Assembly: GCF_000739085.1 (NCBI RefSeq)
Contig: NZ_CP009110.1
Coordinates: forward strand, 5,952,001 to 6,016,000
Direction of reading: 5' to 3'
Source of the DNA: Amycolatopsis methanolica 239
GTDB lineage: Bacteria; Actinomycetota; Actinomycetes; Mycobacteriales; Pseudonocardiaceae
DNA: 64,000 nucleotides
Position numbers and translations under genes: made by a program. The notes beneath the pieces are model-generated. The model was not told the origin of the DNA, did no database searches, and saw only the letters and a program-made list of their open reading frames with translations. Shown here in pieces: positions 1 to 64,000 of this stretch. Within the stretch, counting starts at the first letter, position 1; every line of letters begins with the position of its first letter.

Positions 1-738
1 GTCGCCCACGGCGGTGACGGCACGGTGAACGAGGTCGTCAACGGCCTGCTCGCCGACGGGCCTGGCGCGCCGGTGCCCGCGCTCGGCGTCGTGCCCGGCG
101 GGTCGGCCAACGTGTTCGCGCGCGCCCTCGGTGTTTCCCGGGATCCGGTGGAGGCCACGCACCAGCTGCTGTCGGCCATCGAGTCGGGCCGCAGCCGCCG
201 CGTCGGGCTGGGCCTGGCGGACGGGCGGTGGTTCACCTTCAACGCGGGCCTCGGCTGGGACGCCGACGTGGTCGCCACGGTCGCCGACCGGCGCGGGAAG
301 CAGACCAACGCGCTGCTGTACATGCGGGCGGCGGTGACGTGCTACTTCCGCCCGCGGTCGCCCCGGTTGCCGCTCACCGTGCACGTGCCCGGCGAAGAGC
401 CGGCCGAGGTGCGGATGGCGTTCGTGTCGAACACGGATCCGTGGAGCTACCTCGGCGAGCGGCCCGTCCACCTCAACACCGGCAGCTCCTTCGAGCGGGG
501 TCTCGGGCTGTTCGCGCTGCGCAAGCTGTCGCTGCCGCTGGTGTTCCGGCACGTCCGCCAGGCGCTGCGGGCGGAGGCCGAGCACCGCGGGAAGGCGCTC
601 GTGAAGTACGACGACCTGGCGAAACTCAGCGTGACGGCCGAGGAGCCGGTAAACTTCCAGGTCGACGGCGACCTGATCGGCCGTCGGACGCACGTGGACT
701 TCACGAGCGTGCCCGACGTGCTGACCGTGCTGGCGTGA
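1..738 (+). CDS. Diacylglycerol kinase-like lipid kinase, 5' end outside window
   Basis: The reading frame is open from base 1, so the start lies upstream. The first visible residues contain GGDGTVNEVVNG, the nucleotide-binding/catalytic signature of the DAGK/LCB5/YegS family, followed by VVPGGSANVFARAL, the second glycine-rich ATP-site motif. The C-terminal beta domain ends with VNFQVDGDLIG, also typical. The family phosphorylates diacylglycerol, sphingoid bases or related lipids using ATP; the substrate here cannot be told. About 60-70 N-terminal residues are missing compared with a full protein of roughly 300. The next gene, whiB1, is co-directional but lies 264 bp away behind its own regulatory sites. 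Confidence 0.9.
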   Translation, partial: VAHGGDGTVNEVVNGLLADGPGAPVPALGVVPGGSANVFARALGVSRDPVEATHQLLSAIESGRSRRVGLGLADGRWFTFNAGLGWDADVVATVADRRGKQTNALLYMRAAVTCYFRPRSPRLPLTVHVPGEEPAEVRMAFVSNTDPWSYLGERPVHLNTGSSFERGLGLFALRKLSLPLVFRHVRQALRAEAEHRGKALVKYDDLAKLSVTAEEPVNFQVDGDLIGRRTHVDFTSVPDVLTVLA

Positions 739-861
739 GTGATCGGTCCGGCGATCTGCAACTTGCCGTTCGTCGACGCACACGGTCCACTCACCGCATC
801 GTCCTTCCCCCGCGAAGGCCGTTTCGGAGAGAAACCGCAGGTCAGCAGGGTCGCCTGACCA

Positions 862-877
862 GGTGAGCTGACTCACC
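862..877. promoter_or_regulatory. CRP-like binding site 1 upstream of whiB1
   Basis: GTGA (863-866), six bases, then TCAC (873-876), with a further symmetric G/C pair outside. This matches the CRP/Rv3676 half-site pattern GTGA-N6-TCAC exactly. M. tuberculosis whiB1 is known to be controlled by its cAMP receptor protein through two sites, so this is probably the equivalent. Binding is inferred. Confidence 0.6.
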
Positions 878-912
878 GATGTTGCGAAAACACTTGTCGA
901 AAGCGGTGCTTC

Positions 913-928
913 GTGAAAGCATTCACAA
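913..928. promoter_or_regulatory. CRP-like binding site 2 upstream of whiB1
   Basis: GTGA (914-917), six bases, TCACA (924-928): 15 of 16 positions agree with TGTGA-N6-TCACA. It sits inside a longer imperfect inverted repeat (907-918 against 923-933). Its centre is 51 bp from site 1, about five helical turns, so two bound dimers would face the same side of the DNA. The whiB1 start is 75 bp downstream. Confidence 0.65.
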
Positions 929-1002
929 GCACCCCAAGAAACGATCCGCCATGACGACCTGTGGCGCAGCACGCTCTGCGCCCCGAGAAGGAGCTCACAG
1001 AA

Positions 1003-1254
1003 ATGGACTGGCGCCACGACGCTGCCTGCCGCGACGAGGACCCCGAGCTGTTCTTCCCTGTCGGGAACAGCGGTCCCGCGCTGCTGCAGATCGCCGAGGC
1101 GAAAGCCGTATGCCACCGCTGCCCGGCAGCGTCCGAGTGCCTGGCCTGGGCCCTGGCCAGCGGCCAGGACTCCGGTGTCTGGGGCGGGATGAGCGAAGAC
1201 GAGCGCCGTGCCCTGAAGCGCCGTCGTGCTCACATCGGCATGCGCACCGCCTGA
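1003..1254 (+). CDS. whiB1: WhiB1-type iron-sulfur transcription regulator
   Basis: An 83-residue protein nearly identical in pattern to mycobacterial WhiB1 and Streptomyces WblE. Four cysteines (C9, C37, C40, C46) are placed to hold a [4Fe-4S] cluster. GVWGG is the turn motif, and a basic C-terminal tail (RRALKRRRAH) binds DNA. In mycobacteria WhiB1 binds the SigA C-terminal domain and its cluster reacts with nitric oxide; the protein is essential there. The ATG at 1003 is chosen over the GTG at 961 because an AGAAGGAG ribosome site lies about 10 bases before it and homologues begin MDWRH. Two CRP-like sites upstream suggest cAMP control. Confidence 0.95.
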   Translation: MDWRHDAACRDEDPELFFPVGNSGPALLQIAEAKAVCHRCPAASECLAWALASGQDSGVWGGMSEDERRALKRRRAHIGMRTA

Positions 1255-1349
1255 CCTCTCCACGCGCTGCGGCGTCGCTTAACGCGTCTCTTACGAGAGT
1301 ACGCGGGACCTGACGCAGGGGCTCACACGCCCCCACTTAACGTTCGAAG

Positions 1350-1380
1350 GCCCGGCACCCACCTCCCGCGGGTGCCGGGC
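1350..1380 (+). terminator. Stem-loop terminator after whiB1
   Basis: An 11-bp perfect G/C stem (1350-1360 with 1370-1380) and a 9-base loop lie about 95 bp after the whiB1 stop. There is only a short TT after the stem, as is usual for intrinsic terminators in high-GC actinobacteria. Confidence 0.6.
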
Positions 1381-1384
1381 TTGA

Positions 1385-1956
1385 ATGTCCTGAGCAGGGA
1401 TTATTTGGCTTCGGCTGATCGCTGAGCGGGCGCCTCACGGTGCCCGGTGACGTTCCAACTTCGGCCCAGCTGCGGCTGCTGCCGGGCCGCCGCTCAGCCC
1501 CAACTGCTGCTTCCGCCTGGGAACCGCTGCCGCTTCGGCTCAGCCTCGGCTTCCGCCCCGCACCGGCACGGTTCTCGCCCCAGCCCAGCCCGGCTTTCGC
1601 CCCGGCCCAGCTCCCGCCTCGGCCCAGCGCTGGCTTCTGCTGCAGCCCGGCTGCCGCCACCTGCTCGGGCACCTCGCACCCGCGCGAGACGCCCACTCGC
1701 AAGGGCACCGTTGCCCCTCCCGCCTCGGCACCGTTGGCCCGCTCGCACCTTCCAAGCACCACTGGCCCACCCGCGAGGGCACGGTCGGGCACATCACGCA
1801 GGCGCCACTGGTCACCTCACGCGATGCGCACGACTGGCCCACTCACGCGGCCACGACTGGCCACCTCGCCCGGGCACGCCCGGCCATCTCACGCAAGCAC
1901 GGCTGCCCCACCCGTGCCCACCCCACCGAGCGGCCCCAAGGCAGGGCCCCAAGAAA
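1385..1956. repeat. Gene-free, degenerate repeat-rich stretch between whiB1 and pdtaS
   Basis: About 570 bases with no recognisable gene. The first half is built from loosely repeated C-rich words such as CGGCTTC and CCCAGCCC. The second half (about 1750-1915) contains imperfect copies, every 22-27 bases, of a unit like CACGACTGGCCACCTCACGC. Open frames on both strands translate to Pro/Ala/Arg/Ser-rich low-complexity sequence with no domain and are judged non-coding. It separates the convergent whiB1 and pdtaS genes. Confidence 0.55.
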
Positions 1957-3462
1957 CTACGGCCGCCGCCCGAGGGGAAGCCTCAGCGCGGCCTCCGTGC
2001 CGCGCGCCGCGCCGTCCCGCAGCTTCCGCAACGACAGTGAACCCCGGAGCTCGGACTCGACCAGGGTGCGCACGATCTGCAGCCCCAGCCCATCAGCCCG
2101 CTCCAGCGAGAACCCGGACGGCAACCCGCGGCCGTTGTCGCGGATCAGAACATCCAGCCAGCGCGCCGAGCGGCTCACCACGATCTCCACCTTGCCCGGC
2201 CGCCCATCCGGGAAAGCGTGCTCCACCGCGTTCTGCACCAGCTCCGCCAGCACCATCACGAGCGGCGTCGCGATCTCCGCGACCACGACCCCGAACGAGC
2301 CGGACCGGCTGATGCTCACCCGCGACTCGGCGGTCGCGACCTCGCCGACCATCGGCAGCACGTTGTCCAGCAGCTTGTCCAGGTCGACCCGCTCGTCGAC
2401 CGACACCGACAGCGCCTCGTGCACCATCGCGATCGACGCGACCCGCCGCACGGACTCCGTCAGCGCCTGTCTCGCCTCGGCGTTCGAAGTGCGCCGCGAC
2501 TGCAAGCGCAGCAACGCGGCCACCGTCTGCAGGTTGTTCTTGACCCGGTGGTGGATCTCCCGGATCGTCGCGTCCTTCGACAGCAGCGCGCGGTCCCGCC
2601 GCTTCACCTCGGTCACGTCCCGGCACAGCACCAGCGCCCCCGCCGGCTGCCCGTGCGGCCGCAGCGGCAACGCCCGGAACAACACGACCGCGCCGCGCCG
2701 CGACTCGGCCTCCGTGCGGCTGCCCGGCTTCCCGTCCAGAGCGTCCAGGATCCGGTGCGCGACCTCCGTCGCATCGAACGGGTCCCGGATCAGCGACCGC
2801 GTCAACGGCGCCAGCCGCGTCCCCACCAGGTCCGACTCGTGGCCCATCCGGTGGTACGCCGACAGACCGTTGGGGCTCGCGAACACCACGTTGCCGGCCG
2901 CGTCCAATCGGATCAGCCCGTCCCCCACCCGCGGGCTCGTGTGCACGTCCGTCTGGCTGTCCACATGCGGGAACGTGCCGTCGACGATCATCTGGCACAG
3001 GTCGCCCGCACTACCCAGGTAAGCCACCTCGAGCGGGCTCGGCACGCGTGGCGCGGCCAGGTTCGTCTCGCGGGACAGCACCGCGATCACGTTCGAGCCG
3101 AACGTGACCGGGATCGCCTCCCGGCGCATCGGCAGGTCGCGGTACCAGTGCGGGTCCTCCTCGCGGCAGATCCGGACCTCCCGGATCGCCCGCGCGAGCT
3201 GCGGGTGGTCCGCCACCGTGAACCGCGCGCCGACCACGTCCTCGGGGTGCGCGGTGGGCGCCGTGGTGGGGCGGGCCTGCGCGACGCACACGAAGTCGCC
3301 GCCCTGCTCATTGTGCTCCGGCGACACCGGCACCCACAGCAGGAAGTCGGCGAAGGACAGGTCGGCGAGCAGCTGCCACTCGGCCACCACGGCCTGGAGG
3401 TGGTCCGCCGCCTCGCCGGACAGGCCGGTGTTCTCGGCCAGCAGGTCGGAAAGTGTCGTCAC
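1957..3462 (-). CDS. pdtaS: PdtaS-type cytosolic sensor histidine kinase
   Basis: A 501-residue soluble kinase of the HisKA_2/HWE-like class. An N-terminal GAF domain (about 25-150) is followed by a PAS domain (about 180-290). The phosphoacceptor box EIHHRVKNNLQTVAALLRLQ lies near residue 300, and the HATPase domain has an N-box (ELVQNAVEHAF) and G-boxes (DNGRGLP, GLGLQIVRTL). In mycobacteria PdtaS phosphorylates the RNA-binding ANTAR regulator PdtaR; no regulator gene is adjacent here, which is also true in M. tuberculosis. The GTG start is preceded by GAGGAGG. The gene converges on whiB1 and is divergent from the bL37 gene, as expected from the conserved order. Confidence 0.93.
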   Translation of the reverse strand: MTTLSDLLAENTGLSGEAADHLQAVVAEWQLLADLSFADFLLWVPVSPEHNEQGGDFVCVAQARPTTAPTAHPEDVVGARFTVADHPQLARAIREVRICREEDPHWYRDLPMRREAIPVTFGSNVIAVLSRETNLAAPRVPSPLEVAYLGSAGDLCQMIVDGTFPHVDSQTDVHTSPRVGDGLIRLDAAGNVVFASPNGLSAYHRMGHESDLVGTRLAPLTRSLIRDPFDATEVAHRILDALDGKPGSRTEAESRRGAVVLFRALPLRPHGQPAGALVLCRDVTEVKRRDRALLSKDATIREIHHRVKNNLQTVAALLRLQSRRTSNAEARQALTESVRRVASIAMVHEALSVSVDERVDLDKLLDNVLPMVGEVATAESRVSISRSGSFGVVVAEIATPLVMVLAELVQNAVEHAFPDGRPGKVEIVVSRSARWLDVLIRDNGRGLPSGFSLERADGLGLQIVRTLVESELRGSLSLRKLRDGAARGTEAALRLPLGRRP

Positions 3463-3575
3463 GCTGGTACTCCTCCTCGGGGCAGCTCAAGTGAACCAGA
3501 GCGGGACCTTCCCAGCACCCGCCGGGGCGAACCTGAGACACTGGTGGGCAGATCGCGACCAGGGAAGGAGCAGGC

Positions 3576-3650
3576 ATGTCGAAGCGAGCCCGCAAGCGCC
3601 GCGACCGCCGGAAGAACGGCGCCAACCACGGCAAGAAGCCCAACAGCTGA
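3576..3650 (+). CDS. 50S ribosomal protein bL37 (24 residues)
   Basis: A 24-codon gene encoding MSKRARKRRDRRKNGANHGK then KPNS. The pattern K-R-x-R-K-x-R-x-R-K, followed by ANHGK-(R/K)-PN at the C-terminus, is that of bL37, the tiny 23S-rRNA-binding protein first seen in mycobacterial 50S structures. It is strongly basic, with no hydrophobic core, as expected for an rRNA-embedded peptide. GGGAAGGAG ends 5 bases before the ATG, an excellent ribosome site. It stands alone between pdtaS (divergent) and rsrA (convergent) and is followed by a terminator hairpin. At this length it is easily missed by gene finders. Confidence 0.88.
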   Translation: MSKRARKRRDRRKNGANHGKKPNS

Positions 3651-3708
3651 GTTCGGGCACGAACTGCGCCGTTCGAGCACGAACTGCGCTGTTCAAGCAC
3701 GAAAAGGG
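3651..3708. repeat. Three tandem 20-bp repeats with palindromic core
   Basis: Immediately after the bL37 stop come three head-to-tail copies at 3651-3670, 3671-3690 and 3691-3708 (the third diverging at its end). Copies one and two differ at two positions. Each contains GTTC-N3-CACGAA, an interrupted palindrome. No open frame or known family explains them. Confidence 0.7.
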
Positions 3709-3731
3709 CCCCGGTGCGCCGCACCGGGGCC
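3707..3731. terminator. Bidirectional terminator between bL37 and rsrA
   Basis: A 10-bp perfect stem (3707-3716 with 3722-3731) with a 5-base loop. It is flanked by AAAA on the left and CTT on the right, so it can serve both the convergent rsrA transcript (ending 3750) and the bL37 transcript. Confidence 0.7.
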
Positions 3732-3749
3732 TTCGCCGTCTTCGGGGTA

Positions 3750-4070
3750 CTACTCCGCGTTCTGCTCGAGCCGGACCTCGGTCCGCTCGATCTTCACGTC
3801 ACCGCGCCGCTCGACCGTCTGGTAGATCGACGCCCGCAGCTTCTGCTTGAACTCGTCCGGGGCGGTGTCGCCGCCACACTTGCGGTGCAGGAGCTGCTTG
3901 AGCTGCTCGTCGATGCCGTACTCCTCGAGGCACGGCGGGCAGTCCTCGATGTGCTTGCGCAGCTGCGCATCCCGCTCCGGGCTGCACTCGCGATCCAGCA
4001 ACAGGAAGATCTCGGCGAGCGCCTCGGAACAGCGGACGTCGTCCTTGTGCGGCTCACGACCGGTGGTCAT
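3750..4070 (-). CDS. rsrA: Zinc-binding redox-sensing anti-sigma factor RsrA/RshA
   Basis: A 106-residue ZAS-family anti-sigma factor. The HxxxCxxC motif is present as H40-C44-C47, with the upstream cysteine C14; these correspond to the zinc ligands of S. coelicolor RsrA, where oxidation to a disulfide ejects zinc and releases SigR. A fourth cysteine (C29) is also present in the N-terminal half. The ATG overlaps the sigR stop by 4 bases (ATGA), so the two are translationally coupled and made in stoichiometric amounts. The order sigma then anti-sigma matches sigH-rshA of mycobacteria. Confidence 0.95.
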
Positions 4071-4702
4071 CGCGCTACCTCCTGCTTGGCGCCGCGGATG
4101 AAGCCGCGCTCGCGCGCGACGTCGGCGAGCAGGTTGCGCAGCTGGGCGCGGCCACGGTGCAGGCGGGACATCACGGTCCCGATCGGCGTGTCCATGATCT
4201 CGGCGATTTCCTTGTAGGCGAAGCCCTCGACGTCGGCGAGGTACACGGCGAGCCGGAACTCCTCCGGCAGCTGCTGCAGCGCGTCCTTGACGTCGCTGTC
4301 GGGCAGCCGGTCCATCGCCTCGACCTCGGCCGACCGCAGACCGCTCGAGGTGTGGCTCTCCGCCTGGGCGATCTGCCAGTCGGTGATCTCCTCGGTCGGC
4401 TGCTGCACCGGCTGACGCTGACGCTTCCGGTACCCGTTGATGTAGGTGTTGGTGAGGATGCGGTACATCCAGGCCTTGAGGTTCGTGCCTTCCTTGAAGG
4501 AGGCGAACGCGCCGTAGGCCTTGAGGTAGGTCTCCTGCACGAGGTCCTCGGCGTCCGCCGGGTTCCTCGTCATGCGCAGAGCGGCCGAGTACAGCTGGTC
4601 CAGCAGCGGCATCGCGTCGCGCTCGAAGCGCTCGGCGCGCTCTTCGACCGGCTCCTGCTCGGAGCCGGATTCGGGCACCGCGGAGTTCTGCGTGCTCGGC
4701 AA
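4067..4702 (-). CDS. sigR: Thiol-oxidative-stress ECF sigma factor SigR/SigH
   Basis: ECF sigma factor with region 2 (about residues 25-95; [20 protein letters not shown] and [20 protein letters not shown]) and region 4 (about 140-200; [20 protein letters not shown] then [17 protein letters not shown]). It directs thioredoxin, mycothiol and proteostasis genes in relatives. The TTG at 4702 is preferred: homologues start about 20 residues before [14 protein letters not shown], and AAAGGGA lies 5-6 bases upstream. The frame remains open to an ATG at 4894, but that ATG lies between the -35 and -10 of the SigR-type promoter, so it cannot be on the autoregulated transcript. A longer isoform (as SigR' in Streptomyces) would need another promoter. 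Coupled to rsrA. Confidence 0.93.
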
Positions 4703-4873
4703 ACCGTTCCCTTTCCCATCCGCGTCGAAGCGGTCCACACCCGTGGCCGGGTGCGCATACGACAGCTTCGAGGATACGCGGACGTGCTTGGCCGGGCCGG
4801 GTACACCGGCTGGCCGGGCGACGGCCTGCACACGGGCTCGTCGATCAGCAAGCTTTGACGGCACGTCCGTGTC

Positions 4874-4900
4874 AACACCGCACGATCCGGGCACATTCCC
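4874..4900 (-). promoter_or_regulatory. SigR-dependent autoregulatory promoter
   Basis: On the minus strand GGGAAT (4900-4895), exactly 18 bases, then GTT (4876-4874). This is a perfect match to the SigR/SigH consensus GGGAAT-N18-GTT. Transcription should start near 4866, giving a leader of about 160 bases before sigR. It predicts positive autoregulation under disulfide stress. Confidence 0.85.
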
Positions 4901-4944
4901 CGCCGCGGGAAAAGGACTTGCGCCTCCCGGCTACCGTGCACCCC

Positions 4945-5421
4945 ATGGCCGGGAAGGGAACGCCGGCGACCGCCCTGCTCGCGAAGCAGAAAGTCGCACA
5001 CAAGCTGCACGCCTACGACCACGACCCGAAGCACGAGTCCTACGGCCTGGAAGCGGCCGAGGTGCTTGGACTCGAACCGGACCGCGTGTTCAAGACGCTG
5101 GTGGCCGATGTGGACGGAAAACTGACGGTGGGCGTGGTGCCGGTCACCGGGCAGCTGGACCTGAAGGCGCTGGCCGCGGCGGTCGGCGGCAAACGGGCGA
5201 AGATGGCGGACGCGGCGGCCGCCCAGCGCGCGACCGGTTACGTCCTCGGCGGCATCTCGCCGCTGGGCCAGCGCTCGCGGCTGCCGGTGGTGATCGACGA
5301 GACGGCGGAGAAGTTCGAGACGATCTACTGCTCGGCAGGCCGTCGCGGGCTGGAGGTGGAGCTGGCGCCCGCCGACCTGGTGCGACTGACCTCCGCCACG
5401 GTGGCGCCCATCCGCGCCTGA
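4945..5421 (+). CDS. ybaK: Cys-tRNA(Pro) deacylase YbaK
   Basis: A 158-residue YbaK/EbsC single-domain protein. It hydrolyses Cys wrongly attached to tRNA-Pro (and Cys-tRNA-Cys) in trans. Recognisable features are the N-terminal ATALLAKQKVAHKLHAYDHD, the FKTLVADVDGKLTVGVVPV strand pair with the conserved catalytic lysine (K in VFKTL), and GYVLGGISPLGQRSRLPVVI near the C-terminus. The ATG at 4945 fits homologue length. It is divergent from sigR; the intervening 240 bp holds the sigR promoter. Confidence 0.93.
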   Translation: MAGKGTPATALLAKQKVAHKLHAYDHDPKHESYGLEAAEVLGLEPDRVFKTLVADVDGKLTVGVVPVTGQLDLKALAAAVGGKRAKMADAAAAQRATGYVLGGISPLGQRSRLPVVIDETAEKFETIYCSAGRRGLEVELAPADLVRLTSATVAPIRA

Positions 5422-5532
5422 GCCGGCGGGCGGCACCCGGCCACGACACCTCGGGTACGGCGCTGGGCGGACAGTGCCGTCCCCTCTCCGCCGCTGAACA
5501 GGCCCTGAGCGCCGCCCGGCGATGCCCTGCGC

Positions 5533-6141
5533 CTACGTCAGTGGCCGCAGCACCTTCGCGAGCCACTCGTGCACCGTGCGGTACACCGCCTCCAGGTCGG
5601 CGTCCAGCGCGTGCGTCCCGCGCACCACGACGACCTCGTGATGCGGCCCCGGCTTCGGGCAGCCGAACGCGTCGGTCTCGCCCTGCACGACCAGCGTCGG
5701 CACCTCCACGGCGTCCAGCTCGGCCTGCCTGCTCGTCTCCGGCCTGCCCGGCGGGTGCTCCGGGAACGCCAGGCACAGCACCGCCACCGCCTGCCCGGCC
5801 GCCGCCGTCCGGCACGCCACCCGCGCCCCCGACGAGCGGCCGCCGAACACCATCGGCAGGTCGTCGAAGCGGTCGCACAGCTCCTCGGCCACCGCGAGCC
5901 ACGCCGTGTCCAGCTGCTTGGCAGGCGCGGGCGCTCGGCGGCCTGCCACCCGGTAGGGCTGCTCGACCAGCGCGACGTGCACCCCGGCCGCCTGTCCCGC
6001 GCGGGTGGCCGCGACCAGGTCCTTCGCCTCGATCCCGCCGCCGGCGCCGTGGCCGAGCATCAGCACCGCCTCACCGTCGGGTGCGCAATGCAGCTCCGCC
6101 ATGGCCGGGCCGTGCGGTGTCGGGATCTCGATCCGGGTCAT
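5533..6141 (-). CDS. Alpha/beta-hydrolase, KANL3/Tex30-like (dienelactone hydrolase class)
   Basis: A 202-residue hydrolase. The oxyanion region is LMLGHGAGGG (about 27-36), the nucleophile elbow is FGGRSSGARVACR (GxSxG near residue 100), the acid is in QGETDAFG (about 150) and the catalytic histidine is in VRGTHALD (about 175). The closest recognisable group is the KANL3/Tex30 family. The substrate is unknown. Its ATG overlaps the stop of the SRAP gene by 4 bases (6138-6141), so it is translationally coupled to a DNA-repair gene, which may be functional or simply operonic. Confidence 0.85.
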   Translation of the reverse strand: MTRIEIPTPHGPAMAELHCAPDGEAVLMLGHGAGGGIEAKDLVAATRAGQAAGVHVALVEQPYRVAGRRAPAPAKQLDTAWLAVAEELCDRFDDLPMVFGGRSSGARVACRTAAAGQAVAVLCLAFPEHPPGRPETSRQAELDAVEVPTLVVQGETDAFGCPKPGPHHEVVVVRGTHALDADLEAVYRTVHEWLAKVLRPLT

Positions 6142-6908
6142 GGTTTCGGCAGGTCGAACAGGGCTTCGGCGGCGTCCAGGTCGGTGGCCGGCTCGACCCG
6201 CTCGATCAGCTCCGGGCCGTTGTTGCGCACGTTGCCGACCCGGTCGGACACCGGCCGCAGCTCAATGGTCTCCATCAGGTCCATCGGCGGCGCCAACAGC
6301 TCGCCGACCTCGGTGCGGTCCGGGTCGAGCCAGTCGACCCAGTTCCGCTCGTGGATGACCAGCGGCATGCGGTCGTGCACGTCGGTCAGCCGCCCGGCCG
6401 CGTCGGTCGTGATGATCGAGAAGGTGATCAGCTGCGGGGCATCCGGATCCTTCGGGTCGCGCCAGGTGTCCCAGATTCCGGCGAAGGACAGCGAGTGGCC
6501 GTCCGGCCGGGTCATGTAGAACGGTTCCTTCTGCTTGCCCGTGCGCCGCCACTCGTACCAGCCGTCGGCGGGCACGAGGCAGCGCCGCTGCGCGAGCGAC
6601 TTCTTGAAAGCCGGCTTCTCGGACGCCGTCTCGGCGCGGGTGTTGATCATCCGGTTGCCGACGGACACGTCCTTGGCCCAGAACGGAACCAGCCCCCAGC
6701 GCATCACCCGCAGGCTGCGCACGGCGGGCTCGTCCTCCAGCACCTGCCCGTCGGCGTCCCGCGGGTGCCGCTGCACCACGGTGACCACGTTCTTGGTCGG
6801 CGCGACGTTGTAGTCGGCCTCGCGCGCCTTGCCGTCGGTCTCGTCCACGGCGTCGAACTCCTGGGCCAGATCGGCCGGGTTCTTCTTCGCCGCGTAGCGG
6901 CCGCACAT
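6138..6908 (-). CDS. SRAP-domain abasic-site protein (HMCES/YedK)
   Basis: A 256-residue SOS response-associated peptidase. Cys2 follows directly after the initiator Met (MCGRYA) and is the residue that forms a thiazolidine crosslink with abasic sites in single-stranded DNA. The other signature residues are present: N in YNVAPTKN, E in ADGWYEW and H in HDRMPLVI. AAGGAG lies 10 bases before the ATG, and the next upstream start is far away. Mycobacterial Rv3226c is the positional equivalent. It is divergent from rsgA (109 bp apart) and coupled to the downstream hydrolase. Confidence 0.93.
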   Translation of the reverse strand: MCGRYAAKKNPADLAQEFDAVDETDGKAREADYNVAPTKNVVTVVQRHPRDADGQVLEDEPAVRSLRVMRWGLVPFWAKDVSVGNRMINTRAETASEKPAFKKSLAQRRCLVPADGWYEWRRTGKQKEPFYMTRPDGHSLSFAGIWDTWRDPKDPDAPQLITFSIITTDAAGRLTDVHDRMPLVIHERNWVDWLDPDRTEVGELLAPPMDLMETIELRPVSDRVGNVRNNGPELIERVEPATDLDAAEALFDLPKP

Positions 6909-7016
6909 GTCGCCCAACTCCTTCGGACCGGCTGCGGATAACCCATCGTGACACGGGTGGCGCACCACTGGCGAGCGGGATGGGGGATCATCTGTGCTCG
7001 GAAGGAGGCTCGGGGC

Positions 7017-8006
7017 TTGGCACGCAGGGACTGGCGCGATCTGGACGAAAGCGACGTCCGCGTGCGCCCGGGAAAGGGTTCGCGCCCGCGCAGCAAGCGC
7101 AGGCCGACCCACTCCGACGCCACCCAGGCGATGGTGATCGCGGTCGACCGCGGCCGTTGGACCTGCGCGATCGACAGCGACCCCGGCCGTCTGGTCACCG
7201 CCATGCGTGCCCGTGAGCTGGGGCGGACCCCGGTGGTCGTGGGCGACCAGGTCGGCCTGGTCGGCGACACCAGCGGCGAGCCGGGCACGCTGGCCCGCAT
7301 CGTCCGGGTCGACGAGCGCACCAGCCTGCTGCGCCGCACGGCCGACGACACGGACCCGTTCGAGCGGGTGGTCGTGGCAAACGCCGAGCAGCTGCTCATC
7401 GTCACCGCGCTGGCCGATCCGCCGCCGCGGCCCGGGTTCATCGACCGTTGCCTGGTGGCCTGCTACGCCGGTGGCCTTCAGCCGGTCCTGTGCCTGACGA
7501 AGGCCGACCTGGCGAGCCCGGACGAGCTGCTGTCCCGCTACGCCGAGCTGGACGTCCCCGCGGTGGTGACCCGCTTCGACGAGGACTCGCTGCCGCTGGC
7601 CGAAACCGTGCGCGGCCGGGTGTCCGCGCTCGTCGGCCATTCCGGGGTCGGCAAATCGACACTGGTGAACCGGCTGGTGCCGGACGCCGAGCTGGCCACC
7701 GGCGAGGTCAGCGCGGTCGGCAAGGGGCGGCACACGTCCGTCGCGGCCGTCGCGCTGCCGCTGCCCGACGGCGGCTGGGTGATCGACACGCCCGGTGTGC
7801 GGTCGTTCGGCCTGGCGCACGTGACCGCGAACGACATCGTGGCCTCATTCGACGAGTTCGCCGAGGCCGCCGAAGAGTGCCCGCCGGGGTGCGGGCACCT
7901 GGGGCCGCCGGAGGACCCGGACTGCATGCTCGACGAGGTCGAGGACAAGCGCCGGCTGCCGTCGCTGCGCCGCCTGCTCGCGTCGCGGGCGGGCATGGAG
8001 GTTTGA
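7017..8006 (+). CDS. rsgA: Ribosome small-subunit GTPase RsgA (YjeQ)
   Basis: A 329-residue circularly permuted GTPase that assists 30S maturation. The motif order is G4 (CLTKADL, about residue 160), G1/P-loop (GHSGVGKS, about 206) and G3 (DTPGVRSF), the hallmark of the YjeQ family. An N-terminal OB fold precedes them, and a zinc-binding tail (CPPGCGHLGPPEDPDCMLDEV) closes the protein. TTG at 7017 is chosen because GGAAGGAGG precedes it by 8 bases and homologues begin near RDWRDLDESDVRVRPGKGS; the ATG-like starts further up have no ribosome site. Confidence 0.94.
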   Translation: MARRDWRDLDESDVRVRPGKGSRPRSKRRPTHSDATQAMVIAVDRGRWTCAIDSDPGRLVTAMRARELGRTPVVVGDQVGLVGDTSGEPGTLARIVRVDERTSLLRRTADDTDPFERVVVANAEQLLIVTALADPPPRPGFIDRCLVACYAGGLQPVLCLTKADLASPDELLSRYAELDVPAVVTRFDEDSLPLAETVRGRVSALVGHSGVGKSTLVNRLVPDAELATGEVSAVGKGRHTSVAAVALPLPDGGWVIDTPGVRSFGLAHVTANDIVASFDEFAEAAEECPPGCGHLGPPEDPDCMLDEVEDKRRLPSLRRLLASRAGMEV

Positions 8007-8070
8007 TCTTCGCCCGTTTTGCCCATCCCCGTCGGTGACAACCCACATGGGGGACATTCGACTGAGGGAT

Positions 8071-8552
8071 CGACGGTCATGGTTCATGCTCATCGCGGGC
8101 GACGGCCCGGTGAAGCGCCCTCCGCCGCTGGCGTCCAAGGTCTCGCCTGCCACCGATCCGGTGAGCGTGAACTTCCCCGTCTGCGCCTGGCGGGTCTTGC
8201 CTCGCCGGGCAGAGCCAGGAGATGCGGGCCGTGGACGAGGTTCTCTACCTGAACCTGGGTCGACCTGGACGTGGCCAAGGCCACCGACACGCTCAACACC
8301 GGTGAACTGCCGCCGGAGGTGCTGGACAAGCTGAAGAACTCCGGCGCCGTCATCCCAGTCGAGATCTGGCTCGACTCCGACCAGCTGCCCGTGCAGGTGA
8401 CGCGGGACCTGACGCAGGTCATGCAGGCAGCGGGTGCGCCGGCAGGCGCGCAGAACGCCACGATGACGATGAAGTACCGGGACTGGGGCGCGCCGGTCGA
8501 CGTCGCGGACCCGCCCGCCGATCAGGTCGGCGAGCTGAAGACCGCGGACTGA
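8071..8552 (+). pseudogene. Scrambled LppX-family lipoprotein remnant with internal inversion
   Basis: Three blocks correspond to pieces of the intact lipoprotein gene at 8638. (a) 8071-8200 read on the minus strand gives KTRQAQTGKFTLTGSVAGET... GGRFTGPSPAMSM, equivalent to AKTGQVQSAKFSISGSIAGQ... of the intact gene. (b) 8203-8257 read on the plus strand gives AGQSQEMRAVDEVLYLNL. (c) 8259-8552 gives DLDVAKATDTLNT... through the normal C-terminus. Block (a) is inverted. Between (b) and (c) about 70 codons are deleted and the frame shifts. The signal peptide is absent. No functional product is expected. Confidence 0.85.
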
Positions 8553-8557
8553 CAGAA

Positions 8558-8584
8558 GTAACGCGGGCGTCCTCTTGGGACATA
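8558..8584 (+). promoter_or_regulatory. Conserved 27-bp element upstream of first lipoprotein gene
   Basis: This stretch matches 9513-9539 upstream of the second paralogue at 21 of 27 positions; both begin GTAACGCG and end GACATA. It lies 80 bp before the 8638 start. Likely a shared promoter/operator; the factor is unknown. Confidence 0.5.
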
Positions 8585-8637
8585 CCCCCGTTGGCCACAC
8601 GAAGACGGGTGGCCTCGACCAAAGGGGAATGTTCCAC

Positions 8638-9462
8638 ATGAAGAAAACCGCTCTCGCGTCCGGGATCCTGGCGCTGGTGCTCGGGCTCACCGCGTGTGGT
8701 GGCGGGGAGTCCGGCTCCAGCGGCGGGACCGCGGGGCCGACGCTGTTCGGCAACGCCCAGGAACTCGTCCGAGCGGCGTCGGCGAAGACCGGTCAGGTGC
8801 AGTCGGCGAAGTTCAGCATCTCCGGCTCGATCGCCGGGCAGCAGATGACCGGCACCGGCGAGGGCCGCTTCAACGGCGCCGACAGCGCGATCGCCATGAC
8901 GATGACCGTCGCCGGGCAGAGCCAGGAGATGCGCATCGTCGACAAGGTCCTCTACCTCAAGCTGCCGGAGCAGGCGCAGGCCGCGACCGGCGGCAAGCCG
9001 TGGGCGACGTTCCCGGAGGGCAGCGAGGCCGCGAAGACGCTGGGCGCGAGCCTCGAGCAGGCTGAGTCGAACGACCCGTCGAAGACGCTGGAGCAGATCG
9101 AAAAGGCCGGCACGATCACCCGCAGCGAGCAGACCACGCTCGACGGGCAGCAGGTCAGCCACTACTGGGTCACCATCGACGTGGCGAAGGCGTCCGACGA
9201 GCTGGCCTCGTCCGGCCTGCCCGCGGAGACGCTGGAGCAGCTGAAGTCGATGAACGTGACGTACCCGATGGAGCTGTGGCTGAACAGCGACCAGCTGCCG
9301 GTGCAGATCACGCAGGACCTCGGCCCGGTGATGCAGGCCGTGGGCGCGCCGGCCGAGGCGCAGCAGGCGAAGATCACGATGAAGTACAGGGACTGGGGCG
9401 CCCCGGTCGACGTCACCGCCCCGCCCGCCGACCAGGTGGGCGAGCTCAAGATCGGCGGCTGA
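8638..9462 (+). CDS. LppX/LprAFG-family lipoprotein (paralogue 1)
   Basis: A 274-residue secreted lipoprotein. Signal peptide MKKTALASGILALVLGLTAC has a lipobox (LTAC) with the lipidated cysteine at residue 20, followed by a Gly/Ser linker. The mature domain has the alternating strand pattern of the LppX_LprAFG family (QSAKFSISGSIAGQQMTGTGEGRF; ELWLNSDQLPVQITQDL). In mycobacteria such proteins carry lipids such as lipoglycans or PDIM through the envelope; which ligand is bound here is unknown. The ATG at 8638 fits the signal peptide and has AAAGGGG 10 bases upstream. It is one of a tandem family with 9588 and the remnant at 8071-8552. Confidence 0.9.
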   Translation: MKKTALASGILALVLGLTACGGGESGSSGGTAGPTLFGNAQELVRAASAKTGQVQSAKFSISGSIAGQQMTGTGEGRFNGADSAIAMTMTVAGQSQEMRIVDKVLYLKLPEQAQAATGGKPWATFPEGSEAAKTLGASLEQAESNDPSKTLEQIEKAGTITRSEQTTLDGQQVSHYWVTIDVAKASDELASSGLPAETLEQLKSMNVTYPMELWLNSDQLPVQITQDLGPVMQAVGAPAEAQQAKITMKYRDWGAPVDVTAPPADQVGELKIGG

Positions 9463-9474
9463 CACCGGTTGTTG

Positions 9475-9510
9475 CGGCGCGGTCTCGGTTCGCCGGGACC
9501 GCGCCGTTTT
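9475..9510 (+). terminator. Intrinsic terminator after lipoprotein paralogue 1
   Basis: A 10-bp perfect stem (9475-9484 with 9497-9506), a 12-base loop, then TTTT at 9507-9510. It lies 13 bp after the stop and should separate the two lipoprotein genes into distinct transcripts. Confidence 0.8.
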
Positions 9511-9512
9511 CC

Positions 9513-9539
9513 GTAACGCGAGTGTCCCTTCGCGACATA
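9513..9539 (+). promoter_or_regulatory. Conserved 27-bp element upstream of second lipoprotein gene
   Basis: Matches 8558-8584 at 21 of 27 positions and lies 75 bp before the 9588 start, almost the same spacing as in the first copy. Position just after a terminator supports a promoter role. Confidence 0.5.
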
Positions 9540-9587
9540 TGTCCGGTAGTTCACCCGGCAGAGGTGATACGACCGGGGGGAACCCGC

Positions 9588-10328
9588 GTGAAGAAGCCAG
9601 CATTGGTCCTCGCACTCGCGTTGCTGATCGGCGCCTGCGGCGCGAAGCCCGCCGCCGGGCCCGCCCTCTTCGGCGACGCGCAGACGCTGGTGCGCGCCGC
9701 GACCGAGCAGACGGGCAAGGCCCAGACGGTGCGGTTCTCCGTCGCGGTGACCGTGGCCGGCCGCGAGACCACCGCCACCGGCGAGATGCGGTTCACGGAG
9801 CCCGGGTGGGCCATGAAGATGACGCACACCGCCGACGGCGTCACGTCCGAGACGCGGGTGGTGGACGGCGCGCAGTACGTGTCGATCCCAGAACAGGCAC
9901 GAGGGCTCACCGGGGGCAGGCCGTGGGGCCGCTACTCGGCGGACAGCGCGAAGGGCAAGGAACTCGGCGCCATGATGCGCGAGTCCGGCCAGAGCGATCC
10001 CGCCCAGGTGCTCGACGACGTCCGCAAGGGCGGCACGATCGACCGCCGCGAGCAGACCACCCTCGACGGGCAGCTGGCCAGCCACTACTGGATCACGATC
10101 GACCTGGGGAAGACCTCCGGGCTGCCGGAGATGGCCGGCCGGACGGCGCCGATGGAGTTGTGGCTCGACGCCGACCAGCTCCCCGCCCAGATGCTGTTCG
10201 ACTTCAGCGGGCTCGCGTCCGCGGGCGACCCGCAGATGGGCCCGATGACCATGCGCTACACCGGCTGGGGCGAGCCGGTCGACATCGCCGCCCCGCCTGC
10301 CGACCAGGTCGCCGAGCTGGCCGGCTAA
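9588..10328 (+). CDS. LppX/LprAFG-family lipoprotein (paralogue 2)
   Basis: A 246-residue paralogue of the protein at 8638. The GTG start gives a very short signal peptide (MKKPALVLALALLIGAC) with lipobox LIGAC, preceded by a run of G bases acting as ribosome site. The mature part shows the same landmarks (TLVRAATEQTGKAQTVRFSV; TTLDGQLASHYWITIDLGK; ELWLDADQLPAQM; TGWGEPVDIAAPPADQV). It is shorter than paralogue 1 in the region before the last strands. The 3' end overlaps the convergent pruA gene by 4 bases, leaving no room for a separate terminator. Confidence 0.9.
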   Translation: MKKPALVLALALLIGACGAKPAAGPALFGDAQTLVRAATEQTGKAQTVRFSVAVTVAGRETTATGEMRFTEPGWAMKMTHTADGVTSETRVVDGAQYVSIPEQARGLTGGRPWGRYSADSAKGKELGAMMRESGQSDPAQVLDDVRKGGTIDRREQTTLDGQLASHYWITIDLGKTSGLPEMAGRTAPMELWLDADQLPAQMLFDFSGLASAGDPQMGPMTMRYTGWGEPVDIAAPPADQVAELAG

Positions 10329-11953
10329 CCCATGTGCGGGTAGCCGATCGCGGTGGGCGCGTCGAACGTCTCCTTCACCGACCGCGGGCTCGTCCACCGG
10401 AGCAGGTTGAACATCGACCCGGCCTTGTCGTTCGTGCCCGAGCCGCGGGAGCCGCCGAAGGGCTGCTGGCTCACGATCGACCCGGTCGGCTTGTCGTTGA
10501 CGTAGAAGTTGCCCGCCGCGAACCGCAGCGTCTGGTGCGCCTGCTGCACGGCGGCCCGGTCGTCGGCGAACACCGCGCCGGTCAGCGCGTACGGCGAGGT
10601 ACGGTCGACCAGTTCGAGGATCTCGCCGTACGAGCCGTCGTCATAGACGTGCACCGCGAGGATCGGGCCGAAGTACTCGGTGGCGAACGCGGTGTGCGCC
10701 GGATCGGCGGACACCAGCACGGTCGGCTCGACGAAGTACCCGATCGAGTCGTCGCAGTGGCCGCCGACCAGCACGTCGAGGTCGTTGTCCGCGTCCACGC
10801 TGTCGAGCAGCCGCTGGTGCTTCGCGAACGCCCGCGCGTCGATCACGGCTCCGCCGAACACCGACAGGTCCGCGACGTCGCCGTACTTCACGGTCCGCGT
10901 CAGGTCCGCCAGCTCGTCCCGCAGCCCGCTCTCCCACAGCGACCGGGGGATGTACGCGCGCGAGGCCGCGGAGCACTTCTGCCCCTGGTACTCGAACGCG
11001 CCCCGGACGAGCCCGGCCACCAGTTTCTCGCGGTTCGCCGAGGCGTGCGCGACGACGAAGTCCTTACCGCCGGTCTCGCCCACGATGCGCGGGTAGCTCG
11101 CGTAGGTGTCGAGGTTCTCCGCGATCCGCCGCCACAGGAACTTGAACGTGGCGGTCGAACCGGTGAAGTGCAGGCCGGCGAACCCGGGGTCGGCGAGCGC
11201 GACCTCGCTGACCGCGTGCCCGTCGCCGGTCACCAGGTTGATCACGCCCGGCGGCAGGCCGGCCTCCTCGAACACCTGCATCGTGTAGTGGGCGGCGAGC
11301 TGCTGGGTCGGTGTCGGCTTCCAGACGACCGTGTTGCCCATCAACGCGGGCGCGCTGGGCAGGTTCCCGGCGATCGCGGTGAAGTTGAACGGGGTGATGG
11401 CCACGACGAACCCGTCCAGCGGCCGGTAGTCCATGCGGTTCCACGCGCCCGGCACCGAGTTCGGCTGCTCGGCGAGGATCCGGCGCGCGTAATGCACGTT
11501 GAACCGCAGGAAGTCGATCAGCTCGCAGGCGGCGTCGATCTCGGCCTGCTGCACCGACTTCGACTGGCCGAGGATCGTCGCGGCGTTCAGCGTGTCGCGG
11601 TGCCGGCCGGCCATCAGGTCCGCGGCGCGCAGGAACACCGCGGCGCGCTCGTCGAACGGCATCTCCCGCCAGGCGGGGCCGGCCTCCTTCGCGGCGGCGA
11701 CCGCATCCGCGACGTCCTCGCGGGTGGCCTGCGCCGACGTGCCCAGCACGTGCGCGTGGTCGTGCGGCTGGACGACGTCGAAGGTGTCCCCGCCCGCCAT
11801 CCGCCGCCTGCCGCCGATGGTCTGCGGCAGCTCGTGCTTGTCGCCCTCCAGCTCGGCGATCCGGCATTGCAGCGACTCCCGCTCGGGACTGCCCGGCGCG
11901 TAGGTCCGGACGGGCTCGTTGACCGGGACGGGCACGTTCGTGATGGCGTCCAT
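10325..11953 (-). CDS. pruA: 1-pyrroline-5-carboxylate (glutamate semialdehyde) dehydrogenase
   Basis: A 542-residue ALDH4-type enzyme that oxidises glutamate gamma-semialdehyde to glutamate with NAD+, the second step of proline catabolism. Recognisable are the N-terminal TYAPGSPERESLQ, the substrate-binding FVVAITPFNFTAIAGN, the glutamate in IVGETGGKDF, and the catalytic cysteine in YQGQKCSAASRAY. The C-terminal KPTGSIVSQQPFGGSRGSGT is typical. The partner proline dehydrogenase gene is not adjacent in this window, unlike the usual pruB-pruA pairing, so it must lie elsewhere. Confidence 0.94.
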   Translation of the reverse strand: MDAITNVPVPVNEPVRTYAPGSPERESLQCRIAELEGDKHELPQTIGGRRRMAGGDTFDVVQPHDHAHVLGTSAQATREDVADAVAAAKEAGPAWREMPFDERAAVFLRAADLMAGRHRDTLNAATILGQSKSVQQAEIDAACELIDFLRFNVHYARRILAEQPNSVPGAWNRMDYRPLDGFVVAITPFNFTAIAGNLPSAPALMGNTVVWKPTPTQQLAAHYTMQVFEEAGLPPGVINLVTGDGHAVSEVALADPGFAGLHFTGSTATFKFLWRRIAENLDTYASYPRIVGETGGKDFVVAHASANREKLVAGLVRGAFEYQGQKCSAASRAYIPRSLWESGLRDELADLTRTVKYGDVADLSVFGGAVIDARAFAKHQRLLDSVDADNDLDVLVGGHCDDSIGYFVEPTVLVSADPAHTAFATEYFGPILAVHVYDDGSYGEILELVDRTSPYALTGAVFADDRAAVQQAHQTLRFAAGNFYVNDKPTGSIVSQQPFGGSRGSGTNDKAGSMFNLLRWTSPRSVKETFDAPTAIGYPHMG

Positions 11954-11982
11954 GCCTACCTCCTCGACGGCTGCTGTAAACG

Positions 11983-12483
11983 CTAGAGCAGGTCGAGCAG
12001 GAACGGCAGCTCCTGAGGCGCGTACCAGGCCAGTTCGTGGTCCTCAGCCTCGCCGAGGACGAACTCCGCGTCCGGGTCGCCGAGGTCCGCGGCGTCGACG
12101 ACCCGCGCGGCCGCGCGCACGGCCTCCTCGGCCTCCTCCGCGTCGACGTGCACGGCCGCGACGTCCTCGTAGCTGATCGGCCCAGACAGCTTCACCACCG
12201 GCGCGTCCAGGTCCGGCCGCGGCGTCGCGTTCTCGACGTCGACCGAGATCACCACCCGGCGCGGAAGCTCCTTGGCGTCCTCCTCGGCGGCCCCGATCAG
12301 CCGCAGCGACGCGCGAGCGGCGTCCAGCAGCGCGACGTACTCCAGCTCCTCGGTGTCCCCGCTGAGGTAGGACTCGCGCAGCGCCGGGGTCAGGGCGAAG
12401 CCCGTCCCGCCGGGCGGCTGCAGCCTGCCGTCCGCCACCAGCCTGCGCAGCATTCCGATCGTGCCCGGAAGGTAGACCCTCAC
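11983..12483 (-). CDS. Conserved actinobacterial protein, DUF6912-like
   Basis: A 166-residue acidic protein starting MRVYLPGTIGMLRRLVADG and containing ESYLSGDTEELEYVALLDAARASLRLI and PRRVVISVDVENATPRPDLD. This is a conserved actinobacterial family of unknown function that I place with DUF6912 from memory. No signal peptide, membrane segment or catalytic motif is visible. The start overlaps the stop of the acyltransferase gene by 4 bases (GTGA, 12480-12483), so the two are co-translated; an ancillary role in lipid metabolism is possible but unproven. Confidence 0.75.
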   Translation of the reverse strand: MRVYLPGTIGMLRRLVADGRLQPPGGTGFALTPALRESYLSGDTEELEYVALLDAARASLRLIGAAEEDAKELPRRVVISVDVENATPRPDLDAPVVKLSGPISYEDVAAVHVDAEEAEEAVRAAARVVDAADLGDPDAEFVLGEAEDHELAWYAPQELPFLLDLL

Positions 12484-13886
12484 CAGCTCGCACCCTTCAG
12501 CTCTTCCAGTGAATCCTCGATCATCCCCACGAGGACGTCCATATCGGACAGCGCCTTGCGGTCACCGTTGAGTCCGAAGTAGACGCCACCGTGGTAGGAC
12601 GTGACCCCGATGGCCAGCGCCTGGTTGCGCGCCAGCGGGATCACCGGGAACATCTCGGTCATCCTCGCCTGCCCCGCGTACAGCGGCACCTGCGGCCCCG
12701 GCGAGTTGATGACCAGCAGGTTGAAGATCCGCCCGGAGAACGAGCCCGCCGCGCGGGCGGCGAGCGCGTGCATCGTCGCCGGGGCGAACCCGCCCACCTT
12801 GAGCATCGCGCGGGCGGCCACCGAACGGCCCGAGTCGGCGTGCGCCCGCAGCGTGTGGCTGATGTGCTGGAGCCGCAGGACCGGGCTGGGCTCACCGACC
12901 GGCAGGTCCACCAGGTACGGCTCGACCTCGTTGTTGACCAGTCCGGCCGGGGAGAACTCGACGGTGTCCGGTTCGAGCACGGCCAACGGGACCAGCGCGC
13001 GGACCGTGGTCGCCTCCGACACGCCCTCACCCCGGGAGAGCAGCCACTCGCGCAGCGCGCCGGTGATGGCGGCGAGGACGATGTCGTTGACCGTGACGCC
13101 GTGCTCGGCGCGGATCTTGCGGTAGTCCTCCAGCCGCGTGCGCACCACGTCGAACACGCGGCCGCCGGACACGTGCCGGTTGAGCGGCCCGGACGGCGCC
13201 GGCTGCAGGACCCGGTGGACCGCGGCGGCGACCCCGCCGACCGCGTCGGTGACCTTGCCCGCCGTGGCGGACAGGTCGCTCACCACGTCACGCACGTTCT
13301 CGACGAGTTCACCCGGACGGCGGACCGCCTCGCTGACCGCGTCGAGCACCAGCTGGGCGGGGCTGGGCAGGCGGCGGGGCGACCAGGTGTCCTCGTACGG
13401 CTCACAGGCCTGCGGCATCGTGTCCAGGATCAGCTGTCCCAGCTCGACGGTGCCGGTGCCGTCCACGACGGACTGGTGGGTCTTGGTGACCAGCGCGACC
13501 CGGTCGCCCGCGAGCCCTTCGACGAAGTAGGCCTCCCACAGCGGGCGCTCGTGGTCCATCGGGCGGGCCATCAGGCGGGCGACCAGGTCGTACAGCTGGT
13601 CGTCGGTGCCCGGGCCGGGCAGCGCCGAGCGGCGGACGTGGTAGTTGAGGTCGAAGTCGACGTCGTCCACCCACACGGGGCGGGCGAGGTGGCCGGGCAC
13701 GTTCAGCACCCGCTGCCGGTAGCGCGGCAGGAACGCGAGGCGCTGACCGATCAGGCACAGGAGCTGCTCGTAGTCGAAGCCGTCGCGCGGCCGCTCGAAG
13801 ACCGCGACGCCACCCACGTGCATCGGCGTCGTCGCGTCCTCCAGGTAGAGGAACGAAGCGTCGAGTGCGGAAAGGCGATCGGGCAT
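12480..13886 (-). CDS. Wax ester synthase/diacylglycerol acyltransferase (WS/DGAT)
   Basis: A 468-residue WS/DGAT family protein. The N-terminal MPDRLSALDASFLYLED and MHVGGVAVFE, the PxWV element (RPVWVDDVDFDL) and the central NDIVLAAITGALREWL are diagnostic. The family makes triacylglycerol or wax esters from acyl-CoA, at the membrane/lipid-body surface. Notably the HHxxxDG active-site motif reads HQSVVDG, so the second histidine, usually the general base, is glutamine. Activity may be altered or lost. It corresponds by position to the tgs3 region of M. tuberculosis. First gene of a two-gene operon with the DUF6912-like gene. Confidence 0.88.
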   Translation of the reverse strand: MPDRLSALDASFLYLEDATTPMHVGGVAVFERPRDGFDYEQLLCLIGQRLAFLPRYRQRVLNVPGHLARPVWVDDVDFDLNYHVRRSALPGPGTDDQLYDLVARLMARPMDHERPLWEAYFVEGLAGDRVALVTKTHQSVVDGTGTVELGQLILDTMPQACEPYEDTWSPRRLPSPAQLVLDAVSEAVRRPGELVENVRDVVSDLSATAGKVTDAVGGVAAAVHRVLQPAPSGPLNRHVSGGRVFDVVRTRLEDYRKIRAEHGVTVNDIVLAAITGALREWLLSRGEGVSEATTVRALVPLAVLEPDTVEFSPAGLVNNEVEPYLVDLPVGEPSPVLRLQHISHTLRAHADSGRSVAARAMLKVGGFAPATMHALAARAAGSFSGRIFNLLVINSPGPQVPLYAGQARMTEMFPVIPLARNQALAIGVTSYHGGVYFGLNGDRKALSDMDVLVGMIEDSLEELKGASW

Positions 13887-13916
13887 GACGCGATCCTGAC
13901 ACAGACTGGTCTACTA

Positions 13917-14681
13917 GTGCTCGTGGCTGAAACGACCGTCTCCCCCAAAGACCGATTCCTGACCGTCTACGGGCGCAAACCGGTCCTGGAGGCCCTGGAC
14001 GACCCGGAGCTCCGGGTGGACAAGGTCATCCTCGCCGACACCGCCCGCGGTCCGGCCGCGGCGGAGATCCAGCGGGCGGCGAAGGCGGCGGGCGTGCCGG
14101 TGCAGCGGGCGAGCGCGCACCGGGTGAAGGTGCTGGCCGGCAACGGCAAGCAGGACCAGGGTGTGCTGGCGGACGTGGTCGCGCCCCTGATGCGGCCGCT
14201 GAGCGCCGCGCTGGCCGACGCGCCGGCGCGGGTGCTGCTGCTGGACGGCATCACCACGCCCGCGAACGTGGGGATGATCCTGCGCACCGCGACGGCGGCC
14301 GGGCTCGGCGGGATCGTCGTGCCGCGTCGGGGTGTGGCGGCCCTGGACCCGCTGGTCGTGAAGGCCTCGGCGGGGGTCGCGTTCCGCGCGCCGGTCCTCC
14401 GCTGCGCGACGGCCGCCGAGGCCGCATCAATGCTGGTAGAGGCTGGATACGGATTGTATGCACTTGGTGCACAGGGCGGGTCGTCGCTGTTCGAGGCACC
14501 GTTGCTGGAGCGGGCGGCGTTCGTGCTGGGCGGGGAGACGGCGGGGGTGAGCGACGAGGTCGCGTCGCTGGTGACCGGATGGCTGTCGATCCCGATGCCG
14601 GGCGAGGTCGAATCGCTGAACGTGTCCGCGGCCGCGGCGGTGCTGTGCTTCGAACTGGTCAGGCGGGGAACAACGCGCTGA
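13917..14681 (+). CDS. TrmH/SpoU-family RNA 2'-O-methyltransferase
   Basis: A 254-residue SPOUT methyltransferase. An N-terminal substrate-binding domain (YGRKPVLEAL; QRASAHRVKVLAG) precedes the knotted SAM domain with motif 1 (LLDGITTPANVGMILRTATAAG), motif 2 (VLGGETAGVSDEV) and motif 3 (IPMPGEVESLNVSAAAAVLCFEL). It methylates a ribose in rRNA or tRNA; the site cannot be assigned. GTG at 13917 and GTG at 13923 are both possible starts and neither has a strong ribosome site. It is divergent from the acyltransferase gene with only 30 bp between them. Confidence 0.88.
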   Translation: MLVAETTVSPKDRFLTVYGRKPVLEALDDPELRVDKVILADTARGPAAAEIQRAAKAAGVPVQRASAHRVKVLAGNGKQDQGVLADVVAPLMRPLSAALADAPARVLLLDGITTPANVGMILRTATAAGLGGIVVPRRGVAALDPLVVKASAGVAFRAPVLRCATAAEAASMLVEAGYGLYALGAQGGSSLFEAPLLERAAFVLGGETAGVSDEVASLVTGWLSIPMPGEVESLNVSAAAAVLCFELVRRGTTR

Positions 14682-15039
14682 GCTCGGCGAGCGTGTCCGC
14701 CACCGTGGTGTGGTGCACGCCGACCATGCCGGCTGCGGTGGCGCCGTCGATGTTGGCCCGCGAGTCGTCGACCATGACGCAGCCGGTGACGGGGAGGCCG
14801 AGGCGTGCGGCGGTCAGCCGGAAGACCCGCGGATCCGGCTTGGCGATGCCGACCTCGCCGGAGAAGACGAACGCGTCGAAGTGGCGGGCGAGACCCCCGC
14901 GGCCGGCGCCACCGTCCGCATTGGACAGCACAGCGGTCCGGATTCCGCGTTGGCGCAGGGCATCAACGGCGGCCAGCAGGTCGGCGGCGTCCGGATCGGT
15001 CAGGACACCGGCGTAGTCGAGCACCAGTCCTCGCAGCAC
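14659..15039 (-). CDS. Small HAD-superfamily hydrolase-like protein
   Basis: A 126-residue HAD-fold protein without a large cap domain. Motif I reads DYAGVL (nucleophile D8, but alanine where the acid/base Asp normally is), motif II is TAVLSNAD, motif III lysine is in GIAKPDPRVF, and motif IV is VMVDDSRANIDGA. Loss of the +2 aspartate usually removes efficient phosphatase turnover, so it may be a phosphonatase/dehalogenase-like enzyme or a binding protein. Its 3' end overlaps the convergent methyltransferase gene by 23 bp. Confidence 0.82.
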   Translation of the reverse strand: MLRGLVLDYAGVLTDPDAADLLAAVDALRQRGIRTAVLSNADGGAGRGGLARHFDAFVFSGEVGIAKPDPRVFRLTAARLGLPVTGCVMVDDSRANIDGATAAGMVGVHHTTVADTLAELSALFPA

Positions 15040-15141
15040 GTGCGGACCCTACCGGTCCCGTTCACACCATCGGGCCAAGGCTGTCCGGTTCTCCCGGGAG
15101 TGCCGCTCTAGGGAGCGGCATGACTCGACCGAGGGGGACCG

Positions 15142-15576
15142 ATGACCGGACTGTGCAAGCTGTACCCGTACGAACCGAACCGGGGCGCGGCGCCGCCGGA
15201 TTCGATTCCGGAACAGGCGGGGGCCGCCCGCACGTGGCGGCGCGGCCGTCCGGGCGAACCGCTCGAACTGCGCCACGCGAGGACCGTCCTGACGGCGATC
15301 CTGGAAGTCCGCTCCGGCCGGCGCGCGCCGGGCCAGTTGCGGGCGGTGGTCACGCCGCGGATGTACCAGCACCTGCGGGGCGTGCCACCGTCGCCGGGCC
15401 CGCGCTACACGGTGAAGTCGGTGCGGGCGAGCCACAGCGCGCCCGGCACGATCGAAATCTGCGGAACCGCGCACGCCGACCGCCGGGCGACCGCCGTGAT
15501 GGCGAGGTTCGAACACTCCGAAGCCGGCTGGCGGTGCGGATTCTTCACCGTGGTGCAGCCGCAGAGACACCGCTGA
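15142..15576 (+). CDS. Rv3235-family protein (DUF6459)
   Basis: A 144-residue protein with an unstructured N-terminus (about 1-50) and a compact C-terminal domain (RTVLTAILEVRSGRRAPGQL; ASHSAPGTIEICGTAHADRR; MARFEHSEAGWRCGFFTVVQP) characteristic of the actinobacterial Rv3235 family. These are found next to secA in many genomes, as here; a role in secretion has been suggested by context only. A GAGGGGGACC ribosome site precedes the ATG. The Cys in the first residues (LCKL) is not in a lipobox. Confidence 0.82.
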   Translation: MTGLCKLYPYEPNRGAAPPDSIPEQAGAARTWRRGRPGEPLELRHARTVLTAILEVRSGRRAPGQLRAVVTPRMYQHLRGVPPSPGPRYTVKSVRASHSAPGTIEICGTAHADRRATAVMARFEHSEAGWRCGFFTVVQPQRHR

Positions 15577-15904
15577 CCTGCGGGGCTCCTACTCCTGGCG
15601 GATCGCGTCCGTCAGGAGCCGGGGCGGCCGCGCCAGGCCCACCCACCGTGCGTGTGCCCATCTGCGGGCCCAGTGGGCACGCCCAAGGGGCGCACACGCG
15701 CGCCACCACCGGGCACACGCGCGCCGAAGGCGCGGGAAGCGGGCACCAAGGGCCGGGGCACCACTCGCCCATCAAGCACGCGGGGCGGCCACCACCACCC
15801 GGCCCACTCAGCCCACCAACCCACGCGGCAGCGGCACCACACACCCACCACCCGGCCCGCAAGGCGCAGGCCCACACCCAGCGAATGGCCACCCACCAAA
15901 TAAC
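15577..15904. other. Gene-free C/A-rich stretch downstream of the Rv3235-family gene
   Basis: About 330 bases dominated by CCCACC, GGGCAC and CACACG words, without a plausible gene. Frames on either strand give Gly/Trp/Val- or Pro/His-rich repetitive peptides. It lies between the convergent Rv3235-family gene and secA. Confidence 0.5.
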
Positions 15905-15936
15905 GCGGGGGCGGCACCAACCGGTGCCGCCCCCGC
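15905..15936 (-). terminator. secA terminator hairpin
   Basis: A 14-bp perfect stem (15905-15918 with 15923-15936) with an AACC loop, 13 bp beyond the secA stop. On the minus strand the stem is followed by GTTATTTGG, a weak U-tract. Confidence 0.75.
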
Positions 15937-15949
15937 GCAAAGACCCAGC

Positions 15950-18760
<2,811 letters not shown>

Positions 18761-18915
18761 CCGGTCGACCTCACTAGCTGTTGGGACGCACCCAGGCTCA
18801 GTCCCTGGACCGCGCCGTGTCCGACACCTCTCCGACCCGTGGTGCGGGTCGTGCGCACCCTCCATCGTAGGGAAGGTGCGCGCGTCGGCGCACGCAACGT
18901 GCGAACATGCGCGAT

Positions 18916-18946
18916 ACGGCCCGCGCGCAGGTCGCGCGCGGGCCGT
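18916..18946 (-). terminator. hpf terminator hairpin
   Basis: A 13-bp perfect stem (18916-18928 with 18934-18946) with a 5-base loop, beginning 11 bp beyond the hpf stop. It also lies between hpf and secA, so the two are probably separate transcripts. Confidence 0.75.
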
Positions 18947-18957
18947 TCCGGACGCCG

Positions 18958-19644
18958 CTAGTGGTCGAGGCGGATCACGCCGTAAGCGAAGCCCTTGCGC
19001 CGGTAGACGACGCTGGGGACGCCGGCCTCGACGTCGTTGAAGAGGTAGAAGTCGTGTCCGACCAGCTCCATCTCGGAGAGGGCCTGGTCGATGGTCATGG
19101 GCTTGGCGGAGTGGTGCTTCTCCCGGACGATCCGGCCGGGGAGGTGTTCGGCGGCCTCGTCGTCCCAGCGCTGCTGGGTGGGCAGCTCGATGTCCTCTGG
19201 GAGGGCGGTCCCGACCTCTTCGGCCACGGGAGCCGGCGCCTCGAGCACTGCGGTCGACGCGCGGCCGGTGGCCGGCGTCGCTCCCGCGGCGACGGCGCTC
19301 GACGTCGCTTCGGCGACGGATTCCGGACAGCGGCGCCCGTAGTGGACGCGCCGGCGGTCGTGCATCTTGCGAAGGCGGTTCTCGAGCTTGTTGAGAGCGG
19401 TGTCGAGGGCGGCGTAGAAGTCACCCGCGGAGGCCTCGGCCCGGACGACCGGGCCCTTGCCCCGGCCGGTGATCTCCACCCGCTGGCAGTTCTTCAGCTG
19501 CCTGCGGTTGGGCTCGTGGAAGAGCTCGACCTCGTAGCGGAAGACCTTCTTGTCGTAGCGCTCCAGGCGCTCGAGCTTGTCACCGACGTGTGTGCGGTAG
19601 TGATCCGGCACCTCGACGTTACGGCCTTTGACGACGATTTCCAT
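18958..19644 (-). CDS. hpf: Long-form ribosome hibernation promoting factor
   Basis: A 228-residue long HPF. The N-terminal S30AE/RaiA domain (1-110; [32 protein letters not shown]) binds the decoding centre of 30S. An Ala/Thr/Pro-rich linker (about 110-165) leads to the C-terminal dimerisation domain (about 170-228; [44 protein letters not shown]), which joins two 70S particles into a 100S dimer. GAGGGAGG precedes the ATG. The leader contains inverted repeats and a possible 8-codon upstream ORF. Neighbours are secA and comF as in M. tuberculosis. Confidence 0.94.
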
Positions 19645-20322
19645 ACACGACCTCCCTCATTGCGGAATGAGTTCGAGAGCTCTCCTGATGGATCGGCGCC
19701 GACGCCGCTCCCACCCGACCGGTCTGATGGCAGAACCGGGGGTCAATCTTCCGTCGGCGCCAGGGTCATCGGCTGTTCACCTCCCTGCCGGCGGGACTTG
19801 CTATAGCGCAGCACGCTAGCGCGGTAACGCGGATCACAAAACCCCCCGAGCCGGGGGATGTCACGGATCGGGAACCGGTGACGGTGCGCGTCCGAACCCG
19901 TCGGGGCGCGCTGACCTGCTGCTCCGTTCGGAGCAGGACGCGAGACCGGTTTTCACCTTGACATTGAGCCGTTTTCCGGCGTCCAGCCCCGTGGGTGACG
20001 GAACCGCGCTCCGGCCGCAGCACTCCCCTGGACGCTTGCGGATGAGCCGCTCCGGCGTTCCAGGGCCTCATGTCCCGACAACGGCCGGGGACCGCCTCGC
20101 GTTCCCGGCGAGTTGCGCCCGGGTGGGTGACAGACGCGAGATGCCTTGTCACACAAGGAAGATTCTTGAACGTCGATCAGTTGCGGTTGGACGGAGCGCC
20201 GGGTTTGCGCGCCGCCGGACGCGCTCCTCGACGGCCGGCTCGGTTGGTCCATTTGATCTAATCGCCGGCCACTGGAGGCCGGGGCGCCCAGAACTGTCGG
20301 TGCCCACCCGCACACTCTCCGC
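19645..20322. other. Intergenic region between hpf and comF
   Basis: 678 bases between divergent genes with no convincing protein gene. The hpf side holds a leader with a small inverted repeat (CTCATT/AATGAG) beside the hpf ribosome site and a possible upstream ORF (minus strand 19769-19743, encoding MTLAPTED) 11 bases after GGGAGG. Around 19845-19860 a C5/G5 hairpin is seen. A TTGACA hexamer near 19960 has no clear -10 partner. No tRNA or riboswitch was recognised. Confidence 0.45.
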
Positions 20323-20976
20323 ATGAAGCTCGCATTGGATCTGCTCCTCCCCGCCTTGTGCGCCGGCTGCGGGGTGGCCGGCGCCGCCTGCTGCGCGGCC
20401 TGCCTGCTCGACCTCGCCCGCCCGCACCCGGCTCCGCGCGGTTCGGCCGGGGTGCCGGTCTACGCACTGGCCGCCTATGAGGGCACCGCACGGCGTCTGG
20501 TGCTGGCCTACAAGGAACGCGGCCGCCGGGACCTGGCCGATCCGCTGGGCCGGGCCATGGCCGCCGCGGTGCCCCATCTCCCCGAGGCCAGGGCGGCTCC
20601 GGACGGGACGTGGTGGCTGGTCCCGGCCCCGTCGCGCCGGTCGGCGTCCCGGCAGCGGGGCGGCGCGCACCTGCTCCGCCTGGCCCGGCGGTGCGCCGCG
20701 CACCTGGCCCGTGCCGGGCACGCTGCCGCCGTCGCGCCGGCGCTGTGGTTGTCGTCCCGGGCCCGCGACGCGGTGGGGCTCGACCGCGACCAGCGCGCGG
20801 AGAACCTCGCCGGCCGGCTCCGGCTCGAGCCGCGGGGCCACCCACCGCCGGGCGCCCCGGTCGTCCTGCTGGACGACGTGACCACCACCGGCGCGACGAT
20901 CGCCGCCTGCACCCGGACACTCGCCACCGGAGGCTGGGAGGTGACCTCGGCACTGGTGCTGACCGCCGCTCGGTGA
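20323..20976 (+). CDS. comF: ComF-family phosphoribosyltransferase-like protein
   Basis: A 217-residue ComF/GntX-type protein. The N-terminal zinc-finger cysteines (CAGCGVAGAACCAACL) are followed by a phosphoribosyltransferase fold with the PRPP loop VVLLDDVTTTGATIAAC near residue 185. YEGTARRLVLAYKERGRRDLA and LVPAPSRRSASRQRG are family landmarks. In naturally competent bacteria ComF aids uptake of single-stranded DNA; in actinobacteria the role is unproven and phosphoribosyl transfer has not been shown. The ATG lies close to an upstream GGAGG-like GGAGGCCGGGG stretch. Genes order hpf-comF-lpqB is conserved in mycobacteria. Confidence 0.88.
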   Translation: MKLALDLLLPALCAGCGVAGAACCAACLLDLARPHPAPRGSAGVPVYALAAYEGTARRLVLAYKERGRRDLADPLGRAMAAAVPHLPEARAAPDGTWWLVPAPSRRSASRQRGGAHLLRLARRCAAHLARAGHAAAVAPALWLSSRARDAVGLDRDQRAENLAGRLRLEPRGHPPPGAPVVLLDDVTTTGATIAACTRTLATGGWEVTSALVLTAAR

Positions 20977-21062
20977 CCTGGAGACCCCGCTGCTCACTGT
21001 CACGTGCCCTGACAGCCGCCGGTGACGTGAGTCTCCGGAGCTCGCTGCCGTGTGCCCGAAGA

Positions 21063-22808
21063 TCAGCCCGGGTAGAACGGCGACGCGTTGCCGCCGAAAC
21101 TGTGCGGGTGCGGGCGCCACACCTCGCCGACGTCGGAGGCCGTCCACAGGCCACCGTCGTCCGCGACGACGATCGACCGGCCGGGCGCGGCGGTGATCGC
21201 GTGCACCGGGAGCGTCAGGTTCGAGATGTTGAAGGGGTCGAGCCGGAGCCCGTCGATCGGGATCTTGACCACCGGTTGCGACGGCATGGTCGTGGCGGCG
21301 ACCAGGGCGTCCTGGCTGAGCCAGTCGACGTCCACGACCCCGCCCAGGGTCCCGCCCTGCAGGATCCGCGGCGCGCGCAGCGTCACCGAGTCCTGGGCGC
21401 GCACCACCGACGCCACGAGCAACTGGCCGCCCGCGACCACCGCGGCCCGCGCGCCGTCGCGGGACAACCGCAGCACACTGATCGGACCGACCTGGAGGAT
21501 CTCATCGGCGTTCACCACCTGCGGCACCCAGCTGCCGTCCGGCGTCCGCAACGCGCGGACCACCGTCTGCCCGTCCACGACGGTCCACACCTCACCGGAA
21601 CCGTCCGCGGTGGCCGTGGGCCGCCAGGTCGGCCGGGTCATCGTCGCGCCCGCGAGGTCCACGGGGGCCGCGTCCTTCCCGAACTGGCCGACCCGCAACC
21701 GCTGCCGCCCGTCGGCGTATTCGACGATCGCCAGCTGACGCCCGTCGATCGACTGCGCCGCGCTCGCCACCTGGTAGCCGCTGCCCTGGCCGGCCGGGCC
21801 GGAGATCAGCGAACCGTCGCCGAGCGAGCGCACCCGCCCGTTCACAGTCACCAGCCCGGGCTGGTCCGCGCTCGGCGAGGCCAGCGCCGTGTAGGACGGC
21901 AGGTCGCTCGGCACCCAGTCCTCGTGCCCGTCCACCAGCGGGGCACCGTCGGACAACAGCCGCACCCGGTTCGTGGTCACCGACTGCAGGGACAGCACGA
22001 TCTGCGCGGCGATCAGCCGCCGCACGTCCGCGGTCTCGTCGGCGACGCCGGTCAGCGGCACGACGAGCGCACCGTCCGGCGCGGTCGTCACGTTGCCTTC
22101 GGTGTTCGCATCCTCGGGAAGGAGGTTCCGCACCGCGCCGACCAGGCTCGTCGACGGCCCGGCCAGCAGCAGCCCGACCACGCGCCCGGCGAGGCCGGTC
22201 TGCGGTTTGCCCGCCACGTACCGCAGGTCGGGGACCACCGTGTTCGAGTCCTGCGCGAAGAAGAACGCCTGGACCCGCACGTAGTTCGCGGTGAAGTCGC
22301 TGTAGGGCATCACGAGGTTCGGCGGCGGGTTCGTGATCCGCCACTGCCCGTCGGACTGGCGCCGCACCAGCAGCTTCAGCTCGACCGGCGTGCGCAGCGA
22401 AATGAACGCGCCGTCCTCGCGCAGCGTGCCGAGGCCGGTGCCGCGCAGCACGACGTTGACCTCGTTCGGGTTCGCCGTCGTGTCCGCGCCTGTGGCCGGG
22501 ACGGTGGCGAACACGTCGTCGATGATCGTGATGACCTTGCCGGGCGCCCAGGCCTTGCCCGCACCATCGTCGAGGTACATGCGTGCGGCGGCGTTGTTGC
22601 TGATCGGCTGGGCGCTCGCGCGGACGAAGTCGCGGACGACGGTCAGCGCGTCCAGGTCCTTCGCCGGCTGCGGCACGTCCGGGTTGACCGGCTGCCCCAG
22701 CTCCTGCTGCGGAACGGCGACGGGCTGCGATTCCTCGGGCACGTTCGCACACCCCGCGGCGAGCACGAGGCAGGCGAACAAGGCGAACAGGCGCGGCAGG
22801 ACCCTCAC
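21063..22808 (-). CDS. lpqB: LpqB lipoprotein, MtrB-interacting
   Basis: A 581-residue lipoprotein. The signal peptide (MRVLPRLFALFACLVLAAGC) has lipobox LAAGC with lipidated C20. An N-terminal NTF2-like segment and GerMN-like domain (about 60-300) precede a C-terminal beta-propeller-like region (about 320-581). In mycobacteria LpqB binds the extracytoplasmic domain of MtrB and tunes MtrA phosphorylation, cell division and motility. GTG at 22808 overlaps the stop of the preceding 79-codon ORF (GTGA). It is the last gene of the mtrA-mtrB operon. Confidence 0.94.
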   Translation of the reverse strand: MRVLPRLFALFACLVLAAGCANVPEESQPVAVPQQELGQPVNPDVPQPAKDLDALTVVRDFVRASAQPISNNAAARMYLDDGAGKAWAPGKVITIIDDVFATVPATGADTTANPNEVNVVLRGTGLGTLREDGAFISLRTPVELKLLVRRQSDGQWRITNPPPNLVMPYSDFTANYVRVQAFFFAQDSNTVVPDLRYVAGKPQTGLAGRVVGLLLAGPSTSLVGAVRNLLPEDANTEGNVTTAPDGALVVPLTGVADETADVRRLIAAQIVLSLQSVTTNRVRLLSDGAPLVDGHEDWVPSDLPSYTALASPSADQPGLVTVNGRVRSLGDGSLISGPAGQGSGYQVASAAQSIDGRQLAIVEYADGRQRLRVGQFGKDAAPVDLAGATMTRPTWRPTATADGSGEVWTVVDGQTVVRALRTPDGSWVPQVVNADEILQVGPISVLRLSRDGARAAVVAGGQLLVASVVRAQDSVTLRAPRILQGGTLGGVVDVDWLSQDALVAATTMPSQPVVKIPIDGLRLDPFNISNLTLPVHAITAAPGRSIVVADDGGLWTASDVGEVWRPHPHSFGGNASPFYPG

Positions 22809-23044
22809 ACGCCCTCCCGTACGGACAGCCGCGCCCGGCCGGGAGGCGGCAGAACGGCGACGCTCACGGAATCGCCGCCGCGCCTCTGACCGGGTAGCCG
22901 AACAGCGGCGCTCACGCAGCCGACGCCAGACGTCCGGCTGAAACGCGGCGGCACAGCCGCCCTCAAGGAGTCGCGTCCGCGCGGCCGCGCCGCATCGAAC
23001 CGCGGGCTGGGCCGCTTGAGCGGCGTCGCGGGCAGCTCACTCAT
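22805..23044 (-). CDS. Small unassigned ORF bridging mtrB and lpqB
   Basis: A 79-codon ORF whose ATG overlaps the mtrB stop (ATGA, 23041-23044) and whose stop overlaps the lpqB GTG (GTGA, 22805-22808). GAAGGAGG lies before its ATG, inside the end of mtrB. The sequence (MSELPATPLKRPSPRFDAAR and onward) is Arg/Pro/Ser-rich in the first half and more Val-rich at the end, with one cysteine and no domain I recognise. In M. tuberculosis mtrB and lpqB adjoin directly, so this is an extra element. Double 4-base coupling favours translation, if only to carry ribosomes into lpqB. It could still be chance. Confidence 0.5.
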   Translation of the reverse strand: MSELPATPLKRPSPRFDAARPRGRDSLRAAVPPRFSRTSGVGCVSAAVRLPGQRRGGDSVSVAVLPPPGRARLSVREGV

Positions 23045-24735
23045 GCGTCCTCCTTGCGCATCTCGCCGATCGTGATCGTGTACTCGGTCGGCAGGCCGAT
23101 CTGCAGGTGCCCGTTGGTCGCCGGGGCGTCGTCCGGGACCAGGGGCAGCGGGCTCTCCTCGAAGGGCTCGTCCTGCTTGCGCGGCAGCGTCAGCCGGAAG
23201 CACGCGCCGTGCCCTGGCGCGCCCCACGCCTCCAGCTGGCCGCCGTGCAGGCGGGCGTCCTCGTGGCTGATCGCCAGCCCCAGTCCGGTGCCGCCGGTGC
23301 GGCGGTTGCGAGACGGGTCCGCGCGCCAGAACCGGTTGAACACCAGGTCGGCCTCCCCTGGCCGGAGGCCGACGCCGTGGTCCCGGACCGTGATCGCGAC
23401 CGCGTGCTCGTTCGCCGCCAGCGTCAGCCGCACCGGGTTGCCCTCGCTGTGGTCCACCGCGTTGGCCAGCAGGTTGCGCAGGATCCGCTCGACGCGGCGC
23501 GCGTCGATCTCGGCGAGCGTCTCCTCCTCGGGCAGCTCCAGCTCGATCTCGGTTTCCGCGTTGCCCGCGATCACCCGCACCTGCTCCACCGCGCGCCGCG
23601 CGATCGACGACACGTCGATGAACTCCGCGGCCAGCTCCTCGACCCCGGCGTCCAGCCTGCTGATCTCCAGCAGGTCGCCAAGCAGCGCCTCGAACCGGTC
23701 CAGCTCGTCGACCAGCAACTCGGTGGAGCGGGCCAGCCCGGCGGGGAACTGCTCACGCGACGCGTGCAGCACGTCCGCCGCCATCCGCACCGTCGTCAAC
23801 GGGGTCCGCAGCTCGTGCGACACGTCCGAGGTGAACCGGCGCTGCAGCGTGCCGAACTCCTCCAGCTGCCGGATCTGGTGCTGGATGCTCGCCGCCATCT
23901 CGTTGTAGGACACGGCGAGCTTCGACAGGTCGTCCTCACCCGTCACCGGCAGACGTTCGTCCAGCTCACCGCCCGCGAACCGGGCGGCGGCCGCCGCGGC
24001 CTGCCGGACCGGGCGCACGACCTGCCGGGTGACCAGGTTCGCGATACCGGCCAGCAGCACGAGCAGCACCAGACCGCCGACCAGCAGCGTGTTCTGCACC
24101 GTCTGGACGGTGTTCTGCTCCGCGGTCATCGGGAACAGCAGATACAGCTGGATCGGGCGGCCGGTGCTGGTGACCGGCGCACCGACGATCAGGTGCGTCG
24201 TGCGGGTGCCGTCCGCGTCGGTGTCGGTGTTGATCTGCCAGGCGACCTGGTTGTTCTCAACGAACCGCTGCAGGCCGTCCGGCACCTTGGTGATCGGCCC
24301 GGCCGAATCGGTCGAGTCCTCCCCGCCCGCGGTCAGCACCGGCTCGAACGCGCCCGCCGCCGACGCCGCCGTGCCCTGGTCCTCCGACGAGCTGCTGGTG
24401 ATCTTCTTCAGCGCGTTCTGCAGCCGGTCGGCCAGCGCGTCCTGGTCGCTGATGCCGACCAGCTCGTTCTCCGCCGTGCGCACGACCTGCAGGGTCTGCG
24501 CGACGGCGGCCTGCCGCTTGGTGTCGGTGAGGCGCTGGGTGATCTGGTTCTGCAGCACCATGCCCAGCACGAGACCGACCGCCGACGACAGGGCGAGCGT
24601 CGACACGGTCACCTTGAACTGCAGCGACCGCCGCCACAGCACGCCGAACGCGACCGCGCGGCCGCGGGCGTAGGCGCCCGCGCGGGGGGCCAGTCGCAGC
24701 ACCGCGCAGACGAAGGCCAGGACTCTTCGCTTCAT
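23041..24735 (-). CDS. mtrB: Sensor histidine kinase MtrB
   Basis: A 564-residue membrane kinase. TM1 (about 40-62, VTVSTLALSSAVGLVLGMVL), an extracytoplasmic sensor domain (about 63-210), TM2 (about 215-236), HAMP (VRPVRQAAAAAARFAGGELDER), the HisKA box with SDVSHELRTPLTTVRMAADVLHA (His near 312) and HATPase boxes (NLLANAVDHSE, DHGVGLRPGEADLVFNRFWR, GTGLGLAISHEDARLHGG) are all intact. It phosphorylates MtrA to control cell wall and division genes. The ATG lies 7 bp after the mtrA stop. About 23 nt of its 3' end carry the ribosome site for the next ORF. Confidence 0.96.
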   Translation of the reverse strand: MKRRVLAFVCAVLRLAPRAGAYARGRAVAFGVLWRRSLQFKVTVSTLALSSAVGLVLGMVLQNQITQRLTDTKRQAAVAQTLQVVRTAENELVGISDQDALADRLQNALKKITSSSSEDQGTAASAAGAFEPVLTAGGEDSTDSAGPITKVPDGLQRFVENNQVAWQINTDTDADGTRTTHLIVGAPVTSTGRPIQLYLLFPMTAEQNTVQTVQNTLLVGGLVLLVLLAGIANLVTRQVVRPVRQAAAAAARFAGGELDERLPVTGEDDLSKLAVSYNEMAASIQHQIRQLEEFGTLQRRFTSDVSHELRTPLTTVRMAADVLHASREQFPAGLARSTELLVDELDRFEALLGDLLEISRLDAGVEELAAEFIDVSSIARRAVEQVRVIAGNAETEIELELPEEETLAEIDARRVERILRNLLANAVDHSEGNPVRLTLAANEHAVAITVRDHGVGLRPGEADLVFNRFWRADPSRNRRTGGTGLGLAISHEDARLHGGQLEAWGAPGHGACFRLTLPRKQDEPFEESPLPLVPDDAPATNGHLQIGLPTEYTITIGEMRKEDA

Positions 24736-24742
24736 GTGTCTG

Positions 24743-25426
24743 TTACGGCGGGCCCGCCTTGTACCCGACGCCGCGCACGGTCAGGACGACCTCGGGGTGC
24801 TCGGGGTCCTTCTCGACCTTCGAGCGCAGCCGCTGCACGTGCACGTTGACCAGGCGGGTGTCGGCCGCGTGCCGGTAGCCCCAGACCTGCTCGAGCAGGA
24901 CCTCGCGGGTGAACACCTGGCGGGGCTTGCGGGCCAGGGCGACCAGCAGGTCGAACTCCAGCGGGGTGAGCGGGATGGCCTTGCCTTCCCGGGTCACCTC
25001 GTGACCTGGCACGTCGATGGTCAGGTCACCGATCGTCAGCGTCTCGGCCGGCTCGGCCTCCGTGCGCCGCAGCCGGGCGCGCACCCGGGCGACCAGCTCC
25101 TTCGGCTTGAACGGCTTGACGACGTAGTCGTCGGCGCCGGACTCCAGGCCCAGCACGATGTCGACCGTGTCGCTCTTCGCGGTGAGCATGACGATCGGCA
25201 CGCCCGACTCGGCCCGGATCGCCTTGCAGACGTCGATGCCGTTCATGCCGGGGAGCATCAGGTCGAGCAGCACGAGATCGGGTTTCAGCTCCCGCAGGGC
25301 GGGAAGCGCCCGGGAGCCGTCCGCCACCACCGCGGTGTCGAACCCCTCGCCGCGCAGCACGATGGTGAGCATCTCCGCGAGAGCGGGGTCGTCGTCGACG
25401 ACCAACACACGTGCCTTCATGACCAC
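24743..25426 (-). CDS. mtrA: Response regulator MtrA
   Basis: A 227-residue OmpR/PhoB-family regulator, strikingly similar to mycobacterial MtrA (LVLLDLMLPGMNGIDVC with the phospho-Asp near 56; GADDYVVKPFKPKELVARVRARLRR; winged helix with LTPLEFDLLVALARKPRQVF and VWGYRHAADTRLVNVHVQRLR). It controls cell wall hydrolases, division and replication-linked genes. Starts at GTG 25426 and ATG 25420 are both possible, and neither has a clear ribosome site. A 12-bp inverted repeat lies 21-56 bp upstream. First gene of mtrA-mtrB-(79 aa)-lpqB. Confidence 0.97.
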   Translation of the reverse strand: MVMKARVLVVDDDPALAEMLTIVLRGEGFDTAVVADGSRALPALRELKPDLVLLDLMLPGMNGIDVCKAIRAESGVPIVMLTAKSDTVDIVLGLESGADDYVVKPFKPKELVARVRARLRRTEAEPAETLTIGDLTIDVPGHEVTREGKAIPLTPLEFDLLVALARKPRQVFTREVLLEQVWGYRHAADTRLVNVHVQRLRSKVEKDPEHPEVVLTVRGVGYKAGPP

Positions 25427-25446
25427 ATATTCGCACTACGGAGACC

Positions 25447-25482
25447 GTTCGTGACGTCCGACCCTGCGAAGACGTCACGAAC
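25447..25482. promoter_or_regulatory. 12-bp inverted repeat between tmk and mtrA
   Basis: Arms GTTCGTGACGTC (25447-25458) and GACGTCACGAAC (25471-25482) are perfectly complementary with a 12-base spacer. It is placed both 12 bp after the tmk stop and just upstream of mtrA. It could be a terminator for tmk, or an operator at the mtrA promoter; lack of a U-tract and the long loop favour the latter. Confidence 0.55.
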
Positions 25483-25494
25483 TGAGCACACCGG

Positions 25495-26142
25495 TTAGCC
25501 CGGATGGACCAGCCGGGTGACGAGGGCGGCGTGGTCGACCCCCGCCGCGCCGTCCACGACGTGCCATCCGGACAACCAGGACGCGGCGGCGAGCTCGTCG
25601 TAGACGGCCGCGCAGCGGGCCTGAAGGTCGTCGTCGGACTCGAACGCGTCCTTGGCCCGGGCGGCGTCGGTCGAGGCGCGTTGCTCGGCCCGCCGGGCGG
25701 CGACGGCGGGCGGGACACGCAGCAGGATCTGCGCGTCCGGCAGCGGCAGGCCGAAGCGGTCGATCTCGATCTCGCGGACCCAGCGGACGAACTCGCCGTC
25801 GGCGTGCTGCCGCAGGCGGGCCGCGCCGTAGGCGGCGTTGGAGGCGACGTACCGGTCGAGCAGGACGACGTCGTGGGTGTCGAGGCCGGCGCGGATCTCG
25901 GGCGCGGCCTCGCGACGGTCGAGGGCGTAGAGCAGGCCCATGCCGTAGACGGAGTCGGTGAGGTCGCCGTGGCGGCGGTGCAGGCCCTCGTGGATGAGGT
26001 CGGCGTGCACGCTGCGGCCGTAGCGGGGGAAGGCGAGCGTGGTGACCGTGCGGCCCTGGTCGTGCAGCGCCTTGGTGAGGCCGTCGGTCAGGGTGCGCTT
26101 GCCCGCACCGTCGAGCCCCTCGATGACCACCAGGTTTCCCAC
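25495..26142 (-). CDS. tmk: Thymidylate kinase
   Basis: A 215-residue dTMP kinase. The P-loop IEGLDGAGKRTLTDGL (residues 7-22), the DR(Y) motif LLDRYVASNAAYGAARL near 95-110, and LRVPPAVAARRAEQR near 145-160 match actinobacterial Tmk, including the Arg after GK in the P-loop seen in M. tuberculosis. It makes dTDP for DNA synthesis. The order ahcY-tmk-mtrA is the mycobacterial one, here interrupted by a VapBC pair between ahcY and tmk. Confidence 0.95.
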   Translation of the reverse strand: MGNLVVIEGLDGAGKRTLTDGLTKALHDQGRTVTTLAFPRYGRSVHADLIHEGLHRRHGDLTDSVYGMGLLYALDRREAAPEIRAGLDTHDVVLLDRYVASNAAYGAARLRQHADGEFVRWVREIEIDRFGLPLPDAQILLRVPPAVAARRAEQRASTDAARAKDAFESDDDLQARCAAVYDELAAASWLSGWHVVDGAAGVDHAALVTRLVHPG

Positions 26143-26166
26143 GGGGCTCAGGCTATCCGGCGGTGG

Positions 26167-26610
26167 TCAGCGCACTTCGAGGCCGTGCGCCTTGGCGACG
26201 TCGGCCTGCCGCTGGTCGCGGGTGACCATCACGATCGGCTCACCATCGGTGAGGGCCGCGGTGTCGTTGAGGGCGACCGCGAGGTGGATGGCATCCAGGG
26301 TCCGCAACGGGTGGTTGTCCATCACGAGCCGCCGCGCGGCGGGCAGGATCCTCGACGCGACCAGCGGAATCACGCCCAGCAACCCGGTCCGGGCGTCCTC
26401 GTCGAACTGGTTCAGGAACTGCCTCCCGTCGGGGATGCGACCCGTGCGCTTGGCAGCCGTCATGGCGCTCGCGAACTCGACGCGGGTGAGTTCGCTGGTG
26501 AGCACCCGGTGACGGCCGGACAGGAGCAGCTCACGCAGGTCGGCGTGGCCGGGCTCGTCCGCCAAGAAGGCGCCGACAACCGCGCTGGTGTCGGCGTACA
26601 GCGCGGTCAC
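26167..26610 (-). CDS. vapC: VapC-type PIN-domain ribonuclease toxin
   Basis: A 147-residue PIN-domain protein. The first acidic residue is in LYADTSAVVGAFL (D7), the second in TSELTRVEFASAM (E near 42), then HPLRTLDAIHLAVAL (D near 100) and VTRDQRQADVAKAHGL (D near 123), so the catalytic acidic set is complete. VapC toxins cleave tRNA or rRNA. The GTG at 26610 overlaps the antitoxin stop by 4 bases (GTGA). The pair sits between two housekeeping genes that are neighbours in M. tuberculosis, so it was inserted. Confidence 0.92.
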   Translation of the reverse strand: MTALYADTSAVVGAFLADEPGHADLRELLLSGRHRVLTSELTRVEFASAMTAAKRTGRIPDGRQFLNQFDEDARTGLLGVIPLVASRILPAARRLVMDNHPLRTLDAIHLAVALNDTAALTDGEPIVMVTRDQRQADVAKAHGLEVR

Positions 26611-26897
26611 CACTCGCCACGCGTCCAGTCCAGGGCCTCGCTCACCGAGGTTCCCCAGCCCGCCGACACGCGGTCGAGCTCGTCGTGCCCGGGCGCGGGG
26701 CCGTCCGGCTCGAAGGTGACGAGCTTGCCGTCGGCCAGGAGACGCTCGTGCCACTCGCGCGGGGTCTCGTCGTGTCCGACACCGGCACGCAGCCACTCGG
26801 TCGCCAAGTCGTTGACGCTCCGCCCCTCGGCCTCAGCCCTGGCCTTGAGCCTGGCGTGCAACTCGCGATCGATCCGGAGGATCAGTTGCTGCTTCAC
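26607..26897 (-). CDS. vapB: Ribbon-helix-helix VapB-type antitoxin
   Basis: A 96-residue protein. Its N-terminus (QLILRIDRELHARLKARAEAEGRSVNDLATEWL) is a classic ribbon-helix-helix DNA-binding fold; the C-terminal half (HERLLADGKLVTFEPDGPAP to the end) is acidic and probably wraps the toxin. GTG start at 26897. It neutralises VapC and should repress its own operon together with the toxin; a symmetric operator lies just upstream (26905-26934). Confidence 0.9.
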   Translation of the reverse strand: MKQQLILRIDRELHARLKARAEAEGRSVNDLATEWLRAGVGHDETPREWHERLLADGKLVTFEPDGPAPGHDELDRVSAGWGTSVSEALDWTRGEW

Positions 26898-26904
26898 ACC
26901 GAGA

Positions 26905-26934
26905 TGCTATCACAGGCGGACATCGATGATAGCA
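26905..26934. promoter_or_regulatory. Palindromic operator of the vapBC operon
   Basis: TGCTATCA (26905-26912) and TGATAGCA (26927-26934) are perfect inverted copies, 22 bp centre to centre, about two helical turns. This is the usual geometry for a ribbon-helix-helix tetramer. It begins 8 bp upstream of the vapB start, inside an AT-richer pocket of otherwise GC-rich DNA. Confidence 0.75.
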
Positions 26935-26955
26935 CCTCGGCGCGGCAGGGTGCGC

Positions 26956-28428
<1,473 letters not shown>

Positions 28429-28514
28429 AGCGGCATTTCCTCCAACGATCGACTCCACCTGAACAGTACCGTTGTCCGTTCATCGCGGAACACCCGGAAA
28501 AGGAGACAGCCGAC

Positions 28515-30815
28515 GTGCCGCTTCCTGGTCCCGACACCCGAGTGGTCGAACTACGCGTGCCGGGCCTTTCCGGCACCAGCGGCGAAGAGCTGCTGGACGC
28601 GGCCGGCACGGTGGAAGTCGCCGGGGACGGTGTCGGCCGGGTGATCCGCCCGTCGGACCGGCTGCGGCGCCCGGCGCCCGGTCCGGTGCTGCAGGCGCTC
28701 GGCCGCTCGGTCCCCCGCACGCTCGAGGGCTACCTGTGGAGCGGGATGACCTCCGGGGGCGCCACCAAAGCGGCGTGGGCGCTGCTGTTCCCGTTCTCGC
28801 TGGCCAACGTGGCGCACTGGATGCTGCCGCCGGTGCCGGACGGCAGCCGCGCGGCGGCCGTGCTCGGCGGGCTGTGCCGGGGCGTGCTGCGGATCGCCGC
28901 ACTGCTGCTCACGATGCTGCTCGTCGCGCAGGTCGCGGTCGTCACGCTGGACCTGTTCACCGCGCAGTGCCTGGCGCCCGGCCGCCGCTGCCTGACGTGG
29001 CTGCCGGAATGGCTGCGCGACGTCGAGCAGATCCGCCTGACCACGGGGCTGCTGCCTGCCGCACTGGTGGTCCTCGTGTTGTTCCGGGTGTCCGGCACGA
29101 ACTGGACCGTCCAGGCGCACACCCCGCCGCCGCCAGGGGACACGCTGCCCGGTGACGCGCTGCGCGGCGACACCGACTCGCCCGTGCTGCGCTGCGTGCA
29201 CACCCTCGCGGCGCTGAGCACCATCGCGCTGCTCGCCGTCGGCGGGCCGCTGCACGTGCCCGGCGACGTCTTCGGGCGGCTGCTGTGGGCCGCCTCGCTG
29301 GTGCTCGCCGGGGTCGCGCTCGTCACGTCGGCGTCCGGGGTGCGGGACCTGCCGCGGTGGGCGCGCGGCGGGCTGCTGTGGGTGGCGGTGGCGCTCCTGG
29401 TCGCGGTCGGGGTGCGCGGCGCCGTGCCCACCGGATCGGACGCCACCGTGGAAGGCGTCGGCGCGGCACTGCTCGGCGCGTGGCTGGTGTTCGCGTTGCT
29501 GCTGGTCCCGGCGGCCCTGCTGGCGCGACGGACCTGGCGCGAGCTGCCGAAGCGGCTGCGGCCGTGGGCCGGTGGCTGGGCGGCCGCGCCGGCGCTGGCG
29601 CTCGCGGCGCTGCTCGGCGGCGGGTTCGGCGCGGGGCTGGCGACCGGGCTGCGGCGGCTGGCCGGCGCGAGCGACCTGCGGCTGCCAGACAGCTACCGGC
29701 TGGTGACCGCGCTGTGGGGCGGCGGTCTGGTGCTGGCGATCGTGCTGGGCGTGCTCGGGTTCGCGGTAGCCGTTCCCCTGCGGCGGCGGTCGCGCGGGAT
29801 TCCCGGAGTCGTGCGGATGCTGCAATCTCCGGCGGACCAGCAGGCCGCGGCTGCCGCGTGGGCCCGGTCGGCCTGGGAACGGCGGCACCTGCACCACCTC
29901 GCGCTGGGCGTGATCGCGGGTCTGTCGCTCGGTGCGGCCGCGCTGCTGGTCGCCTGGTACGGCTTCGGCACGTTCCCCGGCTGGCTCGACCCGCTGTCCG
30001 CGGCCGGGGTGTTCGGGCTGGGCGTGCTGGCCGTCGGGTTGCTGCGGGTGGTCTACACCGCCGCGACGAAGCCAGGACGCAACCGTCACCTGGGCGCGCT
30101 GGCCGACCTCGTGTGCTTCTGGCCGCGAGCGGCGCACCCGGCGATCCCGCCGTGCTACGCGCTGAAGGTGGTGCCCGACCTCGCGGCCCGCGCGAAGGAA
30201 CACCTGGCCGAGCCGAACACGCGCGTCGTACTGGGCGGGGAGAAGCTGGGCAGCGTGCTGGCGGTGATCGCGGCCGCGCGGCTCGTGCACACGGTGTCGC
30301 CGGCGGACCGGGAACGGGTGGGCCTGCTCAGCGCCGGGTCACCGCTGCAGTGGGGGTACCAGCGGGCGTTCCCAGCGGTGCTGCCGCACGCCGCGCTCGC
30401 CACGCTGTACGGATCGCTGGACGGGCGGTGGCGCGGGCTGGCGCGTGGCACGGACATCTTCGGCGGCGGCGTGACCACCTGGCGGCACCAGGTCGACGGC
30501 GACAAGCTGACCGGCGAGGGCTACCTGCCGGGCGGAGGCTGGGGCGCGCTGCCGCCGGCCGCGGCGGGCGCGACCGGCGCGCTCGTCCTGGGCGGGGACC
30601 ACTGGCTGCCCGATCCGGTCCACCCACCGTCCGGCGCCCGGCGCTGGGCGGCCGGGGTGCTCGGGCACGCGGACTACCTGGTGGACCCGGAATGGGACCA
30701 GGCGGTGGCCATCGCGGCAGGCCTGGAGACACCGGGCAAACCGGCCCGCGGGGAGGCCGAGCAGGTTCCCCTGTTCCCCGACCTCCCCCGATTCCACCTG
30801 AACATGGCTCGCTGA
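28515..30815 (+). CDS. Multi-pass membrane protein with degenerate alpha/beta-hydrolase domain
   Basis: A 766-residue protein starting at GTG with AAGGAG 9 bases upstream. The first 30 residues (VVELRVPGLSGT) resemble the first strand and oxyanion loop of a lipase. About 10-11 transmembrane helices then fill residues 80-520. The C-terminal soluble part (about 540-760) continues a hydrolase-like fold: TRVVLGGEKLGSVLAVIAAA occupies the nucleophile elbow, followed by LLSAGSPLQWGYQRAFPAVLP and a possible histidine in LGHADYLVDPEW. The expected GxSxG is GEKLG, so the nucleophilic serine is absent. Probably non-catalytic. Family and role are unknown; it is divergent from ahcY. Confidence 0.72.
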   Translation: MPLPGPDTRVVELRVPGLSGTSGEELLDAAGTVEVAGDGVGRVIRPSDRLRRPAPGPVLQALGRSVPRTLEGYLWSGMTSGGATKAAWALLFPFSLANVAHWMLPPVPDGSRAAAVLGGLCRGVLRIAALLLTMLLVAQVAVVTLDLFTAQCLAPGRRCLTWLPEWLRDVEQIRLTTGLLPAALVVLVLFRVSGTNWTVQAHTPPPPGDTLPGDALRGDTDSPVLRCVHTLAALSTIALLAVGGPLHVPGDVFGRLLWAASLVLAGVALVTSASGVRDLPRWARGGLLWVAVALLVAVGVRGAVPTGSDATVEGVGAALLGAWLVFALLLVPAALLARRTWRELPKRLRPWAGGWAAAPALALAALLGGGFGAGLATGLRRLAGASDLRLPDSYRLVTALWGGGLVLAIVLGVLGFAVAVPLRRRSRGIPGVVRMLQSPADQQAAAAAWARSAWERRHLHHLALGVIAGLSLGAAALLVAWYGFGTFPGWLDPLSAAGVFGLGVLAVGLLRVVYTAATKPGRNRHLGALADLVCFWPRAAHPAIPPCYALKVVPDLAARAKEHLAEPNTRVVLGGEKLGSVLAVIAAARLVHTVSPADRERVGLLSAGSPLQWGYQRAFPAVLPHAALATLYGSLDGRWRGLARGTDIFGGGVTTWRHQVDGDKLTGEGYLPGGGWGALPPAAAGATGALVLGGDHWLPDPVHPPSGARRWAAGVLGHADYLVDPEWDQAVAIAAGLETPGKPARGEAEQVPLFPDLPRFHLNMAR

Positions 30816-30819
30816 GCGC

Positions 30820-30858
30820 ACACGAAAAGGCCCCCTCGGCGAGGGGGCCTTTTCGTGT
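30820..30858. terminator. Bidirectional terminator
   Basis: An 18-bp perfect stem (30820-30837 with 30841-30858) and a GGC loop. The stem includes CGAAAAGG/CCTTTTCG, so a T-rich arm end is presented on both strands. It serves the membrane-protein gene and the convergent permease gene. Confidence 0.9.
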
Positions 30859-30859
30859 C

Positions 30860-32395
30860 TCAAGGCTTCGTCGGGTCGGCACCTTCCACCGGCACAGGCG
30901 ATTCGGTCGCGCCGCGTTTGCCGAGCAGCGAGTGGCGTCGGCTGTAGGCGAAGTAGATGACCACGCCGAGCACCATCCAGGCCAGGAACCTCAGCCAGGT
31001 CAGCACCGTCAGGTTCAGCATCAGCCACAGGCACGCCAGGATCGCGAGGATCGGCACCACCGGCACCCACGGCACCCGGAACGCCCGCGGCAGGTCCGGC
31101 CGCGTCCGGCGCAGCACCAGCACACCCGCCGACACCAGCACGAACGCGAACAGCGTGCCGACGTTGACCATCTCCTCCAGCTTGTCCGCCGGGAAGAACG
31201 TGGCCGCCACCGCGACCAGCAGGCCGACCAGCATGGTCGCGCGCGCCGGGGTGCCCCGCTCGCTCGTGCGGGCCAGCGAGCGCGGCAGCAGACCGTCGCG
31301 CGACATCGCGTACAGCACCCGGACCTGGCCGAGCATCAGCACCATCACCACGGTGGTCAGGCCGGCCAGCGCGCCGACCGAGATGACGTTCGCCGCCCAG
31401 TTGACGCCGTTCGCGGCGAACGCGGTCGCCAGGGTCTTGTGGCTGCCGTCGCCCGCGTCGGTGGCCAGGTCGGTGTAGGGCACCATGCCGACGACCACGA
31501 GCGACACCGCCACGTACAGCACGGTGACGATCGCCAGCGAGCCGAAGATGCCGCGCGGCACCGAGCGCTGCGGGTTCTTCGTCTCCTCCGCCGTGGTGGC
31601 CACGATGTCGAACCCGATGAACGCGAAGAACACCAGCGAGGCGCCTGCCAGCAGACCGAACAGGCCGAACGAGCTGCTCGCCCCGCCCGCGATGACCGAG
31701 AACAGCGACTGGTCGACGCCCGACTCACCGCTGGACGCAGGCGCACCCGGCGGGATGTAGGGCGAGTAGTTGGCGCCCTTGACGTAGAACAGGCCGAGCA
31801 CGATCACGAACAGCACGATGCCGACCTTGATCGCGGTGATCACCATGGACACCCGGGACGACAGCTTGGTGCCGATCGTCAGCACCAGGGCCAGCGCGAG
31901 CACCAGGATCAACGCGCCCCAGTCGACGATGACGCCGCCGATGTCGAATGTCGTCTTCGCGCCGTCGCCGAAGATGTAGCCCAGCACCGTCTCCAGGTAC
32001 ACGGACCAGCCCTTGGACACCGCGGCCGCGCCGACGGCGAGCTCCAGAACCAGGTCCCAGCCGATGATCCAGGCCATGAACTCGCCGAACGTCGCGTACG
32101 AGAACGTGTACGCGCTCCCGGCGACCGGCACCGTCGAGGCGAACTCGGCATAGCACAGCGCGGCGAGACCACACGCGATCGCGGCGAACACGAACGCCAG
32201 CGACACCGACGGTCCGGCGTAGTCGCCCGCCGTGCGCGCGGTCAGCGTGAAGATACCGGCGCCGATCACGACCGCGACCCCGAACACCGTCAGGTCCCAC
32301 GCGGACAGGTTGCGCCGCAACCTGGTGTCCGGCTCGTCGGTGTCCTTAATGGACTGCTCGATCGACTTCGTGCGCCACAGCCCGTTACCTGGCAA
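30860..32395 (-). CDS. APC-superfamily amino-acid permease (cationic type)
   Basis: A 511-residue transporter with about 12-13 helices. The first helix carries GVAVVIGAGIFTLTARTAGDYAGPSV, the glycine-rich substrate-gating motif of LeuT-fold APC transporters; CYAEFASTVPVAGSAYTFSYATFGEFMAWIIGWDL matches the CAT (cationic amino acid transporter) subgroup. It imports amino acids, most likely Lys/Arg-type, coupled to protons; the substrate is inferred. Its location matches Rv3253c of M. tuberculosis. Confidence 0.9.
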   Translation of the reverse strand: MPGNGLWRTKSIEQSIKDTDEPDTRLRRNLSAWDLTVFGVAVVIGAGIFTLTARTAGDYAGPSVSLAFVFAAIACGLAALCYAEFASTVPVAGSAYTFSYATFGEFMAWIIGWDLVLELAVGAAAVSKGWSVYLETVLGYIFGDGAKTTFDIGGVIVDWGALILVLALALVLTIGTKLSSRVSMVITAIKVGIVLFVIVLGLFYVKGANYSPYIPPGAPASSGESGVDQSLFSVIAGGASSSFGLFGLLAGASLVFFAFIGFDIVATTAEETKNPQRSVPRGIFGSLAIVTVLYVAVSLVVVGMVPYTDLATDAGDGSHKTLATAFAANGVNWAANVISVGALAGLTTVVMVLMLGQVRVLYAMSRDGLLPRSLARTSERGTPARATMLVGLLVAVAATFFPADKLEEMVNVGTLFAFVLVSAGVLVLRRTRPDLPRAFRVPWVPVVPILAILACLWLMLNLTVLTWLRFLAWMVLGVVIYFAYSRRHSLLGKRGATESPVPVEGADPTKP

Positions 32396-32475
32396 GGGTG
32401 TCTCCTCCCGGTGTCCTGGGTCTCAGGTCCGGTTGGTCACCCTAACGCGAACGGGTGAGGCGAGCGAATCGGAGG

Positions 32476-33390
32476 TCAGACGAGCTGACGGTCCAGGTCC
32501 GGCTCCAGGTAGATCAGCCGCGCGGACGGCACCCGCTCGCGCACCCTGGCCTCGGCCGCGTCGATCTCGCCAGCCACTTCGGACAGCTCCAGGCGCGGGG
32601 CGAGAGCGAGCTTCGCGGCGACCAGCAGCTCGTCCGGGCCTAGGTACTGGGTGCGGATGTGGATCACGCGGTCGACGCGGCCGCCGGTCAGGGCCGCGCA
32701 GATGCTGTCCAGCTCGCGGTCGGTGGCGCCCTCGCCGATCAGCAGGCTCTTCATCTCGACGATCAGGATGATCGCGATGATGCCGAGCAGGACACCGATC
32801 ATCACGGTGCCGATGCCGTCCCACACCGGCTCGCCGGTCACCTCGGACAGCCCGACGCCGATCAACGCGAAGACCAGGCCGAGCAGCGCGCCGGTGTCCT
32901 CCAGCAGCACGACCGGCAACTCCGGCGTGCGCGACTGGCGGATGAACTGCCACCACGTCGCATCGCCCTTGATCTTGCGCGACTCCCCGATGGCCGTGAC
33001 GAACGAGTAGGTCTCCAGGCCGATCGCCACGACCAGGATGCCGACCGCGACCAGCGGGCTGGTCAACGGCTCCGGGTGCTCGATCTTGTGGATGCCCTCG
33101 TAGAGCGCGAACACCGAGCCGAGGGTGAACAGCATCAGCGCGACCACGAACGACCAGAAGTACCGCTCCCGGCCGAAGCCGAACGGGTGTTCCCGGGTGG
33201 CCCGCCGCCGCGCCTGGCGCTGGCCGAGCAGGAGGAGGCCCTGGTTGGACGTGTCGGCGACCGAGTGCACCGACTCGGCGAGCATGGACGACGACCCCGT
33301 GATCAGGAACCCGGCGAACTTCGCCACCGCGATCCCGGCGTTCGCGGTGAGTGCCGCGAGGATCGCCTTGGTTCCGCCACTTGCCGACAC
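32476..33390 (-). CDS. Cation diffusion facilitator (CDF) metal transporter
   Basis: A 304-residue CDF protein with six predicted helices and a cytosolic C-terminal domain (about 215-304). TM2 has the metal-site HSVAD motif (SMLAESVHSVADTSNQ); the TM5 position normally HxxxD reads LLEDTGALLG, so an acidic E-D replaces the histidine, which may shift selectivity from zinc toward manganese or another metal. HPFGFGRERYFWSF is a family signature. Usually exports divalent metals in exchange for protons. Confidence 0.88.
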   Translation of the reverse strand: MSASGGTKAILAALTANAGIAVAKFAGFLITGSSSMLAESVHSVADTSNQGLLLLGQRQARRRATREHPFGFGRERYFWSFVVALMLFTLGSVFALYEGIHKIEHPEPLTSPLVAVGILVVAIGLETYSFVTAIGESRKIKGDATWWQFIRQSRTPELPVVLLEDTGALLGLVFALIGVGLSEVTGEPVWDGIGTVMIGVLLGIIAIILIVEMKSLLIGEGATDRELDSICAALTGGRVDRVIHIRTQYLGPDELLVAAKLALAPRLELSEVAGEIDAAEARVRERVPSARLIYLEPDLDRQLV

Positions 33391-33447
33391 GCTGACCCCC
33401 TGCTGAGTGCTACCCGTTTGTCGGGGATGAGCCTAGAGCTTCCCGCC

Positions 33448-33906
33448 TCAGCGCAGCAGTGGGAGTCCGCCGACCAGTTTGTCGATCTTGTTCCGCGGCC
33501 CCACCAGGCTCACGGCGTAGTACTCGAAGGCCTCCTCGTCGGTACCCGCCATCGCCTCGGTGTACTCCGCGTAGGAACGGCTGGCCTGCGCGTGCTTGGA
33601 CATGTCGGCGACGAAGATCCCCTCGCGGTTGGCGGCCTTCGTGCGGATCTGCAGCAGCTTCGCCGCGTCGGCGGCCAGGATCGAGCAGCCGGTCCACGGC
33701 AGCCCCGCGTGCGTGCGGGCGGAGGCGTCCTCGACCTGGGGGCCGACCAGCGCGGGCAGGACCTTGCCGACCGCGGCGCCGAGGCACGAGGTGGCGTTCG
33801 CGACGAGACCCGGCCCGATGGACGGGTCGGCGATGATCACCCACTTGACCGTCGCGGTGCGGGTGGTGGCGTCGAGCTGGACTTCAACCTGATGATCTGT
33901 GGTCAC
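33448..33906 (-). CDS. DUF2000-family protein
   Basis: A 152-residue protein of the DUF2000 family (KWVIIADPSIGPGLVANATSCLGAAVGKV; THAGLPWTGCSILAADAAKLLQIRTKA; EYYAVSLVGPRNKIDKLVGGLPLL). The fold resembles peptidyl-tRNA hydrolase 2-like proteins, and its function is unknown. It is divergent from an AsnC-family regulator 71 bp away, an arrangement that suggests the regulator controls it. Confidence 0.85.
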   Translation of the reverse strand: MTTDHQVEVQLDATTRTATVKWVIIADPSIGPGLVANATSCLGAAVGKVLPALVGPQVEDASARTHAGLPWTGCSILAADAAKLLQIRTKAANREGIFVADMSKHAQASRSYAEYTEAMAGTDEEAFEYYAVSLVGPRNKIDKLVGGLPLLR

Positions 33907-33977
33907 GAGCGCACAAGCTAGGCAAAGATGTGCGAGTCAGCCAGCAAGTCCGAACTTAATTCGACGGGAGGCCCGTT

Positions 33978-34439
33978 TTGGCCCGCTTGGACGAACTTGA
34001 TCAGGCGTTGCTGCGGGAACTGCAGCGCGACGGACGGCGCACCAACCGCGAGCTGGCCGCCGCGACCGGGGTTTCGCCATCCACGTCGCTGGAGCGCGTC
34101 CGGGCCCTGCGGGAACGCGGCGTGATCCGCGGCTACAACGTCGACCTCGACCTGGCCGAGATCGGCCGCCCGGTGCAGGCGCTGATCGCCGTCCGGGTGC
34201 GCCCGCCGTCCCGGCCGGTCATCGATGCCTTCCGGGAATGGGTGACCCTGCTGCCCGAGACGCTGGGCGTGTTCGTGGTCTCCGGCGGCGAGGACTTCCT
34301 CGTGCACGTGGCGGTGCCGGACAACGACGCCCTGTACGCGTTCGTCATCGACCGCCTCACGCAGCGCAAGGAAGTGGCCGACGTGCGGACGAGCGTGGTC
34401 TACGAGCACATCCGCAGCCGTGTGATCGACCCGGCCTAG
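33978..34439 (+). CDS. Lrp/AsnC-family transcriptional regulator
   Basis: A 153-residue regulator with an N-terminal helix-turn-helix (LDQALLRELQRDGRRTNRELAAATGVSPSTSLERVRALRERGVIRGY) and a C-terminal RAM domain (about 65-145) that binds an amino acid or related ligand and builds octamers. TTG at 33978 has GGGAGG 8-9 bases before it. The divergent DUF2000 gene is the obvious target. The intergenic region contains an AT-rich GAACTTAATTCG inverted repeat. Confidence 0.92.
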   Translation: MARLDELDQALLRELQRDGRRTNRELAAATGVSPSTSLERVRALRERGVIRGYNVDLDLAEIGRPVQALIAVRVRPPSRPVIDAFREWVTLLPETLGVFVVSGGEDFLVHVAVPDNDALYAFVIDRLTQRKEVADVRTSVVYEHIRSRVIDPA

Positions 34440-34603
34440 CGGTCGCGGAGCAGAGCCACCCCGTCGCCGTCGAGCTCGTCGCAGTACGCCGTGCGACCGG
34501 TCATCGCCATGATCAGCGCCAGGGTGGTTCCGGTGACCAGCGGACCGGAGCCGGTCGCGAACGGGCCGTCGGTGGCCGCCAGCCACAGCCATCGACGCGG
34601 CCC
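34436..34603 (-). pseudogene. C-terminal remnant of a mycothiol-dependent maleylpyruvate isomerase-family protein
   Basis: The minus-strand frame ending at 34436 reads GPRRWLWLAATDGPFATGSG then PLVTGTTLALIMAMTGRTAY and ends CDELDGDGVALLRDR. The pattern G-x-GP-x-V-x-G-x2-x-x-LALIMAMTGR-x2-x-x-x-EL-x-GDGVALLR is the C-terminal signature of actinobacterial maleylpyruvate isomerase/DinB-like proteins. There is no start codon upstream in frame and no N-terminal half, and the preceding sequence has lost frame. Its stop overlaps the end of the AsnC gene. Confidence 0.6.
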
Positions 34604-34850
34604 CGCACGAGTACGATGAGGTCGCGCGGCAGTCAGCCTCGTCCGTGGTGATGCGGGCGAGCACTAGCACACGGTCAGCCCGCGCACGGCGACGGTGTGG
34701 CCCGCTGCCGGCCGGACAGGGCGGTGAGGTGAACCGCTAGTGCGTCCGTCCGGCGTGCACAACCGGCCAGAAGTGCGCGGCCAGCGGACCTTCCGGTCCG
34801 GTCGGAATCGGTCCTGCCAGTAGGACCGTTCCGGTGCGCCGGGATCATCG
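34604..34850. other. Gene-free stretch between the remnant and manA
   Basis: About 250 bases without a credible gene. A few short inverted words around GGACCTTCCGGTCC (about 34786-34799) might form the manA terminator on the minus strand. Nothing else recognised. Confidence 0.4.
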
Positions 34851-36074
34851 CTACAGGCAGCCCGAGGTGGCGCGGAACAACTGCGTCCGGCCGCTCTCCG
34901 CGGGGTGCACGGCGACCGCCGGGTCCGAAGCCGGCACCCACACCGACTGCCCGCGGCGCAGCTCGATCTCCTGGCCGCTCTCCGCCTTGATCCGCACCGA
35001 ACCCTGCGTGCACAGCAGGATCTGCGGCTTACCGTTGTCGACGCGCAGCGAACCGGTCTCCCCGGCGTCCCACTCGCACCGGGACAGCTCGAACTCCGGC
35101 GCGTCGGTCGTGTACACCTCGCCGCACGCGGACGGCTCGCCACGCAGGATCGGCATGTCCGCGCACGTGAAGTCGACGACGCGGAGCAGCTCGGGCACGT
35201 CCACGTGCTTCGGCGTGAGCCCGCAGCGCAGGATGTTGTCCGAGTTCGCCAGGATCTCCACGGCCGTGCCGTGCAGGTACAGGTGCAGGTTCCCGGCAGG
35301 CAGGTAGATCGCCTCGCCCGCGCTCAGCGTCAGCCGGTTCAGCAGCAGCGCGGCCAGCACACCGGCGTCCCGCGGGTGCGCCTCGCCCAGTTCGAGGATC
35401 GTGCGGCACTCGACGTCGAACTCGCCGTGGTCCTTCACGTGCAGCACGCACGCGTCGAGCACCTCGGGCAGCAGCTCGTCCAGCACCGGCTGCGGCAGCG
35501 TGATCCACGTGGTGAACAACGCGCGCAGGCCGTCGGAATCCGGCTGGGCCGCCAGCAGCTCGGTGTACTTCGCCAGACCGGGGGTCTCGATGGCGCGCAG
35601 CAGCTCGACCGTCCGCTCCGGCTTGCGGAAGCCCGCCAGCGCGTGGAACTCGGTCAGCGCGCACACCAGTTCGGGCTTCGCGGTCGGGTCCGGGTAGTTC
35701 CGGTTCGGCGCGTCCCGCGGGATGCCGGCGGCCTCCTCACGGGCGTAGCCCTCGGCCGACTGCTCGGCCGACGGGTGCGCCTGCATCGACAGCGGCTCCT
35801 CGACGGCGAGGATCTTCAGCAGGAACGGCAGCCGGTTGCCCCAGTGCTCGGCGCACTCGCGGCCCAGCTGGCCGAGCGGGTCGGCCTCGACGAGTTCCAG
35901 CAGGCTGCGCTCGTCGCCATCCGGACCGACGATGCGCGACGGGTCGCCGGGGTGGGCGCCCATCCACAGCTCCGCCTCCGGGTGCGGCGCGGGCACCTCG
36001 CGTCCCAGCAGCTCGGGGATGGTCGTCCGGGACCCCCAGGCGTAGGGCCGCACCGCATTGCGCAGCAGCTCCAC
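34851..36074 (-). CDS. manA: Mannose-6-phosphate isomerase, class I
   Basis: A 407-residue type I phosphomannose isomerase that interconverts fructose-6-P and mannose-6-P, the entry to GDP-mannose, PIM and lipomannan synthesis. Zinc ligands are visible in LSMQAHPSAEQS (Gln and His), KPELVCALTEFHAL (Glu) and IYLPAGNLHLYLHGTAVEI (His). The catalytic Arg lies in ANSDNILRCGLTPKHVDVPEL. It ends a block of the manB-Trm112-SIS-manA type with all genes on the minus strand; 69 bp separate it from the SIS-domain gene. Confidence 0.95.
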   Translation of the reverse strand: MELLRNAVRPYAWGSRTTIPELLGREVPAPHPEAELWMGAHPGDPSRIVGPDGDERSLLELVEADPLGQLGRECAEHWGNRLPFLLKILAVEEPLSMQAHPSAEQSAEGYAREEAAGIPRDAPNRNYPDPTAKPELVCALTEFHALAGFRKPERTVELLRAIETPGLAKYTELLAAQPDSDGLRALFTTWITLPQPVLDELLPEVLDACVLHVKDHGEFDVECRTILELGEAHPRDAGVLAALLLNRLTLSAGEAIYLPAGNLHLYLHGTAVEILANSDNILRCGLTPKHVDVPELLRVVDFTCADMPILRGEPSACGEVYTTDAPEFELSRCEWDAGETGSLRVDNGKPQILLCTQGSVRIKAESGQEIELRRGQSVWVPASDPAVAVHPAESGRTQLFRATSGCL

Positions 36075-36143
36075 TGTCTTCTCAACTCCTTGGCTCTTCC
36101 AACCCCTCGCCCGATTCCCGCGGGATCGGGCCCGAAACCGGCG

Positions 36144-37247
36144 TCAGGCGGACGCGGGCTCGTAGTGCCCGCCACCACCCGTGGTGGCGGTCGCCAGCCC
36201 GAGGTAGACCGCGGCCAGCTCGAACCGTAGCGCGAGCACCCCGGCGCGCACGGGCTCGTCACCGACGATCTCGTCCGCTGGGGCGACCACTCCGGCCCCG
36301 GGAAGCGTATGCGAAGCGTCGTGGCGCGCCGCGTCGGCCGCTGGGCCGCTGTGCACCGCGAGCAGCAGCACCCGGTAGTTCGGCAGGTCGGTGTCGAAAT
36401 CGGGGTCGGCGAAGATGTCCCGCTCGCCGGAGCTGCTCGCCGCGGCCTGACGCAGAGCGCGACGGGTCATCGCCTGCCGGTAGTCGGCGATATCGGCGAC
36501 TACCCCGGCGAACGAGCCCAGCGCGTAGCCGGCGTGCTGGGCGACCGCGACCGCGATCGGGTCCAGCCCCCACAGCAGCGGGATCCGGTCGGCGAGCCGC
36601 AAGGCGAGCGCCTTGGCGGGGTTGGCGAAGGAGTCGCGGCCGAGGTGGCCGCGCTCGGCCTCGGAGTCGAGCTGGTCGGCCAGCAACTGCACGTCGGCGA
36701 CCAGCAGGCCGAGTGCGTTCGCGGTGAGCAGCCCGGCGGCGAGGCCGCGGGCGAAGGTCAGCTCGGGCGGCACCGGGACCCGCGGGACGAGCTGGACGCC
36801 CTTGCCCGCCAGCGACGCCGCGACCGGGCCCTCGTTCGGCGCGGACAGCACCACCGTCGCCCCGTACCGCGCGGCCCGCTCCACGCCGGCAGCCAGCTCG
36901 CGGTCGAACGGGTCGTCGGTGTGCGCGAAGACGACGTCGAGCGCCCCGATCCACGGCGGCACCGCCTCGCTGACCACGACCGGCGCCGGGCAGGCCGGCG
37001 CCAGCAGCGCGTACAGCAGACGCGCGACGCTCCGGCTCACCCCGGGACGGACGATGAGCACGAGCGCCCGCGGACGGCCGAGGTCGAGCCGGTCGGCCAG
37101 CTCGGCGTCCGCGGCGACCTCGGCGGTGGAGCGCACCTGGGCACCGGCCATCGCCGCCGCCCTCAACAGTCCCGCGGTGTCGGCCTCCGCCAGGCGCGCG
37201 GGGTCGTCCAGGAGGGTGTCGTCAAGCACCGTCGGCACGGGACTCAT
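36144..37247 (-). CDS. SIS-domain protein (Rv3256c-type, phosphosugar isomerase-like)
   Basis: A 367-residue protein resembling bifunctional phosphoglucose/phosphomannose isomerase SIS proteins (GVSRSVARLLYALLAPACPAPVVVSE; ARYGATVVLSAPNEGPVAASLAGKGVQLVPRVPVPPELTFARGLAAGLL). The typical SIS Ser/Thr phosphate loops are weakly preserved, and catalytic residues cannot be confirmed. In M. tuberculosis the equivalent Rv3256c lies between manA and manB, suggesting a role in mannose-phosphate metabolism. The ATG at 37247 overlaps the Trm112 gene by 26 bp. Confidence 0.8.
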   Translation of the reverse strand: MSPVPTVLDDTLLDDPARLAEADTAGLLRAAAMAGAQVRSTAEVAADAELADRLDLGRPRALVLIVRPGVSRSVARLLYALLAPACPAPVVVSEAVPPWIGALDVVFAHTDDPFDRELAAGVERAARYGATVVLSAPNEGPVAASLAGKGVQLVPRVPVPPELTFARGLAAGLLTANALGLLVADVQLLADQLDSEAERGHLGRDSFANPAKALALRLADRIPLLWGLDPIAVAVAQHAGYALGSFAGVVADIADYRQAMTRRALRQAAASSSGERDIFADPDFDTDLPNYRVLLLAVHSGPAADAARHDASHTLPGAGVVAPADEIVGDEPVRAGVLALRFELAAVYLGLATATTGGGGHYEPASA

Positions 37248-37434
37248 CCGGAATCGTGGCCTCGTCGAGCAACAGCACCGGGATGCCGTCCCGGACCGGG
37301 TACTCGCGACCACAGGAGGTGCACGTCAACGCGTCGGCCTCCGGGTCGCTCGCCGTTCCGGGGCGGAGCGGCGCGTGGTCGTCGGACGGGCACGCCAGGA
37401 TCTCCAGCAACTGGGCATCGAGCGCGACTGCCAT
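37222..37434 (-). CDS. Trm112-family zinc-ribbon protein
   Basis: A 70-residue Trm112/YcaR-type protein. LLEILACPSDDHAPLR supplies one cysteine, LTCTSCGREYPVRDGIPVLLLDEA the C-x2-C pair and the conserved RDGIPVLL signature. In eukaryotes and archaea Trm112 activates methyltransferases; in bacteria the partner is generally unknown. The gene is inserted between manB (9 bp away) and the SIS-domain gene (26-bp overlap). Confidence 0.9.
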   Translation of the reverse strand: MAVALDAQLLEILACPSDDHAPLRPGTASDPEADALTCTSCGREYPVRDGIPVLLLDEATIPDESRADGA

Positions 37435-37443
37435 GGAACCTCC

Positions 37444-38799
37444 CTAGCTGCGAACGATCGCAAGGACTTCGTCGGTCAGCGCCCGGACCGCGTCCTCGTC
37501 GGCGGCCTCGACGTTGAGCCGCAGCAGCGGCTCGGTGTTGGACGGGCGCAGATTGAACCACGCCTTGCCCGGCAGCTTCACCGTCAGGCCGTCCATCTCG
37601 TCGATCTCGACGCCGGGACGGCTCGCGAACGCGTCCTTGACCGCGAGCTGCTTGGCGACCTGGTCGTCGACCGTCGAGTTGATCTCGCCGGACGCCGCGT
37701 AACGCGAGTACGCGGCGGTCAGCTCGGACAGCGGCCGGTCCTGCTCGCCGAGCGCGGCCAGCACGTGCAGCGCGGCCAGCATGCCGGTGTCGGCGCGCCA
37801 GAAGTCGCGGAAGTAGTAGTGCGCGGAGTGCTCGCCACCGAAGATCGCGCCGGTGGCGGCCATCTCCTGCTTGATGAACGAGTGCCCGACCCTGGTGCGC
37901 ACCGGCGTGCCGCCGTGCTCGGCGACGATCTCCGGCACGGCCTGCGAGGTGATCAGGTTGTGGATGATCGTGCCGCCCGGGTCCTTGGCCAACTCGCGCA
38001 CGGCGACCAGCGCGGTGATCGCGCTCGGCGACACCGGGTCGCCGTTCTCGTCGACCACGAAGCAGCGGTCGGCGTCGCCGTCGAAGGCCAGGCCCGCGTC
38101 GGCGCCGACCTCGCGGACCTTGGCCTGCAGGTCGACCAGGTTCTTCGGGTCGAGCGGGTTGGCCTCGTGGTTGGGGAAGGTGCCGTCGAGCTCGAAGTAC
38201 ATCGGCACGATCTCGATCGGCAGCCCCTCGAACACGGTCGGGACCGTGTGGCCGCCCATGCCGTTGCCCGCGTCGACGGCGATCTTCAGCGGGCGGCTGG
38301 CGGACAGGTCGACCAGCTTGCGCAGGTACGCCGCGTAGTCGCGGAGGACGTCCCGCTCGGTCACGCTTCCGGGCTGGCCCGCGAACTCCGGCACGCCCTG
38401 CTCGACGGTGTCGCGGATCTCGGCGAGCCCGGACTCCTGCCCCACCGGGGCGGCGCCCGCGCGGCAGAGCTTGATGCCGTTGTACTTGGCCGGGTTGTGG
38501 CTCGCGGTGAACATCGCGCCGGGCATGTTGAGCGACCCGGAGGCGAAGTAGAGCTGGTCGGTGCTGCACAGGCCGATCGACACGACGTCCACGCCCTGCG
38601 AGGTGACACCCTCGGCGAACGCGGCGGCCAGGCCGGGCGACGACTCGCGCATGTCGTGGCCGATCACCACCGACGGCGACTCCGGCTTGATCAGCAACGC
38701 GAAGGCGGCGCCGAAGTCCCGTACGAGGCCGGCGTCCAGCTGCTCGCCGACGACGCCCCGGATGTCGTAGGCCTTGACGATGGCCGACAGGTCTGACAC
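37444..38799 (-). CDS. manB: Phosphomannomutase/phosphoglucomutase
   Basis: A 451-residue alpha-D-phosphohexomutase. Phosphoserine loop FTASHNPAKYNGIK (about residue 95), metal loop DGDADRCF (about 235), sugar loop GGEHSAHYYF (about 315) and phosphate-binding RPSNTEPLLRL near the end are all intact. It converts mannose-6-P to mannose-1-P for GDP-mannose. Start is uncertain: GTG 38799 (homologues begin near VSDLSAIVKAYDIRG) or ATG 38823; GGGGAG sits only 3-4 bases before the GTG. Confidence 0.94.
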   Translation of the reverse strand: MSDLSAIVKAYDIRGVVGEQLDAGLVRDFGAAFALLIKPESPSVVIGHDMRESSPGLAAAFAEGVTSQGVDVVSIGLCSTDQLYFASGSLNMPGAMFTASHNPAKYNGIKLCRAGAAPVGQESGLAEIRDTVEQGVPEFAGQPGSVTERDVLRDYAAYLRKLVDLSASRPLKIAVDAGNGMGGHTVPTVFEGLPIEIVPMYFELDGTFPNHEANPLDPKNLVDLQAKVREVGADAGLAFDGDADRCFVVDENGDPVSPSAITALVAVRELAKDPGGTIIHNLITSQAVPEIVAEHGGTPVRTRVGHSFIKQEMAATGAIFGGEHSAHYYFRDFWRADTGMLAALHVLAALGEQDRPLSELTAAYSRYAASGEINSTVDDQVAKQLAVKDAFASRPGVEIDEMDGLTVKLPGKAWFNLRPSNTEPLLRLNVEAADEDAVRALTDEVLAIVRS

Positions 38800-38878
38800 G
38801 CGCTCTCCCCGAGAGTTGTCCATGGGCTGCGGATACCCGAGAGCCTACCGGGGGAACGCCGGGCGGATGTGGCGTGAC

Positions 38879-39235
38879 CTACGAGATCGGGTCGGGCAGC
38901 ACCCGCAGGTGGCCGCGGCGGCCGGAGGGGCCCTCCGGTTCCGGCGGCGGGGCGGGCTTGTCGGACCGGCCAGCCTCCCGGACAGCCTCGGCGAGCGCCG
39001 TGAGCTCGTCGTCGGACCGGTCCGGGGCGGCGAACTCGCCCTCGTGCCGGACGACCTCCCACCCCCGGGGCGCGGTCAGGCGGAGCGCGTGCGCCTCGCA
39101 CAGGTCGTAGGAATGCGGCTCGGACGTCGTCGCGAGGGGACCGACCACCGCGGTCGAATCGCTGTAGGCGTAGGTAAGCGTGGCGACGGCCGGGTTCAGG
39201 CACCCCGTTCGCGAACACTTTCGTACGCTCGACAC
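38879..39235 (-). CDS. DUF3499-family protein (Rv3258c-type)
   Basis: A 118-residue protein. The N-terminal KCSRTGCLNPAVATLTYAYSDSTAVV and HSYDLCEAHALRLTAPRGWEVV give a C-x4-C ... C-x2-H pattern that probably binds zinc. The C-terminal half is acidic then Pro-rich and likely disordered. Conserved next to manB and a metallopeptidase-like gene in actinobacteria. GTG at 39235 fits homologue length; the ribosome site is weak. Function unknown. Confidence 0.85.
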   Translation of the reverse strand: MSSVRKCSRTGCLNPAVATLTYAYSDSTAVVGPLATTSEPHSYDLCEAHALRLTAPRGWEVVRHEGEFAAPDRSDDELTALAEAVREAGRSDKPAPPPEPEGPSGRRGHLRVLPDPIS

Positions 39236-39325
39236 GATCAGGGACGATAGCGCTTCCCCCTGACAAGTGCGCGCAGGCGCACCGGTGCAGGCCACCGACC
39301 GAGGCCAACGCGTAACCTTCCGGAT

Positions 39326-39793
39326 GTGTCTATGGCTCGAAGTTCCCGGCATCGGCGGCGTGTCCGCCGGGACCGGCATGGCCGCGGGCTGCGCGGGCCG
39401 CTGTACCCGGCGACCCTGCCGGCCGCGGCCAGCCGCGCGGAGAAGTTCGACCAGCTCGTGCTCGACGCGCTTGAGCCGATCGAGGCCAGGTGGCGGGACC
39501 AGCTGACCAAGCTCGACGTGGCGGTCGACGACGTGCCGGAGATCCGCGGCGCCGGGGGCCCGGTGGACGACGGGGTGCTCCACGACGGGGCGGTGCCGCT
39601 GTCCCGCCTGGTCCCGGCGGGGGTCGACCGCACCGGCCTGCCGACGCGCGCGCGGATCGTGCTGTACCGGCGGCCGCTGGAGGCGCGGGCCAAGGACCCC
39701 GGCGAACTGGCCGAACTCGTGCACGACGTGCTGGTCGAGCAGGTGGCGGGCTACCTGGGCGTCGAACCGGACATCATCGAGGGCGGCGAGTAG
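39326..39793 (+). CDS. Zincin-like metallopeptidase-family protein (Rv3259-type)
   Basis: A 155-residue protein of the actinobacterial PF06262/DUF1025-like group. The N-terminus is very Arg-rich (about 1-25) and the core domain runs from PATLPAAASRAEKFDQLVLD to the end. The expected HExxH zinc site reads HDVLVEQVAGYLG, so only one His is left and the protein is probably not a protease. GTG 39326 and ATG 39332 are both possible. Divergent from the DUF3499 gene with 90 bp between, as in M. tuberculosis. Confidence 0.8.
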   Translation: MSMARSSRHRRRVRRDRHGRGLRGPLYPATLPAAASRAEKFDQLVLDALEPIEARWRDQLTKLDVAVDDVPEIRGAGGPVDDGVLHDGAVPLSRLVPAGVDRTGLPTRARIVLYRRPLEARAKDPGELAELVHDVLVEQVAGYLGVEPDIIEGGE

Positions 39794-39901
39794 TTCCCCC
39801 GGCGGTGCCCGGAGCGAGTGGTTTCCGGGCGGCTGGTTCTCCGATGGCGGTGGCACCGGCCGGCTCGTGGGCGCAGCAGCTGCGCCGACCTGCCGGATTG
39901 C

Positions 39902-41839
39902 TCAGGAGTGCGCCGGCTCCGAGGTCGGCTCCAGCGGGCGCGGCTCGCGCAGCCGGGTCGGCACCGCGGTCAGCAGGGTGAACAGCGCGGCCGCGATCTG
40001 GACCAGCAGCAGCACGTCCCGCAGGGTCGATGGGTGCTCGAGCGTCACCTCGGCCTGGGTGGTCGGCACCGCGACCGCCACCTGGTGCCCCCACGCCGGC
40101 ACGATCGGCACCGGCTTGCCGTCCACCCGTGCCCGCCACCCGTCCTCGTGCTCGGCGGCCAGCACCAGCAGCCGCCCCGGCACGCCCTCCGACACCCGCA
40201 CCCGCACGTCCGGCAGCTGCGCGTCCACCGGCGTCACCCCGAGCGTGCTGGTCGGCGCCTGCGAGGTCACCGCCTGACGCGCCACCCCGGGCGGGATCAG
40301 CACGACCTGCCCGCCCGGCTCCAGCAGCCGCAGCACCGGCCGCCCGTCGGACGTCGGCGCGACCGACGACGCCAGGTCGCCGGCCATCGTCACGATCGGG
40401 CGCGGATCGGCGCCCGCCGGGAGCACCACGAACAACGCCCCCGACGCCGCGGCGCCGGACAGGGCGGCCCTGGTCCGGCCCGGCTCGGGGTCGGTCAGCG
40501 CGTCCTGCCACCCGGCCAGCCGGGCGGGCGTCGCCGCGCTCACCGCCAGCTGCTCGTCCCCGAACCGCGGCATCCGGCCGCCCGTCTGCAGCGCGGGCGC
40601 GTCCCCGGCGTCCAGCAGCAGCACCGACCGGCCGGTTCGGGCGAGCTCGTCGGCCTGGTCCTGCGCCAGCGCCGGCCCGCCGCCGGAGTGCAGCGGCCCG
40701 CCGCTGCCCGCCACGACGACCCCGACGGCCAGCGCCACCAGCAGCACCGCGCCACCAGCGAGAAAGGGCTTTCCGACCGGGCCACGGCACGCCGACAGCA
40801 CGACCCACAACAGCCCAGCCCCGATGACCAGCAGCGGCACCCCGGCGAAGCCCGGTGACACCGGCCCGCCCTGCAGCGGCGCCACTTCCACCAGCCGCAC
40901 GACCAGCAGTCCGGCGACGCCGAGCACCACCACGGCGAGCCCGGCCCCGGCGGCCCGGCTGGGGCGCACCGCGAACGCGATCACGGCCGCCAGCAGCAAC
41001 GCGAGCCCGGCAGGCCACGCCCCGGCACCGCCCGGGTCCAGCCCGGCCAGGTCGACCGCGGTCACCGGATCGCCCGGCCCGCTCAGTCCGTGCAGCACCA
41101 GCGCCGGGTGGTTGACCAGCACGGTCGGCCACGGCATGAGCAACGCCAACGGCACCAGCACGACGATGACCACCGACGCGGCGCGCTTGAGCGGCGGCGC
41201 CGGCGAGGGCAGCACGACGAACCCGACGACCAGCCCGGCCAGCGCGAGCAGATGCGCCAGCGGCGAGAACGCGCCGAGCAACGCCAGGCCGAGCGCGCAC
41301 AGCGACGACGAGTGCAGCCACCGCTGCCCCGGATCGGCGAGCACGCCCGCGATGCCGGCGATCACCGGCGGCAGCAGGATGTGGGCGGCCACGACGTCGA
41401 GCCGGCCCTGCGACACCGCCGCGGTCGCGGCGGGCAGCAGTCCGTAGGCGGCGGCGATCACCGCCCGCACCCACGGCTGCACCGGCAACCGCCGCGTCGC
41501 GAAGAACGCCGACACCCCGGCGAGCGGAGCGTCGGCGATCATCAGCAACGACACGAACCCGTGCGGCGTGAACACCGCACCGAAGGTGCCGAGCACGGCC
41601 AGCGCGGCAGGCGCGGCGCTCGCGGTGCCGCCGTCCACGGCATGCCAGCCCGCGAGGTAAGCCGACCAGACCTCGCTCAGCGAACCGGCTTCGAGGAGCC
41701 GTCCGCCCGCGAGGTCGAACCCCAGTCGTCCCGCGTTCACCGACAGCCCCAGCGCGGCGAGCACCACGAAAACGCCCACCACCGGGGCGATCCTGGCCAC
41801 CTTCGAGGTCCTGTCCGGGACGTTCACGTTGTCGGGCAA
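39902..41839 (-). CDS. Large multi-pass membrane protein of unknown function
   Basis: About 645 residues with 11-12 predicted helices (first near IAPVVGVFVVLAALGLSVNA) and an extracytoplasmic loop of about 190 residues (GGPLHSGGG to HPSTLRD) before a final helix. The sequence resembles the membrane half of actinobacterial glycosyltransferases found next to whiB2-type genes, but no GT-A catalytic domain is encoded here or upstream. Homology is inferred from general pattern only. TTG 41839 has GGAGAA nearby and follows a possible -10 (TAGGCT, 41892-41887); the frame is open to a GTG at 41914, which overlaps that -10 and is less likely. Confidence 0.7.
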   Translation of the reverse strand: MPDNVNVPDRTSKVARIAPVVGVFVVLAALGLSVNAGRLGFDLAGGRLLEAGSLSEVWSAYLAGWHAVDGGTASAAPAALAVLGTFGAVFTPHGFVSLLMIADAPLAGVSAFFATRRLPVQPWVRAVIAAAYGLLPAATAAVSQGRLDVVAAHILLPPVIAGIAGVLADPGQRWLHSSSLCALGLALLGAFSPLAHLLALAGLVVGFVVLPSPAPPLKRAASVVIVVLVPLALLMPWPTVLVNHPALVLHGLSGPGDPVTAVDLAGLDPGGAGAWPAGLALLLAAVIAFAVRPSRAAGAGLAVVVLGVAGLLVVRLVEVAPLQGGPVSPGFAGVPLLVIGAGLLWVVLSACRGPVGKPFLAGGAVLLVALAVGVVVAGSGGPLHSGGGPALAQDQADELARTGRSVLLLDAGDAPALQTGGRMPRFGDEQLAVSAATPARLAGWQDALTDPEPGRTRAALSGAAASGALFVVLPAGADPRPIVTMAGDLASSVAPTSDGRPVLRLLEPGGQVVLIPPGVARQAVTSQAPTSTLGVTPVDAQLPDVRVRVSEGVPGRLLVLAAEHEDGWRARVDGKPVPIVPAWGHQVAVAVPTTQAEVTLEHPSTLRDVLLLVQIAAALFTLLTAVPTRLREPRPLEPTSEPAHS

Positions 41840-41973
41840 GGCTTCTCCAGTGGGCGGCGGCGATCGGTGAGGATCTTTGCCGCGCCAGCCTAGCTGAGCC
41901 GACCGTGACTCCACGCACCCGCACGAGCACGCGGAGACCTGTCACCTCGTTGTGAAGCAGGCGTTAAATTCCC

Positions 41974-42354
41974 TTACACAGCCCGCTTTTTGAGCTTCCG
42001 ACGCTCCCGTTCGGACAGACCACCCCAGATGCCGAAGCGCTCGTCGTGGGCCAGCGCATACTCCAGGCATTCGCCCTTCACTTCGCAGCCCTGGCAAATC
42101 CGCTTCGCCTCACGGGTCGAGCCGCCCTTCTCCGGGAAGAACGCCTCTGGATCGGTCTGCGCGCACAGTGCGCGGTCCTGCCACTCGGGGGGCTCGTCGT
42201 TGTCGAAGAGGTCGACGAGCTCGCCCAGCTCCACTTCCGGGCCTTCTCGCCACTCCACGACGTTCCCCCAATCCCTTCCGTCGGATTCCAACCGCACGTC
42301 CGCCTCCTCTGCTTCCACGCACTCCCCAGGCTGGCGGTCTTGCATCGCCGTCAC
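41974..42354 (-). CDS. whiB2: WhiB2/WhmD-type iron-sulfur regulator
   Basis: A 126-residue WhiB protein. An acidic N-terminal extension (about 1-50) precedes the cluster-binding domain with LCAQTD (first Cys), ICQGCEVKGEC (Cys triplet), FGIWGG and the basic tail SERERRKLKKRAV. WhiB2/WhmD is required for septation in mycobacteria and corresponds to WhiB of Streptomyces, which controls sporulation septation with WhiA. GTG 42354 is chosen for the AAGGGGG 5 bases upstream; ATG 42345 is the alternative. A strong promoter overlapped by a palindrome lies 37-65 bp upstream. Confidence 0.92.
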   Translation of the reverse strand: MTAMQDRQPGECVEAEEADVRLESDGRDWGNVVEWREGPEVELGELVDLFDNDEPPEWQDRALCAQTDPEAFFPEKGGSTREAKRICQGCEVKGECLEYALAHDERFGIWGGLSERERRKLKKRAV

Positions 42355-42390
42355 CGTCGCCCCCTTGCAGCAACGAATAACAGCACTGTG

Positions 42391-42419
42391 ATTACACCCG
42401 TGTAATGAGGCTAGGTCAA
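42391..42419 (-). promoter_or_regulatory. whiB2 promoter with palindromic operator over the -10
   Basis: On the minus strand TTGACC (42419-42414), 17 bases, TGTAAT (42396-42391): a near-consensus SigA-type promoter, rare in such GC-rich DNA. A perfect palindrome ATTACAC-CC-GTGTAAT (42391-42406) covers the -10 and part of the spacer, so a bound protein would block RNA polymerase. TSS expected near 42384, 30 bases before the start codon. Confidence 0.75.
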
Positions 42420-42510
42420 GCGGAGTAGCGAGGTTGGGGGATGCTTCTGCCCCGTCGCGCAAGCGGACACGCCGAACATCAACTCGCCAGGATGCGACAG
42501 ACTGGACCCC

Positions 42511-43290
42511 GTGCAACGATCCGCGGTCCGACCAAGTCCTGTCTTCTTCGGCATTCTCGCACTCACCGTAGTGGGTGGCCTACTGGCCGCGTTCGGTGAC
42601 GCGAGCACACTGCTCACTTCCGACCAAGACCCGATGGTGGTAGCCGGCGTCTTCATCCTGGTGATCGCCGGCTGGGTGCTCTCACTCACGCTGCACGAGT
42701 TCGGGCACGCCTTCGTCGCCTTCAAGGGCGGCGACTACGAGGTGGCCTCGAAGGGCTACCTGTCGATGGACGTCCGGCACTACACCGATCCGGTGCTGTC
42801 GATCGTGCTGCCGCTCGTCTTCCTGCTCATCGGCGGCATCCCGCTGCCCGGTGGCGCGGTGTGGATCAACCGCTGGGCGCTGCGCACCCGCGGGGTCGCG
42901 TCCTGGGTGTCGCTCGCCGGCCCGCTGTCCAACCTGCTGATCGGCATCGTGCTGACCGTGGTCGTGATGCTGGTGCCGATGCCGGCCGGCCTGCTGGTGG
43001 GCCTGTCGTTCCTGGCGCTGCTGCAGATCGCGACGTTCGTGCTGAACATCCTGCCGGTGCCCGGGCTCGACGGCTACGGCGCGATCGAGCCGTACCTGTC
43101 ACCGGACGCGCGCGAGTTCGGCGCGAAGGCGCGGCCGTGGGCGCCACTGGTCCTGTTCGCCCTGCTGTTCGCGGTTCCCGCGGTGGGCGACGCGTTCTGG
43201 GACCTGGTCTCGTTCATCTACGGAGCGATCGGCGGCGACGACATCGCGGCGGCGGTCGGCCAGTACACCTTCCTGTTCTGGCGCCACTGA
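42511..43290 (+). CDS. M50 site-2 protease-family membrane metalloprotease
   Basis: A 259-residue rhomboid-sized integral membrane protein with about 6 helices. The zinc motif HEFGH lies in VLSLTLHEFGHAFVAFKGGD (about residue 65), and the second metal-site motif NILPVPGLDGYGAIEPYL (the NPDG-type element) is near 180. The family cuts substrates within the membrane, often anti-sigma factors. It lacks a PDZ domain and is shorter than Rip1, resembling the YwhC-like subgroup. GTG start. Divergent from whiB2; the substrate is unknown. Confidence 0.88.
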   Translation: MQRSAVRPSPVFFGILALTVVGGLLAAFGDASTLLTSDQDPMVVAGVFILVIAGWVLSLTLHEFGHAFVAFKGGDYEVASKGYLSMDVRHYTDPVLSIVLPLVFLLIGGIPLPGGAVWINRWALRTRGVASWVSLAGPLSNLLIGIVLTVVVMLVPMPAGLLVGLSFLALLQIATFVLNILPVPGLDGYGAIEPYLSPDAREFGAKARPWAPLVLFALLFAVPAVGDAFWDLVSFIYGAIGGDDIAAAVGQYTFLFWRH

Positions 43291-43293
43291 GGT

Positions 43294-44004
43294 TCAGGCC
43301 GCGCGGGCGAGCCACTCGTCCGCGCGGCGCACGACCCGCTTCAGCCCGCTGCGCTCGCCGAGGTAGTCGCCGACCATGCCGACCACCGGCAGCATCCCGA
43401 CGGCCCGGTGGTAGAACCGGCCGTGCGGCCGCTTGTCCAGCTCGTCGGTGATGGCCAGGAGCGAGCGGCCCATGCGCCACAGCGTCTTACCGGCCGACTT
43501 CAGCGTGATGCGGCGCGGTCGCTGCTCCACCTGGGAGAACTCGCCGGCCAGCTTGGCGGTCTCGGCGTCCTCGTCGGCGACGTCGAAGTCCTCGTTCTTG
43601 CCCGCGGCGAGCGCCGGGTCGATGTCGCGCTGGAAGAGCACCCAGGCGACCAGCCGGACCTTCTCGCCGACGTCGCGGATGCCGTACTCCTCCGCGATGG
43701 CGGTCAGCAGCAGGGCCTGCGTGGCCGTGCCGAGCGCGTCCTGGACCGGCAGCCGGTCGGCGAGCGCGCCGCCGAGCCCGGGGATCGAGGTGACCAGCGA
43801 CGTCAGCCTGCCGAGGCGGTTGACCCACCAGTCGATGTGGCCGTCGCGGTCGGTCGCCTCCCACGCGGCCGAACCGGGCACCCGCACCGAAGCCAGGCCC
43901 TCCAGGCGGCCCGGCGTGCGCAACGCGAGCAGCACCGGGCCGGACGCGCGCACGACCGGGCGCAGCACGCCGACGACCTGACGATCGGAAATCGCTTCAC
44001 CCAC
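43294..44004 (-). CDS. Conserved protein of unknown function
   Basis: A 236-residue soluble or peripherally attached protein. GTG at 44004 overlaps the end of the preceding membrane-protein gene by 8 bp. Landmarks are HIDWWVNRLGRLTSLVTSIP, DALGTATQALLLTAIAEEYG, KVRLVAWVLFQRDIDP and FYHRAVGMLPVVGMVGDYLGERSGLKRV; the central region (about 140-165) is acidic. The last element has a moderately hydrophobic helix that might touch the membrane. I recognise no domain. Convergent with the M50 protease gene, 3 bp apart. Confidence 0.7.
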   Translation of the reverse strand: MGEAISDRQVVGVLRPVVRASGPVLLALRTPGRLEGLASVRVPGSAAWEATDRDGHIDWWVNRLGRLTSLVTSIPGLGGALADRLPVQDALGTATQALLLTAIAEEYGIRDVGEKVRLVAWVLFQRDIDPALAAGKNEDFDVADEDAETAKLAGEFSQVEQRPRRITLKSAGKTLWRMGRSLLAITDELDKRPHGRFYHRAVGMLPVVGMVGDYLGERSGLKRVVRRADEWLARAA

Positions 44005-44368
44005 GGCTGGCAGCACCCTTCTTCGGCGGTTCGGCGAGCGCGCCACCGAGGCTCATGGCCGCCGGCAGCGCCCCGCCGGCGATGAGCAGCAACGCTCGCC
44101 AGTCCCGCAGCAGCACGAGATCCCCGCCGGGCCCGAACAGCCCGACGATCACTATCACCAGTACCCACGCGACGAGCGGCGCAAACGCCGCGCGCCGCGC
44201 CACCAGCCGTCCGGCCAGCCGCACGAGCAGCGGGGTGGTGAGCGCCGCGACGAGCACCATCACCGGGAACGGGATGGTCCCGCCGACGTACAGCGGCAGG
44301 AAGAACAGCTCGAGCACGGCCAGCAGCGCCGCGTCGAGCACCAGCAGCACCAGCAGCAGCCTGGACAC
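43997..44368 (-). CDS. Small four-helix membrane protein (Rv1171-type)
   Basis: A 123-residue protein with four predicted helices (LLLVLLVLDAALLAVLELFFLPLYV; FPVMVLVAALTTPLLVRLA; FAPLVAWVLVIVIVGLFG; WRALLLIAGGALPAAMSLG) and a short basic tail. A similarly placed membrane protein (Rv1171) follows mshB in M. tuberculosis. GTG at 44368 touches the mshB stop (44371-44369), so both are on one transcript. No known function. Confidence 0.78.
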   Translation of the reverse strand: MSRLLLVLLVLDAALLAVLELFFLPLYVGGTIPFPVMVLVAALTTPLLVRLAGRLVARRAAFAPLVAWVLVIVIVGLFGPGGDLVLLRDWRALLLIAGGALPAAMSLGGALAEPPKKGAASRG

Positions 44369-45199
44369 CTACAGCCCTCCGAACAGGTCGCGCTCCGCGC
44401 CCTCCGCCGGGCCGCGCACGAGTACATAGTGCTCGACCTCGTCGATGGGCTGCGCGATGCCGTTGGACAACGCGAACGCCGGCGGCCGCACGCTGATCTG
44501 CGTCTCGTGGGCGGCCAGCGCCGCGATCTTGGCGTCGAGGTGGTCGCGCACGTCGATGGCGGTGGTGATCTCCTCGTCCGGGATGACCGGGAGCTCGCCG
44601 TCTGCGGGCAGCCGCCACGGCAGGCCGGGCTCCGCACGCAGGCGCGCGACCCCGCGGGCGAGCGCGTCGCGGGAGGCGGCGATGTGGAAGACCCGCCGCA
44701 CGTAGGGGGCGTCCTCGACGGCGAGCATGGTTACTGCGTGTGCCCGGATGTGGTCCGGGTGCCCATACCCGCCGAAGTCGTTGTAGGTCACCACCACATG
44801 GGGCCGCGTCTCGTCGAGAACGGCCCGCAGCTGGGCGGCCTGCTCACGTGGATCTCCTCCGGAAAACGCCCGCGGGTGATCGGCCGACGGCGTGCCTGCC
44901 ATGCCGGAATCACGCCAGCGCCCGATACCCCCCAGATAACACTGCCGGGTCAACCCGAGCGCCCGGACGGCGGATGCCAGTTCCCCCGCTCGGTAGCCCC
45001 CGAGCTGGTCCCCCGCCCACGCCCCGAGCTGGTCGAGCCGCTTCGGGATGATCTCCCCCTCCTCACCGAGTGTGCAGGTCACGAGGGTCGTCTCAACCCC
45101 TTCGGCGGCGTAGCGGGCGATGGTCCCGCCGGTGGTGATGCTCTCGTCGTCCGGGTGGGCGTGGACGAGGAGGAGCCTACGTGCGGAGGTAGCGGTCAC
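44369..45199 (-). CDS. mshB: MshB, GlcNAc-inositol deacetylase of mycothiol synthesis
   Basis: A 276-residue zinc deacetylase that converts GlcNAc-Ins to GlcN-Ins, the second step of mycothiol biosynthesis. The AHPDDE motif is at residues 14-19 (zinc ligands His15, Asp18), the third ligand is in GGYGHPDHIRAH near 150, and the TLGEEGEIIP and ISVRPPAFALSNGIAQP elements identify MshB rather than the amidase Mca. It works with the SigR/RsrA system at 3.7-4.7 kb in the thiol-redox network. GTG start. Confidence 0.95.
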   Translation of the reverse strand: MTATSARRLLLVHAHPDDESITTGGTIARYAAEGVETTLVTCTLGEEGEIIPKRLDQLGAWAGDQLGGYRAGELASAVRALGLTRQCYLGGIGRWRDSGMAGTPSADHPRAFSGGDPREQAAQLRAVLDETRPHVVVTYNDFGGYGHPDHIRAHAVTMLAVEDAPYVRRVFHIAASRDALARGVARLRAEPGLPWRLPADGELPVIPDEEITTAIDVRDHLDAKIAALAAHETQISVRPPAFALSNGIAQPIDEVEHYVLVRGPAEGAERDLFGGL

Positions 45200-45584
45200 G
45201 ACTTCAGGTTAATTAGAAGATTGTGTGGCGTTCCTGTCACAGGCGTATGACTAGTCCTTTCGTGGGGTCCACAAAGTGGGACGCGTCGGTTATTCTCCCC
45301 CGAGCTACGCACCGCGCCGTAGCAGGGGAAATCCAAGAAGGGGTGCCCGTGCACCGAGATCCGGTGGGCAGGACCGGCGGCCACGAACGGCGACTCTCGT
45401 CACCCGTTCGAGTTAGGGACCGCGCGTCACTGTTCCATCACAATCTCACGCTGAGTGTCCGTCTCGGCTGTTCCGCTGCCTAAGTTGCACGACTACGGTG
45501 AGCAAACTCGATCACCTCGACAGTTCGCCGCCACAGGACGAGGCCGCCTCGCTACCCACGACGGCGTCGAGCAAGGAGTAATGA
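45200..45584. other. Divergent regulatory region between mshB and the peptide transporter
   Basis: 385 bases with no gene. The mshB-proximal end is unusually AT-rich (TTAATTAGAAGA at about 45208-45219), probably the mshB promoter. The transporter side ends in AAGGAG 6 bases before its start codon. No riboswitch or clear operator was recognised. Confidence 0.45.
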
Positions 45585-47336
45585 ATGTTAGGGAAGACCA
45601 AGTCACGTGCCGCCAGAATCGGCGCGCTCGCCGCGACCGCAGCGCTGGTCCTCGCCGCGTGTGGCGGCGGCGGTGGTGGCAACAGCGGCGTGCAGACCGG
45701 ACAGGCCTTCGCCGAGTGCGACGCCAACGCCAACGGGTGCAACTCGGCCGCCGCTGACCAGCTGCAGGACGGCGGTGACGTCACCTTCGCGATCGAGAAG
45801 AACATCCCGAACTGGAACGTCACGTCCGGTGAGGGCAACGTCTTCGAGACCGGCATGGTGACCAAGGGCATCCTGCCCTACACCTTCTACACGACGCCGG
45901 ACCTCAAGCCGACGCTGGCGACGGACTTCGTGACCTCGGCCGACATCACCAGCACGAACCCGCAGACGGTGGTCTACAAGATCAACCCGAAGGCCGTGTG
46001 GTCCGACGGCACGCCGATCACGGCGGACGACTTCATCTACAACTGGAAGGTCCAGAACGGCAAGGACTGCCCGGACTGCGCCCCCGCCAGCACCTCCGGT
46101 TACGACCGGATCGCCTCGGTCGTGGGCTCGGACAACGGCAAGACGGTCACCGTGACCTTCACCAACCCGTTCACCGACTGGAAGGTCCTGTGGAGCTCGA
46201 CCGGTGCGATGTACCCCGCGCACCTGGCCGCCCAGCACGGTGACCTGAACACCCCGGCCGGCCTGGCCGAGTCGTACAAGTGGTTCGGCGAGACGGTTCC
46301 GACCTGGTCCGGCGGCCCGTGGAAGATCGACAACTTCCAGAACAACGTGTCGATCACCATGGTGCCGAACCCCGCGTGGTGGGGCGCCAAGCCGAAGCTG
46401 TCGCGCGTGATCTTCCGGATCATCACCGACGCCTCGCAGGAGCCGACGGCCCTGCAGAACAACGAGGTCCAGGTCATCTACCCGCAGCCGCAGGTCGACC
46501 TGGTCAACCAGGTGCGCAACATCCCGAACGTGTCCTCCTACATCGGCCTCGGCCTGACCTGGGAGCACTTCGACTTCAACCTGAAGAACCCGGCGCTGGC
46601 CAACAAGGCACTGCGTCAGGCGCTGTACACCGCGGTCGACGTCCAGGGCGTCATCGACAAGACCGTCGGCCAGTTCACCGACAAGGTGAAGCCGCTGCAG
46701 AACCACAACTTCATGCCGGGCCAGGAGGGCTACAAGGACGTCATCTCGTCCACCGGCCAGGGCACAGGTGACATCAACAAGGCGAAGCAGATCCTCACCG
46801 AGGCCGGTTACAAGCTGCAGGGCGACCAGCTGATCGACCCGAGCGGCGCGCCGGTGCCCGCCCTGCGGATGCGCTACACCGTGGGCAACCAGATCCGCCA
46901 GAACGAGTGCGAGCTGTTCCAGCAGGCCGCGAGCCAGCTGGGCGTCAAGGTGGACATCATCCCCACCGACGACCTCGGTGACACCACCAGCAACGGCGAC
47001 TTCGACGTGATCGTGTTCGCGTGGGTCGCCTCGCCGTTCCCGTTCTCCGGTGCGCAGCAGAACTGGACCACCGGTTCGGAGAGCAACTACGGCGAGTACA
47101 GCAACACCCAGGTCGACAACCTGATCGCGCAGGCCAACGCCGAGACCGACCAGGCGAAGGCGGCGGAACTGCTCAACCAGGCCGACCAGATCATGGCCGA
47201 CGACGCGTACGTGCTTCCGCTGTACCAGAAGCCGACCTTCATCGCGTCGTACGACAACATCGCCAACATCCGCAACAACTCGACCCTCGACGGGCCGGTC
47301 TACAACATGCAGGAATGGGGCATCCGGAAGGGCTGA
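45585..47336 (+). CDS. Peptide ABC importer substrate-binding lipoprotein (DppA/OppA family)
   Basis: A 583-residue SBP_bac_5 family protein. The signal peptide ends in lipobox LAAC (C27) followed by a Gly-rich linker. NPKAVWSDGTPITADDFIYNWK, NPFTDWKVLWS and GGPWKIDNFQNNVSITMVPNPAWWG are typical of oligopeptide-binding proteins. It captures peptides outside the cell for the permeases downstream. A DCPDCAP pair of cysteines (about 166-169) may form a disulfide. RBS AAGGAG. Followed by a strong hairpin before the permease genes. Confidence 0.93.
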   Translation: MLGKTKSRAARIGALAATAALVLAACGGGGGGNSGVQTGQAFAECDANANGCNSAAADQLQDGGDVTFAIEKNIPNWNVTSGEGNVFETGMVTKGILPYTFYTTPDLKPTLATDFVTSADITSTNPQTVVYKINPKAVWSDGTPITADDFIYNWKVQNGKDCPDCAPASTSGYDRIASVVGSDNGKTVTVTFTNPFTDWKVLWSSTGAMYPAHLAAQHGDLNTPAGLAESYKWFGETVPTWSGGPWKIDNFQNNVSITMVPNPAWWGAKPKLSRVIFRIITDASQEPTALQNNEVQVIYPQPQVDLVNQVRNIPNVSSYIGLGLTWEHFDFNLKNPALANKALRQALYTAVDVQGVIDKTVGQFTDKVKPLQNHNFMPGQEGYKDVISSTGQGTGDINKAKQILTEAGYKLQGDQLIDPSGAPVPALRMRYTVGNQIRQNECELFQQAASQLGVKVDIIPTDDLGDTTSNGDFDVIVFAWVASPFPFSGAQQNWTTGSESNYGEYSNTQVDNLIAQANAETDQAKAAELLNQADQIMADDAYVLPLYQKPTFIASYDNIANIRNNSTLDGPVYNMQEWGIRKG

Positions 47337-47373
47337 CCAGCCAAGCCGGAGTACATTACTGAGAAGTAATTCG

Positions 47374-47406
47374 GTGGGGGAGGCCGGCGACGCCGGTCTC
47401 CCCCAC
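47374..47406 (+). terminator. Strong intra-operon hairpin after the substrate-binding protein gene
   Basis: A 15-bp stem (47374-47388 with 47392-47406, one G-T pair) with a GAC loop and no U-tract. In importer operons such hairpins usually protect or partly terminate the message so that the binding protein is made in excess over the membrane parts. Confidence 0.65.
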
Positions 47407-47504
47407 CCCCTAACCGCACGAAACCACCACAACTAGACAGGTCGCGCCGCCCGGTTCCGCCGTCACGAGCGGCGTGCTGGTCGAACTTCAGCAGGAAGAC
47501 CTCC

Positions 47505-48485
47505 ATGCTCGCCTTCGCATTGCGCCGGCTGCTCGTGTCGGTGCCGATCCTCATCTTGTCGACGTTCGTCGTCTTCGTGATGGTGTCGCTGTCGGCCAAC
47601 CCGCTCAGCAACCTCATCACCCGAAATCCGCCACCGCCCCCGCAGACCATCGCCGCCGAGACCCACCGGCTGCACCTGGACCAGCCGCTGATGGAGCGGT
47701 ACTGGAACTGGATCACCGGCATCTTCCGCGGCGACTTCGGCCCATCCGTCAACTCGACGATGGACATCGGGTCGGAGGTCATCTCCCGCTTCGGCGTCAC
47801 GTTCCGCCTGATCTTCCTCGCGATGGTCATCGCGCTGATCCTGGCGATCGTCGTCGGCGCCGTCAGCGCCGTGAAGCAGTACTCCAAGCTGGACTACACG
47901 GCCACCTTCTTCGGTTTCCTCTTCCTGTCGATGCCCGCGTTCTGGCTCGCGGTGCTCCTGAAGCAGGCCGGCATCAACATCAACAACACCGTCGGCGACC
48001 AGGTCTTCTACACGATCGGCGCGAGTTCGATCTACGTGCAGGGCGGCTTCTGGGCGCACCTCGGCGACGTGCTGGGGCACATGATCCTGCCGACCATCTC
48101 GCTGGCGCTGATCTCCTACGCCTCCTGGAGCCGCTTCCAGCGCGGGTCGATGCTCGAGGTGCTCAACAGCGACTACGTGCGGCTCGCCCGCGCCAAGGGC
48201 CTGTCCCGCGGCGTCGTGATGCGGCGGCACGCGCTGCGCAACGCCCTCATCCCGCTGACCACCGTCACCGCGCTGGACCTCGCGTCCATCATCTCCGGAG
48301 CCGTCGTGACCGAGAAGGTGTTCCAGTGGCAGGGCGCGGGTACCTTCCTGCTGGACGCCATCGCCCAGAGCGACGTGTACGCCGTCGAGGCCTGGCTGCT
48401 GATCTCGGCGACCTTCGTCATCCTGTTCAACCTTGTCGCCGACCTGCTGTACGGCGTGCTCGACCCGAGGATCCGCCATGCCTGA
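47505..48485 (+). CDS. Peptide ABC importer permease, DppB type
   Basis: A 326-residue BPD_transp_1 permease with six helices. The N-terminal LAFALRRLLVSVPILILSTFVVFVMVSL and the cytoplasmic EAA loop (NSDYVRLARAKGLSRGVVMRRHALRNALIPLTT) that docks on the ATPases are clear. PTISLALISYASWSRFQRGSML precedes the EAA loop. It overlaps the next permease gene by 8 bp. Confidence 0.93.
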   Translation: MLAFALRRLLVSVPILILSTFVVFVMVSLSANPLSNLITRNPPPPPQTIAAETHRLHLDQPLMERYWNWITGIFRGDFGPSVNSTMDIGSEVISRFGVTFRLIFLAMVIALILAIVVGAVSAVKQYSKLDYTATFFGFLFLSMPAFWLAVLLKQAGININNTVGDQVFYTIGASSIYVQGGFWAHLGDVLGHMILPTISLALISYASWSRFQRGSMLEVLNSDYVRLARAKGLSRGVVMRRHALRNALIPLTTVTALDLASIISGAVVTEKVFQWQGAGTFLLDAIAQSDVYAVEAWLLISATFVILFNLVADLLYGVLDPRIRHA

Positions 48486-49416
48486 GCCTTCGACCACCGA
48501 AACCACCGCGACGGCCCAGCTGCAGGACAGCCCCAAGGGCACCGTCGAGCGCGAGTTCACCGTCCAGGAGCGCGGCCAGTTCCAGCTGGTCCTGCGCCGG
48601 TTCCTGCAGCACCGGCTCGCCGTGGCGAGCCTGATCCTGCTGATCGTGATCGTGCTGCTGGCCTACGTCGGCGGCTGGCTCTGGAAGTACGGGCCCGAGG
48701 ACATCACGCCGGACAACTCCGAGGCGCCGTCGCTGGCGCACCCGTTCGGCACCGACGCGGTCGGCAAGGACATGCTGGCCCAGGTGCTCCGCGGCACCCA
48801 GATCTCGCTGCAGATCTCCGTGCTGGTCGCGATCTTCTCCACGGTGGTCGGCACGATCTGGGGCGCGGTCGCCGGCTACTACCGCGGGTGGATCGACACG
48901 GTCCTGATGCGCATCGCCGACCTGGTGCTAACCCTGCCGCTGCTGGCCGTCGCCGCCGTCCTCGGCCACAACGCGGGTGGCAGCTGGTGGCTGATCGCAG
49001 TCGTGATCGCCGGCCTGTACTGGGCCTACGTGTCCCGTGTCGCGCGCGGTGTGGTGCTGTCGCTGCGGGAGAAGGAGTTCATCGAGGCGGCCCGCGCGCT
49101 CGGCGCCGGTGACGCGCGGATCATCTTCCGGCACCTGGTGCCCAACGCGCTCGGCTCGGTGATCGTGAACGCGACGATCCTGGTGTCCATCGGCATCCTG
49201 CTGGAGACCGCGCTGTCGTTCCTCGGCTTCGGTGTGCGACCGCCGGACACCTCGCTCGGCCTGCTGGTGAGCAGCGCGCAGACGGCGGTCGACACCCGCC
49301 CGTGGCTGTTCTACTTCCCGGGCCTGTTCATCATCCTGATCGCGCTGACGATCAACTTCATCGGGGACGGGCTCCGCGACGCGTTCGACCCCCAGCAGAC
49401 GAAGGTGCGCGCATGA
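48478..49416 (+). CDS. Peptide ABC importer permease, DppC type
   Basis: A 312-residue permease with the DppC/OppC N-terminal extension (VQERGQFQLVLRRFLQHRLAVASLILLI), the HPFGTDAVGKDMLAQVLRGTQISLQI element and the EAA loop EKEFIEAARALGAGDARIIFRHLVPNALGSV. ATG 48478 overlaps the preceding gene; the stop overlaps the next ATG (ATGA). Confidence 0.93.
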   Translation: MPEPSTTETTATAQLQDSPKGTVEREFTVQERGQFQLVLRRFLQHRLAVASLILLIVIVLLAYVGGWLWKYGPEDITPDNSEAPSLAHPFGTDAVGKDMLAQVLRGTQISLQISVLVAIFSTVVGTIWGAVAGYYRGWIDTVLMRIADLVLTLPLLAVAAVLGHNAGGSWWLIAVVIAGLYWAYVSRVARGVVLSLREKEFIEAARALGAGDARIIFRHLVPNALGSVIVNATILVSIGILLETALSFLGFGVRPPDTSLGLLVSSAQTAVDTRPWLFYFPGLFIILIALTINFIGDGLRDAFDPQQTKVRA

Positions 49417-50498
49417 CCTCGTTCGACTCCCAGACGACGGCCGACCCCGTCCTCTCGGTGGAGGACCTCACCGTCCAGTTCCCCAGCGACGACGGCCTGG
49501 TGCAGGCCGTGCGCGGTGTGAGCTACCAGCTCGGCCGCGGTGAGGTGCTGGGTGTCGTCGGTGAATCCGGCTCCGGCAAGTCGGTGACCTCGCTGGCGAT
49601 CATGGGCCTGCTGCCCCGCTCGGCGCGCGTCGAGGGCACGATCAACTTCAAGGGCCGCAACCTGCTGGAGCTGTCCGAGAAGCAGATGACGCGCGTCCGC
49701 GGCAGCGGCATCGCGATGGTCTTCCAGGACCCGATGACGTCGCTGAACCCGGTCTACCCGGTGGGCGACCAGATCGCCGAGGCCATCACCGCGCACCACG
49801 ACGTGCGCAAGGACGTGGCCCGCAAGCAGGCCGTGGAGCTGCTGGACCTGGTGCGCATCCCGAACCCGCAGCAGCGGGCCACGGAGTACCCGCACCAGCT
49901 CTCCGGCGGTATGCGGCAGCGCGTGGTGATCGCGATCGCGATCGCCAACCGGCCCGAGGTGATCATCGCCGACGAGCCGACGACCGCGCTGGACGTGACC
50001 GTGCAGGCGCAGGTGCTGGACGCGCTGCAGGCGGCGAAGCAGGAGACCGGCGCCGCGATGGTGCTGATCACCCACGACCTCGGCGTCATCGCCGGGCAGG
50101 CCGACCGGGTGCAGGTCATGTACGCGGGCAAGGTGGTCGAGGCAGGCACGGTCGATGACATCTTCTACACCCCGCGCATGCCCTACACGCTGGGCCTGCT
50201 CGGCAGCCTGCCGCGACTGGACATCAAGACCGACCGGCTCACCCCGATCGCGGGCTCGCCGCCCTCGGTGGTCAACATGCCGCCGGGCTGCCCGTTCAGC
50301 CCGCGCTGCCCGATGGCGCAGGACATCTGCGACCAGGAGGAGCCGGTGCTCGCGCCGACCACCGACGGTCTGCACAAGGCGGCCTGCCACTTCAGCGACC
50401 AGCTGGCCGGCCGCGAAGCCACTGATCTGTTCAACCCCACCTCGGTCGACGACGTCGACGCGGTGGCCGCGGTGACCCCCGGGGAGAAGACCGAATGA
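49413..50498 (+). CDS. Peptide ABC importer ATPase, DppD type
   Basis: A 361-residue ATPase. Walker A GESGSGKS (about 48-55), Q-loop [11 protein letters not shown], signature LSGGMRQR, Walker [12 protein letters not shown] and the H-loop ITHDLG are intact. The C-terminal oligopeptide motif with cysteines ([17 protein letters not shown] ... ACHF) probably holds an iron-sulfur cluster, as in other Dpp ATPases. It pairs with the DppF-type ATPase; coupled by ATGA overlaps on both sides. Confidence 0.94.
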
Positions 50499-51547
50499 GC
50501 GAGAGCGCAGCCGGCGTGCTGCCCGAGCAGGACCAGCGGACCCCGGTGCTGTCGGCCCGCGACGTCGTCAAACACTTCCCGGTGCGCAGCGGCGGGCTGA
50601 TCCGGCGCCAGATCGGCGAGGTCCAGGCCGTGTCCGGGGTGTCGTTCGACATCTACGAGCGGGAGACCCTGGCGCTCGTCGGCGAGTCGGGGTGCGGGAA
50701 GTCGACCACCGCGCGGGTGGTGCTGAACCTGCAGCCGGCCACCGCGGGCGAGGTGCGCTTCGAAGGCACCGAGCTGCACAAACTGAACCGCAAGGACATG
50801 CAGCGCCTGCGCAGGCAGATGCAGATCGTGTTCCAGGACCCGTACGCCTCGGTCGACCCGCGCATGCCGGTCAACGAGATCATCGCGGAGCCGCTGCGGA
50901 TCCACAACCTGTACGAAAAGGGCGGCCGGGAGCGGGTGCGCGAGCTGCTCGCCACGGTCGGCCTGCGGCCCGAGCACGGCAACCGGTACCCGCACGAGTT
51001 CTCCGGCGGCCAGCGGCAGCGCATCGGCATCGCGCGGGCGCTCGCGCTGCAGCCGAAGCTGCTGGTGCTGGACGAGCCGGTGTCGGCGCTGGACGTGTCC
51101 ATCCAGGCCGGTGTGCTGAACCTGCTGCAGGACCTGCAGTCGGAGTTCGGGCTGTCGTACCTGTTCGTGTCGCACGACCTGTCCGTGGTCCGGCACATCG
51201 CCAACCGCATCGCGGTGATGTACCTGGGCAAGATCGTCGAGACGGCGCCGTCGGAGGAGCTGTTCGAGAACCCGGCGCACCCGTACACGCAGGCGCTGAT
51301 CTCCGCGATCCCGGTGCCCGACCCGCGCAAGGAACGCTCGCGGGAGCGCATCGTGATCACCGGTGACGTGCCGAGCCCGGCGAACCCGCCGAGCGGCTGC
51401 CGGTTCCGCACGCGGTGCCCGAAGTTCGCGAACGAGTTGAGCGATGCGGAGCGTTCGAAGTGCATCGATGAGGAGCCGTCGCTCGTCGATCGAGGGCAGG
51501 GTCACCCGGCGGCTTGCCATTATGCGCAGGCGCGGCAGCTGATCTGA
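50495..51547 (+). CDS. Peptide ABC importer ATPase, DppF type
   Basis: A 350-residue ATPase. Walker A GESGCGKS (about 70), Q-loop [15 protein letters not shown], signature FSGGQRQR, Walker [13 protein letters not shown] and H-loop VSHDLS are present. The C-terminus again carries a cysteine motif ([18 protein letters not shown] ... KCID ... ACHY). Last gene of the five-gene importer operon; a bidirectional terminator follows. Confidence 0.94.
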
Positions 51548-51554
51548 TCTCTCA

Positions 51555-51591
51555 CGAAGAAGGCCCCCGGTTCCGCCGGGGGCCTTCTTCG
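51555..51591. terminator. Bidirectional terminator between the importer and lpqW
   Basis: A 16-bp perfect stem (51555-51570 with 51576-51591) with a TTCCG loop. Arms contain GAAGAAGG/CCTTCTTC. It lies 8 bp after the importer operon and 25 bp beyond the convergent lpqW stop. Confidence 0.9.
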
Positions 51592-51615
51592 TTCCGCCAC
51601 CGAGTCAGCTTCTGG

Positions 51616-53343
51616 TCAGCGGGGGCTGCGGGTCCAGTTCACGGCTTCGCTGAACGGGCCGAGCAGCGGCGGCCCCGCGGTCATCCCGGAGATGCCCTGT
51701 CCCGTGGCGAGCGTGTCGGCCAGCTGGAACAACGGCAGCACCGTGTGCTGCGCCCACAGCTTCGGCTCCAGTTCGGCCAGCGCGTCCGCCAGCGGCTTCT
51801 CCCCGGTCAGCGCCTCTTCGATCGTCGTCTGCAGGTTTTCGTCGCAGACGGCGACCGGGTTCGCCGGGACCACCGCCACGTTCGCCGACGGCGAGGACTG
51901 TCCGGGACGGCAGCCGAACGTCGACGCCAGGACCGTTGCCGCGTCGCCGCCTACCGGGAGCGGCACCACGGCGATGTCGACGCCCACCGCGCCGGAGTTG
52001 CCCGTCGGGGCGGTCGAGCCCTGGCTCACCGGCAACGCCAGCAGGTTGGCGAACAGGTCGCGCGGCTGGGCGTTCAGCGTGTTCACCTGGATGCCGGCCG
52101 CGATGAGCTGGTTGCTCAGCTCCTTCGCCATGCTCGCGTACGGCTCCTGCTGCCCCGGCGACGCGACGACCAGCGTGAGCGCCCTGCCGTCCTTGCGCCA
52201 GATCCCGGCCTCCTTGACGTAGCCCGCCGCGGTCAGCAGCGACTCCGCCTTCGCCGGGTCCGGCACGCCGTAACCGGCGGGGATCGTCGGCGCGTAGCCG
52301 GCCTGCGAGGGCCACCGCACCTGCGCGTCGGCCCGCAGCCCGGCCGACGGGCCGCCGCCGGTGCCCTCGTCGATCAGCTTGTTCCGGTCGATGATCGCCG
52401 ACACGGCCTCGCGCACCTGGTCGTCCACGAGCGGGCCGTTCGCCGGGCGCAGCAGCACCTCGGCCACCCGCGGGCTGGCCACCGTGCTCAGCTGGACGCT
52501 CGGCCCGAGCACCTGGAACTGGTTCAAGCCGGCGCTGTCGGTGCGGGACATGACGAACTGGTCGTTGCCACTGCGCAGCGCGCCGGCCAGGCCGGTGGCG
52601 TCGGACCGGCGCAGCACGATCTGGTCGACCGCGGCCGGCTTGTCCCAGTAGCGCTCGTTGCGCTCCAGGATGATCTCACCACGCGCGTTGTCCCGCGTCT
52701 TGATCGAGAACGGCCCGCCGTAGGCCGGGAAGCTGTCCTGCAGCGCGCCCTGCCAGCCGCCCGGCGCGTCCTTGAGCAGGTGCTGGGGCAGCAGGTTCGA
52801 AAACAGCGTCCGCCAGCCCGGGTACGGCTCGGAGAACGTCACCTGGACGCCCTTGCCGCCCTCGCTGGGCTGGATGTTGCTGATCAGCCGGTACCCGGCC
52901 GGCTGTACGACACCGGGCTGGTCGCGCATGGCCTCGGCGAGGTAGACGAAGTCCTCCACCGCGATCGGCGCGCCGTCGGACCACGAGGCGTCCTGCCGGA
53001 TCAGGTAGGTGACCGTGAACGGGTCGGTCGAGGTGACCTCGGCCGAGCGCATCAGCGTGGTGTCGAGCTGGTTCTCGCCGTTGGCGTCGGGCCGGAACAC
53101 CGACGGCAGCAGCATCTGCGCCAGCGCCGTGGTGATCGTGGACTGGTCGGCCAGGTTGTGCGGGTTGTAACCGCCCGCGATGTCGTCGACGCCGATCACG
53201 ATCTGCGACGCCGTCGGCGCCGCGGGGCTCGACGACTGGGCCACCGGCGACGTCACGACCGGCGGCGGCGGGGTGCTGGTGCAGGCGGCCAACGCGGTCA
53301 GCAGCACCGTGACCAGTGCCGCCGCTTTACCGCTTCCCCGCAC
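51616..53343 (-). CDS. lpqW: LpqW lipoprotein (peptide-binding-protein fold)
   Basis: A 575-residue lipoprotein with signal MRGSGKAAALVTVLLTALAAC (lipobox LAAC, C21) and a Pro/Ser/Thr-rich linker, then an SBP_bac_5 fold (QDASWSDGAPIAVEDFVYLAE; SEPYPGWRTLFSNLLPQHLL; NARGEIILERNERYWDKPAAVDQI). It has no cognate permease downstream; position beside typA and mshB matches LpqW of mycobacteria, which controls partitioning of PIM precursors into lipomannan/LAM through the mannosyltransferase PimE. Function in this genus is inferred. Confidence 0.9.
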   Translation of the reverse strand: MRGSGKAAALVTVLLTALAACTSTPPPPVVTSPVAQSSSPAAPTASQIVIGVDDIAGGYNPHNLADQSTITTALAQMLLPSVFRPDANGENQLDTTLMRSAEVTSTDPFTVTYLIRQDASWSDGAPIAVEDFVYLAEAMRDQPGVVQPAGYRLISNIQPSEGGKGVQVTFSEPYPGWRTLFSNLLPQHLLKDAPGGWQGALQDSFPAYGGPFSIKTRDNARGEIILERNERYWDKPAAVDQIVLRRSDATGLAGALRSGNDQFVMSRTDSAGLNQFQVLGPSVQLSTVASPRVAEVLLRPANGPLVDDQVREAVSAIIDRNKLIDEGTGGGPSAGLRADAQVRWPSQAGYAPTIPAGYGVPDPAKAESLLTAAGYVKEAGIWRKDGRALTLVVASPGQQEPYASMAKELSNQLIAAGIQVNTLNAQPRDLFANLLALPVSQGSTAPTGNSGAVGVDIAVVPLPVGGDAATVLASTFGCRPGQSSPSANVAVVPANPVAVCDENLQTTIEEALTGEKPLADALAELEPKLWAQHTVLPLFQLADTLATGQGISGMTAGPPLLGPFSEAVNWTRSPR

Positions 53344-53537
53344 GCTGCCTCCCCTGATGAGCCCATGATGGTGTCACAAGGCCGTAGCCGCGGTACCGAG
53401 ATTGCCAGACCGGCCGGGACTCGCTGTCACCGGATCAGGTACCGCCGAAAGGTGGACGTTGCTGAGCGTGTCGTGGTTCCCCCGGAAAACGGAACGGGGG
53501 ACGCCCACCGCGATGGACGCCCCCCGGCTCGGCGAAC

Positions 53538-55433
<1,896 letters not shown>

Positions 55434-55541
55434 GCGAGGGCTCCTGAACATTTCGAAGGGATGAATCGCGGGCCCGCTTTGGCATACGCGATCCCGTTCA
55501 GGATACCCGGTACCACATTGTGACCAGTGCCACGGTGGATG

Positions 55542-55560
55542 ATCACTTAGGCTCACCTAA
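55542..55560. promoter_or_regulatory. Iron box (IdeR/DmdR1-like site)
   Basis: The 19 bases match the classic actinobacterial iron box TTAGGTTAGGCTCACCTAA at 15 positions, and the last 14 (TTAGGCTCACCTAA) match without error. It lies about 35 bp before the small Cys-rich gene and about 110 bp upstream of typA. IdeR/DmdR bound with Fe2+ would repress. Confidence 0.6.
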
Positions 55561-55594
55561 CCTGAGGGCACCCCCGAGTCGTGGAGTGGTGGTT

Positions 55595-55750
55595 TTGGGC
55601 AAGAAGGACGCGGACCCGCGCAAGGTCGTCCGCAAGCTCATGAAGGCGGGCAAGGTCAAGAAGAAGTGCTGCCGCTCGAAGCCCCGCTGCAAGAAGTGCC
55701 CGGTCCTCGCACTCCAGCGGGCGAAGACGGACGTCAAGAAGGCGGCCTAG
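55595..55750 (+). CDS. Small Cys/Lys-rich protein with CC-x5-C-x2-C motif
   Basis: A 51-residue basic protein starting at TTG (55595; GGAG lies 8 bases upstream; GTGs at 55586/55589 are alternatives). GKKDADPRKVVRKLMKAGK then VKKKCCRSKPRCKKCPVLAL gives a CC-x5-C-x2-C group suited to zinc or an iron-sulfur cluster. There is no signal peptide. Similar tiny proteins occur beside typA in actinobacteria as conserved hypotheticals. An iron box just upstream suggests iron-responsive expression, which would fit a metal-binding role. The 3' end overlaps the convergent YciI gene by 4 bp. Confidence 0.78.
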   Translation: MGKKDADPRKVVRKLMKAGKVKKKCCRSKPRCKKCPVLALQRAKTDVKKAA

Positions 55751-56046
55751 ACGGCGAGCGCCTCGTTCACCAACCGGAGTTCCGGCGCGGTGCGGGTGGC
55801 GCCGAATTCGACGATTTCGTGCCGCGCGAGCCGGTGCAGGCGGAACGGGTCGGAGGCCAGAATCGCCTCGAGTTTCACCCGCGGCATCGGCCGCGTGATG
55901 ATGACGCAACCGGAATGCGGCGTGCGCCGCCCGGCCGTCAGGAACTCGCCCGACCGGAAGTGCCGGTCCAGCCATTTCGCGTGGTCGGCCAGGTGGTAGT
56001 CGACTTCCTCCACCGGGGCCGTGTAGTCGATCAGCACGATGTACAT
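55747..56046 (-). CDS. YciI-family protein
   Basis: A 99-residue YciI-like protein (MYIVLIDYTAPVEEVDYHLADHAKWLDRHFRSGEFLTAGRRTPHSG). The conserved His-Asp pair (H in YHLADH, plus D/H in LDRHF) and the glycine-rich turn SGEFLTAG match the dimeric ferredoxin-like fold with a putative active site of unknown reaction. ATG at 56046 begins the fold; an in-frame upstream GTG-like extension (to 56085) has no homologue support. Confidence 0.82.
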   Translation of the reverse strand: MYIVLIDYTAPVEEVDYHLADHAKWLDRHFRSGEFLTAGRRTPHSGCVIITRPMPRVKLEAILASDPFRLHRLARHEIVEFGATRTAPELRLVNEALAV

Positions 56047-56193
56047 GCCGTCACGGTAGACCCGGCGAGGACCCCCGGGAAACAATTCTCAGCCATTTGC
56101 CAGTAATCTGTGCAACAGCGGTTCTACATTCCAAAGAATTGCTTTCCGAAAGGCAATGTGGATATTACCTTCGGGCGCTGCTACGCTGTCCGC

Positions 56194-56253
56194 GTGCGTA
56201 CGAACGTGAACTTCTGGTGGCCGCCGGCAGGCGGTCCCTCCGACGTGCGCTGA
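56194..56253 (+). CDS. Tryptophan-containing leader peptide of trpS
   Basis: A 19-codon ORF, GTG to TGA, encoding MRTNVNFWWPPAGGPSDVR with two adjacent Trp codons at 56215-56220. A leader with tandem codons for the amino acid handled by the downstream enzyme is the hallmark of ribosome-mediated attenuation. It is 86 bp upstream of a tryptophanyl-tRNA synthetase gene, and a terminator-like hairpin follows. Streptomyces coelicolor controls an auxiliary, indolmycin-resistant TrpRS gene in the same way. Confidence 0.85.
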   Translation: MRTNVNFWWPPAGGPSDVR

Positions 56254-56263
56254 AACCCACGAC

Positions 56264-56287
56264 AAGGCCGCCCGCGCAGGCGGCCTT
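56264..56287 (+). promoter_or_regulatory. Attenuator hairpin upstream of trpS
   Basis: A 9-bp stem AAGGCCGCC (56264-56272) with GGCGGCCTT (56279-56287) and a 6-base loop. An upstream hairpin CCGCC (56221-56225) with GGCGG (56230-56234) begins right after the Trp codons. A ribosome stalled there covers 56221-56225, freeing GGCGG to pair with CCGCC of the terminator arm (56268-56272), which would prevent termination. Confidence 0.78.
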
Positions 56288-56339
56288 CGTCGTTCCCGGG
56301 GCCGTGGCGGGGGTGGCCACCGACCCGAGGAAGCAACCG

Positions 56340-57305
56340 ATGCGAATTTCCGGGATCACCCCGTCCGGCCACACCCACCTCGGCAACCACCTGGGCGCGA
56401 TCCAGCGCTGGGCGACCGACGGCGGGCCGGACGACCTGTACTTCGTGTCCGACCTGCACGCCATGACGACCACGCACAACCCGGGCAAGCTGCGCGGCCG
56501 GACCAGCGAGATGCTCGCCATCCTGGTGGCGGCCGGAATCCCGGCCGAGCGTGTGTTCGTGCAGTCGGACCTGTCCCGCGAACTGGGCGCGCTGACCTGG
56601 ATCCTGGAGTGCACGTGCAGCTATGGCGAGGCCGCGCGGATGATCCAGTTCAAGGAGAAGGGCAGCGGCCAGCCCGGGGTGCGGCTGAGCCTGCTCACCT
56701 ACCCGGTGCTGATGGCCGCCGACATCCTGCTGCAGGGCGCGGCGGAAGTGCCGGTCGGTGAGGACCAGAACCAGCACGTGGAGCTGGCGCGGGCGCTGGC
56801 CAGGCGGTTCAACGGCACCTACGGCGAGGTGTTCACGGTGCCGCGGCCGGTGCTGCCGCCGACGGGCGCGCGGGTGCGGGACCTGAGCGACCCGGCGCGG
56901 AAGATGTCGAAGTCCGCGCGGGACGCGGCCGGGGTGGTGTTCGTGCTGGACGAGCCGGACCTGATCCGCCGCAAGGTGCGGCGCGCGGTCACCGACGGGT
57001 TCACCGGCGTCGAGTACGCGCCGGAAGAGCGTCCCGGGGTCGCGAACCTGCTGGAGATCCTGGCCGGCTGCCGGGGCGAGCGGCCTGCGGACGTGGCGGC
57101 GGAGTTCTCGTCCTACGGGGCGCTGAAGGAGGCCGTGGCGGAGGCGGTGGTTGAGACGCTGCGCCCGATCCGGGAGCGGACGCTGGAGCTGCTGGCGGAC
57201 CCGGCGGAGCTGGCGCGGATCCGCAAGGAGGGCGCGAGCCGGGCCGCCGAACGCGGCGAGCACCGCCTGACCTCGGCGATGCGGCTCATCGGCGCGGGCA
57301 TGTGA
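56340..57305 (+). CDS. trpS: Tryptophanyl-tRNA synthetase (probably auxiliary, attenuator-controlled)
   Basis: A 321-residue class I synthetase. The HIGH-type motif is HTHLGN (residues 11-16), the KMSKS motif is intact in DPARKMSKSARD (about 195), and DLYFVSDLHAMTTTHNP, CSYGEAARMIQFKEKGSGQPGVRLSLLTYPVLMAADILL and VGEDQNQHVELARALARRFN are diagnostic of TrpRS. It charges tRNA-Trp. ATG at 56340 is the start because homologues begin at MRISGITPSG; the frame is open upstream only through the leader. Such attenuated copies often give resistance to indolmycin-type inhibitors; whether a second TrpRS exists in the genome is unknown. Confidence 0.93.
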   Translation: MRISGITPSGHTHLGNHLGAIQRWATDGGPDDLYFVSDLHAMTTTHNPGKLRGRTSEMLAILVAAGIPAERVFVQSDLSRELGALTWILECTCSYGEAARMIQFKEKGSGQPGVRLSLLTYPVLMAADILLQGAAEVPVGEDQNQHVELARALARRFNGTYGEVFTVPRPVLPPTGARVRDLSDPARKMSKSARDAAGVVFVLDEPDLIRRKVRRAVTDGFTGVEYAPEERPGVANLLEILAGCRGERPADVAAEFSSYGALKEAVAEAVVETLRPIRERTLELLADPAELARIRKEGASRAAERGEHRLTSAMRLIGAGM

Positions 57306-57344
57306 CCCGGTCTTGCTGATCCGGCAAATTTTCGTGCCCGTCGA

Positions 57345-57540
57345 GGACCGGCCCCGGGGAGACGGACGTGCTGGCAGGCTTCCTCGCCTACCTGCGCGCG
57401 GCGGTGGTCGCGGAGGCGCAGGCGTCCCGGAACCGCAGTCCCGCACCCCCGGGGTGCCGTCCGGGACGAACCTGATCGGCCTCGTCAAGCACCTCACCCA
57501 CGTCGAACGCCACTGGCTGCTCGGGCCCACGGGACGCTGA
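57345..57540 (+). pseudogene. Frameshifted DinB/DUF664-like remnant
   Basis: One frame gives PGETDVLAGFLAYLRAAVVA and another, after a shift near 57430-57460, gives GVPSGTNLIGLVKHLTHVER and HWLLGPTGR. Joined, they match the N-terminal quarter of mycothiol-dependent DinB-like (DUF664) proteins (typically GERETLLAFLDYLRAAVV... PVPSGTNLLGLVKHLTHVERYWL). No start, frame disrupted and the rest of the domain missing. The remnant abuts the stop of the convergent NUDIX gene. Confidence 0.75.
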
Positions 57541-57541
57541 C

Positions 57542-57928
57542 TCAGGCCAGCAACCGCCGTAGGTCCGGGAGCAGTTCCAGGTCCGCGGGCAGCCACTCGA
57601 CGCCGTCCAGGCCGTCCGCGTCGAGCCAGCGCAACGCCTTGTGGTCCAGCGCCTCCGGCCGGGCGCGCTCGTCGGTCAGCGAGGCGGCGAACACCCGCAG
57701 CACCAGCCCGGCCCGCAGCGGCACGTCCGGGCCGACGCGCGAGCCGACCACGACGTCCACCCCCAGCTCCTCGCGGCACTCCCGCCGCAAGGCGTCCACT
57801 TCGGACTCGCCGGGTTCGACGCGGCCGCCGGGCAGTTCCCACAGCCCGGCCACCTCGCGCGGGTACGCGCGCTGCTGGGCGAGCAGGGACCGGCCCCGCA
57901 CGATGGCCGCTCCCACGATCACCTTCAC
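57542..57928 (-). CDS. NUDIX hydrolase, MutT2-like
   Basis: A 128-residue NUDIX protein. The box [26 protein letters not shown] fits GX5EX7REUXEEXGU completely (about residues 36-61). The sequence and position beside the typA block resemble mycobacterial MutT2, a (5-methyl)dCTP/8-oxo-dGTP pyrophosphatase; the substrate is inferred. GTG at 57928 overlaps the sensor-kinase stop (GTGA), so it is translated as the third gene of the RR-HK operon. Confidence 0.88.
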
Positions 57929-59256
57929 GAGGTGGAGACGTTACCGGCCGATCGCCAGACGATCTGGAAGCGGGCACCGCCCTCGGGCGACTCGCCGACG
58001 GACACCCGCCCGCCGCGCCGCCGCACCGCTTCGGCGACCATCGCCAGCCCCAGCCCGGTGCCGCCGGAAGTGCGGGCCCGGTCGGCGCCCACCCGGTAGA
58101 ACCGGTCGAACACGCGGTCGCGGTGCTCGGGCGGGATGCCCGGCCCGTCGTCGTCCACGACCAGCCGCACCGTGGAATGCCCGGGCAGCACCGACACCAC
58201 AATCTGCGACGACGCGTACCGGCAGGCGTTGCGCAGCAGGTTGTTCAGCACCAGCTCCACCTCGGAGTGCGCGGCGTGCGCCCACGCCTGCCCGACCACC
58301 CCGGTCACGCGCACGGCGGGCGACCCGGGCGGCAGCCGGTCCGCGGCCGCGCGCGCCTCGGTGAGCAGTTCGACCGCTTCGGCGGGCGACAGCTCCCCGG
58401 CGTCCGACCGGGCCAGCGTCAGCAGCCCGTCCAGCAGCGCGGACAACCGCTCGGCCTCGGCGAGGACGTCGGCCAGCGTCTCCCGCGCCAGCTCGGGATC
58501 GGGGTTCGCGACGGCGACCTCGGCCTGCACGCGGATCGACGCGACCGGCGAGCGCAGCTCGTGCGCGGCGTCGCCGGTGAACCGCCGCAGCCGCTGCGCC
58601 GCCTCCTCCTGGCGCGCGAGCAACGCGTTGAAGTCCGCCGCCAGTGCTCGCAGCTCGTCGTCGGCCTCGGGCAGCGGCACCCGCTGCCCCGGCGGCAGCG
58701 CGCGGACCGTGCGGCGCAGGCGGCTCACCCGCCGCAACGCGAACCGCACCACGAGCCAGGTCGCGATCGCGGCGAGCACCGCGCCGATCCCGGCCGCCCA
58801 CAGCAACCAGGTCGCCGCCTTCTGCACGGCCGCGCGCTGGCCCACCAGCCCGGTCCCGGCCGCGACCAGCCGCAGCTGGCCGTCCGGCGCGGTCACCACC
58901 GAGCCCAGCCACCGCATCCGGTCCACGGTCACCGACTGCCCCGCCTTGAGCGCACGCACGTCACCCGGCCCGAGCGGGGCGGCCGGGCCCCCGTCGACCG
59001 GCGCGCCCGCGGTGTCGAGCACGCGCAGGATGACGCCGTCCGACGGCGCCGGCAGTTGCCCCGCGGACACGGCCGCGGCGGCGGGAACGAGCGCCTCGGA
59101 CAGCTCGGTGTCGACGGAGGAGTCCCGCAGCGGACCGAGGCCACGCCCCGCCACGATGGCGAGGCCGAGCAGGAACGCCAGCGTGACCGCGGCGGCCGGC
59201 GCCGTGATCCGGAACTGCATGGACCGGCGTTCCCACCACCGGCGGAGGAACGTCAC
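57925..59256 (-). CDS. Membrane sensor histidine kinase
   Basis: A 443-residue two-TM sensor kinase: TM1 near 15-38, an extracytoplasmic domain (about 39-150), TM2 near 155-178, HAMP, HisKA with [19 protein letters not shown] (His near 240) and a HATPase with N-box [34 protein letters not shown] and [13 protein letters not shown]. Closest in organisation to MprB/CseC-type envelope-stress kinases. GTG start overlaps the RR stop (GTGA). The adjacent divergent gene for a LolA-like protein and an ABC exporter is the likely output. Confidence 0.92.
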
Positions 59257-59957
59257 CCGGGCAGGACCTCGTCCAGCGCGGCGTCGGAGGCCAGGTAGCC
59301 GTGGCCGCGGACGGTCCGCACCAGCGCACCCGCCCCGACCGCGTCGAGCTTGCGGCGCACGTACCCGACGTAGACCTCGACGACGTTGCGGGTCGCGGCC
59401 TGCTCATCACCCCAGACGGCACGCAGCAGCTCGTCCTTGGTGACGACCGTCCCGGCCCGCCCGACCAGCACCTCCAGCAGGCTGAACTCGCGCGGGCTCA
59501 GCGCGACCGGGTCGTCGTGCCAGTGCACCTCGCGGGTGGCGCGGTCGACGACCAGACCCCCGATGCGCAGCGGCCCGCGCGTCCCCTCGCTGGAGGCGCG
59601 CCGCAGCACCGCGCGGATCTGCGCGACCAGCACGACGAACGAGAACGGCTTGACCAGGTAGCCGTCGGCGCCCAGGTCGAGCCCGTCAGCCTGGTCGACC
59701 TCGCCGTCCTTGGCCGACACCATCAGCACCGGCGTCGTGATGCCCTGCGCGCGCAGCGCCTGCAGCACCCGGTACCCGGACAGGCCGGGGAGCATGATGT
59801 CCAGCAACAGCACGTCGAACGACCCGGTCTGCGCGAGGCGCAGGCCGCTCGGGCCGTCGGTAGCGGTGACGACGTCCATGCCCTCCGCGCGCAGCCCGCG
59901 GTGCAGCGCCTTGCGCACACCGGGCTCGTCATCCACCACGAGGATCCGAGGGTTCAC
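59253..59957 (-). CDS. OmpR-family response regulator
   Basis: A 234-residue regulator. Receiver domain with acidic triad (VVDDEP) and phospho-Asp in [17 protein letters not shown] (near 52), lysine in LVKPFSF, then a winged-helix DNA-binding domain ([53 protein letters not shown]). Similar to MprA/TcrX. GTG start at 59957. Five TCTCAG repeats begin 42 bp upstream, in the shared promoter region, and probably bind this regulator. Confidence 0.93.
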
Positions 59958-59998
59958 GGTTGTCTAGCATGCCCGGTTTTTCCAGCTCGGGCGCGCGC

Positions 59999-60054
59999 TC
60001 TCAGCGGTCTCTCAGCATCTCAGGCCCATCTCAGGGCCGACCGGGGAGTCTCAG
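59999..60054. promoter_or_regulatory. Five TCTCAG direct repeats, likely response-regulator binding sites
   Basis: TCTCAG begins at 59999, 60010, 60018, 60029 and 60049. The first two and the third/fourth are each spaced 11 bp, the geometry for tandem OmpR-type dimers. The 8-3-8 spacing resembles the MprA box of M. tuberculosis. They lie between the RR gene and the LolA-like gene, so one set can serve both promoters. Confidence 0.75.
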
Positions 60055-60100
60055 CGGCGGGGAAGAGCACACTGGTGCTCGGTTGACACAGGGAGAACAG

Positions 60101-61159
60101 ATGCAGCCGAAGACGAAGGCCATCACCGCCGCGGTCACCGGGTCCGCGCTCGGCGCCGCCGGGCTCGCCTGGCTCGCGATGCCCGCGGCCGCGGGCGAGG
60201 CGCCCGAGCTGCCGGCGATCAGCGCCGAGGAGCTGGTGCAGTCGGTGGCCACCACCAAGACGCCGGCGCTGGCGGGCACGGTCGAGGTGGACAACAACCT
60301 GGGCCTGCCGGTCTCGACCCTGCCGGGGGGCATGAGCCTGGACATCGACGCGGCCCGCGTCTACAACGACGGCGCGGGCAACAGCAAGCTCGCGATCGAG
60401 CAGGGCGCGAGCGAGCACACCATCGTCCGCAACGGGGCGACCGTGTGGACGTACAACTCGGCGTCGAACGAGGCCACGAAGGTCACCGTGCCGCCGGAGG
60501 CGCTGCGGAAGCCGGAGGAGTACCAGCTCAGCGACCCGGCGACGGCGACGACGCAGGTGCTCGCGAAGGTCCGCGCGAGCAGCACGGTGACGGTCGAGGG
60601 CACGGCCCGCGTCGCCGGCCGCGCGGCATACGAGCTGGTGCTGACGCCGAAGCCGACCGAGCGCACGCTGCTGCGCGAGGTGCGCGTCGCGGTCGACGCC
60701 GAGAAGCGGGTGCCGCTGCGCCTGGCCGTGACGACCTACGGCACGTCGGACCCGGCGTTCCAGGTGGCGTTCAGCGACATCGCGTTCGCGCCGCAGCCGG
60801 CGAGCGAGTTCCAGTTCACCCCGCCGCAAGGCGCGAAGGTGACCGAGGAGCAGGCGCCGGCCGAGCACCCGGACCAGCGGGCCGTCGAGGACGCGGTGCA
60901 GGTCAGCGGGGACGGCTGGGACAGCGTCCTGACCGGCTCGTTCCCGGCCGAGGCGCTGGCGCCGCAGCAGGGCGAGCGCGGGCAGAACGTCGACCCGAAG
61001 GCCCTGCTGGCGCAGTTCGGCAAGCCGGTCAGCGGCGCGTTCGGCACCGGCTACGTGATCACCACGAAGGTCGGCACCGCGCTGGTCACCGACGACGGCC
61101 GCTTCGCCGTCGGCGCGGTGCCGGAGCAGGTGCTGATCGAGGCTCTGGGAGCGAAATGA
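60101..61159 (+). CDS. Secreted LolA/RseB-like lipid-binding protein
   Basis: A 352-residue exported protein. Signal peptide MQPKTKAITAAVTGSALGAA through MPAAAGEA (no lipobox) is followed by a LolA/MucB-like beta-sheet fold (about 40-230; ALAGTVEVDNNLGLP, SLDIDAARVYNDG, ATVWTYNSASNEATKV, GRAAYELVLTPKP, FQVAFSDIAFAPQP). The C-terminal 100 residues are less conserved. ATG at 60101 has GGGAGAA close by. It overlaps the ABC ATPase gene (ATGA), suggesting that it works with the exporter in moving a lipid or hydrophobic compound across the envelope. Confidence 0.85.
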   Translation: MQPKTKAITAAVTGSALGAAGLAWLAMPAAAGEAPELPAISAEELVQSVATTKTPALAGTVEVDNNLGLPVSTLPGGMSLDIDAARVYNDGAGNSKLAIEQGASEHTIVRNGATVWTYNSASNEATKVTVPPEALRKPEEYQLSDPATATTQVLAKVRASSTVTVEGTARVAGRAAYELVLTPKPTERTLLREVRVAVDAEKRVPLRLAVTTYGTSDPAFQVAFSDIAFAPQPASEFQFTPPQGAKVTEEQAPAEHPDQRAVEDAVQVSGDGWDSVLTGSFPAEALAPQQGERGQNVDPKALLAQFGKPVSGAFGTGYVITTKVGTALVTDDGRFAVGAVPEQVLIEALGAK

Positions 61160-62160
61160 CGGAGACACTGCCGGTGGGCGCTTCGGTCGAAGCGCCCACC
61201 GCGGGTCCGGCACTCGCCGCGCGGACCAGGGGGTTGCGCAAGGTGTACCGGACCGCGGTCGCGGTGGACCAGGTCGATCTGGACGTGCCGGAGGGCGCGG
61301 TGCTGGGCATGCTCGGGCCGAACGGCTCGGGCAAGACCACCACGATCCGGATGCTGCTCGGCCTGGTCCGCCCGACCGAGGGCGAGGTGGAGCTGCTCGG
61401 GCACCGGATGCCCGACGGCGCGCCACGGGCGCTGCCCGAGGTGGGCGCGCTGGTCGAGGGGCCAGGCTTCCACCCGTTCCTGTCCGGGCGGGAGAACCTG
61501 CGCCGCGTCGCGGCCGCCGAGCCGCGGCTGTCGTCGGCGGCGATCCCCCGCGCGGTCGACGACGCGCTGGAGCGGGTCGGGCTCGGGCACGCGGCGCACC
61601 GGCGCTACCGGGGGTACTCGCTGGGCATGAAGCAGCGGCTGGGGCTCGCCTCGGCGCTGCTCGTGCCGCGGCGGATGGTCGTGCTGGACGAGCCGACGAA
61701 CGGGCTGGACCCGGCGGGCACGCGGGAGATCCGCAACATCATCGGCGAACTGCACGCCGAGGGTGTCACCGTGCTGGTGTCGTCGCACCTGCTCGCCGAG
61801 GTCGAGGCGACCTGCACGCACGTCGCCGTCCTGCACGACGGCACGGTGGTCGCGCAGGGCGAGCTGGACGAGCTGCTGGAGTCCGGCACGCCGTCGCTGG
61901 TGGTGTCCACTCCGGACGGTGACGGGGCGCTCACCGCGCTGCGCGACAACCGCATCCCCGGCCGGCTCACACCGGAGGGCGTGCGAGCCGACCTGACCGC
62001 GGCGACCGCGCCGCAGGTGATCGAGACGCTGGTGCGGGCCGGGGTGCCCGTGCACGAGGCGAAGCGGGCCCGCACCGGGCTGGAGGACCTGTTCGCGCGG
62101 CTGACGCAACGGGATTCCGAAACCGGTGGCCTGCCGGATGTGGACGAGGGGACGTCATGA
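61156..62160 (+). CDS. ABC exporter ATPase
   Basis: A 334-residue ABC-2-type ATPase. Walker A GPNGSGKTTT (near 60), Q-loop region, signature YSLGMKQRLGLA, Walker B MVVLDEPTNGLDP and H-loop SSHLLAE are intact; a CcmA/NatA-like C-terminal extension (about 240-334) follows. ATG overlaps the upstream stop and the stop overlaps the permease ATG, so three genes are coupled. Transported compound unknown. Confidence 0.93.
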   Translation: MTETLPVGASVEAPTAGPALAARTRGLRKVYRTAVAVDQVDLDVPEGAVLGMLGPNGSGKTTTIRMLLGLVRPTEGEVELLGHRMPDGAPRALPEVGALVEGPGFHPFLSGRENLRRVAAAEPRLSSAAIPRAVDDALERVGLGHAAHRRYRGYSLGMKQRLGLASALLVPRRMVVLDEPTNGLDPAGTREIRNIIGELHAEGVTVLVSSHLLAEVEATCTHVAVLHDGTVVAQGELDELLESGTPSLVVSTPDGDGALTALRDNRIPGRLTPEGVRADLTAATAPQVIETLVRAGVPVHEAKRARTGLEDLFARLTQRDSETGGLPDVDEGTS

Positions 62161-63023
62161 CGGCAACACTGGACGCGGCGCCGGTGGAACGGTGGAGTGT
62201 GCCGTTCCACCGGCTCTACCGCGCCGAGCTGCGGTGGATCTTCCGCCGCCCGCGCACGCTGATCGTGCTGGGCCTGCTCGCGCTGATCCCGGTGATCGTC
62301 GGGATCGGGCTGACGATCGCGGGGGACAGCGGCGCCGGACCGGGCGGCGGTGACGGCGACAACGCGCTGCTGGCGTCGGCGGCCGGGAACGCGCTGGTCC
62401 TGCCGCTGGCCACGCTCGGGCTGACGCTGAACCTTTTGCTGCCACTGGTCACCGCGATGTCGGCAGGCGACGCGCTCGCCGGCGAATCGGCCGTGGGCAC
62501 GCTGCGCGGGCTGCTGCTCGCGCCCGTTAGCCGGGGCAGGCTGCTGCTGATGAAGGCGCTCGGGGTGGCGACGTTCACGCTCGCCGCGGCGCTGCTGATG
62601 GCCGTGGTCGCGACGGTGACCGGGCTGGTGATCAACGGGACCGGCTCGCTGTTCACGCTGTCCGGCAACACGCTGTCCTTTGTGGACGCGCTTGGCCGGG
62701 TCGCGCTGGCGGCGGCGTGGGTGACGCTGCAGCTGTGGGCGGTCGGGGCGATCGCGCTGGCGATCTCGGCGTGCACCGAGCACCCGATGGTCGTGGTGGT
62801 GTCGATGCTGGCCGGCGTCGTGGTGTCGACGGTCCTGCTCCTGCTGTCGGCGGTGGACTGGCTGCACCCGTTCCTGCTGCCGCAGTCCTGGACCGCGATC
62901 GCCGACATCCTGCGCGACCCGATCCCGGCCGACCAGCTCGGCGAGGGCGCGATCCGCGCCGCATGCTACGTCGTGATCGGGCTGTCCCTCGCCTACGCGC
63001 GGCTGTCCACGAAGGACGGTTAA
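62157..63023 (+). CDS. ABC-2-type exporter permease
   Basis: A 288-residue permease with six predicted helices (LIVLGLLALIPVIVGIGLTIAG; LPLATLGLTLNLLLPLVTAM; FTLAAALLMAVVATVTGLVI; VALAAAWVTLQLWAVGAIALAISAC; MVVVVSMLAGVVVSTVLLLLSAV; AACYVVIGLSLAYARL). SAGDALAGESAVGTLRGLLLAPVSRGRLLLMK is the coupling helix pattern of ABC-2 proteins. Coupled with the ATPase by ATGA. Its 3' end overlaps the convergent gene by 4 bp. Confidence 0.9.
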   Translation: MTATLDAAPVERWSVPFHRLYRAELRWIFRRPRTLIVLGLLALIPVIVGIGLTIAGDSGAGPGGGDGDNALLASAAGNALVLPLATLGLTLNLLLPLVTAMSAGDALAGESAVGTLRGLLLAPVSRGRLLLMKALGVATFTLAAALLMAVVATVTGLVINGTGSLFTLSGNTLSFVDALGRVALAAAWVTLQLWAVGAIALAISACTEHPMVVVVSMLAGVVVSTVLLLLSAVDWLHPFLLPQSWTAIADILRDPIPADQLGEGAIRAACYVVIGLSLAYARLSTKDG

Positions 63024-64000
63024 CCGATCAGGGCCACGCCGTCGGGGTCCGGAGCGATGCTGATCTCGTCACCGGGGTTGACGTCGGCGGACACCGCCGC
63101 GACCGCGTCCACCGTGCCCGCGCTCGTGCGCACGGACAGGCGGACGTTGTCGCGGCGGTGCACCTTGGTCAGCACCTCGCCGGTGATCCCGACGCTCGCG
63201 AGCCGCAGCCCGGCGGGACGCAGGCCGAGCCGCACCGGCCCGTCCGCGGCCTCCGGGATGGCGACCTCGCCGAACGGGCAGCGCACGATCCCGTCCGCCG
63301 CCTCGCCGTCGACGATCGTGGTGACGCCGAGGAATCGCGCCACGTTCTCGTCCGCGGGCCGCCGCCACACCTCGCGCACGGCACCGGCCTGGCGGATCTT
63401 CCCGGCCTGCAGCACGGCGACGCGGTCGGCGAGCGTGAACGCCTCCTCCTGGTCGTGCGTGACGAGCAGCGCGGTGATCTTCGCGCTGCGCAGCATTTCG
63501 GCCAGGTCGACGGCCAGCTGCTCACGCAGCCCGGCATCCAAACCGGACAGCGGCTCGTCGAGCAACAGCAGGCGGGGCTCCGGCGCGAGCGCGCGGGCCA
63601 GCGCGACCCGTTGCGCCTCGCCACCGGACAGCTCGGTCACCCGCCGCTTCTGGTAGCCGGTCAGGCCCACGAGGTCGAGCAGCCGGCTCACGCGTTCCGC
63701 GCGCTCGGCCGGCGCCATCCCGTGCATCCGCGGCCCGAACGCGATGTTCCCGGCCACGTCCCGGTGCGGGAACAGCTGGCCGTCCTGGAACACCAGCCCG
63801 AACCCGCGCTTGTGCACCGGCACGCGCGCCAGGTCGGCGCCGTCCCAGCGCACACTGCCCGCGGTGATCGGCTCCAGACCGGTGATCGCGCGCAGGAGCG
63901 TCGACTTCCCGGAGCCGGACGGGCCGAGCAGCACCAGCACCTCGCCGTCGGCGATCTCCAGGTCCACGCCGGAGACGGCGGTGAACGAGCCGTACCGCAC
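63020..64000 (-). CDS. ABC importer ATPase of the CysA/PotA/FbpC class, 5' end outside window
   Basis: The frame is open through the right edge of the window, so the start is outside. Visible: RYGSFTAVSGVDLEIADGEV, Walker A GPSGSGKSTLL, Q-loop VFQDGQLFPHRDVAGNIAFG, signature LSGGEAQR, Walker B LLLDEPLSGLD, H-loop VTHDQEEA, and a C-terminal TOBE domain (about 235-326) ending GDEISIAPDPDGVALIG. This set drives importers of thiamine, iron, sulfate, polyamine or similar; the permease and binding protein should lie to the right. Confidence 0.9.
   Translation of the reverse strand: MRYGSFTAVSGVDLEIADGEVLVLLGPSGSGKSTLLRAITGLEPITAGSVRWDGADLARVPVHKRGFGLVFQDGQLFPHRDVAGNIAFGPRMHGMAPAERAERVSRLLDLVGLTGYQKRRVTELSGGEAQRVALARALAPEPRLLLLDEPLSGLDAGLREQLAVDLAEMLRSAKITALLVTHDQEEAFTLADRVAVLQAGKIRQAGAVREVWRRPADENVARFLGVTTIVDGEAADGIVRCPFGEVAIPEAADGPVRLGLRPAGLRLASVGITGEVLTKVHRRDNVRLSVRTSAGTVDAVAAVSADVNPGDEISIAPDPDGVALIG

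Follow-up and report, generated by a model that had tools for sequence, protein, structure and literature searches.

A predicted leaderless Trp-Trp leader as a very probable transcription attenuator of an accessory tryptophanyl-tRNA synthetase gene in Amycolatopsis methanolica

In work from 2008 and 2010, Vecchione and Sello reportedly described trpRS1 of Streptomyces coelicolor as the gene of an auxiliary, indolmycin-resistant tryptophanyl-tRNA synthetase (TrpRS) under ribosome-mediated attenuation, and the later study is said to have established this attenuation by experiment. The locus considered here lies in a window of 64,000 nucleotides (the whole stretch of DNA that was analysed) from Amycolatopsis methanolica 239. 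It resembles the S. coelicolor system, as reported, in placing a second TrpRS behind a Trp leader with a predicted regulatory role.

A second trpS behind a predicted attenuator is likewise found in S. avermitilis, where a classical attenuator was predicted for trpS2 in 2005; the passage concerned names the gene without giving its sequence or start site (PMC1262725). The trpL2-trpS leader of S. lividans (MMTRTCTQLWRAA) was recognised from RNA-seq; according to the relevant part of the report it is leaderless, has two hairpins and lacks a U-rich stretch (PMC8079986). The window shares with it a predicted leaderless Trp leader before trpS as well as the two hairpins, but its leader has a longer tail and carries two Trp codons (codons 8-9) in place of the single one that trpL2 has, at codon 10. 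The leader of trpE in S. lividans, trpL1, is also leaderless in the same part of that report, but carries WWW and controls a different gene (PMC8079986).

The kind of switch is already known from Streptomyces, and the window holds a well supported and well conserved further example. Its additions are a probable helix at the 5' end of the leader (P0), a fixed spacing, a transferable unit, and a hairpin over the ribosome-binding site of trpS. Within the literature collection searched, no report dealt with attenuation of an Amycolatopsis tryptophanyl-tRNA synthetase. Control of an auxiliary TrpRS by leaderless Trp attenuation, known but little sampled, would be extended from Streptomyces to the Pseudonocardiaceae, with the 80 relatives considered below and a spacing rule open to test by reporters. 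On present evidence, we hold it very probable that the window leader controls the accessory TrpRS gene by ribosome-mediated transcription attenuation of the leaderless type.

The leader and its conservation

The genome with the window comprises 7.24 Mb in one contig, and the -10 box, leader, helices and trpS described below are on the forward strand. The leader ORF, VRTNVNFWWPPAGGPSDVR, occupies 56194-56253 (19 codons and a stop, from GTG 56194-56196 to TGA 56251-56253) and is predicted to be leaderless; its codons 8-9 are the tandem Trp codons TGGTGG at 56215-56220. A -10 box of the TANNNT type, TACGCT, lies at 56182-56187, 6 nt 5' of the leader start codon, and 81 of 81 loci have a box of this type 6-7 nt before theirs. 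In S. lividans, -10 boxes are given as TAnnnT at a mean of 6.3 nt from the start site, in the portion of the source that treats them (PMC8079986). Because the 6-7 nt between box and start codon fit that mean, leaderless transcription of the window leader, from a start at or next to its start codon, is likely. A simple sigma-70 promoter scan gave no match at the window leader. Downstream, trpS (56340-57305, from ATG 56340) encodes an accessory tryptophanyl-tRNA synthetase of 321 aa, which scores 243 bits against TIGR00233, for which the cut-off is 177. The first-pass annotation had placed the leader, its Trp-Trp pair, the P1 hairpin and the terminator and had named the alternative GGCGG/CCGCC pairing, and the coordinates given there agree with the sequence. 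Also in this part of the window, the ORF at 55595-55750 (51 codons) is small, basic and Cys-rich and matches nothing in Pfam or NCBIfam.

Relatives were taken as the best 80 of 206 confirmed loci from a protein search of the genome collection; Amycolatopsis tucumanensis, at 98% protein identity, is the closest named relative among the matches listed. An upstream short ORF with WW is present in 76 of the 80 relatives. When the window is included, the succession of TANNNT, 6-7 nt, A/GTG and an in-frame Trp is found in 81/81 loci. This Trp is leader codon 8 in 78/81, the distance from the 5' end to the first Trp codon being 21 nt in 77/80, and Trp-Trp is present in 77/81 leaders. The four leaders that depart from WW (L036, L053, L078 and L082) retain the Trp of codon 8 and carry Gln or Arg in place of the second Trp, and single-Trp leaders keep the first Trp codon (4/81 loci here, 2/21 in other families). 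Over 101 loci the second codon is TGG in 95, while the corresponding value for the first, 101/101, is fixed by how the script locates that codon. Among more distant accessory copies of trpS in the window's family, a leader with Trp is present at 14/14 loci, with WW at 12.

A stricter pattern, WW within the first 12 codons, occurs in 76/81 loci and in 0/4050 dinucleotide shuffles. It was also met in 46 of 4050 random real stretches of 210 nt, which were drawn from the same loci with the leader not excluded, so that these may be the leader itself. The leader, with its promoter spacing and the position of its Trp, is beyond chance. Clades differ in where the frame ends 3' of Trp-Trp, although the RNA itself is kept, as would be expected if the helices outweigh the peptide in importance.

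Alignments of the 81 loci took in 55 in one case and 33 in another. One locus, L081, whose middle region was unparsed, is absent from the counts for stalling, the inner stem, the own-versus-cross tests, Trp spacing and the Shine-Dalgarno hairpin, for which 80/81 were used.

RNA helices and ribosome position

Directly 3' of the Trp codons lies the P1 hairpin (56221-56234), in which CCGCC 56221-56225 pairs with GGCGG 56230-56234. The terminator stem-loop (56264-56287) pairs AAGGCCGCC (56264-56272) with GGCGGCCTT (56279-56287), and folding lengthens it to about 56259-56293; the stem is perfect and the U-run 3' of it is interrupted (UUCGUCGUU). The antiterminator (56230-56272) pairs 56230-56236 with 56266-56272 around a core of GGCGG 56230-56234 with CCGCC 56268-56272, and holds an inner stem of 56244-56247 with 56258-56261. 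A simple terminator scan missed the window terminator. Over 80 loci, the 9 nt 3' of the terminator stem contain 5.2 T on average, with 5-6 T in 58. Folded as a single sequence, the leader region improves on its shuffles by only a modest margin (z -1.59), with 13 of 200 shuffles as good. Searched against Rfam, the window leader had no match at the gathering level, to T-box or any other leader; at E up to 5 there were eight weak matches to other families, all below gathering.

In 33 aligned loci, 96.4% of the cells of P1 and 100% of those of the terminator core are paired, with almost no variation, and both helices are beyond covariation testing because the sequence hardly varies. The antiterminator, in 33 aligned loci, is paired in 100% of the cells of its core helix and 72.1% of those of its inner helix. 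Its covariation score and its share of paired cells were each reached by 0/500 shuffles, and its cells changed on both sides by 17/500; two measures showed no excess over shuffles (pairs changed on both sides, 374/500; pair types, 359/500). The inner antiterminator stem has a mean pairing score of 11.26 vs 8.91 for shuffles and tops all 200 shuffled sets, with many individual loci not above their own shuffles.

A further helix, P0, which would close the leader, is probable from the fold and an own-versus-cross test. Its 5' arm, GCGUACG at 56196-56202, would pair with CGUGCGC at 56244-56250, of which 56244-56247 alternatively pair with 56258-56261 in the inner antiterminator stem; P0 would in this manner link the first codons of the leader to the conserved CUGUGCGC motif 3' of P1. 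The own-versus-cross test, whose controls leave some shared ancestry in, gave z -5.1 in 33 dereplicated Pseudonocardiaceae loci (reversed control -0.2), z -5.4 in two other families taken together (21 loci; control +0.9), z -3.3 in 19 Amycolatopsis (control +1.1), and z -5.4 in all 80 loci, where the reversed control stood at -2.05. In one register 78.4% of cells are paired, a share reached by 2/500 shuffles, and cells changed on both sides were reached by 5/500; slid by two columns, to the other register, P0 still pairs 72.7%. The covariation score of P0 was reached by 46/500 shuffles, its pairs changed on both sides by 396/500 and its pair types by 417/500.

Ribosome stalling was simulated by folding the RNA up to the terminator 5' arm with the ribosome footprint barred from pairing, which yields minimum-energy structures, not kinetics. 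With the ribosome masked at the first Trp codon (A site), the antiterminator formed in 80/80 loci of the family and 21/21 loci of two other families. It formed in 5/80 and 2/21, respectively, with no ribosome, when the P1 3' arm paired upstream in 75/80 and 19/21, and in 9/80 and 1/21 with a ribosome at the stop codon. Scanning the family from three codons before up to the first Trp codon released the antiterminator in 72, 79, 80 and 80 of 80 loci; a stall four codons before did so in 13/80, and one codon after, with the same footprint, in 0/80. The other families gave 20-21/21 from three codons before through the first Trp codon and were less position-specific: stalls four to eight codons upstream also released it in 7-12/21, and a stall one codon downstream in 3. 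When the downstream reach was varied over 8-15 nt, the effect of the first Trp codon persisted in at least 69/80 loci; the second Trp codon was effective at reaches of 8-12 nt. Stalling at the first agrees with this being the codon kept in single-Trp loci. As computed, mutually exclusive 1:2, 2:3 and 3:4 helices are selected by the position of the ribosome, clearly in the family and more weakly in the other families.

The observed anatomy and conservation, the mutually exclusive pairings and their dependence on stall position suggest how transcription start, leader translation, termination and induction may be connected. Transcription would begin at the leader start codon or immediately beside it, and a ribosome would load directly at the 5' end of the transcript. 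When charged tRNA-Trp is ample, this ribosome would pass both Trp codons and cover the P1 3' arm; with no ribosome, P1 and probably P0 would form. Either way the terminator 5' arm would be left free, the terminator would form and transcription would stop. A shortage of charged tRNA-Trp, caused by starvation for Trp or by an inhibitor of TrpRS, would stall the ribosome at codon 8, where it would mask the 5' arms of P0 and P1. This would leave GGCGG and CGUG to pair with the 5' arm of the terminator and the bases preceding it; no terminator would form, trpS would be transcribed, and the TrpRS made would restore charging. The initial proposal of a ribosome-mediated attenuator that reads Trp codons and controls trpS is strongly supported by conservation, the fixed Trp position, the exclusive helices and simulated stalling.

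The accessory synthetase and the purpose of its switch

The window trpS stands as a second trpS beside a housekeeping trpS in the same genome (G000:C1:809647, 45% identity to window trpS). Counted by hand, an accessory copy of at least 52% identity is present in 81/150 family genomes, and a second TrpRS match (E 1e-20) in 80/81 of the carriers; the exception, G148, is a genome 94% complete. In a search of the class, 25/394 genomes pass E 1e-90, and 20 of the 25 fall in one genus, which we infer from its leader to be Streptomyces. Leaders in that genus read MTTRTCTQLWWAA or near forms. The Streptomyces parallel drawn in the first-pass annotation holds in form: Streptomyces-like genomes carry a matching leaderless WW leader, and the trpS behind it falls within the 51-56% identity that the window TrpRS shows to class matches outside its family. 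Leaders were read at plus-strand loci for L084-L112 and on both strands from L113 on; among the 23 loci L113-L135, 21 were parsed (18 from the Streptomyces-like genus and 3 from another family). The two left out are L127, where a leader is visible, and L126, where the covariance model treated in the last section places an element upstream. Two TrpRS trees were made, of 73 selected rows and of 28 rows. The former separates the accessory rows from 7 housekeeping rows with 100/100 support, under a midpoint root, with housekeeping rows from Pseudonocardiaceae only and no named Streptomyces TrpRS.

DNA similarity between the window and four Pseudonocardia loci (L007, L009, L008 and L057) is confined to about 56174-57299, at 86-88% identity; this unit, some 1.13 kb long, begins just 5' of the -10 box and ends at the stop codon of trpS. 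Six Amycolatopsis loci compared have neighbouring genes in common with the window, while the Pseudonocardia loci present three contexts unlike the window's, two of these having flanks in common. Comparison of flanks of up to about 3 kb places the unit in at least four contexts. The accessory TrpRS of the Pseudonocardia loci is 86-90% identical to the window's vs 79-81% for L010, L011, L014 and L023. The order is reversed for the housekeeping TrpRS (73-75% vs 84-90% in the same comparison) and for TypA (71-72% vs 92-93%, one Pseudonocardia genome being without a match). This contrast, together with the differing contexts, indicates that the unit has moved between genera, more than once. Since unselected flanks decay, its sharp edges mark a conserved functional unit and not necessarily the exact ends of transfer.

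Other readings of the switch differ in how much weight they deserve. We give almost no credence to the reading that the leader is a short ORF that arose by chance, lying over the ordinary terminator of a transcript from upstream: hairpins are common at high G+C and the single-sequence z is modest, but promoter, start and Trp spacing are conserved in 81/81 loci against 0/4050 shuffles, the neighbouring YCII gene is on the other strand, and the comparative data contradict the reading. Control that is mainly translational, with a hairpin over the trpS Shine-Dalgarno as the switch, upstream hairpins acting on it and little true termination, is improbable. This hairpin (56294-56332, with the Shine-Dalgarno at about 56327-56331) is seen in the fold and conserved in Pseudonocardiaceae, with an own-versus-cross z of -5.8 in 53 dereplicated loci (control -1.8) and with three or all four Shine-Dalgarno bases paired in 39/52 loci, L012 being without a scorable Shine-Dalgarno. 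Predicted accessibility of the Shine-Dalgarno is also lower for trpS (0.268; 59/80 scorable) than for 107 other long ORFs picked mechanically from the same loci (0.381), and the U-run of the window is weak. Set against this, the 5-6 T past the stem are found in most loci (58/80), and the hairpin signal in other families is barely above its control (z -2.8 vs -2.2). Coupling of the hairpin to the attenuator, which was also considered, is unsupported, predicted accessibility being equal in the antiterminator and terminator states (0.278 vs 0.275; 52 loci).

Transcription attenuation remains our preferred reading of the leader, and the closer contest concerns what it serves. That the attenuator is real but answers to ordinary supply and demand for Trp-tRNA, the second TrpRS being a starvation enzyme and not a resistance enzyme, is quite possible, although we lean against it. 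What the sensor detects is charged tRNA-Trp and not a drug; like leaders precede anthranilate synthase-like genes in other actinobacteria; and the window keeps the residues aligned to Bacillus His43, Asp132 and Gln147. Weighing on the other side are the accessory distribution of the gene (81/150 and 80/81, as above), its movement between genera, and the precedent of S. griseus, which has two TrpRS, one of them indolmycin-resistant, according to the passage of a review that mentions them (PMC6804068). So does the residue aligned to Bacillus Gln9, a position that presumably bears on drug binding: it is Thr in the window and 34/34 relatives and Gln in 7/7 housekeeping rows. Among 17 rows of other families it is Lys in 15 and Thr in 2, and the 14 distant accessory rows have 9 Thr, 2 Arg, 1 gap and, as in the housekeeping rows, 2 Gln. 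Drug-inducible resistance is plausible from the accessory standing of this second TrpRS, the Thr at the Gln9 position and the transferability of the unit, and the enzyme would then be a drug-insensitive spare copy. If it is, the unit would amount to a compact module for inducible resistance that takes its own sensor along when it moves between genera. A fuller version, which we advance tentatively and consider unlikely as a whole, would see in these 1.13 kb a resistance cassette that is transferable and self-contained, with a leaderless sensor of tRNA charging, a P0 lock on the leader 5' end, and a second, hitherto undescribed translational control via the Shine-Dalgarno hairpin, perhaps as autoregulation by TrpRS.

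Wider kin of the leader

A covariance model of the leader (R1), whose filters may lose weak matches, recovered the leader in the window's genome at E 5.1e-14; the next match there had E 0.035, with nothing else below E 0.03. At E 0.01, R1 matched 93/150 family genomes and 54/197 class genomes. Part of these matches precede anthranilate synthase-like genes (L162-L170, L178-L181 and L184-L189, mostly, as judged by eye). Four of the anthranilate synthase-like proteins were compared with NCBIfam, with one above curated cut-offs and three matching below them. At L171-L177, which belong to two other genera of the window's family, the same leaderless WW attenuator (e.g. VRTRIGMWWAADRRP) stands before a TrpRS 31-34% identical to the window's. 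With R1 elements before both anthranilate synthase-like genes and distant TrpRS, one attenuator design thus serves non-orthologous Trp genes.
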